A stretch of 37,500 nt of DNA. Source: Smithella sp. SCADC (lineage in GTDB: Bacteria; Desulfobacterota; Syntrophia; Syntrophales; Smithellaceae). The stretch spans positions 1 through 37,500 of the forward strand of contig JQDQ01000232.1 in assembly GCA_000747625.2 (NCBI GenBank). Reading direction: 5' to 3'. Shown one piece after another: positions 1 to 37,500 of this stretch. Within the stretch, counting starts at the first letter, position 1, and each line of letters begins with the position of its first letter. The position numbers and the translations under genes were made by a program. The notes under the pieces are model-generated. The model searched no databases, was not told the origin of the DNA, and was given only the letters and a program-made list of their open reading frames with translations.

Positions 1-2
1 CC

Positions 3-3000
3 CGCCAATGCAGTGCAAAAAATGACAGCTACGATTGCACGGCGCATGTCGGTTATTATTTGATCGACAAGGGTTTGCCTGAACTCGAGCAACTGGCGAA
101 TTTGCGTCTATCACCATTTGATGTCATCTCGCGGTTGGGACGCCGGATTCCTTTGCTGACTTACATTGGTTCTATCATCGGATTAACCTTCATCTTTACG
201 GTAATTTTACTGATGAAGACATACAACCAGGGATTACAGGACTGGCTGTTAGCTTTAATCGGACTGCTCGCGATTTTATGCACGAGTCATTTGGCTGTCG
301 CCCTGGTAAACTGGCTGGCAACCCTGCTGGTGGCGCCTCAGCCCTTGCCACGAATGGATTTTTCTCAGGGTATCCCACCTGAATTTCGCACTCTCGTTGC
401 AGTTCCGACAATGCTTTTAAGTACGCAAAACATCCCGAATTTAATCGAAGCTTTGGAAATCAGATTTCTGGCCAATCGCGACGGCAATCTGTTCTTCGCT
501 CTCCTAACCGACTTTCGGGACGCTAAAGAAGAAACGCTGCCTGATGATGAAGAACTTCTGCAGCTTGCCCGGAAAGGAATTGAAGGGTTGAATGAAAAGT
601 ACAAGGGCTCAAAAGACGACATGTTCTTTCTATTTCATCGCCCGCGCCGCTGGAATCCTAAAGAACAAATCTGGATGGGTTACGAACGAAAACGCGGGAA
701 ACTGGTGGATTTAAATGCTTTCCTGCGCGGCAGAACAACTGGTCCTCTTGGTGATTTATTTTCGCTCATTGCCGGCGATACGACGGCATTAAGGAATATA
801 AAGTACGTGATCACTCTCGACACGGATACGCAGCTGCCACGTGATGCCGCATGTCAATTTGTGGGAACTATGGCACACCCTCTGAATCGAGCGCAATGTG
901 ATAAAGAAAATAAGCTGGTTTGCAAGGGATACGGCATTCTGCAACCGAGGGTTTCCATAAGCCTGTCCAACACGAGCAGGTCTCTTTATGCGTCCATGTA
1001 TTCCAGCAATTCCGGCATCGATCCATACACCCGAGCCGTTTCCGATGTTTATCAGGATATATTCAGAGAGGGGTCTTTCATCGGAAAAGGCATCTATGAT
1101 ATTGACGCCTTTGAGGCCGCCCTTAATGGACATTTTCCCGAAAATAAGATTCTCAGTCATGATCTTATTGAAGGATGTTACGCCCGATCAGGATTGATCA
1201 GCGATGTGCAGTTATATGAGGAATATCCGTCAACCTATAAAGCCGACGTCAGTCGCAGGCATCGCTGGATTCGCGGAGACTGGCAGATCTCGCGATGGGT
1301 CAGATCGACTGTCCCCGCACTCGGCGGAGGCGCTCAGAAGAATCCATTATCGATGCTGTCACAATGGAAAATATTTGATAACCTGCGCCGGAGCCTGACT
1401 CCGGCTGCATTAACCCTCCTTATAATATTAGGCTGGACAGTATTGCCCCTGTCCTGGTTTTGGACACTCTCAGCCGTCGTAATCATCTTGTTTCCTTCTT
1501 TAATCATGTCGGCATTGAGCCTGTTTCAAAAACAACGCAATGTAACGTGGACACAACATCTAACTTCTGCCGTGCAGACAGCCGGCGACAGCCTTCTGCA
1601 GGCAGTATTTACGCTCATATGTCTGCCCTATGAGGCTTATTTCAGTACCGATGCTATAATTCGAACCATCTGGCGGATGCTGATTTCACACAAACGGCTT
1701 CTGGAATGGAATTCGTCGGAAAATACAAATAATAATCCACGCAATGACATGATCGGCTACGTTCGGACCATGTGGTTTGCCCCGATATTTGCAGCCGCTA
1801 CAGCGATTGTTATTCTTTTTTCTAATCCGATTACCTTGACAATAGCCGGACCTTTCCTCATTATCTGGCTGATTTCTCCCTTGATCGCTTACCTGTTCAG
1901 CCGTCCTTTCACTCAACATGAAGTACGACTGACGTCCGGCCAAATCCTCTTTCTGAGGAAAATTTCCCGGAAAACGTGGAGCTTTTTCGAAACTTTTGTG
2001 GGTCCGGACGATAATTGGCTGCCACCGGACAACTATCAGGAGCAACCTGCTGCCGTGGTCGCCCATCGCACGTCTCCAACTAATATGGGACTGTCTCTGC
2101 TGGCCAATCTCTCCGCCCTGGATTTAGGCTATATCACAATGCGGCGATTCATCGAGCGTACAGCACATACTTTCCACACGATGGATTCCATGAGCAGGCA
2201 AAAAGGTCATTTTTATAACTGGTACAATACGCAATCGCTGGAACCACTGTTGCCCCTCTACATTTCTTCGGTGGACAGCGGAAATCTCGCCGGACATCTG
2301 CTGATATTACGATCGGGACTTCTCGCCCTTCCTAATCAGAAAATCATAGGATCGCAGCTATTTCCCGGCCTCCGGGACACGCTGGAGGTACTCGCCGGCA
2401 CGGCGGGCAAAACTGACGTAGTCCAGATCGCTCAAATCAGAAAGACTCTGGCCTATGCAATCAATTCCGAACCAACCACGCTCATGGCGGTACGCTTGTA
2501 CCTCGAACAATTGGCAACATCAGCAGCACAGATGGCAACATCCGTCAATGTGCCCGATAGTGATCCCGATAGTCCGTTGAGATGGTGGGCAAAGGCCTTT
2601 ACCGATCAATGCTGGGAAGCCCTTGAGGAGTTACGTTTTTTCACACCCTGGATATTTTACCCGGCATTGCCGGACATGATTAACAAATTGGCTCGACTCA
2701 ATGATATACCGGCTATGCGGGAAGTAATCAACATGGAAGCGGAACTGCTCCCGGCCATCGAGAAGCAGATGAATCCGGATATAACTTCCGATGAGCATAG
2801 GCAACTTGGTGAACTTCGAAGACTGGTTACAGAAGCCGGCCGGGGCGTCCAAGCCATGATGACGGATATCGAAGGGCTGGCCGGGCAATGTGAAGATTTC
2901 TCCCGTATAGAATATGATTTCCTGTTTGATAAGGCGTGTAATCTTTTGTCAATCGGATACAACGTCGGCAACTGGCGGCGGGATACAAGCTTCTACGATT

Positions 3001-6000
3001 TACTGGCAGCGGAAGCCCGATTCAGCACTTTCGTGGGAATCGCTCAGGGCAAGCTACCCCAGGAGAGTTGGTTTGCTCTGGGACGTCTCCTGACCACCGC
3101 CGGCGGAAAACCGGTGCTGGTGTCATGGAGCGGTTCCATGTTCGAATACCTCATGCCGCTTCTGGTGATGCCAACCTATGAAAATTCTCTTCTGGATCAA
3201 ACCTACAAGGCGGCTGTGGCCCGACATATCGAGTATGGGAAAAAGCATGCCGTGCCCTGGGGGATTTCGGAATCCGGCTACAACGCCATTGACAGCCATC
3301 TTAACTATCAGTATCGCGCCTTCGGTGTGCCCGGCCTGGGTCTCAAGCGCGGATTAGCTGAAGATATGGTCGTTGCTCCCTATGCATCAGCGCTGGCGTT
3401 GATGGTGGCGCCCGAAGAGGCATGTCTGAATCTGGAAAGACTTGCCGCAGCAGGTTTTGAAGGAAAATTCGGGTTCTATGAAGCAATCGACTACACCCCG
3501 TCGCGTCTGCCGCGAGGGCAATCGAACGCTGTGGTTCGTTCCTTCATGGCGCATCACCAGGGTATGACTTTGCTTGCGCTGGTCTATTTGCTCCTGGGCC
3601 GGCCGATGCAGAAGCGTTTTGAGTCGGAACCATTGTTTCAGGCAACCATGTTACTGTTACAGGAGCGGATTCCCAAGGCCGTCGCCTTTTACACATCCCC
3701 CACCGAACTCGCCGATTCACACAGAGAATCCGTTAGTATGGAGACACCTGTACGTGTTTTTAACACCCCCGATACACCCACTCCGGAAGTACAGTTGCTT
3801 TCCAACGGCAGATATCACTTAATGATAACAAATGCCGGCGGCGGTTACAGCCGTTGGAAGGACATGGCTGTCACTCGTTTTAGAGAAGACACCACCTGTG
3901 ACAACTTTGGCACTTTCTGTTATCTCCGCGATGTAAATACCGGTGATGTCTGGTCAACAACCTATCAGCCGACTCTCAAACAACCCCTGCATTACGAGGC
4001 TATTTTTTCTGATGGCCGTGTGGAATTTCGCCGCCAGGATTATGATTTTGATGTTCATACAAAAATAGTTGTTTCGCCGGAAGATGATATCGAACTGCGC
4101 CGTACCACCATCGAGAATCGCTCGCGGTCGCCAAGAACTATTGATGTCACGAGCTATGCGGAGGTGGTTTTGGCGCCCCCTGCCGCGGACACAATGCATC
4201 CGGCCTTCAGCAATCTTTTTGTTCAAGCCGAAATTATCGAACAGCGCAGGGCGATTCTTTGCGCTCGCCGGCCACGGTCTGAAAACGAGAAAAATCCCTG
4301 GATGTTTCATCTGATGGCCGTACACGGGGCGGAAATCGAGCAGATTTCCTATGAGACTGACCGGATGCAGTTTACCGGCCACGGGAACACCGTCAGTGAT
4401 CCACAAGCGATGGGTTATCCTTCCGATCTCTTTGGAACACTTTCGGGCAGTCAGGGTTCGGTGCTTGATCCGATTGTCGCCATACGTTCCCGAATAACGC
4501 TTGATCCGGAACAATCGGTTACGATTGATATGGTTTTCGGAATCAGCGAAACCAGGGGGACCACATTAACGCTGGTCGAGAAATACCAGGATCGCCGGAT
4601 CGCGGATCGTGTGTTCGATCTGGCCTGGACACAGAGTCAGGTACTTCTGAGACAGATCAATGCTACGGAGGCCAACGCTCAACTTTACTGCCGTATTGCC
4701 GGCTCAGTCATTTACAACAATGCCTCTCTGCGCGCCGATTCCAATATCATCAAAGAAAATCACCGGGGACAATCCGGTTTATGGGGCTACGCCATATCCG
4801 GCGATTTACCAATTGTATTGTTGAGGATTGCCGATCAGGCTAACATCGAATTGGTACGCCAACTGGTTCAGGCACACGTATACTGGCGATTAAAAGGATT
4901 GGCCGTTGACCTCGTAATCTGGAATGAAGATCACGCCGGTTACCGGCAACTTCTGCATGACCAGATAATGGGCCTCATTGCCTCAGGCACGGTTGCCATC
5001 TTAAACGATCAACTGGGCGGAATTTTCGTCAGATCTACCGACCAGATATCGGAAGAAGACCGCGTTCTGATTCAAACTGTCGCTCACGTTATCATTACAG
5101 ATAAAAAAGGGACACTGGCCGCCCAGGTCAACCGGCGTGACAGTTTGAGAACAGCCGTTCCGCGCCTGATACCGACCCGTACCCATCGCGCCCTGCCCGC
5201 GCCAGTCGCCGAGTTGCCTGATCAAAATCTGATGTTCTTTAATGGCCTGGGCGGATTCACCTCTGACGGACACGAATACGTTATTTCGACTGTCCAGGAT
5301 CATGTGACGCCGGTACCATGGGTGAATGTGCTGGCCAACCCTCAGTTCGGCACCGTCATTTCAGAGAGTGGCATGTCCTACACCTGGTCAGAGAATGCCC
5401 ATGAGTTCCGTCTCACACCCTGGTACAACGATCCGGTAAGCGACAGGAGTGGAGAAATATTTTTCCTCCGCGATGAGGAGCGCGGCCACTTTTGGTCTCC
5501 CATGCCGCTGCCCAGACGCGGGGAAACACCTTACATAACCCGGCATGGTTTTGGCTACAGCGTATTCGAACATACGGAGCGCGGTATCCATTCCGAGGTA
5601 CGGGTTTACGTTGCTCTGGACGCAGCGGTAAAATTCACAGTGTTGAAAATAAAAAATAAGACGGGGCGATCACGTCGCCTCTCCGCTACGGGATATGTGG
5701 AATGGGTTCTGGGTGATCTCAGAACGAAAACAGCCATGCATGTAATTACCGATATTGACCTCCAAAGCCGCGCTATTTTTGCGAGCAACCCCTACAACAC
5801 TGAGTTTCCCAATCGGGTTGCTTTCTTCAACACAGACCAGCTGACGCGAACCATAACCTGCAACCGGACAGAATTCCTGGGACGCAACGGAACACCTCAC
5901 GATCCGGCGGCTATGAAACGTCAGCATCTCTCCGGCAAAGTTGGCGCCGGATTGGACCCCTGTGCCGCAATTCAGGTTCCATTTGATCTGGCCGACGGGG

Positions 6001-7622
6001 AAGAAAAAGAGATTGTTTTTACTCTCGGCCTGGGACGCAACGTTGATTACGCCCGAAAACTCGCGCAGAGTTTTGGGGAAGCGTCCGCGGCACATGATGC
6101 TCTCGAGGCCGTAAGACAATACTGGGATCAAACGCTTGGCGCCGTGCAGGTGGAAACACCCGACCCATCCCTCAACGTGCTGGCCAATGGCTGGCTTTCC
6201 TACCAGACACTGGCCTGCCGGCTTTGGGCGCGAACCGGAAACTACCAGTCGGGGGGCGCCTTCGGCTTCCGCGATCAGCTGCAGGATGTAATGGCGCTGA
6301 TTCATACCGATCCAAATCTAACACGAGAGCATCTGCTTCTTTGCGCATCCCGCCAATTCAAGGAAGGAGATGTGCAGCATTGGTGGCATCCACCCATGGG
6401 ACGGGGTGTGCGCACGCAATGCTCCGACGATTACCTCTGGCTGCCCTTTGTAACCTGTTTTTATGTATCCGGTACCGGCGATTCAGACATACTGAACGAA
6501 TCCGTTCCTTTCATTAAAGGCCGTCCGGTAAACAAGGATGAGGATTCGTATTACGATCTGCACAGCCGGTCTCAGGAAACGGCCAGCTTGTATGAGCACT
6601 GCGTAAGGGCCATTAGAAGGGGACTCCGATTCGGCGAGCACGGATTGCCGCTAATGGGCTCCGGAGACTGGAACGACAGTATGAATATGGTGGGAATAAA
6701 GGGCAAGGGCGAAAGCGTCTGGCTGGGTTTTTTCCTTTATAAGATCCTTATGCAATTTGTGGAAATTGCCCGCCTGCGCGGCGACACATCTTTCGGCGAA
6801 CATTGTGAAAAAGAAGCTTCACAACTGCGCTCGAATATTGAACAGCATGGCTGGGACGGCTTGTGGTACCGGCGTGCTTATTTCGACGACGGCTCGCCTC
6901 TCGGTTCGGCTCAAAACTCCGAATGCCGGATTGATTCAATCGCCCAAAGCTGGGCGGTTTTGTCCGGAGCCGGTGATGCCGAACGTTCGCATCTGGCTAT
7001 GGAAGCGCTGAATAAGCACCTGATTCACAGAGACATTGGAATAGTCCAGCTTCTGGAACCGCCATTCGATAAGTCCAATTTGAATCCCGGCTACATCAAG
7101 GGATATGTTCCCGGCGTAAGAGAAAATGGCGGACAATACACCCACGGAGCTATTTGGGCGGCAATGGCGTTTGCAGCTTTGGGAGACAATCGGCGGGCAT
7201 GGGAAATTATGACTATGATTAACCCGGTGAACCACACAAGATCTTCTGAGGCGGTCGCTACTTATAAAGTGGAACCTTACGCTGTGGCTGCGGATGTTTA
7301 CGCGCTTGAGCCACATATCGGAAGAGGCGGATGGACCTGGTATACAGGATCAGCAGGCTGGATGTACCGGCTGATTATGGAATCGCTCCTGGGAGTAAAA
7401 CGTGAAGGTAACAGGCTCAGTCTTACGCCGTGCATCCCTGATGATTGGGATGTTTTCAATATACGTTACCGCTATGGGAAAACAATTTACCACATCTTTG
7501 TCATGCGCGCACAAACTTCAGAAAGCAAAAAGATGATAATCGTTGACGGCGTGGAGCAAAGCGAGGGACTAATTATCCTTGTGGATGATGGCAAGGAACA
7601 CAAGGTTGATGTGAGAATTTAA
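3..7622 (+). CDS. ndvB: Cyclic beta-1,2-glucan synthase, NdvB/ChvB type (5' end outside window)
   Basis: Giant inner-membrane enzyme that polymerises UDP-glucose into beta-1,2-glucan and cyclises it for export to the periplasm. The frame is open from base 3, and AHVGYYLIDKG is read across the apparent TTG at 60, so the true start lies upstream. About 2,540 residues are visible; family members have about 2,800, so roughly 300 N-terminal residues are missing. Order seen: two membrane segments (near bases 150-340), a GT84 glycosyltransferase domain with DTDTQLPRD (base 817) and RRHRWIRGDWQ (near 1255), four or more membrane segments (1400-1900), a glucoamylase-like domain with AIDSHLNYQYRAFGVPGLGL (near 3285) and FMAHHQGMT (3543), then a GH94 phosphorylase-like domain with GGAFGFRDQLQD (6256), WWHPPMGRG and GSGDWNDSMN (6657), which sets chain length. 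No lesions are seen in the visible part. It is followed by an insertion-sequence remnant, so nothing is co-transcribed downstream. Confidence 0.95.
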   Translation, partial: RQCSAKNDSYDCTAHVGYYLIDKGLPELEQLANLRLSPFDVISRLGRRIPLLTYIGSIIGLTFIFTVILLMKTYNQGLQDWLLALIGLLAILCTSHLAVALVNWLATLLVAPQPLPRMDFSQGIPPEFRTLVAVPTMLLSTQNIPNLIEALEIRFLANRDGNLFFALLTDFRDAKEETLPDDEELLQLARKGIEGLNEKYKGSKDDMFFLFHRPRRWNPKEQIWMGYERKRGKLVDLNAFLRGRTTGPLGDLFSLIAGDTTALRNIKYVITLDTDTQLPRDAACQFVGTMAHPLNRAQCDKENKLVCKGYGILQPRVSISLSNTSRSLYASMYSSNSGIDPYTRAVSDVYQDIFREGSFIGKGIYDIDAFEAALNGHFPENKILSHDLIEGCYARSGLISDVQLYEEYPSTYKADVSRRHRWIRGDWQISRWVRSTVPALGGGAQKNPLSMLSQWKIFDNLRRSLTPAALTLLIILGWTVLPLSWFWTLSAVVIILFPSLIMSALSLFQKQRNVTWTQHLTSAVQTAGDSLLQAVFTLICLPYEAYFSTDAIIRTIWRMLISHKRLLEWNSSENTNNNPRNDMIGYVRTMWFAPIFAAATAIVILFSNPITLTIAGPFLIIWLISPLIAYLFSRPFTQHEVRLTSGQILFLRKISRKTWSFFETFVGPDDNWLPPDNYQEQPAAVVAHRTSPTNMGLSLLANLSALDLGYITMRRFIERTAHTFHTMDSMSRQKGHFYNWYNTQSLEPLLPLYISSVDSGNLAGHLLILRSGLLALPNQKIIGSQLFPGLRDTLEVLAGTAGKTDVVQIAQIRKTLAYAINSEPTTLMAVRLYLEQLATSAAQMATSVNVPDSDPDSPLRWWAKAFTDQCWEALEELRFFTPWIFYPALPDMINKLARLNDIPAMREVINMEAELLPAIEKQMNPDITSDEHRQLGELRRLVTEAGRGVQAMMTDIEGLAGQCEDFSRIEYDFLFDKACNLLSIGYNVGNWRRDTSFYDLLAAEARFSTFVGIAQGKLPQESWFALGRLLTTAGGKPVLVSWSGSMFEYLMPLLVMPTYENSLLDQTYKAAVARHIEYGKKHAVPWGISESGYNAIDSHLNYQYRAFGVPGLGLKRGLAEDMVVAPYASALALMVAPEEACLNLERLAAAGFEGKFGFYEAIDYTPSRLPRGQSNAVVRSFMAHHQGMTLLALVYLLLGRPMQKRFESEPLFQATMLLLQERIPKAVAFYTSPTELADSHRESVSMETPVRVFNTPDTPTPEVQLLSNGRYHLMITNAGGGYSRWKDMAVTRFREDTTCDNFGTFCYLRDVNTGDVWSTTYQPTLKQPLHYEAIFSDGRVEFRRQDYDFDVHTKIVVSPEDDIELRRTTIENRSRSPRTIDVTSYAEVVLAPPAADTMHPAFSNLFVQAEIIEQRRAILCARRPRSENEKNPWMFHLMAVHGAEIEQISYETDRMQFTGHGNTVSDPQAMGYPSDLFGTLSGSQGSVLDPIVAIRSRITLDPEQSVTIDMVFGISETRGTTLTLVEKYQDRRIADRVFDLAWTQSQVLLRQINATEANAQLYCRIAGSVIYNNASLRADSNIIKENHRGQSGLWGYAISGDLPIVLLRIADQANIELVRQLVQAHVYWRLKGLAVDLVIWNEDHAGYRQLLHDQIMGLIASGTVAILNDQLGGIFVRSTDQISEEDRVLIQTVAHVIITDKKGTLAAQVNRRDSLRTAVPRLIPTRTHRALPAPVAELPDQNLMFFNGLGGFTSDGHEYVISTVQDHVTPVPWVNVLANPQFGTVISESGMSYTWSENAHEFRLTPWYNDPVSDRSGEIFFLRDEERGHFWSPMPLPRRGETPYITRHGFGYSVFEHTERGIHSEVRVYVALDAAVKFTVLKIKNKTGRSRRLSATGYVEWVLGDLRTKTAMHVITDIDLQSRAIFASNPYNTEFPNRVAFFNTDQLTRTITCNRTEFLGRNGTPHDPAAMKRQHLSGKVGAGLDPCAAIQVPFDLADGEEKEIVFTLGLGRNVDYARKLAQSFGEASAAHDALEAVRQYWDQTLGAVQVETPDPSLNVLANGWLSYQTLACRLWARTGNYQSGGAFGFRDQLQDVMALIHTDPNLTREHLLLCASRQFKEGDVQHWWHPPMGRGVRTQCSDDYLWLPFVTCFYVSGTGDSDILNESVPFIKGRPVNKDEDSYYDLHSRSQETASLYEHCVRAIRRGLRFGEHGLPLMGSGDWNDSMNMVGIKGKGESVWLGFFLYKILMQFVEIARLRGDTSFGEHCEKEASQLRSNIEQHGWDGLWYRRAYFDDGSPLGSAQNSECRIDSIAQSWAVLSGAGDAERSHLAMEALNKHLIHRDIGIVQLLEPPFDKSNLNPGYIKGYVPGVRENGGQYTHGAIWAAMAFAALGDNRRAWEIMTMINPVNHTRSSEAVATYKVEPYAVAADVYALEPHIGRGGWTWYTGSAGWMYRLIMESLLGVKREGNRLSLTPCIPDDWDVFNIRYRYGKTIYHIFVMRAQTSESKKMIIVDGVEQSEGLIILVDDGKEHKVDVRI

Positions 7623-7679
7623 ATTTTTTCGATCTTATTTTAATTTCTGTTATTCCCGTCCAGGATGCCCCTTGGGGTA

Positions 7680-8116
7680 GGAAGGGGGGAAACAAAGCCA
7701 TCAAGCTGAGAGTCCGTGGCTGTCAGGAGGGTGAGAAACGCACTCTTACGGCTGAACAGGAAGCCCAGGTAAAGCGAGACTTGATTGACAAGACCCCGGG
7801 ACCAGTTGAAACTTCCCTTTGCCCTGTGGACGCGCGAGGCGGTAAAGTTGTTGATCAAACATCGATTTCGCATGGATGGATGCCGATCCGGACCATTGGG
7901 GAGTATCTCAAGCGTTGGGGATTTACTCCTCAGAAACCGGTCAAGCGAGCGTACGAGCAGAGTTCTCAGGCGGTGCAGAAATGGCTGGAGAGGGATTATC
8001 CGGTCATTTTCTCCCGGGCGAAACAAGAAAAGACTGAGATCCACTGGGGTGATGAGACGGGGATTCAGACAGGCGCCAACCGAGTCAGGGGTTTTGCCCC
8101 AAAAGGAGAGACCACT
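7680..8116 (+). pseudogene. Degenerate IS630-family transposase remnant
   Basis: Remnant of a DDE transposase of the IS630/Tc1 group. The reading frame changes twice. LTAEQEAQVKRDLIDKTP is in one frame (to about 7797). DQLKLPFALWTREAVKLL is in the next frame (7798-7875), as if one G was added in the run at 7797-7800. MPIRTIGEYLKRWGFTPQKP, the winged-helix/linker part, is back in the first frame. The first catalytic Asp region is seen as IHWGDETGI (near 8040). Similarity stops after GFAPKGET at about 8110, and the rest of the DDE domain and the right inverted repeat are absent. The neighbouring bases belong to an acyl-AMP ligase on the other strand. The copy is therefore immobile. The left inverted repeat was not identified. 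Confidence 0.85.
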
Positions 8117-8117
8117 T

Positions 8118-8544
8118 CAAGTCCGACCGAACATTCCGCCAGACCGTATACAGGCATTAATGTCTCACGCTTAAAGCCGTACTTGCCGAATTGCCGGCAG
8201 AAATTCTCCACTGTATCGGGGCTCACCGGTTCGGCGCCGTTACAGGCAACTCTCCAGGAAGACAGATCAAGTCCTTGAAGATCATCATCCGTTAATCTTT
8301 TCAGACATAATTCATAGGCAAAATTAGGAGCAGCTGAAATGGTACCCCGATAGCGATGAATAGCCCACAGCCAGCGCTGCGGCCGCGAAATAAAATTCAG
8401 CGGCGACATGACTACAAGCATGGCGGCATAATAAAGACTGGAAAGCCATGTTCCGATCAAGCCCATGTCATGATAGAGCGGCAGCCAGCTTACGATAACA
8501 TCCATCGATTTATCGGAATTAATATTTATTTGATTACTCACCAT
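8118..8544 (-). pseudogene. Fatty-acyl-AMP ligase (FAAL) fragment, truncated at both ends
   Basis: Internal piece of an AMP-forming fatty-acyl-AMP ligase, about 140 of the usual 550-600 residues. Recognisable family blocks are VSWLPLYHDMGLIGTWLSSLY, PNFAYELCLKRL, WRVACNGAEPVSPDTVENF and PVYGLAECSVGL. The ATP-binding loop expected just N-terminal (TSGSTSxPKG) is missing, and the sequence begins with an ATG six bases after the stop of the transporter gene. The C-terminal half, including the hinge and the catalytic lysine, is replaced by the IS630 remnant at about 8110-8119. The frame stays open into the IS remnant to 8065, but those residues are not FAAL. It cannot make a working enzyme. Before truncation it probably lay downstream of the 8551-9885 transporter or was brought there by deletion. 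Confidence 0.85.
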
Positions 8545-8550
8545 ACCTGC

Positions 8551-9885
8551 CTATTCTCCGGCATGTTCACGCGCGATCATCTTGCCTCGTTCTTCATTGA
8601 CGAAAAGAACTATAACTAATGACATTAAAAAAAATACCAGACAGACAAGTATCGCCTTTTGCAGACCAAAAAGCGTTTGTAATAATCCCAAACCCATCAG
8701 TCCGACAATAGCCGAAAGACGACCGGTAAAACTCCATAAACCGAAAAACTCTCCGGCTTTTGTATCCGGTGAGAAAAGACCAACCATGGCCCGGCAGGCG
8801 GATTGGGTTGATCCCAGGCCTAATCCGGCTATGAAGCCGACAACAAGGAAAACATGCGCTTCTTGCAGAGCAAATCCTGTCACGCTGTTTACAAAAGCTG
8901 TAACTTCAATGACCCCGTAAATCAGGCTTACGGAAACTATCCAGAGCACAAGCGTCAGAATAAATGCCGGTTTAGCTTTCCATCTGTCCTGAATGATGCC
9001 AAAAAGAAATGCCCCTCCCGCTGCCGTAAATTGCGTTATAACAAACATTAATATCTGTGTGCTGCTAGACCATTTTATGATCTGGTCTCCGTAAATAAAG
9101 GCGAAGGCAATCACGATGGAAAGCCCCGCATAAGCGAAAAAGAATGATGCCAGAAGGATTATCAAATCTTTGTAATCCCGAATATCCAGAAAGGTTTTTT
9201 TCAATCGTTTCAACCCGATAGTAATATAATTTTCATTCTTGGAGAGAGGTCTGGGAGCCGTCCGTTCCTTTACCCACAAGAATGTCGGAATGGCGGCTAT
9301 CAAAAAAAATAAACCTGTCACCGGTCCCACCAGCCGCAGATTTTGGAAATTTTCCATTGTATATACACCGGCACTCATACCAAATATGACTACTGCTGCA
9401 GATATGAGACCGCCAAAATATCCCAGGCCCCAGGCATAGCCCGAAATTTTACCCAGATCTTCAGGTGGACCAAGATCCGGAAGAAAACTGGAGACAAACG
9501 ATTCGCTGTAGGAAAAACCGACATTAGATAGAATAATAAGCAGCATTCCCAAAATGATGTCTCCGGGACCAACGAAATAAAGAGCCGCGGTAGCAATTAC
9601 CGTGAGGATGTAGCTTCCGAAGAGAAACTTCTTTTTTAATCCGGTGTAGTCCATAATTGCACCGAAGAGCGGTGCCGTAAGAAGCACAACCAGATAGCTT
9701 ATGGACAGTGAAGTACTCCACAGAAGATTACCCAGCCTGTATTCCGGCCCGTCTCCAACAATGATTTTGGGAAATATTATACAAAAGACAACCGTGATAA
9801 TAACAGTCGTATAGGACGAGTTGGCAAAATCAAACATTGCCCAGCCGAATAGTTCTCTTTTTGAAGCCCTTTTGATTTCTGCCAT
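8551..9885 (-). CDS. MFS transporter, UMF1 / Atg22-like family
   Basis: A 444-residue polytopic inner-membrane protein. The N-terminal signature GWAMFDFANSSYTTVI is typical of the UMF1 (Atg22-related) branch of the major facilitator superfamily. About twelve hydrophobic segments follow, with the TM2-3 loop GAIMDYTGLKKK and a central hydrophilic stretch KERTAPRPLSKNENY separating the two six-helix halves. Substrates of bacterial UMF1 proteins are mostly unknown; the yeast Atg22 relative exports amino acids from the vacuole, so an amino-acid or small-metabolite role is only an inference. ATG start at 9885, preceded by TAAGG about nine bases upstream. It is complete and undamaged, unlike its downstream neighbour, the FAAL fragment. 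Confidence 0.85.
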   Translation of the reverse strand: MAEIKRASKRELFGWAMFDFANSSYTTVIITVVFCIIFPKIIVGDGPEYRLGNLLWSTSLSISYLVVLLTAPLFGAIMDYTGLKKKFLFGSYILTVIATAALYFVGPGDIILGMLLIILSNVGFSYSESFVSSFLPDLGPPEDLGKISGYAWGLGYFGGLISAAVVIFGMSAGVYTMENFQNLRLVGPVTGLFFLIAAIPTFLWVKERTAPRPLSKNENYITIGLKRLKKTFLDIRDYKDLIILLASFFFAYAGLSIVIAFAFIYGDQIIKWSSSTQILMFVITQFTAAGGAFLFGIIQDRWKAKPAFILTLVLWIVSVSLIYGVIEVTAFVNSVTGFALQEAHVFLVVGFIAGLGLGSTQSACRAMVGLFSPDTKAGEFFGLWSFTGRLSAIVGLMGLGLLQTLFGLQKAILVCLVFFLMSLVIVLFVNEERGKMIAREHAGE

Positions 9886-10043
9886 AGAATAACCTTACGC
9901 AGGTTCTTTTATCATATGTAAACCCAGTTAAGCCAAGTCTTTTTGATTTGCTGTCAATAATAGAAGTATGATGAACTGATGCAAGGTCGAGTCGAAAAGA
10001 TTCAATCGAACGTGGGAACCATTAAGTCATTATAAGTTTGGAT

Positions 10044-10717
10044 TTACGTCCTCAAAGTATTAAAAATAGAATCAATATCACTATCGCTGCACGAATCAGA
10101 ACCGCGTCCCGAGCTATAGCCTTCAAGATCATCTGGCTCGTCAGGTCGTTGTTCTTCTTCCAATTCGGTCGCTCGACTTTCCAACGCTTTTATTGTGTCT
10201 GACATATCTACTTCGAATTGCTTGGCCAATTCCTCTATTTTATAGGCATCATCACGGTAGTAATCCGGATCTTCGTCATGATAATTCCATATATCTTTCT
10301 GGGTATAGTCAATAAACTTATCTTTCATGCTGTCTACGACATCATCCGTAATGACTTCAGGGAAAAGGCCTTTAAAATCACAAAAACACTCTATACTATC
10401 GAGGGAATCAATGTCAGTAGTTAGATCGTTTTTAAGTTCAAAGGCGACAGAAACAACCAGCGTTGCTCTGGCTTCAAATGACATATCCCATATGTCCTTA
10501 TACATGTTTCCCTTGCCAAACTGATGATTTATCAATCGACATGTTCTAAAATTGAGACTTAAAAACAGTGCGTTAACAAATTCTGAATTATACTTAACCA
10601 ATGTTTTTCTGAATGTTAGTGATTCATGTTGTTCTTCGCGAAACTCCCAAAGAGTCATATGTTGGTCAAAGAATGTAGCTGCCAGAACAAGGGCACGTAA
10701 CAATTGCTCATGTGAGG
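10044..10717 (-). pseudogene. Unknown acidic protein, 5' end disrupted by a MITE-like element
   Basis: I do not recognise this protein. The frame is open from a TAA stop inside the adjacent MITE-like element (10718-10850) through SHEQLLRALVLAATFFDQHM to a stop at 10044. The first ATG would be at FFDQHM, and a TTG at 10703 is possible. It is predicted soluble, with a helical N-terminal half, VVSVAFELK in the middle, and a strongly acidic, low-complexity C-terminus (ELEEEQRPDEPDDLEG and SDSCSDSDIDSIF). Beyond the element, 10851-10953 carries a short open piece (VKNVDPNDMGEKVLSIYNER, then GVRKKFQS) that may be its former N-terminal region. Joining the two by removing 129 bp does not restore one frame, so further lesions, or two separate genes, must be assumed. 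Function unknown. Confidence 0.5.
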
Positions 10718-10850
10718 CTAGTGCTTAATTTCAATATTAACCGTGTTATTTCGAAGGAACGAAGTGACTAAGAAATCTTTAGAATCATTGAATAAGATTT
10801 CTCCCTTCGGTCGAAATGACATCTCAGTGACTTTTGCAAGTAAGCACTAG
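10718..10850. mobile_element. MITE-like element, copy 1
   Basis: A 133-bp element with perfect 10-bp terminal inverted repeats, CTAGTGCTTA and TAAGCACTAG, and no coding capacity. It contains an internal imperfect palindrome of the GTTATTTCGAAGG / CCTTCGGTCGAAATGAC type. It is identical by eye over its full length to the copy at 11990-12122. The outer CTAG is probably a duplicated 4-bp target, as judged from copy 2. It separates the unknown acidic ORF from a short upstream open piece. Confidence 0.85.
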
Positions 10851-11110
10851 ATTGGAATTTTTTCCTTACTCCTGCAACCCTTTCGTTGTATATGGACAAC
10901 ACTTTTTCGCCCATGTCATTCGGATCTACATTCTTAACTTTCGCCTTGTCCAAACGAAAAAGACACCGAATTTCTACCAGAAATTAGCCGGATTTTTGAT
11001 ACAGTAGATGGTTTCTTATTTTTTACGGTCTTTGCGCCCCATGCTGTTTGTTGTAAAACAATATCATCAAGGCCGACATTTGATGGTTGGCTGCGGGGCG
11101 CGAAAGGCCA
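10851..11110 (-). other. Degenerate stretch with short open pieces
   Basis: Between copy 1 of the MITE-like element and the small hypothetical gene, the minus strand has two protein-like pieces in different frames. One runs LDDIVLQQTAWGAKTVKNKK to SVSFSFGQGES (about 11070-10925). The other runs AKVKNVDPNDMGEKVLSIYN to RKKFQS (about 10945-10851). They read like consecutive parts of one frameshifted coding region that may have continued into the 10044-10717 ORF. Neither part is recognised, and neither has a convincing start signal. Confidence 0.3.
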
Positions 11111-11116
11111 CTATTC

Positions 11117-11320
11117 CTATTCGCACGATAATACTGCATTCCCAGACCTGAACAGGTCCTTGGCGGAAAATCTGCGTTTGGCAGCGTTTTGCCGAAAACC
11201 TTCACAAACGATAGCCATTGCGCGTGTCACATTTTCATTTGTCCCTTTTTCATCGAGCAAAGACAAGGCGGTCAATATCTTGTTCGCCAATATGTCGTAT
11301 TCTTGTTTCGTTGTTTTCAT
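11117..11320 (-). CDS. Small hypothetical protein, coupled to the DUF3883 gene
   Basis: A 67-residue ORF, MKTTKQEYDILANKILTALS and onward, ending in AVLSCE. The ATG at 11320 lies immediately after the stop of the DUF3883 gene (TAG AGC-type junction); an in-frame GTG at 11329 would overlap that gene by eight bases. This arrangement suggests translational coupling and a linked function. The sequence is predicted helical, soluble and without transmembrane segments. No family was recognised. The last residues (KDLFRSGNAVLSCE) may be a frameshifted end. Because the upstream gene is broken by an insertion, expression of this ORF is probably reduced or lost. Confidence 0.4.
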   Translation of the reverse strand: MKTTKQEYDILANKILTALSLLDEKGTNENVTRAMAIVCEGFRQNAAKRRFSAKDLFRSGNAVLSCE

Positions 11321-11321
11321 G

Positions 11322-12203
11322 CTATTCACTCCCTATAGTAGTTGACCAGAATACTTGGACAGAGACGGACTCCCGCCGATCAAAAATAAGCCGCGAGTTA
11401 ACCGGGTTTTGAAAAACTGTGTGGTATGGTTTTTCAGCGAAATTGCGAACGACAAAAAGAAAAAAACGATCCTCTAGCAATTGCGCAATTTTGTGTTCTT
11501 TGCTTGTCATTTGTATTGCGCCAGTTGATGTCGTTATTCCCTTCACCTCAACAGCAAGAAAAGGGCTGTCTTCGCGACTCATCCTGTAGTCAAACCCACA
11601 CCCTAATCCAGTCGTATTTGTCAGACTGTAACTCTGAAACTCTGGAACAGTTATGAAAACTCTTTCAAAATACTTTTCAGCAGCTTGTCCTGTTATCAAT
11701 CGTTTTGCGAAGCTATTGGATTCTGACATATCTGCCTGTTCCTCTATTATCTCAACCTCCCCGGCAATGGATATTTCTGTCTTTATAAGGTCAGCGAAGG
11801 ACTCCATACTTAACATCCCAAATTCGTCCATGAGATTTTTGCAGTATGTACGGATAGGGCGTTTGTGCCATCCCTGTCTTGGATTAGGAAAGTAAGGATC
11901 AAACTCATCACGATAATTCTTGAGAGATGCCGGATTCGCTTTAAGACTAAGAGCAAGAGCGTTGAACGCTTCAGAAAAACCATTGAAACCTAGTGCTTAA
12001 TTTCAATATTAACCGTGTTATTTCGAAGGAACGAAGTGACTAAGAAATCTTTAGAATCATTGAATAAGATTTCTCCCTTCGGTCGAAATGACATCTCAGT
12101 GACTTTTGCAAGTAAGCACTAGCATTCTTAAACCAGTTTCATCAAACTTCGATAGAAACAACCCCGAAAGAATCAGCTTTTCTCTTGTTGTTAGGTTCCT
12201 CAT
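11322..12203 (-). pseudogene. DUF3883-domain protein gene interrupted by a MITE-like element
   Basis: The gene begins at ATG 12203 (MRNLTTREKLILSGLFLSKF, then DETGLRM) and is broken after 27 codons by the element at 11990-12122, which brings in an in-frame TGA. Coding resumes at 11990 with GFNGFSEAFNALALSLKANP, ASLKNYRDEFDPYFPN and GWHKRPIRTYC, and runs to a stop at 11322. Removing 129 bp, and so keeping one CTAG, rejoins both parts in frame as LRM-LGF and gives about 250 residues. The C-terminal half has the DUF3883 pattern: TNTTGLGCGFDYRM, FLAVEVKGITTSTG, MTSKEHKIAQLLEDRFFLFV. This resembles a nuclease-like fold with a VEVKG core. DUF3883 proteins are frequent in restriction and other defence loci; the exact role here is unknown. 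Confidence 0.8.
11990..12122. mobile_element. MITE-like element, copy 2 (inside the DUF3883 gene)
   Basis: Same 133-bp sequence and orientation as 10718-10850, with terminal repeats CTAGTGCTTA and TAAGCACTAG. Flanks differ from copy 1, so this is a second insertion and not a duplication of a longer block. The host gene's frame is restored when 129 bp are removed leaving a single CTAG. This supports a 4-bp CTAG target duplication with the true element being TGCTTA...TAAGCA. No transposase is encoded in it; mobilisation would need an enzyme acting in trans. Confidence 0.9.
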
Positions 12204-12328
12204 TATTGAAATCCAAAGGGGGAAAAACGAATCTAATAGTTTTCTGTTTAGTCTTAATCAGTCGTTAGCTATATCAAAAGACGAAGGAATTCACAAGACA
12301 GATCATCTTTAATTCCTTCTCTATAATA

Positions 12329-12871
12329 TTAGAAACTTGACTTCAAGTATTTTTCGAATACTTTATTATATTTCTCGTGAATCATTTTGCGATCGAATTC
12401 CCAAAATTCGGCAAGCATTTTGGCTTGTTCATCTTTGTCAAAATATTCCTGACAGGGATAGAAGAATTGCTTGTCTTCCTTCTCGATGTGTTTGGGGTAA
12501 AAATTGCCTAACTGCCGGGCGAAATCTATTATACGTGGCAATTCTTCCTTGTTTCCTTCTAAATATTTTGCTTTGGCCGCAACCAATGCCGCCGTTGTTT
12601 TTCTACCCCAGACATGCTCATCCAGCAATTCCTGCATGATTTTTTTCAATTCCGGCGTAAGATCTTTCTTGGCCAGATCTCTGAAGAGAATTTCTTCTTC
12701 CTTTCCGTGATGGGTGCGGTCAGCGTATGTACGCACAAAATCAACGGCTATATCTATGATGAGAGGATTAACTGTCTTGCTTTTTTCAATATTGTCAATA
12801 TGAAGCATCATCGAAGAGAGCATTTTTTCAATCAATCTATGTTCCCACATTAACGGTCCGATAGGTTTCAT
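12329..12871 (-). CDS. Hemerythrin HHE-domain protein
   Basis: A 180-residue cytoplasmic four-helix protein of the hemerythrin/HHE cation-binding family, expected to bind a non-heme di-iron centre and handle O2, NO or iron stress. Candidate iron ligands follow the family spacing: H in LMWEHRLIE, H and E in RTHHGKEEEILF, H in LLDEHVWGRK, and H and E in PKHIEKEDKQFFYP. The start is set at ATG 12871 because AAGGAGG lies seven bases upstream; an in-frame TTG two codons earlier is less likely. It is divergent from zur and has its own likely promoter in the intergenic region. With sodB nearby, it suggests a small oxygen-defence neighbourhood, typical of anaerobes. Confidence 0.88.
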   Translation of the reverse strand: MKPIGPLMWEHRLIEKMLSSMMLHIDNIEKSKTVNPLIIDIAVDFVRTYADRTHHGKEEEILFRDLAKKDLTPELKKIMQELLDEHVWGRKTTAALVAAKAKYLEGNKEELPRIIDFARQLGNFYPKHIEKEDKQFFYPCQEYFDKDEQAKMLAEFWEFDRKMIHEKYNKVFEKYLKSSF

Positions 12872-12902
12872 AAACAATCCTCCTTATTTAAGCTTTTTGG
12901 AT

Positions 12903-12930
12903 AATGTACAGGACAAATTTAATTCGTCAA
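12903..12930 (-). promoter_or_regulatory. Putative sigma-70 promoter of the hemerythrin gene
   Basis: On the minus strand TTGACG (12930-12925) and TACATT (12908-12903) are separated by 16 bases, about 30 bases upstream of the hemerythrin ATG and its AAGGAGG. Assigned by consensus similarity only. Confidence 0.5.
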
Positions 12931-12971
12931 TACTATTTTTTATTGTCTGAAATGATCTTATTGATAATTGT

Positions 12972-12986
12972 TGCAACTCGGTTGCA
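12972..12986. promoter_or_regulatory. Palindrome upstream of zur, putative Zur operator
   Basis: TGCAAC-TCG-GTTGCA is a perfect 6+3+6 inverted repeat, centred about 27 bases before the zur ATG. Fur-family repressors bind such palindromes and often regulate their own operon, so this is a good candidate operator for zur-znuACB. It may also affect the divergent hemerythrin promoter 40 bases away. The assignment is inferred from position and symmetry. Confidence 0.5.
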
Positions 12987-13005
12987 TTTTTGATAATGGT
13001 TCGCC

Positions 13006-13470
13006 ATGGTTATAAATTCAAAGCATAAAAATGCCCTGCTTACTTTGCAAAACGCCGGCCTTTCTAAAACTTCACAGCGTATTGCTGTTTTGAATATTTT
13101 ACTCAAAGCAACAAAGCCGCTTAATGTAAGCGCTATTCGCCAGTCTCTGGAAAACAAAGCCAACATTGATAAGGTAACAATTTATCGCATTTTATCTCTT
13201 TTCAGACAACGTGGTATCATCCGGGAAATCGCTTCAGCCGGCGGCGCTAATTATTTTGAAATGGTCACTTTAGAAAAACCATTGCATCCCCATTTCAGTT
13301 GTCGCAATTGCGGAGAATTTACCTGCCTGGAGCCATTATCTTTTACACGGGCATCGGAGCTGATTTTATCTAAAGATGATTACAGCATTGATCACATCGA
13401 AATTAATATATCCGGCCTTTGCAGCGATTGCCGTACGTCAGCAAAGACAAAAATATCATTGTATAAATAG
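13006..13470 (+). CDS. zur: Fur-family zinc uptake regulator (Zur)
   Basis: A 154-residue metal-dependent repressor. The N-terminal winged-helix region includes GLSKTSQRIAVLNILLKA and KVTIYRILSLFRQRGIIRE, the Fur recognition-helix block. The C-terminal metal-binding and dimer part has HPHFSC and two CxxC pairs (C99/C102 and C139/C142), which form the structural zinc site typical of Zur and other Fur proteins. The gene directly precedes znuA (11-base gap), so it probably represses the znuACB operon, and itself, when zinc is sufficient. The ATG at 13006 is used; the ribosome site is weak. A Mn- or Fe-responsive role cannot be excluded from sequence alone, but the context favours zinc. Confidence 0.85.
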   Translation: MVINSKHKNALLTLQNAGLSKTSQRIAVLNILLKATKPLNVSAIRQSLENKANIDKVTIYRILSLFRQRGIIREIASAGGANYFEMVTLEKPLHPHFSCRNCGEFTCLEPLSFTRASELILSKDDYSIDHIEINISGLCSDCRTSAKTKISLYK

Positions 13471-13481
13471 GAATAATTATC

Positions 13482-14429
13482 ATGTCTCTAAGAAAAATAT
13501 CTCTTATCTTTATCCTTTTGTTATCTTTACTTCTGTCCTCCTGCCAACCGGCAAAGGAATCAGACAGGGAAGATAAAAAACTACGGGTAATTGCCACAAT
13601 TTTCCCCATCTACGATTTTGCGCGCAATATCGGCGGAGATAAAATCAAAGTAACCATGCTTCTGCCACCGGGAACAGACGCGCACCATTACGAATTAAAG
13701 CCCGAAGATATAAAAAAGGTCAGCAAAGCTGATATTTTCCTTTTCACCAACTTTGAAATGGAACAGTGGGCATATAAAATCATCAACGCCGCCGAAAAAA
13801 ATACCAATATGCTGGCCGTAGAGACCGGAGCCGGAACTGTCTTGCTGCCGTTCAATGAAGAGGATGGAGTTCATGGAGATCATGGGAATCATATTTCCAA
13901 ATTTGACCCGCATCTCTGGCTGGACCTGGATAACGCACAGAAAATGGTTGATAACATTGCCGCCACATTTATTAAAAAGGATTCTCGCAACAGTGATTAT
14001 TACTTAAGAAATGCTCGTGATTACAAGCTTAAGCTAACCGCCCTGGACCAACGATATCGTACAGAATTAAACGGTTGCAAAACAAAAATAATCTTGCACG
14101 CCGGTCACTGGGCGTTCGCTTATCTGGCTAAAAGGTATAATATAAAATATGTTGCTGCTTATAACATATCAGCGGATGCCGAACCTTCGCCGCAAAAGAC
14201 GATTGCTTTGATCGAACAAGTAAAGAGCCAGAAAGTTCCTTATATTTATTATGAAGACATGATCAGCCCCCGCCTGGCCCAAATGATTGCCGCAGAGACA
14301 GGAGCCGGTTTACTGAAACTCAATAACGGGCATGACTTAAGTAAAGAGGATATTAAAAACGGTGTATCTTTTATTTTATTGATGGAAACAAATCTGACTA
14401 GTTTAAAAAAAGGAATGCGATGTCCATGA
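13482..14429 (+). CDS. znuA: Zinc ABC transporter substrate-binding lipoprotein
   Basis: A 315-residue periplasmic metal-binding protein of the cluster 9 (ZnuA/TroA) family. A hydrophobic signal ends in LLSSC, so the protein is anchored by lipidated C21. Likely metal ligands are H68 or H69 (TDAHHYELKP), H144 (FDPHLWLDLD) and H206 (LHAGHWAF). A short histidine-containing loop (HGDHGNH, residues 131-137) occupies the place of the long His-rich loop of classical ZnuA. It delivers Zn2+, or possibly Mn2+, to the permease. It overlaps the ATPase gene by ten bases, indicating a tightly coupled operon with zur upstream. Confidence 0.9.
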   Translation: MSLRKISLIFILLLSLLLSSCQPAKESDREDKKLRVIATIFPIYDFARNIGGDKIKVTMLLPPGTDAHHYELKPEDIKKVSKADIFLFTNFEMEQWAYKIINAAEKNTNMLAVETGAGTVLLPFNEEDGVHGDHGNHISKFDPHLWLDLDNAQKMVDNIAATFIKKDSRNSDYYLRNARDYKLKLTALDQRYRTELNGCKTKIILHAGHWAFAYLAKRYNIKYVAAYNISADAEPSPQKTIALIEQVKSQKVPYIYYEDMISPRLAQMIAAETGAGLLKLNNGHDLSKEDIKNGVSFILLMETNLTSLKKGMRCP

Positions 14430-15163
14430 ACGTCATCAACGTTGATAATTTGACCTTCTGCTACAACGGCCTGGAAGCTATCAGTAATATTTCCTTTACC
14501 GTAAAAAAAGGCGATTATCTGGGCGTTGCCGGGCCCAACGGATCCGGCAAAAGTACGCTTATTAAAAATATTCTGGGCATCCTGAAGCCGCAAAAGGGAA
14601 ACATTAATATTTTTGGTCAACCTTTAATTTTTTTCCACCAGTGGGATAGAATCGGTTATCTGCCTCAACGAATAAGCTCCTTGAATAATCACTTCCCTGG
14701 TACTGTAGAAGAAATAGTTCAATTGGGCATGAAAAAAAGAAATGCTATAGCTTTAAAGCACACTCTGGAAATGATGGGAATCGCGCATCTTGCGGACCGT
14801 CTGATCGGTGAACTCTCTTATGGCGAACAGCAGCGCACAATTTTAGCGCGAGCTTTAATCAGTCAACCGGATTTACTCATTTTCGATGAACCAACAACAG
14901 CTCTTGATCCCGAAACAAGAGAAATTTTTTATTCATTGACCAGCGAAATGAACCGCACCTATGATACCACTATTATTCTTGTTACTCATGACACAGGCAT
15001 TATCGGGAAGTACGCCCGTAATCTTCTTTATCTTGACAAAAAAGTAATCTTTTACGGAACATTTGAAGATTTTTGTACTTCACCTGATATGGCCGGATTT
15101 TTTGGATCGACCAGTCAGCATATGATCTGTCATCAGCACGACAATGCGGAGAACAACGTTTGA
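14420..15163 (+). CDS. znuC: Zinc ABC transporter ATP-binding protein
   Basis: A 247-residue ABC ATPase that powers metal import at the inner membrane. Walker A is GPNGSGKST (near residue 38), the Q-loop is at GYLPQR, the signature is LSYGEQQRT, Walker B is LLIFDEPTTALD, and the switch His is in ILVTHD. Two ATGs are available at 14420 and 14426. The stop TGA overlaps the next gene's ATG (TGATG), so ZnuC and ZnuB are translationally coupled. No odd residues in the catalytic motifs. Confidence 0.93.
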   Translation: MSMNVINVDNLTFCYNGLEAISNISFTVKKGDYLGVAGPNGSGKSTLIKNILGILKPQKGNINIFGQPLIFFHQWDRIGYLPQRISSLNNHFPGTVEEIVQLGMKKRNAIALKHTLEMMGIAHLADRLIGELSYGEQQRTILARALISQPDLLIFDEPTTALDPETREIFYSLTSEMNRTYDTTIILVTHDTGIIGKYARNLLYLDKKVIFYGTFEDFCTSPDMAGFFGSTSQHMICHQHDNAENNV

Positions 15164-15990
15164 TGGGTTTAGTCGATATACTTAATTATGAATTTGTTCA
15201 ACGCGCCATTTTGGCGGGTATGCTGATCGCTGCCGTTTCTTCCATACTGGGAGTTTTTCTTGTCTTACGTCGTTTCTCTCTGATTGGCGATGGACTTGCT
15301 CATATTACCTTTGGCAGTGTTGCAATCGTAATCCTGATCGGAGTCAGTCCTGCCTATATTACCCTGGCCGCCCTGCCCCTGGTGATGCTTTCATCGCTGG
15401 CTATTCTCAAACTGACTCATTCCAAGCGCATCCACGGAGACGCGGCCATCGGCATCGTCTCTTCACTCGGAATCGCTACAGGTATTATTCTGGCTGGACT
15501 ATCCGGCGGTTACAATCTAGATTTATTCAGTTATCTTTTCGGCAATATTCTAACCGTAACACAAACTGAGCTCTGGCTTTCATTTATTGTTTTTTTAACC
15601 ACAGTAGCCACGGTAGTTATTTTTTATAATGATTTTTTTGCAATTACTTTTGACGAAGAGCTGGCCCAGACAATGGGCATCAAGACAAAAAGAATCAATG
15701 TGCTTCTCTTTCTATTGACGGCAGTCGCGGCAGTTTTAGCCATGAAAGTAGCAGGCATTATGCTCGTCTCAGCTATGCTGATTTTACCGCCTCTAACTGC
15801 TTTGCAGCTATCCATGAGCTTCAAAAAAACCATTATAGCCTCCGCTTGTTTTTCTATTTTATCAGTAATTTGCGGTATTGTTCTCGCTTTTTTGTTGAAT
15901 TTACCGGCGGGAGGAACTATAGTTATTTTTAACATCGGGTTTCTCTTGCTTATTTCCGGAGCTAAAAAAATCTGGCCTTTGCCCCGTTAG
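15163..15990 (+). CDS. znuB: Zinc ABC transporter permease
   Basis: A 275-residue integral membrane protein of the ABC-3 (ZnuB/TroC) family with about eight hydrophobic helices. Typical blocks are FLVLRRFSLIGDGLAHITFG near the N-terminus and AGIMLVSAMLILPPLTA in the second half. It forms the membrane channel for the ZnuA/ZnuC importer. ATG 15163 overlaps the znuC stop. The final codons and stop (CCC CGT TAG) lie inside the left arm of the inverted repeat at 15982-16073, so the extreme C-terminus may have been supplied by that repeat. Confidence 0.92.
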   Translation: MGLVDILNYEFVQRAILAGMLIAAVSSILGVFLVLRRFSLIGDGLAHITFGSVAIVILIGVSPAYITLAALPLVMLSSLAILKLTHSKRIHGDAAIGIVSSLGIATGIILAGLSGGYNLDLFSYLFGNILTVTQTELWLSFIVFLTTVATVVIFYNDFFAITFDEELAQTMGIKTKRINVLLFLLTAVAAVLAMKVAGIMLVSAMLILPPLTALQLSMSFKKTIIASACFSILSVICGIVLAFLLNLPAGGTIVIFNIGFLLLISGAKKIWPLPR

Positions 15991-16073
15991 AAGGATTCTG
16001 GCCATTTAGCGGGACGACTCCAAATAGAAGCAAGGCTTCTCACGAATGCAAGCAATGAGATGTTCTAACGGGG
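15982..16073. repeat. Structured repeat with 11-bp inverted ends
   Basis: CCCCGTTAGAA (15982-15992) and TTCTAACGGGG (16063-16073) are perfect inverted repeats around 70 bases. The interior holds a smaller hairpin, AGAAGC-AAG-GCTTCT. The left arm contains the znuB stop codon, and the right arm ends ten bases before the ATG of the next gene, providing its only G-rich ribosome-site candidate. It looks like a short palindromic repeat or non-autonomous element; no second copy was seen in the window. Confidence 0.7.
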
Positions 16074-16082
16074 TAAAACAAA

Positions 16083-17012
16083 ATGGCTTTTTCTACTAAT
16101 CTTTTTTACCGCTCCAACTTAATTTTTTTGCTGGCTCTGATTTGCGGTATGGCCCTGCCCCAGGGATTCCTCATTGGCAATACACTTATTTTCCCCGCGT
16201 TAATCATAATTCTAACCATCACATTACTTAGATTTCCCCGCGGTTTCTTCCGCCACCCCGGCCCGCTTTTATCCGCTTCCATTCGAGGCAATATTATGAA
16301 TTATCTTGTTTTGGGTAATTTTATAATTTTGACCAGTATTTTTTTGATCCAAAAACAGGAGTTTTGGATAGGCATGATATTAATCGCCGCCATGCCACCT
16401 TCGTTAGACATAATTCTTTTGGGCAATTTATCGCGCATTGAAAATAATTCCGTCTTTACCAGCCTGGCCGGGGCTTATTTAGGCGCTCTGCTGATTATAC
16501 CGTTAATAGGCTTGGGATTCCTAAAATATATAATTCCGAACTACTGGAACATAATTGTAATAGTCCTGGGATTGATTTTACTGCCACTCATCCTATCCAG
16601 ACTCGTTATTGATAAAGGATGGGATAAAATAATTGAACCATCCAAAGAAACAATTATAGATTATTGTTACTTCGTAGTATTTTACACTATAACGGCAAGT
16701 GGCAGAAATCTTCTTATGCGATGGTCTTCCGATCTTTTTGTTATCGCTTTCATTGCTCTTGTCAGCACGTTTATCTTCTCCTTTACGATCAGAAAAATCG
16801 GACTTTATTTCCATAGTAATGAAAATAAGATTAACTCTTTTCTTCTTATGGGCACCATGAAAGACTGCGGATTAGCCGGTGGCATTGCACTTATTTTATT
16901 CAGCCGGGAAGTTGCTCTTCCATCATTGATTTTCGCTGTCTTTACCTTTATTCATATCAACTGGCTTAAATATAAAATGAGTCATATTGATAAAGTTGCA
17001 AATATTAATTAA
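16083..17012 (+). CDS. BASS/SBF-family sodium-dependent transporter-like membrane protein
   Basis: A 309-residue inner-membrane protein with about nine to ten hydrophobic helices. Features resemble the bile acid:sodium symporter (BASS) family: the early block LIFPALIIILTITL, the middle AAMPPSLDIILLGNLS with N/D residues before a TSLAGAYLGALLIIPLIG helix, and the late block GTMKDCGLAGGIALILFS that matches the second crossover region. The substrate is unknown; BASS members carry organic anions such as bile acids, pyruvate and sulfonates. It may be transcribed from the znu operon through the intervening inverted repeat, though no functional link is evident. ATG 16083 has only a weak ribosome site. 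The family call is moderate because no single motif is decisive. Confidence 0.6.
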   Translation: MAFSTNLFYRSNLIFLLALICGMALPQGFLIGNTLIFPALIIILTITLLRFPRGFFRHPGPLLSASIRGNIMNYLVLGNFIILTSIFLIQKQEFWIGMILIAAMPPSLDIILLGNLSRIENNSVFTSLAGAYLGALLIIPLIGLGFLKYIIPNYWNIIVIVLGLILLPLILSRLVIDKGWDKIIEPSKETIIDYCYFVVFYTITASGRNLLMRWSSDLFVIAFIALVSTFIFSFTIRKIGLYFHSNENKINSFLLMGTMKDCGLAGGIALILFSREVALPSLIFAVFTFIHINWLKYKMSHIDKVANIN

Positions 17013-17030
17013 AAAAGATGCAATCTAAGT

Positions 17031-17058
17031 TTGACAAACTAAAAAATCGACCTATTAT
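17031..17058 (+). promoter_or_regulatory. sodB promoter
   Basis: TTGACA (17031-17036), a 16-base spacer and TATTAT (17053-17058) form a near-consensus sigma-70 promoter. It is followed by AAGGAG (17092-17097) seven bases before the sodB ATG. A second TTGACA at 17071 has no good -10 partner. sodB therefore appears to be transcribed on its own. Confidence 0.7.
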
Positions 17059-17104
17059 AAAAAGAACAATTTGACATTATAAGAACACAGAAAGGAGAAC
17101 AACT

Positions 17105-17698
17105 ATGGCCATATCATTACCGGAACTCCCCTATGGGAAAGATGCATTAGCGCCTTTTATCACTGCCAATACCCTGGATTTTCATTATGGCAAGCATCAC
17201 AAAGCTTATGTGGATAATTTAAACAAATTAATCGCCGGAACCGGTCTTGAACAAAAATCGTTGGAAGAAATTATTAAAATTGCCGCTAAAGACCCGGCCA
17301 AAGCCGGCATCTTCAACAATGCCGCCCAGATATGGAACCATTCCTTTTACTGGCAATGTCTGAAGAAAGCAGGAGGAGGAGTTGCTACCGGTGCAATCGC
17401 GGCAAAGATTAACGCCGTATGGGGAAATTATGATAAGTTTGCCGAAGAATTAAAAAATGCCGGCGTTACTCAATTTGGCAGCGGCTGGGCATGGCTGGTT
17501 CTGGAAGGAGATCAGTTAAAAATAACAAAGACAGCAAATGCCGATACACCTATGGCCCACGGTCAGAAAGCACTCCTGACCATTGATGTATGGGAACACG
17601 CCTATTACCTGGATTATCAGAACAGGAGGCCTGATTATCTTGCCGCTGTGATTCAAAATTTGATTAACTGGGATTTTGTCAATGCCAATTTAAGTTGA
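17105..17698 (+). CDS. sodB: Superoxide dismutase, Fe type
   Basis: A 197-residue cytoplasmic Fe/Mn-family superoxide dismutase, converting superoxide to O2 and H2O2. Metal ligands are H27 (DFHYGKHHKAY), H79 (AAQIWNHSFYW), D161 and H165 (DVWEHAYYLDY). The active-site glutamine is at position 75 in NNAAQIWNH, the arrangement of iron enzymes; Mn enzymes carry glycine there. The length is normal. It has its own promoter and a terminator hairpin, so it is monocistronic. With hemerythrin 4 kb away it points to an anaerobe that meets occasional oxygen. Confidence 0.95.
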   Translation: MAISLPELPYGKDALAPFITANTLDFHYGKHHKAYVDNLNKLIAGTGLEQKSLEEIIKIAAKDPAKAGIFNNAAQIWNHSFYWQCLKKAGGGVATGAIAAKINAVWGNYDKFAEELKNAGVTQFGSGWAWLVLEGDQLKITKTANADTPMAHGQKALLTIDVWEHAYYLDYQNRRPDYLAAVIQNLINWDFVNANLS

Positions 17699-17722
17699 TC
17701 TAAGTGGACTTTAATCTGTAAT

Positions 17723-17756
17723 AAAAAAAGGGGGCTTAGATCAAGCCTCCTTTTTA
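17723..17756. terminator. Bidirectional rho-independent terminator
   Basis: GGGGGCTT-AGATC-AAGCCTCC forms an 8-bp stem with one G-T pair, preceded by an A run and followed by TTTTT. It lies between the convergent sodB and ihfB genes and can serve both strands. Confidence 0.85.
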
Positions 17757-17776
17757 TTTATAAAAACAGGGGGGGG

Positions 17777-18058
17777 TTATTTCTTTTTATCAACTCGCAC
17801 TTTAAGTTCTTTGCCTACTTTAAAGAAGGGTAATTTTTTAGGTTCAACCTGTATCTTAGTGCCGGTTTTAGGATTTCTTCCCGTGTATGATCCGTATTTC
17901 TTTACCACAAAGCTGCCAAAGCCCCTGATCTCGATACGTCCATTTTTTTTCAATTCATCGGTGAAACCTTTAAAAATAAGATTAACAACGTCAATTGCCT
18001 TTTTTTCCGTCAAGTTTAACTTACTGCTTAAAGTTTCAATAAGACCGGATTTATTCAT
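17777..18058 (-). CDS. ihfB: HU/IHF-family DNA-binding protein, IHF beta-like
   Basis: A 93-residue nucleoid protein that binds and bends DNA as a dimer. It has the family arm motif GRNPKTGTKI and FGSFVVKKY, followed by FKVGKELK and a lysine-rich tail. MNKSGLIETLSSKLNLTEKK and the INxx-type arm EIRGFGSF are closer to integration host factor beta than to HU. Ribosome site AAGGAGG lies six bases before the ATG. A second family member (HU-like, 21407-21679) lies 3.3 kb upstream on the same strand, so the two flank trpS-scpA-scpB-rluB. HU as an alternative name is possible. Confidence 0.85.
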   Translation of the reverse strand: MNKSGLIETLSSKLNLTEKKAIDVVNLIFKGFTDELKKNGRIEIRGFGSFVVKKYGSYTGRNPKTGTKIQVEPKKLPFFKVGKELKVRVDKKK

Positions 18059-18133
18059 AGCCCCTCCTTAATACTATTTACAACAATGAACCGCTAGATG
18101 AATAATATATGTTTATTTTCTCTATGTTAGACC

Positions 18134-18161
18134 TTATTATTTATTTTTTAGCGAATGTCAA
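18134..18161 (-). promoter_or_regulatory. Putative promoter of the IHF-like gene
   Basis: On the minus strand TTGACA (18161-18156), a 16-base spacer and TAATAA (18139-18134) match sigma-70 elements. They lie directly after the rluB stop and about 75 bases before the ihfB ATG. Confidence 0.5.
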
Positions 18162-18168
18162 GAAATTT

Positions 18169-18900
18169 TTAACTATTTTCGTTTGATACATTATCCAGCA
18201 GTTGGTCTATTTCTTTTTTGTTCAAATGCCGCCAGTCGCCTTCCTTTAAATTGCCTAATTTCAGACCTCCGATAGCTTCCCGCACCAAAAGAGCTACACG
18301 ATGACCGGCAGTTTCAAATCCTCTCCTGATGATCCTATTTTTCCCCTCTCTTAGCGTAAGTTGCAACCAACAGCTTCGATCATTAATTTTTTCTACTTTT
18401 AAATTTTCCGGTTTAAAAACACCATCAGGCAACTTAATTCCTTTACCCAACAGTTTTAACTCCTCTCTGGACAAGTGTCCTTGAATTTTTACTCTATATA
18501 CTTTTGGTTTCTGAAAACGGGGATGCTGCACTTTTTGAGCAAAGTCACCGTCATTAGTTAAAAGTAAAAGGCCTTTCGAATCATAATCAAGCCTTCCTAC
18601 AGGATAAACCCTCTCCGGCATATCACTTAGTAAATCCACAATTGTCGGCCGGTTCTGAGGATCATGAAGGGTGGTAACAAATCCGGCCGGTTTATTCAAA
18701 GCAATATAATATTTTGTTTTTCCTAAAGAGATTGTTTTGCCGTCAATTCGAATAATATCTTTTTCGGCATCAGCCTTCTCTCCAAGTTTGGTGATCACGA
18801 TATTATTAACGCTGACACGCCCTTCAGTTATCAGCTTTTCAGCATGGCGCCGCGAGTCAATACCGGCAGCCGCAATAATTTTTTGTATACGTTCTTTCAT
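18169..18900 (-). CDS. rluB: rRNA pseudouridine synthase, RsuA/RluB family
   Basis: A 243-residue enzyme that isomerises uridine in ribosomal RNA (23S U2605 in the RluB case). An N-terminal S4 RNA-binding domain (residues 1-60, RIQKIIAAAGIDSRRHAEKL) is followed by the catalytic domain with VGRLDYDSKGLLLLTNDG, which carries the catalytic Asp, and GKNRIIRRGFETAGHRV near the C-terminus, the usual family block. The start overlaps the scpB stop by four bases (ATGA), and scpB-rluB is a common bacterial pair. RluB versus RluE/F specificity cannot be settled from sequence alone; the scpB linkage favours RluB. Confidence 0.9.
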   Translation of the reverse strand: MKERIQKIIAAAGIDSRRHAEKLITEGRVSVNNIVITKLGEKADAEKDIIRIDGKTISLGKTKYYIALNKPAGFVTTLHDPQNRPTIVDLLSDMPERVYPVGRLDYDSKGLLLLTNDGDFAQKVQHPRFQKPKVYRVKIQGHLSREELKLLGKGIKLPDGVFKPENLKVEKINDRSCWLQLTLREGKNRIIRRGFETAGHRVALLVREAIGGLKLGNLKEGDWRHLNKKEIDQLLDNVSNENS

Positions 18901-19568
18901 AAATCAGGAATATCTTCGATTTCTATTTCTGCGATTTCCTGTTCCGCTATTTTCTGCTCTACGACTTCATGATTTACAATTCCCTCTTCCAAAATTTCCC
19001 GCTCTGTGATTTCCTGACCTTCGATTCCCTGATCTTCAAATTCCTGCTGCTGGTTGAGTTCTTTTAATTCCCGCAAATTCGGCAAATCAAGGAGATCTTT
19101 CAGACTGAACACTTCCAGAAATCTTCTGGTCGTCCCGTAGATAATGGGCTTGCCGGGCACGTCCTTGCGTCCGACAATGCGCACAAGCTTTTTATCCAAA
19201 AGGCTCTTGAGCGGACCTCCTACATCTACTCCGCGAATGCTTTCGATTTCGGATTTAACAATGGGCTGTTTATAAGCGACGATTGCGAGCGTTTCCATCG
19301 CCTGCGGAGATAAGGAATGAGGTTTTGAGTTTTTCAACTTTTTAATCCACTGGGCAAGCTCAGGATTGGTTCGGAACTGAAAACCGCCGGCAACTTCCTG
19401 CAAAAAAATACCCCCATCCCGTTCATTATATTCCGATACAAGCTGATCAATGATTTCTTTAATTTCCTTTTTTTCCACTTCCGGAAAAACAACACGAATT
19501 TTTTCAGGCGCCAACGGCGTATCGGAAGCGAAAATCAGAGATTCAATTATTGCTTTGATTTTTTCCAT
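18897..19568 (-). CDS. scpB: Segregation and condensation protein B
   Basis: A 223-residue winged-helix protein that, with ScpA, forms the non-SMC part of the SMC condensin. Family blocks are ESLIFASDTPLAPEKIR, the SLSPQAMETLAIVAYKQPI block, IESIRGVDVGGPLKSLLDKKL and YGTTRRFLEVFSLKDL. The C-terminal 50 residues are an unusual acidic, glutamate- and isoleucine-rich tail (QGIEGQEITEREILEEGI and EQKIAEQEIAEIEIED) encoded by degenerate short repeats and predicted helical. The gene begins one base after the scpA stop and overlaps rluB by four bases. Confidence 0.93.
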   Translation of the reverse strand: MEKIKAIIESLIFASDTPLAPEKIRVVFPEVEKKEIKEIIDQLVSEYNERDGGIFLQEVAGGFQFRTNPELAQWIKKLKNSKPHSLSPQAMETLAIVAYKQPIVKSEIESIRGVDVGGPLKSLLDKKLVRIVGRKDVPGKPIIYGTTRRFLEVFSLKDLLDLPNLRELKELNQQQEFEDQGIEGQEITEREILEEGIVNHEVVEQKIAEQEIAEIEIEDIPDL

Positions 19569-20309
19569 TTATGACTCCACGGCCGGGAATATCCGGATAA
19601 CTCCAAAAATTGAAGTTTGATAAGCTTTAATCATTCTCAACTTAATTAATTCCAGTATAGCCAAAAAAGTATAGATGATGCGCCGGCGATCTCTTTTCCC
19701 TTGGAGTAAATCTTCAAAAGTCGAGCTTTTTGTTACGGATAACTGATCCATTATTTCGTTGATTATATCAGTAAGAGACAGTTTTTCCAAATCAATTTCC
19801 AAAAGTTCCTTTCTATCCAGTTGCGAAACAACACGATGAAAAGCCTCTATAAGCTCGAAAACGCTTACTTCGATGAGTTCTTCTTCCTCCGTGGTTGTCT
19901 TTTCAGCTTCTTCCGGCAGGAGTGCCGCCCGGGTAAACACATCTCTCTCCAGGAGCGGTCTTTCTTTTAAATTTTCTGCGGCGTCCTTAAATGTCTTATG
20001 TTCAAGAAGCTGCCTGACCAGTTCGGCGCGGGGATCTTCCTCTTCTTCTTCCGGTTCATCAGGCGGAGGCAGTAGCATCCTGGATTTAATATGAATAAGC
20101 GTTGCAGCCATGACCAGATATTCTCCGGCCAGATCGAGATTAAGCTCTTTGATAATTTTCAGGTATTGGAGATATTGCTCGGTAACCAGCGCTATCGGGA
20201 TATTATAGATATCGATCTCATTTTTCTTTATCAAATACAAAAGAAGGTCCAGCGGACCTTCAAAGATGTCCAGTTTAACAGCATAATTTGATATTTGTTC
20301 ATTATCCAT
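19569..20309 (-). CDS. scpA: Segregation and condensation protein A
   Basis: A 246-residue kleisin-like protein that bridges the SMC heads and binds ScpB during chromosome compaction. Recognised by VKLDIFEGPLDLLLYLIKKN at the N-terminus, NIPIALVTEQYLQYL, LAGEYLVMAATLIHIKSRML, an acidic linker (PDEPEEEEEDPRAELVRQLL) and a C-terminal winged helix (TFLAILELIKLRMIKAYQ). I chose ATG 20309, four bases after the trpS stop; a GTG at 20342 would overlap trpS and add eleven residues that are not family-like. Translation probably relies on coupling to trpS because no good ribosome site is seen. Confidence 0.93.
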   Translation of the reverse strand: MDNEQISNYAVKLDIFEGPLDLLLYLIKKNEIDIYNIPIALVTEQYLQYLKIIKELNLDLAGEYLVMAATLIHIKSRMLLPPPDEPEEEEEDPRAELVRQLLEHKTFKDAAENLKERPLLERDVFTRAALLPEEAEKTTTEEEELIEVSVFELIEAFHRVVSQLDRKELLEIDLEKLSLTDIINEIMDQLSVTKSSTFEDLLQGKRDRRRIIYTFLAILELIKLRMIKAYQTSIFGVIRIFPAVES

Positions 20310-20313
20310 AATA

Positions 20314-21303
20314 TTATATATTAACCGCGGCACGTACTTCACTCATCGTCTGCTGTGCTATTTTTCTCGCTTTCTTGTTTCCCTCTTCTATGATTGAGTT
20401 AATTTCATTCATATGATTCATGTAGTAATCCATACGTTCATGAACGGGATTAAGTTTTTCGGCTATCTGCTTGGCCAGCATCTTTTTGCAGTCCGTGCAC
20501 CCAATTCCAGCTTTCCGGCATTCAACATCAATCTCTTTGACTTTTTCCGGCGAAGAATACAACCCGTAAAAAGTGAAAACATTGCATATTTCAGGATTTC
20601 CGGAATCACTCTTCCTCATCCGCTGAGGATCAGTAAACATGGAGCTAATTTTATGCAGCAGCGTCTTTCCCCGGTCGCTGATGTAAATAGAATTATCGTA
20701 GGATTTGCTCATCTTTCTCCCGTCAATTCCCAGCAGTTTGGGCACACTGGTTAAAAGCGGTTCCGGAACAGGGAATATTTCTTTATAGAGAAAATTAAAA
20801 CGGCGGGCTATTTCACGGGTCAATTCAACGTGGGGAAGCTGATCAATACCGACAGGCACGCCGTAGGCTTTATACATGATAATATCGGCGGCCTGCAGCA
20901 CAGGATAACCCAGAAAACCGAAAGTGGATAAATCCTTGTTGGACAGTTCCGATTTCATTTCCTTGTAAGTTGGATTTCTTTCCAGCCAGGCCAGTGGAGT
21001 TATCATTGAAAGCAGCAAAAACAATTCAGCATGTTCCTTAACCGCTGATTGAACAAAAAGCGTGCTCTTTTGCGGGTCCAAACCGGCGCTGAGCCAGTCT
21101 ATCACCATACTGACGATGTTATCCTTGATACCTTCAGTGGAACTGTATTCACTGGTAATCGCATGCCAATCAGCAACAAAATAAAAACAATCGTATTTGC
21201 CGCTTTCCTGCAATTCAATCCAATTTTGCAAAGCTCCATGCAGATTGCCCAGATGCAGTTTTCCTGTCGGTCTCATTCCACTGAGAATTCTTTTTAGTGC
21301 CAA
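20314..21303 (-). CDS. trpS: Tryptophanyl-tRNA synthetase
   Basis: A 329-residue class I aminoacyl-tRNA synthetase charging tRNA-Trp. The HIGH-type motif is PTGKLHLGNLHGA (residues 12-24), the KMSKS loop is GRKMSKSYDNS (about residue 195), and the dimer/Trp-site block LGYPVLQAADIIMYKA is present. The start is TTG at 21303, preceded by AAGGAG ten bases upstream; no nearer ATG keeps the N-terminal RILSGMRPTG block. A Cys-rich C-terminal patch (RKAGIGCTDCKKML) is seen in many bacterial TrpRS. No T-box was seen upstream. First of the tightly packed trpS-scpA-scpB-rluB set. Confidence 0.95.
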   Translation of the reverse strand: MALKRILSGMRPTGKLHLGNLHGALQNWIELQESGKYDCFYFVADWHAITSEYSSTEGIKDNIVSMVIDWLSAGLDPQKSTLFVQSAVKEHAELFLLLSMITPLAWLERNPTYKEMKSELSNKDLSTFGFLGYPVLQAADIIMYKAYGVPVGIDQLPHVELTREIARRFNFLYKEIFPVPEPLLTSVPKLLGIDGRKMSKSYDNSIYISDRGKTLLHKISSMFTDPQRMRKSDSGNPEICNVFTFYGLYSSPEKVKEIDVECRKAGIGCTDCKKMLAKQIAEKLNPVHERMDYYMNHMNEINSIIEEGNKKARKIAQQTMSEVRAAVNI

Positions 21304-21341
21304 AACAAAACTCCTTGTAAATATTTTTCAGGATAAATGCA

Positions 21342-21383
21342 CTAAGGCCTCCGGATATTAAGCTGAAAATGCGGAGGCCTTAG
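21342..21383. repeat. Perfect 12-bp hairpin between hup and trpS
   Basis: CTAAGGCCTCCG (21342-21353) and CGGAGGCCTTAG (21372-21383) pair perfectly around an 18-base loop. It follows the HU gene on the minus strand, but no T run follows the stem in either direction. It may therefore be a weak terminator, an mRNA stabiliser or a processing site rather than a canonical intrinsic terminator. Confidence 0.75.
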
Positions 21384-21406
21384 CTGTACTGTAACTGAAT
21401 AATTTA

Positions 21407-21679
21407 TTATTTTACTTTATTGGCCAGATCCTTGCCTGCCTTAAATTTTACGACTTTCTTTGCGGGAATCTTAATGGCTTTTCCGGTCTGAGGATTCCTG
21501 CCCTCTCTCGCCTTCCTCTTCACTACCGAGAACGTACCAAATCCTACAAGAATAAGTTTACCGCTTTTCTTAAGCTCTTTGGCGACTGCTACTTCGTATG
21601 CTTCCAGTGCTTTTGCCGCTTTGTCTTTGGTGACACCTGCCGATTTTGCTATAACCCCGACTAATTCTGCCTTCGTCAT
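21407..21679 (-). CDS. hup: HU-family DNA-binding protein
   Basis: A 90-residue nucleoid protein that binds DNA non-specifically. The sequence begins MTKAELVGVIAKSAGVTKDK and has the signature VGFGTFSVVKRKAREGRNPQ, the arm GRNPQTGKAIKIPAKK and the ending VKFKAGKDLANKVK. The alanine/lysine-rich character and the arm are HU-like, in contrast to the IHF-like paralogue at 17777-18058. A purine-rich AAAGGGGG lies about ten bases before the ATG. It is followed by a strong hairpin and then trpS, so it can be transcribed separately or as the head of that operon. Confidence 0.93.
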   Translation of the reverse strand: MTKAELVGVIAKSAGVTKDKAAKALEAYEVAVAKELKKSGKLILVGFGTFSVVKRKAREGRNPQTGKAIKIPAKKVVKFKAGKDLANKVK

Positions 21680-22113
21680 TTTCTAAAATCCCCCTTTCAT
21701 AAAATAAAATTCCTGTTTTTATTATGAACCGTTTTTGCGGCCATCTCCAAAGTTTCTAACATTCAACCCGGCGAAACACCTTTATCAATTTCATCAAAGA
21801 AGCACAAACTTCTTGAGCGTCCATCCAAAGTAAATTTGATACTTCCGGCTCAACCCTGCTTGCTTATTTGTTTGGATAATTGTCTTTCTTCTTAAATTAG
21901 CGGAAGAACTAACACAACTAAAATTAACAATCAAGGGAAAAATGATTTTTTCCTGTTAATATTTCAATCGTTGAAGGACTTGCTTAATTGATTATGCTCA
22001 TTACAGGAATAACTTTATTAGCCAGGAAATCTACTGTACACGAGTCAGACTCGCGCTTCTTTACAAAAAAAGACCTTTATGTTAAGACCCGTCGCAATGA
22101 ATTCAGGTGTTTT
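21680..22113. other. Intergenic region, divergent hup and prenyltransferase
   Basis: An AT-rich gap holding the upstream signals of hup (minus) and the prenyltransferase (plus). An open frame runs from 21988 into the prenyltransferase but looks non-coding. No repeat, RNA gene or convincing operator was recognised. Confidence 0.4.
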
Positions 22114-23034
22114 ATGCAAAATTCCAATATAGAGAAAATAAAGACATGGTTTGTCCTGTCCCGACCTCCTTTTCACACAGTTGGCATCCTTCCTTTTATA
22201 CTGGGAACACTTCTGGCGTACAAAATCAATTCCGCCTTCAGTCTTGAAATTTTTCTTCTAGGAGTTTCCGGGGTCATTTTGATTATGTTATCCACTTACC
22301 ATTCCGGTGAATACTTCGATTATCAGGGAGATGTTATTTCCAACCGTTTGCATGATAATCAATTTGCCGGTGGCACCCGCATTCTTCCCCATGGGAAAAT
22401 ATCACCTAATGTCCCGTTTTGGACAAGTATTGTCACTCTGATCCTTGCCGGTATAATAGGCGTTATTCTGCAATTTGTTTTGAAAACAGGTCCCTATACT
22501 TTGCTTTTGGGCTGCCTGGGCGCTTTCCCGGGATTTTTTTATTCCACAAAACCGGTCAGGCTGGTGCAAAGAGGCTTTGGTGAAATATTCATCGGCTTCT
22601 GCTACGGCTGGCTTCCTGTCGCCTCGGCCTATTATATCCAGACAGGGGCAGTTCACCCCGCTATTCACTGGATGGCTATACCCATTGGTCTGACGATATT
22701 TAATGTAATCCTGCTTAATGAATTCCCGGATTATGAAGCAGATAAAGCTACAGATAAAAAAAACCTGCTTTACCGTATTGGAAAGAAAAATGGAGGATTT
22801 CTATATATCGCCTTTTCTTTACTGGCCTCCGCGGCAGTGATTGCCTCACCATTCTTCGGAATTGCTTTTAAGATTGTTTATTTTTATCTGCCTGTACTAA
22901 TTATTTCTTTATTTGTCGTTGTCATGATGTTACGAGGCAAGTACGAAGACAAGAAAATGCTGGAGAAATTATGCGGCTTGAATATAGCAGTCAATCTGGG
23001 AACGTCCCTTGTTTATATTCTGGCATATATCTAA
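22114..23034 (+). CDS. UbiA-family prenyltransferase, MenA-like
   Basis: A 306-residue inner-membrane enzyme with about eight to nine helices that transfers a polyprenyl chain to an aromatic or quinone-like acceptor. The first Asp-rich motif is YHSGEYFDYQGD, a variant of NDxxD in which the usual Asn-Asp is Gly-Glu. The second is LLNEFPDYEADKATDKKNL. FAGGTRILPHGKISP between them is MenA-like (1,4-dihydroxy-2-naphthoate group), and PPFHTVGILPFILGTLLA is the usual first helix. ATG 22114 is preferred; upstream codons to 21988 are not family-like. The radical SAM gene starts seven bases after its stop, so the two are co-transcribed. Substrate uncertain: menaquinone or another prenylated redox lipid. 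Confidence 0.85.
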   Translation: MQNSNIEKIKTWFVLSRPPFHTVGILPFILGTLLAYKINSAFSLEIFLLGVSGVILIMLSTYHSGEYFDYQGDVISNRLHDNQFAGGTRILPHGKISPNVPFWTSIVTLILAGIIGVILQFVLKTGPYTLLLGCLGAFPGFFYSTKPVRLVQRGFGEIFIGFCYGWLPVASAYYIQTGAVHPAIHWMAIPIGLTIFNVILLNEFPDYEADKATDKKNLLYRIGKKNGGFLYIAFSLLASAAVIASPFFGIAFKIVYFYLPVLIISLFVVVMMLRGKYEDKKMLEKLCGLNIAVNLGTSLVYILAYI

Positions 23035-23041
23035 AATTCAA

Positions 23042-24256
23042 ATGAAAACTAAAAACAAAGTAAAAGCGTTTTATAACCCTCCTTCCCTTCTGTTCAAGCA
23101 GTTAGGCAGTGCAATGCTTATGGGATATCTGAACGGCTGGCAGAATTTCCCCGGCTGGGTATTGAAATACGGCTTTCGAACTATACCTGTGGCCAACGGT
23201 TCCTGGGGTATGGGTTGCATCGGATATCCGGGGCATCCGGTCTGGGAAGTAACCGGAGCATGCAACCTGAGATGCATTCATTGCCACGCCATTAGCGGTA
23301 ATGCCGAACCCGACGAACTTACTACCGATGAAGGCAAAAGACTCATCGACATGATTGCTTCTGTCAGTGAATTCCGCACATTAATATATACAGGCGGCGA
23401 ACCGCTGGTGAGACCGGACATCTTTGAACTGCTCAGACACTCTCAAAAGGCGGGACTGGCCAATATCATCGCCACTAACGGCACATTAATTGATGAAGAA
23501 ATGGCTTTTAAACTGAAAGATCATGGCGTCGTCTGTAATGCCATCAGTATTGACGCAGCCAATCCTGATATTCACGACATGGTCCGCAACAAACCGGGAG
23601 CATTCGATCTGGCGCTTCGCGCTATTGAAGCCACTAAAAAAGCAGGCATTCTTTTGCAAATCAACACTACGGCAATGGAATACAATATACCTGATTTACC
23701 TGAGCTCATCGATTTCGTTGATAACTGCGGTGCCGGGATCATGCTTATGTATCAGCTCGTAGCTGTCGGTCGCGGAGAGAAAATTGAAAAGGCCACATTA
23801 AAGAAAGCTGCCAATCAATACCTGAGTGAACTGATCGCGCTCAAACAAAAAACAGCTCATACAATAATAGAACCGGTCGCCGGCCCTCAATACTGGCCTC
23901 ATCTTCTGGAGAAAAACGGTATCCGCGATGGCCTCATGCTGAAACTTGCCGGCAAGGTTTTTCACGGATGTGCAGCAGGTCGAGGTTTCGTCTACGTTAA
24001 AGCCAACGGCGATGTCTGGCCATGTCCATTTGTAGAAGTAAACGCCGGTAATGTCAGGAAAACGGATTTTAAGGATATTTACTACGAATCAACAGTTTTT
24101 CGGAATTTACGCAATAGGGAAAAACTCTTAAAAGGCGTTTGTGGTGAATGCAACTATAAAACGGTTTGCGGCGGATGTCGCGGACGAGCACTCGCCTATA
24201 GCGGAGATTATCTGGCGGAAGACCCTAGATGTTTCTTGCGTGAACGGAAGCAATAA
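23042..24256 (+). CDS. Radical SAM/SPASM-domain protein
   Basis: A 404-residue iron-sulfur enzyme that uses S-adenosylmethionine to start radical chemistry. The radical cluster motif is CNLRCIHC (CxxxCxxC, near residue 77), followed by YTGGEPLVRPD. The C-terminal SPASM/twitch region carries further cysteines in FHGCAAG, DVWPCPFVE, CGECNYKTVCGGCRG and DPRCF, so it should hold auxiliary 4Fe-4S clusters. Closest groups by pattern are the NirJ/AhbC/AhbD heme-modifying enzymes and peptide-maturing SPASM proteins. An N-terminal extension of about 70 residues (YNPPSLLFKQLGSAMLMGYL) precedes the core. No small peptide substrate gene is evident next to it. Its partner is the prenyltransferase, suggesting work on a quinone-like or tetrapyrrole substrate; this is inference. 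Confidence 0.88.
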   Translation: MKTKNKVKAFYNPPSLLFKQLGSAMLMGYLNGWQNFPGWVLKYGFRTIPVANGSWGMGCIGYPGHPVWEVTGACNLRCIHCHAISGNAEPDELTTDEGKRLIDMIASVSEFRTLIYTGGEPLVRPDIFELLRHSQKAGLANIIATNGTLIDEEMAFKLKDHGVVCNAISIDAANPDIHDMVRNKPGAFDLALRAIEATKKAGILLQINTTAMEYNIPDLPELIDFVDNCGAGIMLMYQLVAVGRGEKIEKATLKKAANQYLSELIALKQKTAHTIIEPVAGPQYWPHLLEKNGIRDGLMLKLAGKVFHGCAAGRGFVYVKANGDVWPCPFVEVNAGNVRKTDFKDIYYESTVFRNLRNREKLLKGVCGECNYKTVCGGCRGRALAYSGDYLAEDPRCFLRERKQ

Positions 24257-24546
24257 AACAGGCCTTTGCGATCTTCTTCGGAAACCAGTAAGCAATCATC
24301 AATTACAATTTGAATTAATTAAGCCTTATCTTGTTATTGCACATACTAAGTTTCAGTAGAGGGAATTAACAGAAACTCAGTAGCATGGTGGATTGTGTAA
24401 CATACATTGCAATTTAAAACTTGAAATCCATGATATAAAACTAGAAGACAAAAAACACTAACACTTTAGCTTACAGGCCATGGTACCTCACCTAAGGCCA
24501 TACGGCACAGATCGGTAATAAATATCTGTGGCAAACCGGCTTTTGT
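24257..24546. other. Intergenic region without recognised features
   Basis: 290 bases between the radical SAM gene and the broken acyl-CoA synthetase. No ORF, hairpin with T run, tRNA or repeat was recognised. Confidence 0.4.
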
Positions 24547-26157
24547 ATGAAAAAAACCATGGCTTAAATATTACGGCAATGTGCCCCATGAATTGAATTT
24601 TCCAAAAATCAGCATGTGTGAATCCGTTGCCCTGGCCGTCTCCGATTGTTACGACCGGGTGACCATATCCATGCCCACATCACCTCCTGGAGTCGTCTGC
24701 TTTTACGCCGTGAACAAGCTGGGCGCAATCGCCAGCATGATCCATCCCCTTTCGACGGAAAGCGAGATCGAATTTTACTGCAAGGTGAGCAAAAGTCGTT
24801 TTGCCCTGACCATGGACATGTGGCTCAATACCTTCGCCCCCGCTGCAAGGCGGGCCGGCGTGGAAAAGCTCCTTATCTGCTGTGGCATCTGGCGAAACTG
24901 TACTGGCTGAAAGCCGGGAGAAAAAATCCTCCTATACCGGCTGATGATCCCATGATCGTGAACTGGAAAAAATGGGTTTTGGAAACTGAACACCCCCAGG
25001 CGCCCAGGGCGGATGTCAACGCGGAAGATCTGGCCGTCATTCTTTACAGCGGCGGAACCACCGGAACGCCCAAGGGCATTATGTTGTCCAATTATAACTT
25101 CGTGTCCGAAGGTCTCATGTGCGCGAACTGGGTGGGGATGAATCCCGAATACGCCGATATCCTGGCCATGCTTCCCATCTTCCACGGGTTCGGCCTGGGC
25201 GTGTGCGTGAATACCGCCCTGTCCAACGGAGGAAAGTGCATCATGGTGCCGATGTTCGATGCCAACTTGGCCGCGAAGATGATCAAAAAAAAACCCAACT
25301 TCATAATCGGTGTCCCGACTCTGTATGATGCCCTGACGAAAAGCGAAAAATTCAACAAGAGTGATCTCTCCTGCCTGTTCGCCTGTTTCAGCGGCGCCGA
25401 CACCCTGCCCAGGGTGGTTAAGGAGCGCTTCGAAAGCATTGTAGAGCGGCAGGGCGGAAAGGGTGTCAAACTCCTCGAGGGATACGGACTGACCGAGGCG
25501 GTCACCGCGATCATGGCCATGCCCATTGGAGAATATCGCGAAGGCAGTATCGGCCTTCCCTTCCCGAGTATGCTGGCTAAAATAGTGAAAAAGGGGACAA
25601 CCGAAGAGATCCCGGTAGGAGAGGAAGGCGAACTCTGCCTACACGGTCCGGCGGTCATGCTGGGATACCTAGACCAACCAGAGGAAACGGCAGAGGTCTT
25701 GAAAACACATTCCGATGGTCTGGTCTGGCTTCATACCGGGGACATCGCTTCCATGGACCTCGACGGGTTCTTTTACTTCAAGCTGCGCGAAAAACGTATG
25801 ATCAAGTCTTCCGGCATGAACGTGTACCCTGCCCAGGTCGAAGGTCAGATCTACAAGCACGAGGCAGTTGCTGATTGTTGCGTGATCGGCATCCCCGACA
25901 AAGAGCAGGTGGAAAGGGTCAAGGCGTTCGTTGTGCTGAAAAAAGAATTCGCCGCCGACAGCGGACCGGACATGGCGAAAAAGCTCATCGATCATTGCCG
26001 CAAAGACCTGATCAAATGGAGCTGCCCGAGAGAAATCGAATTTATCAACGAGATACCGAAGACCAAGGTCGGAAAGATCGCCTATACTGAGTTGCAGAAA
26101 CGGGAAATTGACCGGCTCCGCGCCGAGGGAAAATATACCGGTGAAAAAAACGGCTGA
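24547..26157 (+). pseudogene. AMP-forming acyl-CoA synthetase, broken by at least three lesions
   Basis: Remnant of a fatty-acyl or aromatic acyl-CoA ligase of the ANL superfamily. Reading from ATG 24547, a run of seven A shifts the frame; with six A it would read MKKPWLKYYGNVPHELNFPK, a standard start for this family. After ESVALAVSD the sequence jumps to DRVTISMP, losing about 45 residues in frame. At about 24880 the frame shifts again (VEKLLIC to HLAKLYWLKAGRKNPP). The rest is intact: P-loop YSGGTTGTPKGIML, LLEGYGLTEAV, the adenylation motif WLHTGDIASMD, the hinge KLREKRMIKSSGMNVYP, and the catalytic lysine in PKTKVGKIAY. It is more GC-rich than its neighbours, hinting at transfer. The downstream frame alone (from 24646) lacks the N-terminal acyl-binding part, so activity is unlikely. 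Confidence 0.88.
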
Positions 26158-26215
26158 ATAACCATTGTCTCGTTTTCGCTTACTGAAAAAACCATAAATT
26201 TTCAATTTGAAAGAC

Positions 26216-27898
26216 TTAAATGCATAAAGGGCTGTTGAGTTCCCGGCGCGCTTCCTCTGTAAATGTTTTCAATTGCCCGGCGGGAATACCAAGATTAAGA
26301 AATGTTTGATTGATGATTTCCAGACTGGCTTCAAATTCCGGCTGAACCACATACGTCACACCTTTTTTGTAAAGCGCTTTCATTTGTTCTATCCCTTCCG
26401 CCCTGGCAATGATGTGGATATCGGGATTGATTTTTTGCGCCTGTGCGACAATTCCCAGCGAAACAACAGCCACAGGAGTCGTAATCAACAAAAATTTCGC
26501 TTTGCGCAGGGCTGCGGCTTCCAGAATTGTTCCCTTGGTGGCGTCTCCGAAAATAATCGGGTATCGGCATGCTTTTACTTCCTGACTACGCCGGGAATTC
26601 TGTTCCAGGATGACAAAAGGTATACCGGAGTGGTGGAGAACATTGGCAACGTGCATGCCGACCCGTCCTCCACCTGCGATAACGATATGATCTTTCAGAC
26701 CGCTTTTAGGAAAATGTAAAGGTTTAAGCTTAAGCGGTTTTATAAAACGACGGGCAAAAGCATAAAGCGGAGCGGTCAGACCCGATATAAAAGGTGTCAA
26801 CAGCATAGTAACAATTGTCATTGCCAGCACTAAAGAATAGAATTCGGCAGAAATCGATTTTGTGCCGACACCGACCCTGCCAAGAATAAAAGAAAATTCT
26901 CCAACCTGCGACAGTCCTAATCCCATTGCCAGAGGAATGACATTGCGATAACCAAACGCCCGGCTCAACACGGCAAAAATCAGTGCTTTGCCCAGCATAA
27001 CAAGAACCACCAGAAGCGCTATCATTTGCCAGTGGGCAAAAAGAAATCTGATATCCAACAGCATGCCGATGGACGTAAAAAACAGCAAACTAAAAACATC
27101 ACGCAACGGAATGATATCGCTTAGCGCCTGGTAGCCGTAGTCCGATTCGCTCAATAGAATACCGGCGACGAAAGCGCCAAACGCGAAAGAAAGACCGAAA
27201 ATATAAGTGCCGTATCCGATACCCAAACCGATGGCAGTTGTAGCGATAAGAAAAAGCTCACGCGAATTCCAGTTCGCGATATGTCTCATCAGGCGCGGAA
27301 TGATTTTCGTGCCGATAAAAATTATTGCCAGTAGAAACAAGGCGGCTTTAGCTGCCGCAATAAGCAAAATAGAAAAGCCAGCCTGGATATTGTTTAGCTG
27401 CGGCAGAATAATCAGCATCGGCACAATGGCCAGATCCTGGATAATCAGCACGCCGATCATTACGCGGCTGGAAAGCGTGCCCATCAAACCTTGATTCTCC
27501 AGAGTTTTCAAAATAATCATTGTGCTGGATAGAGAAATCAAGGCTCCAAACCATACGGAAGATGTCCATGTCCAGCCAAACAGTTGACCGATGCCAAACC
27601 CGCAAAGCATTGTCAGAATTATTTGCAGAGGTGTGCCGAAGAGTGCAATCGTTTTGACCGGTTTTAGTTCTCTGAATGAAAACTCAAGACCCAGCGCGAA
27701 AAGCAAAAGAGCTATACCGATTTCCGCCAGCTTTTCGATATTATTAATATCCGAAATCGTGATGCCTCCGGTATAAGGTCCCACGATAATTCCGGCCAGG
27801 ATGTAACCAAGAATCAAAGGCTGTTTCAGCGTCCGGGCAATCAAACCACCCACTAAAGCGGACATAACGATAATTACAATGTCTTCAGCAATGCCCAT
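26216..27898 (-). CDS. Monovalent cation:proton antiporter, CPA2/KefB type, with RCK domain
   Basis: About 560 residues. The N-terminal two-thirds hold about twelve helices of the CPA2 family ([60 protein letters not shown]-like block, [17 protein letters not shown]). The C-terminal part is a Rossmann-type RCK/TrkA-N domain with [17 protein letters not shown] and [13 protein letters not shown]. It exchanges K+ or Na+ for H+ at the inner membrane, with nucleotide binding as gate. ATG 27898 is preferred; a GTG at 27913 would add five residues. It is divergent from an RCK-gated K+ channel, so the pair forms a potassium homeostasis unit. K+ over Na+ is inferred from RCK and context. Confidence 0.9.
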
Positions 27899-28017
27899 AA
27901 GATAATACAACACTTTATGAAAAGGTTAAAATATACAACAGATTTAAAAAACTTTTTTAAGTATAGGTGAAGGTATTCCTGCGTGTCAAGGCAATAATGC
28001 TGAGAAGAATTGAATAC

Positions 28018-28046
28018 TTGAATTAATTATGCATTACTTGTATAAG
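28018..28046 (+). promoter_or_regulatory. Putative promoter of the K+ channel gene
   Basis: TTGAAT (28018-28023), a 17-base spacer and TATAAG (28041-28046) match sigma-70 elements. They lie in the divergent region between the antiporter and channel genes. Confidence 0.5.
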
Positions 28047-28144
28047 TATCCATTATTTTTCTTCGGCTGTTAATTATTTTATAAATAATATGTTTGAAAA
28101 TTTCCGGATCAGGTATAAAGAAGCATAAAGGAGAAAATAAACTT

Positions 28145-29143
28145 TTGATATTTACCAGTAAAATAAAAATCGCCCTCATAATATTATTAGCCATTTTTAT
28201 AATCGGCACCTTCGGTTTTCATTTCATCGAAGGATGGAGTTTTGTTGATTCATTTTATACTACAATTGCTACTTTATCTACGGTGGGATATGGGGATTTC
28301 TCACCGGAAACAACAGCAGGCAAATTCTTTGCGGTTTTCGTAATTATTTTTGGCGTGGGCATGATGTTTTATACATTGGTCCTTTTGGCGGAGACTTTTG
28401 TTGAAGGGCGTCTGCGCAATCTATTGGGGAGGGGAAAAGTGGAAAAAATAATCGATAAAATGCATAATCATTATATAATATGCGGCGGCGGTCGTATCGG
28501 TTTTTTGATTTGCCGTGAATTAATGGCGGGGAAAATGCCGTGTGTGGTTATCGATAACAATCCGGAAGTGATTCAAAAGGCTCAGGATGAGGGTTTTATT
28601 TGCTTCAAAGGAGATGCAACACAGGATAAAATATTGATTAAAGCGGGAATCAAACGAGCGAAGGGTGTCGCTTGTGTTCTGCCGTCGGACGCGGAAAATC
28701 TGTACGTTATTTTGACAGCAAAAGAACTCAATCAACAAGTGTATATTATATCCCGCTCCGAGGAAGAAGAATCGGAACACAGGTTGCTTAGGGCAGGAGC
28801 GGATCGTGTGATGTCTCCCTACACACTGGGCGGTGTCAGAATGGCGATGGCTATTTTGCGTCCGGCCATGCTGGACTTCATTGAAATTACCACCCGCCAG
28901 CAAAGTCTGGAATTGCGCATGGAAGAAGTTTCTGTCTGTAAAAACTCACAGTTTATTTCTAAATCACTGGAAGATTCAGGAATACGCAAGCGTTATGGAC
29001 TGATAATTGTTGCCGTGAAAAAGGATTCCGGAAAGATGATTTTCAATCCTATGGCGAATTATATTATTGCCGAAGGTGATAGGTTGATCGCAATGGGTGA
29101 AGATGAAAATGTAAAACAGTTTTCTGAATCGTGTCTGGCGTAG
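28145..29143 (+). CDS. RCK-gated potassium channel, Kch/MthK type
   Basis: About 332 residues. Two membrane helices flank a pore loop with the K+ selectivity filter STVGYGD. A cytoplasmic RCK unit follows: TrkA-N (HYIICGGGRIGFLICREL, then FKGDATQDKILIKAGI) and TrkA-C (residues from about 230, LEDSGIRKRYGLIIVAVKKD). It conducts K+ through the inner membrane and is gated by ligands at the RCK ring. I prefer TTG 28145, 11 bases after AAAGGAG (28127-28133). A longer frame from TTG 28094 adds KISGSGIKKHKGENKL but places that ribosome site inside the gene. The lipoprotein gene follows 15 bases downstream with its own good ribosome site. Confidence 0.9.
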   Translation: MIFTSKIKIALIILLAIFIIGTFGFHFIEGWSFVDSFYTTIATLSTVGYGDFSPETTAGKFFAVFVIIFGVGMMFYTLVLLAETFVEGRLRNLLGRGKVEKIIDKMHNHYIICGGGRIGFLICRELMAGKMPCVVIDNNPEVIQKAQDEGFICFKGDATQDKILIKAGIKRAKGVACVLPSDAENLYVILTAKELNQQVYIISRSEEEESEHRLLRAGADRVMSPYTLGGVRMAMAILRPAMLDFIEITTRQQSLELRMEEVSVCKNSQFISKSLEDSGIRKRYGLIIVAVKKDSGKMIFNPMANYIIAEGDRLIAMGEDENVKQFSESCLA

Positions 29144-29158
29144 AAAAAGGAGTAGAAC

Positions 29159-29842
29159 ATGAAAGTAAACAAATTATGCTATTTATGGAAATGGATATTT
29201 CTGATTTTTATTTTCATTTTTATGGGCTGCGTCGGCCCCAGTCTGTACAGCGTTAATATATACTACGATGCGGATCAGGCTGCTATCCCTGCATATTTCC
29301 AGGCCGACAAAACATCTGGCGCCATTATTTCCGTTGCTGAATTTACCGATACGCGTCAGATGGACGACCGGCTTGTAATTGGACGTGTGACAGAATCGGA
29401 TGGAACAAAAGTATTGCTATTGCCCAAGAATGTCAAAGCAACAAAGGCTGTAGCCAACGGCATAAAAGAATATTTAAGAAAGGCTGGATATAAAGTTCCC
29501 AATAAAATTGAACAATGGAATTTAAAGGAACAAAACATGCCGCAGGGGGTTGCCAATATACTTATCGGTGGCAATATAGAGGAGTTGGAGATTTCCTGCC
29601 TTAAAGGATTTCCTACAAACTCCTGCAAAACCAATATAAAATTAACTTTTGTTTTCGCCGATGTGACTAAGGGCAAAATACTTTATGAAGGTAAAGTGGA
29701 AAGCAATTATTCAAAAGAATATGCTCTGTTTTCTGAAGAAGTTCTGGGAGAACAGGCAGGCATTGCTCTTGGTGATGCCATTGAAAAATTATTTACAGAA
29801 AAAATGGTAGCACAGAAACTTAAAGAAGCCATTGCTCGTTAG
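29159..29842 (+). CDS. Lipoprotein of unknown function
   Basis: A 227-residue protein with a strong signal ending in the lipobox FMGC (C24), so it is probably an outer-membrane-facing lipoprotein. The mature part has ISVAEFTDTRQMDDRLVIGR, VANGIKEYLRKAGYKV and ANILIGGNIEELEISC, which resemble the YajG / DUF4136-like group of small periplasmic lipoproteins; this is weak. AAAAAGGAG is eight bases before the ATG. It lies directly behind the K+ channel gene and may be co-transcribed, without an obvious functional link. It ends eight bases before the convergent alcohol dehydrogenase gene. Confidence 0.7.
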   Translation: MKVNKLCYLWKWIFLIFIFIFMGCVGPSLYSVNIYYDADQAAIPAYFQADKTSGAIISVAEFTDTRQMDDRLVIGRVTESDGTKVLLLPKNVKATKAVANGIKEYLRKAGYKVPNKIEQWNLKEQNMPQGVANILIGGNIEELEISCLKGFPTNSCKTNIKLTFVFADVTKGKILYEGKVESNYSKEYALFSEEVLGEQAGIALGDAIEKLFTEKMVAQKLKEAIAR

Positions 29843-29850
29843 TGGAGCGC

Positions 29851-30864
29851 TCAAATGTTGGGTTTAATGATCACCTTGATGGATTCCCTGCCGTTTGTTA
29901 CCAATTGGAAACCTTTAACAATTTCTGCTAAGGGAAGCCGGTGTGTAATCAGGTTGTCCACGACAATATGACGCCATTCTATGAGCTTTATTGCTTCAAT
30001 AATATCCAATGGCCCGCAATAATAAGAGGTGAGAATGGTAATTTCCTTCATCCAGAAATCATTGACCGGAACAACCACTTTTTTGTCCGGTCCGGGAACA
30101 GCAAAGAGCACGACAATTCCGCCCTTATCCACGCATTTCCATGCCTGCTCCACCGCCGAATCAGCTGAGGCGCATAAAAAGACGACGTCTGCTTTTTTAC
30201 AGCTTTCTTTTACGAATTGCTTTGAAATATCATCCGCCGCATTGGTGATAATATCGGCTCCCATTTGTCTGGCAATTTCCAGTTTTTTTTGGTTGATGTC
30301 TGCGGCGATTATCCTGCATCCTTTTGTTCGCGCCAGTTTAACGTTAAGCAAACCGGACATTCCGCAACCGATGACCAAAACGGTTTGCCCCTTTTTTACG
30401 CCGGCCAGCCTTTGCGCTCTCACGACGCAGGCCAGAGGTTCGATAAACGTGCTTTGATCAAAGGAAATGTCTTGAGGAAGCAGATAAGTTCCGTTTTCTA
30501 TTAAAATCTCCGGAACAAGAATGTATTCGGCAAAGCCGCCGGGAAGCCTCTCCTTGACCTCCAAACATTGCGGATAGTGCCCGTTTTTGCAGTAATAACA
30601 TTTCATACAGGGCACTTTCGGAGCGATAAAAACACGGTCACCCGGTTTATATTTATTTACTGATTTGCCGACACTTACAACTTGTGCGCCTATTTCATGT
30701 CCCTGCACCAGCGGTGCTCGCGGAAGGCGATACCATTCTACAATATCGCTGCCGCAGATGCCGCAGGAAATAACCTTGACCAGCATTTCCTTTTTATTGG
30801 GCTTCGGAGTCGGCACATTTTTGATGCGGATATCCTTGTTGTTGTACCAGAGCGCGATCTTCAT
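29851..30864 (-). CDS. Zinc-dependent medium-chain alcohol dehydrogenase
   Basis: A 337-residue MDR-family oxidoreductase, probably oxidising a polyol or secondary alcohol with NAD. Catalytic zinc ligands are C37 (CGICGSD) and H56/E57 (VQGHEIGA). The structural zinc site has C86, C89, C92 and C100 ([15 protein letters not shown]). The Rossmann motif is [17 protein letters not shown]. The pattern is close to sorbitol and threonine dehydrogenases, but the substrate is not fixed by sequence. Its ATG overlaps the stop of the LsrF-like gene by four bases (ATGA), so the two are translationally coupled and likely act on linked metabolites. The gene ends the glp-linked cluster. Confidence 0.9.
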
Positions 30865-31742
30865 TTTTCCTTTTTCAAAGTTTTATAGAGATCAAAAGCT
30901 TTCTTCGGAGTTTCGTTATCATGGACAACGGAGCGCACCGCCTGAATCATGGCAATAGGCGCATCCGACTGGAAAATATTGCGTCCCATATCCACACCGG
31001 CGGCGCCTTTTTGAACTGCGTTATAGGCCATGGTCAGGGCTTCAAGTTCCGGAATCTTCTTTCCGCCAGCCATGACAATCGGTACAGGGCAGGAAGAAGT
31101 TACTGTCTCGAAATCTTTTTCCACATAATAGGTCTTGATGTAGTGGGCGCCAAGCTCCGCGCAAATTCTACAGGCCAAACGAAAATATTTCGCATCGCGG
31201 GCCATATCCTTTCCTACAGCCGTGACCGCGAGAGTGGGAATTCCATAACGGTTACCGATATCAACCATTTTGGTCATGTTGATGACAGACTGTTTTTCAT
31301 ATTCACCGCCGATAAACACCTGTACCGCCATGGCGCAGACATTTAAACGGATGGAGTCTTCGATATCAACAGCGATTTCTTCATTGGAGAGTTCCTTGAG
31401 AATGCTGGCGCCTCCGGAAACCCGCAGTACGATAGCCTGAGAAGTGGAAGGTGGTATAACACTGCGGAGAATTCCCCTTGTCAGCATGAGAGTGTCCGCG
31501 TAAGGCGCTAAAGGAAGTATATTAATATCAACCCTTTCCAGGCCGGTCGTTGGTCCCTGGAAATAACCATGATCTATTGCCAGCATAACTGTCCGGCCGG
31601 AGACTGGATTAAATATTCTGGAGAGTCTGTTTTTCATTCCCCAATCCAGGGAATTCGATCCTTTAAGAAAAAATCCCTGCGTTTGCTGAGGCATATCGCA
31701 ATGAAACATTTTGGCTTCTTTGATTCCATCCGCATCCGGCAT
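30861..31742 (-). CDS. lsrF: LsrF-like thiolase / class I aldolase family protein
   Basis: A 293-residue protein of the DeoC/FbaB aldolase fold, highly similar to LsrF, which transfers an acetyl group from phospho-hydroxypentanedione, a breakdown product of phospho-AI-2, to CoA. Shared blocks: [68 protein letters not shown] with the Schiff-base lysine, [18 protein letters not shown] and [16 protein letters not shown] 31742 is chosen (AAAGGAG ten bases upstream, length equal to the 291-residue E. coli LsrF); an upstream in-frame codon at 31802 adds 20 odd residues. No lsrA-D, lsrK or lsrG are present. It sits between glpC and an alcohol dehydrogenase, so its substrate may differ. Confidence 0.88.
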
Positions 31743-31888
31743 ATCTTGTGCGCTCCTTTCTTCTTCAAGAAGTTGGTTTAGTCTTTGTCTTGTTTGATGC
31801 AATCTTGCATATTTTTAAAAATCAGTCAAATTCACTTTCAGAAATTAGTTGTTTACAAAAAGAAAACAAATCATTTGCTGAAGGAAAT

Positions 31889-33073
31889 TTATTTTTGATT
31901 TGTTATGTTCAGTGATTCGCAGAGTATTTCCGCCGGATCCAGAGCGGTTATTCCGGAGAGTCCTTCCAACTGCATCCGACAGGAACCGCAATCTGCAACA
32001 ATATTTTTCGCTCCTGTCTTTTTGATTAAGGAAACAGCCCGATTGCCAATTTGTATCGCCGTAAACTCGTTATTTTCTTTAAAACCGTAACTGCCGGAGA
32101 GTCCGCAACAGGTGTCATCAAAAATTTCACATTCCAAACCTGGTATAGTTGCCATAAGTTTTTGGGCCGGATAGCCGATTTTCAATGCTCTGAGATGACA
32201 TGGAATATGATAGGCTATTTTACGCCGTACTTTTCCAAATTCAGGTTTGGCGTATCCTTCATTAATGAGTTTGATAATATACTCGTGAAGATTATAGCTG
32301 CTCTCGGCAATTTTTTTGCCCTGCGGAATTTCCATGATGCCGGGGTAATCATGCAGAATACAGAGACCGCAGGAGGTGCATGCATAAACGATATCATAAC
32401 CGGCGTCTATGTAGTCGGATAATGAAGAAGCGTTTTTTTGTGCGAAGTATTTGGCGAGCGCCAGGTTTCCGTTGCCCAGCGCGGGCAATCCGCAGCACCA
32501 CTGGGGCGGCAAGACGACATCAACATTCATAGCGGCAAGAAGTCTGACAATCTTTCTTCCTATATCAGGGCGGTAGAAATTTATAAAACATCCGTAAAAG
32601 AAGGCGACTTTTTTTGTGCCTTTGTTCAGATTCTTTTTCCCTTGGCGCATTGCCCGGAAACTAAATTTGGGAAAGGGGATGTACGTTGATATTCCTATTT
32701 TACGAAGAATATTCTTTCCCGTTTCGCTAGAAGCGAATTTATTGGCCAGGGGAGCGGTCAATGAACCCAGAGCGCTTAAATAATAATTGTTGGCAAAAAG
32801 CAGGTGTGTCGCAGTTTGCGGATGTTCCTTGCCGTATCTTTGCTGTTCCCGAAGGATAATTTGTGCCGGTTCCACTCCGCAGGGACAGGCCATTTCGCAG
32901 CGCTTGCACTGGCTGCATAAAAAAACCCATTCATCCTGAGCTTTTTCTTTTTCCGACCGGAAACGCTGGGCGTCAGGCCCCGCCTGTTTTGGTCCGGGAA
33001 AATCCGGATTCACTCTGAATACGGGACAGTTTTCGACACAAATCGTGCAGCGTATGCAATGTTCATAGTTCAT
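31889..33073 (-). CDS. glpC: Anaerobic glycerol-3-phosphate dehydrogenase subunit C
   Basis: A 394-residue iron-sulfur protein that anchors GlpAB to the membrane and passes electrons to the quinone pool. Two ferredoxin-type 4Fe-4S motifs: C6/C9/C12/C16 (CIRCTICVENCPV) and C53/C56/C59/C63 (CSQCKRCEMACP). Two CCG domains: PQWCCGLPALGNG and DDTCCGLSGSYGF, the heterodisulfide-reductase-like fold. ATG 33073 overlaps glpB by 11 bases. Upstream frame residues to 33133 are glpB in another frame. Length is as expected for GlpC. About 145 bases separate it from lsrF. Confidence 0.93.
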   Translation of the reverse strand: MNYEHCIRCTICVENCPVFRVNPDFPGPKQAGPDAQRFRSEKEKAQDEWVFLCSQCKRCEMACPCGVEPAQIILREQQRYGKEHPQTATHLLFANNYYLSALGSLTAPLANKFASSETGKNILRKIGISTYIPFPKFSFRAMRQGKKNLNKGTKKVAFFYGCFINFYRPDIGRKIVRLLAAMNVDVVLPPQWCCGLPALGNGNLALAKYFAQKNASSLSDYIDAGYDIVYACTSCGLCILHDYPGIMEIPQGKKIAESSYNLHEYIIKLINEGYAKPEFGKVRRKIAYHIPCHLRALKIGYPAQKLMATIPGLECEIFDDTCCGLSGSYGFKENNEFTAIQIGNRAVSLIKKTGAKNIVADCGSCRMQLEGLSGITALDPAEILCESLNITNQK

Positions 33074-34268
33074 GAGATAGATACTCCGCGCAGGACTGCG
33101 CCGCTGCATGGGCTGTGGCCAGCGCCAGGCCATGACCGCATCCGTTTTTCAGTATTTCCGTTTCGGCCAGAATCCCGCCGCATAAAAAGATATTGTTCCA
33201 CGGAGAATCAGCCGGACGCATGGATGAATCAACAATGATACCGGCTCTGCCGATACCATGATTCAGAGAGAAATAATCATTGTCGAACCAGGTTTCGCGC
33301 GGTCCGGAAATGTGTACCGGCAGATTAAATACATTTTCCATAATGTCCTGGCGTGTGGCGGTCAGGCCACCACCGACAAAAGAACCTGTGCCCAGAATAA
33401 AAGCTCTGGCGTTAATGCTGTTGGGCCTTCCTTCGGAATGCGTAGTCACTGCTTCAATAAGCTTTCCTGTTTTTTCTGTTCCAACCACAGGCCATGCCCA
33501 GTAGATAGCGCCTCCTTTTTTGCGAAAGTATTTCTTCAGCGCGTCAAAAAGTCTTCTGCCGGGCATGGAGGGCGGAATGGTTGGAATTTCAAAGACGGGT
33601 TTTCCCATGAGAACCGCTATGGAGTTGACAATTTCACTTGCCGATTCCAGACCGGCAACAGCGGGTAGGGCAATTTTATCTTCATCAATGTGAAGTTTGT
33701 CCATCCAAATGATAAATCTTTCAAAGAAATTTTTGTCCTCGAAGCGTGAGGCAATACTCATGATACTGTAAACGCCGGCATCAAATACCGAAAAGTTGGT
33801 ATTCTTGCGTCTCGATACAATATATCCGGGATAAAAATCTTTTATTCCTTTGAAAGTAACTATATGGATACTGTCTGTATTATTCTGAGGCGCCGCTTCC
33901 ATCGTTGAAGGAACAAGGCAGGAAGTTTTAAATGTGCCCAAAGCAGAAACAACAGAACGGTTTTTTTCGATAGAGCCTGCATAGGGCATGCCCATATCCA
34001 TCATCACCGTTTGAAAATAATTCAATGACTGCCGGATAGTTTTTTCGTCAACAAGATGAAAGGGATGTTCCGGCGGGAGATTTTTTATACCCGTAAGAGG
34101 ATTTTCATCGCAGGAGCATACATCAACACAGCCGGTAGAAAGACAGGCCGTCGGTTCTCCGGTGGTAACGAGGGCGACATTGAAACCGCGTTCGGCGAGC
34201 AGTGCTCCAGTTGTCAGACCAGCCACACCGGCCCCTATAATAACAACATCATATTCGGTAACGCTCAT
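33063..34268 (-). CDS. glpB: Anaerobic glycerol-3-phosphate dehydrogenase subunit B
   Basis: A 401-residue flavoprotein subunit of the GlpABC complex, working with GlpA in glycerol 3-phosphate oxidation. The N-terminus has the FAD dinucleotide-binding motif VVIIGAGVAGLTTGALLAER; the C-terminal part has FILGTGSFVGGGL and NIFLCGGILAETE, the second flavin contact region. ATG 34268 overlaps the glpA stop by four bases (ATGA), and glpC overlaps its end by 11 bases. This fixes the start and shows tight coupling of all three subunits. An alternative earlier start at 34343 would add only glpA-frame codons. Confidence 0.92.
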   Translation of the reverse strand: MSVTEYDVVIIGAGVAGLTTGALLAERGFNVALVTTGEPTACLSTGCVDVCSCDENPLTGIKNLPPEHPFHLVDEKTIRQSLNYFQTVMMDMGMPYAGSIEKNRSVVSALGTFKTSCLVPSTMEAAPQNNTDSIHIVTFKGIKDFYPGYIVSRRKNTNFSVFDAGVYSIMSIASRFEDKNFFERFIIWMDKLHIDEDKIALPAVAGLESASEIVNSIAVLMGKPVFEIPTIPPSMPGRRLFDALKKYFRKKGGAIYWAWPVVGTEKTGKLIEAVTTHSEGRPNSINARAFILGTGSFVGGGLTATRQDIMENVFNLPVHISGPRETWFDNDYFSLNHGIGRAGIIVDSSMRPADSPWNNIFLCGGILAETEILKNGCGHGLALATAHAAAQSCAEYLSHEL

Positions 34269-35767
34269 TTGGATTTCTCCATGGCCAGAATTCCCAGATA
34301 TATATATTCCACAAGCTGTTCTTCGCGAAGTTGGTCTCCCCACAGAGCATGCCTGATGCCTTTATATCGGCGCTGGAGAAAATTGCGCAGTATTTCCATG
34401 GACTGTTCCGGAGATATAACACTCATGTCGTTCATAATGCCCAGCGCGCGGAAAGTACAGAAACCTCCCTGACATGGTCCCATGCCCAGGCGCGTCCGAT
34501 GCTGGATATCGCCTACATTGCGCGTTGATGTCTGTTTGATTATCCTTTCCACATCCCCTCTGGTGACAAGTTCGCATTCGCAAACGATATTTTTTAAATC
34601 TGCCAGACGTTTGGCAAGAGGATAACCGCTCAACTCTTCCTGTCCGTCCAATGATATTTCTGCCGTTTCGCATGTTTTCTTAAGATTAAAAGAAGCCATT
34701 ATTGTATCAACCATCTTCTCTGCCATCAGCCGGAAGGTGGAGAGTTTTCCTCCCACGATACTGTATAAGCCGTTTTCATGGTTGATAATACGGAAGCCGC
34801 GAGAAATTTCATGGCTGTCTATTTTTTGGGATTTGAGCAGCGGACGGACACCCGAAAATGCCCTGATGATACGGGTATTGTTGAAATGCGGAATCATTCG
34901 CCCCGCCTCGCTGATGATGGTATCTACTTCGGGATACTCCATACTGATTCTATCCGGATCTTCCACGCTCAGCGATGTTGTTCCGGCCAGACATACAGCT
35001 TCATTGGGCACGATTATATCACCGTCGGAAGGATGTCTTAGTCTGCTAATTACCATGTTGGTCAGACGGTGATTCGTGATGACCAGAGACCCTTTCACCA
35101 GAGTCATCGGCACTTCGGAACCCGCAAGAGATGCAATTATGTTGGCCCAGGCACCGGTAGCGTTAATGATAATATTGCCGTGAATTTCTTTATCCATTCC
35201 TGTTGATTGATCAATGGCTTTGATACCGATGCAACGGCCGTGTGCTTTGATAATTTCAGTGACCTTATGCCGTGTGAAAATAATTCCACCGCGTAGCTCG
35301 GAAGTTCGAATATTGAGCAGGCAAAGACGAAACGGATCAATGGAGCAATCGGGAACTCTGATTGCTTCCTCGATTTCAGGATTTAAGTTGGGTACCAAAT
35401 CAAAGGCTTTGGTTGAGGAAAGAACTTCGGCGGGAATGCCCACTTCCTCGCAACCCTTGAGAAATACTTCCCGGAAACGTTTGGAATCGCCGGGCAGGCG
35501 AACGAACAAACCACCTGTTTGTTCGACGCATTTTTTCCCGATTCTTCGAAGAATAAGATTTTCTTCATAACATTCACGGGCAGCTTGCGGGTCGGTAACC
35601 GCATATCTTCCTCCGCTGTGCAGAAGACCGTGGCAGGCGCCTGTGGCTCCCGCAGCGAAATCGCCCTTCTCCACGAGACAATGAGGAATGCCACGCAGTG
35701 CCAGATCACGGGCAATTCCGCAACCGGTCGCTCCACCGCCAATAATAATCACATCCGTTTTAATCAT
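34265..35767 (-). CDS. glpA: Anaerobic glycerol-3-phosphate dehydrogenase subunit A
   Basis: A 500-residue FAD enzyme oxidising sn-glycerol 3-phosphate to dihydroxyacetone phosphate. The FAD motif is VIIIGGGATGCGIARDLALR, followed by GATGACHGLLHSGGRYAV, the GlpA/GlpD substrate-domain block, and ENGLYSIVGGKLSTFRLMAE. A C-terminal BFD-like 2Fe-2S domain carries Cys in CECELVTRGD and GPCQGGFC, which distinguishes anaerobic GlpA from aerobic GlpD. The coding sequence is intact. It is separated from glpK by a repeat-filled gap, so it may depend on its own promoter there. Confidence 0.94.
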   Translation of the reverse strand: MIKTDVIIIGGGATGCGIARDLALRGIPHCLVEKGDFAAGATGACHGLLHSGGRYAVTDPQAARECYEENLILRRIGKKCVEQTGGLFVRLPGDSKRFREVFLKGCEEVGIPAEVLSSTKAFDLVPNLNPEIEEAIRVPDCSIDPFRLCLLNIRTSELRGGIIFTRHKVTEIIKAHGRCIGIKAIDQSTGMDKEIHGNIIINATGAWANIIASLAGSEVPMTLVKGSLVITNHRLTNMVISRLRHPSDGDIIVPNEAVCLAGTTSLSVEDPDRISMEYPEVDTIISEAGRMIPHFNNTRIIRAFSGVRPLLKSQKIDSHEISRGFRIINHENGLYSIVGGKLSTFRLMAEKMVDTIMASFNLKKTCETAEISLDGQEELSGYPLAKRLADLKNIVCECELVTRGDVERIIKQTSTRNVGDIQHRTRLGMGPCQGGFCTFRALGIMNDMSVISPEQSMEILRNFLQRRYKGIRHALWGDQLREEQLVEYIYLGILAMEKSK

Positions 35768-36075
35768 TTGATCCTACACTTCTTTTTTTGTCATTGCGAG
35801 TTCACGGCAGTGAACGTGGCAATCTTTATGACGTGGAGTAGATACGAGATTGCTTCGGTCGTTTCACTCCCTCCTAAGAAACTTCAATGAGCAATCCCCC
35901 TCTTTCTTAAAGAAGGGGAGATTTTACGGAATTGCACCGATTGAAAAATCCCCCTCAATCCCCCTGATACAAAAGGGGGAAGAAGAAACCGTGTAAAAAT
36001 AGATCAGTTTCTTCCATTAATAACCCGGTGCATAGCATCGGGTAAATTGCTCGCAAAGACATTGTGACACAGTAT
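35768..36075. repeat. Cluster of palindromic intergenic repeats between glpK and glpA
   Basis: At least three unrelated hairpins. A GTCATTGCGAG...GTGGCAATCT unit at 35789-35823 includes TTCAC-GGCA-GTGAA, followed by a degraded GAGATTGCTTCGGTCGTTTCACTCC arm. CCCCTCTTT-ctt-AAAGAAGGGG lies at about 35894-35920. CCCCCT-gatacaaa-AGGGGG lies at about 35965-35985. These belong to widespread short palindromic repeats; no coding region is present. They sit upstream of glpA and may affect read-through from glpK. Confidence 0.7.

Positions 36076-37500
<1,425 letters not shown>

Follow-up and report, generated by a model that had tools for sequence, protein, structure and literature searches.

A 133-bp repeat in Smithella as a MITE with IS630-type ends and a 4-bp target duplication, probably mobilised in trans

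The stretch of DNA considered here (37,500 nucleotides of a Smithella sp. SCADC contig, hereafter the window) carries the same 133 bp twice, and the question is what this repeat is and which enzyme could have brought it there. The copies at 10718-10850 and 11990-12122 are 100% identical, have the same orientation and start 1272 bp apart; a repeat search (seed 14) reported no other direct repeat of 25 nt or longer in the window. The sequence diverges at once outside them, and their flanks are unrelated. The termini form a perfect 10-bp inverted repeat, CTAGTGCTTA...TAAGCACTAG, and 133 bp leave no room for a transposase gene, as in a MITE. The first-pass annotation, which described two identical same-strand 133-bp elements with perfect 10-bp terminal inverted repeats, is borne out by the repeat search. 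We believe it very probable that these are copies of a MITE spread in Smithella by an IS630-type transposase acting in trans, with CTAGTGCTTAMTT-type ends, an NTAN target and a 4-bp duplication. The features are as follows (IS-A is the insertion sequence described below).

10718-10850, + strand: MITE copy 1 of family A; the 133 bp include a CTAG at either end
10718-10721, no strand: CTAG target duplication, left side of copy 1
10718-10733, + strand: left end of copy 1, CTAGTGCTTAATTTCA; 1 of 16 bases differs from the IS-A right end in genome G040, CTAGTGCTTAATTGCA
10744-10821, + strand: inner palindrome core of copy 1
10835-10850, - strand: right end of copy 1, read inward as CTAGTGCTTACTTGCA; 16 of 16 bases equal to the IS-A left end (genome G036; contig C19 of the own genome)
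10847-10850, no strand: CTAG target duplication, right side of copy 1
11322-12203, - strand: DUF3883/NOV_C gene split by copy 2; 250 codons once the insert is removed
11990-12122, + strand: MITE copy 2, identical to copy 1
11990-11993, no strand: CTAG target duplication, left side of copy 2
11990-12005, + strand: left end of copy 2
12016-12093, + strand: inner palindrome core of copy 2
12107-12122, - strand: right end of copy 2
12119-12122, no strand: CTAG target duplication, right side of copy 2

Further copies, which the first-pass annotation proposed to seek by BLASTN, are present in the own genome (G000; 3.19 Mb in 244 contigs, 94.68% complete and 8.22% contaminated): the left end has 46 matches there with at most 3 mismatches, and the reversed control has 0. 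Because the copies occur genome-wide, a chance origin of the repeat is excluded. The BLAST rows rest on 40 scored of 97 candidates; 41 of the 52 matches listed cover at least 125 of the 133 bases at 85-100% identity (mostly 93-95%), and 6 others repeat copies already among them, aligned to the opposite strand at 68-69% identity. Family A copies are dispersed, with mostly unrelated flanks, and several contigs start or stop within a copy, in line with a repeat. In the main group of the family the terminal inverted repeat is perfect over 7 bp and imperfect thereafter. The right end of the window copies is of the type found in C239:6804, unlike that of the main group, and their left palindrome arm reads GTTATTTCGA, against GTCATTTCGA in most fetched family A copies. 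Two changes common to both window copies, GTTATTTCGA and GACTAAG, occur in no other fetched locus.

Some match to the element is found in 30 of 40 relatives. Among the matches listed, near full-length copies occur in G006 and G012, both of the same genus; the remaining ones are partial and consist chiefly of the inner palindrome. The DNA pattern of family A was found in the named genomes Smithella sp. D17 and Smithella sp. UBA2180 and in one Bacteroidales-bin contig (JAJFVH010000134.1, 3.5 kb, one copy), for which mis-binning is likely; the left-half pattern has 0 matches in viral contigs. One family A site is filled in two genomes (G000:C172:36813-36945 and G006:C251:4292-4424) with flanks about 99% identical; other sites differ. 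The MITE at G000:C120:8147-8279 (locus L033) sits inside another repeat of the own genome, whose other listed copies are 91-96% identical and carry no insert (G000:C170:40699, C101:4615, C98:12728, C60:29594, C73:30417 and C180:3702).

What the element does to its host sequence is visible at copy 2. Cutting 129 bp there yields one open frame of 250 codons, from window position 12203 down to 11322. A tblastn search with the rejoined frame yields DUF3883 proteins from 2 plasmid records; in the better one, a single uninterrupted alignment over residues 12-245 runs through the junction at 26.8% identity. This upholds the earlier claim that the removal of 129 bp rejoins a protein frame. Copy 1 lies in a coding stretch of the minus strand, whose halves remain offset by one base when 129 bp are cut here too, so this stretch has either undergone a further change or is not one gene. 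Since no frame is restored at copy 1, it is copy 2 that supports the duplication within the window. Elsewhere in the window (13006-15990), genes for a Fur-family regulator, a ZnuA-type binding protein, an ABC ATPase and an ABC-3 permease follow one another and probably form a zinc uptake operon.

The target was studied at 69 distinct sites of fetched elements of family A and of two companion families, B and C (described below), that have flanks and matching end patterns. The left and right 4-mers were compared; sites with fewer than 16 bases of flank, an N in the 4-mer or off-pattern ends were left out, and sites alike in their 10-base flanks entered the count once. The two 4-mers are equal at 57 sites (38/44 for A, 8/11 for B and 11/14 for C) and unequal at 12. 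When the right 4-mers were shuffled within families, 0 of 20,000 trials reached 57, the maximum being 46. CTAG accounts for 45 of the equal sites, and the 12 others are GTAG, CTAA, CTAC, TTAG, ATAG and one CTGC; with the exception of CTGC, the equal 4-mers have TA at the centre (NTAN at 56/57 sites).

Empty sites were sought with 20 joined sites in 24 relatives and the own genome, and 26 pairs chosen from the listed rows were aligned. The junction is crossed without the element in 25 of them, 16 bearing the same single 4-mer and 9 another; counted by site, the same 4-mer is found in one pair or more at 9 of 13 aligned sites and in none at 4. The most telling pairs are those of L034 (GTAG) and L028 (CTAA): the empty alleles in G006 are 98% identical and contain the respective 4-mer once. 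Empty sites with a single CTAG, a check suggested at the outset, were found for other copies of the family; for the window's two sites, no match among those listed (at most 12 candidates scored per genome) spans the junction.

The candidate driver, IS-A, was found by seeking end-like sequences with no MITE behind them. The copy in G036, a genome of the same order but a different family, is 1136 bp long, has CTAG on both sides and encodes a 355-aa IS630 transposase (E 3.6e-66 and 223.7 bits against NF033545, cut-off 100); it interrupts an 836-codon frame, which is continuous once 1132 bp are taken out. G040, likewise of that order, has a full-length IS-A (91.7%), the protein matching over 1-348 of 355 with no stops, and pieces occur in G027, G067 and the own genome. 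The own-genome piece is 449 bp long, 91.5% identical and located at a contig end; no complete IS-A is assembled there. A complete IS bounded by CTAGTGCTTA-type ends and flanked by CTAG on either side, which the first-pass annotation recommended looking for, thus exists in relatives. At E <=1e-100, 5 of 155 genomes of the order match IS-A, and the match of the own genome is another IS630, IS-B, with an open frame of 358 aa about 50-51% identical to IS-A (E 3.1e-69 against NF033545). Both transposases contain a DDE_3 domain. No second end of IS-B is recognisable within 216 bp (991/1000 shuffles score as well). Besides the own copy, its relatives in 155 genomes of the class at E <=1e-90 are only the IS-A of G036 and G040. 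For the IS-A transposase, 0 solved structures were found at E 0.001.

Of 20 bases, the ends of IS-A share 16-18 with the window right end and 14-16 with the window left end; among the window's 30 20-mers that start with CTAG (both strands), none outside the MITE ends scores above 12 when compared with the right end. Against the window left end, the IS-A left end and the right end of its G040 copy score 16 and 16, and against the window right end 18 and 18. Since each window end scores equally against both IS ends, the assignment of MITE ends to IS ends is ambiguous. For the main family A group, the right end agrees at 17/20 bases with IS-A and at 17/20 with IS-B, and the left end at 13-15 with IS-A; the end comparison thus separates the two ISs weakly for this group, and the pairing of family A with IS-A is not sharp because the right end fits both alike. 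We take this to mean that the driver probably belongs to the IS-A/IS-B branch of IS630, IS-A being the best candidate for the window subtype.

How the element would have moved can be outlined on this basis. We presume that a non-coding MITE with IS630-like terminal inverted repeats is spread by a transposase acting in trans, which would recognise the CTAGTGCTTAMTT-type ends and insert the element at NTAN sites, preferably CTAG, leaving a 4-bp duplication. The enzyme would be the IS-A transposase or a close relative, and the movement would be cut-and-paste as for other IS630 elements. Both window copies may derive from one recent event, and the palindrome would be carried as cargo or core. The earlier claims fit this outline: the MITE assignment agrees with the copies, the ends, the duplication and the empty sites of other copies, and the likely need for an enzyme in trans is supported too.

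Inside the element lies a long imperfect palindrome. Folding of the entire element gives z -4.78 for RNA and -4.07 for DNA (0/200 shuffles as good), and that of the 78-nt core alone z -3.00 (3/200 shuffles as good). The palindrome had been noticed before, and these z-scores confirm that it is real; the arm letters given for it did not stand, the window copies reading GTTATTTCGA. A functional RNA was also considered and is rejected: the check for a known one gave 0 Rfam matches within the window at gathering scores, and the fold is accounted for by the inverted repeats.

One arm of the palindrome has 86 sites in the own genome (at most 2 mismatches). Sorted by distance to the listed end positions of families A and B, 55 lie within 130 bp of such an end and 31 farther, the latter including at least 2 B elements with diverged ends (L200 and L201). 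Twenty stretches around the outside arms were inspected by eye: 2 are B (the same two), 3 are C and 2 belong to a further family, D, and most others have no such ends. Among 40 relatives, 28 contain the arm as well. The palindrome inside the element is a widespread repeat in its own right; it also occurs in MITEs whose ends are different and at places that lack such ends.

Family B is a second MITE family of the own genome, 131 bp long, with ends CTAGTACCTACTTGCA and the same palindrome type (G000:C61:28-158, C180:8839-8969, C197:29848-29978, C238:32556-32686 and others). Its right end in C66, C90 and C165 equals the 3' end of IS-B over 20/20 bases after the 4-mer; in 7 other loci with B-type right ends one further base differs from IS-B, and in one of these 7 a second does too. 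Copies of A and B sometimes abut with one CTAG in common, and C48 and C66 hold hybrids of an A left and a B right end, which may be assembly chimeras. A B element in G000:C90 (L085) and an A element in G006:C28 (L073) have similar flanks, TTTCAGGAAG CTAC / CTAC.ATCTGGATTCCC, apparently another dispersed repeat.

The third family, C, has ends TAGTGTCRTGTCAA with the palindrome inside and equal 4-mers, e.g., GTAG and ATAG, at several sites. It occurs in the own genome (L192, L194 and L202, with ends CTAGTGTCGTGTCAACG and GTTGACATGACACTAG or close) and in the relatives G039 (L062, L210 and L215) and G006 (L212 and L237). A parent IS was sought for it in 30 fetched loci, which gave no tblastn match to IS-A or IS-B; L092 and L240 were detected when added as a control. 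Family D (L207 and L209; own C93:6335-6660 and C163:17052-17377) has AGGTAATTGCAAAAGT inverted repeats around a similar palindrome. In G037 (L214, L219 and L223) the C-type end precedes a GTCATTGCGA palindrome instead of GTCATTTCGA, and in a 57-bp element of G006 (L097, C16 at about 1327-1383) a palindrome arm connects an A right end with a C end. Considering the C, D, L097, G037 and hybrid loci, the palindrome acts as a core common to several end sets. It is tempting to propose, as a possibility that we hold rather tentatively, that one widespread palindrome is the core of MITE families A-D, swapped between sets of transposon ends by recombination within it, together with an IS630 branch that makes 4-bp duplications. 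If this is true, the abundant GTCATTTCGA/GTCATTGCGA repeats of such bacteria are in part cores of MITEs.

Other explanations concern the duplication and the enzyme. The duplication could, like that of other IS630/Tc1 elements, be TA alone; the outermost C and G would then be part of the element. The 45 of 69 sites with CTAG on both sides are compatible with either model, and TA is the general duplication of the IS630 family according to the available part of PMC2170065. This model is already contradicted: 12 of the 69 sites are flanked by the same non-CTAG 4-mer on both sides, and the GTAG and CTAA empty alleles of G006 (98%) contain the 4-mer once where it predicts a CTAG-type base on one side. 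We consider it very improbable. Because of the equal non-CTAG 4-mers and the single-copy empty alleles, the target duplication of the MITE is 4 bp, mostly CTAG, and not the 2-bp TA given for IS630 in that part of PMC2170065. The 4-bp CTAG duplication proposed by the first-pass annotation is supported by the equal 4-mers, the empty sites and the frame at copy 2. The IS copies cannot discriminate between 2 and 4 bp because all of those with both ends sit at CTAG (IS-A in G036 and G040, 10/10 relatives in Bradyrhizobium and a viral-contig relative, L240). A different DDE transposase with a 4-bp YTAR-type duplication, presumably of the IS5 or IS701 type, could also move the element, its IS630-like ends being convergent or inherited. 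MITEPsy1 would be a parallel, with 100 nt, a CTAG or YTAA target, a 4-nt duplication and a tentative assignment to IS5 (PMC3189936, in the part accessible). We find this improbable, since both ISs found with such ends are IS630 by profile and the Bradyrhizobium relatives with CTAGTAC ends are IS630 by annotation or likeness.

The identity of the window copies, which the first-pass annotation attributed to recent movement or gene conversion, might reflect conversion between older insertions. Copies resembling A/B chimeras (C48 and C66) are known, and C41 and C163 have one flank in common, which means that copies exchange sequence or have been joined in the assembly. The two changes that the window copies share with no other fetched locus and the intact 4-mers on both sides of each copy count against conversion, and a local hop requires one event; we retain both readings and regard conversion as rather unlikely. 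It can finally be asked whether the element is REP-like and moved through its palindrome by a RAYT-type enzyme, the ends being passengers. The palindrome is indeed widespread (arm in 28/40 relatives), and 31 of the 86 arms in the own genome have no listed A or B end within 130 bp. The copied unit, however, stops at CTAG and has IS-type ends with a 4-bp duplication, and HUH enzymes are not known to make such a target duplication; this explanation seems hardly credible to us. The preferred reading is still a MITE that an IS630-type transposase would move in trans.

We regard as new the family itself, its 4-bp duplication and the putative core common to several families. None of the papers listed for MITEs in Smithella mentions the genus, and no repeat paper on the palindrome letters is evident among the titles listed. 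A 4-bp duplication in IS630 MITEs was not reported in the literature found, including the accessible part of PMC11578231, most subscription papers being beyond reach; the parts of PMC8024623 and PMC10969869 available contain nothing on this CTAG/NTAN target. The observation adds to a syntrophic genus a MITE family for which empty sites exist and a likely type of driver can be named. A 4-bp duplication for IS630-type ends bears on target cutting by such a transposase, and the family gives a handle on a palindrome that is present in 28 of 40 related genomes and is the probable core of several MITE families here.

The closest full elements that we compared are the ISRj1-type IS630 of Bradyrhizobium plasmids, with a transposase about 50% identical to that of IS-A. 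Their ends, CTAGTACCCAC..., resemble IS-B and MITE B. All 10 copies read are flanked by CTAG left and right, and one copy directly adjoins the end of a second, the two having a single CTAG in common like abutting A and B elements. The Bradyrhizobium elements differ in being full ISs with a transposase, and not every one of the 10 is annotated as ISRj1. IS870 belongs to IS630. According to the title of a 1993 paper by Fournier et al., it requires a CTAG target. IS630 itself reportedly prefers TA within CTAG (a 1991 title by Tenzen and Ohtsubo).

RUP of Streptococcus pneumoniae, 107 bp long and present in 108 copies, has IS630-Spn1 as its proposed mover (PMC2229807, in the part available). According to the same part of PMC2229807, it is likewise a short non-coding repeat with IS630-family-like ends and a TA-containing target. 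It is set apart by description as having another host and sequence, and the Smithella MITE has a 4-bp duplication and a widespread palindrome. By analogy, we consider RUP a direct precedent, since IS630-driven MITEs are already known. MITEPsy1 of Pseudomonas syringae resembles our element as a 100-nt MITE with a 4-nt duplication and a CTAG or YTAA target; it has other ends and is linked to ISPsy2, whose family is given as "IS5?" (accessible part of PMC3189936). IS630 and ISY100 share the transposase family, and their duplication is the 2-bp TA, as far as the available part of PMC2170065 describes it, against 4 bp in the Smithella MITEs. Judging by the sequence features tested, the element has those of a MITE and ends of the IS630 type, and its 4-bp duplication departs from the IS630 description.
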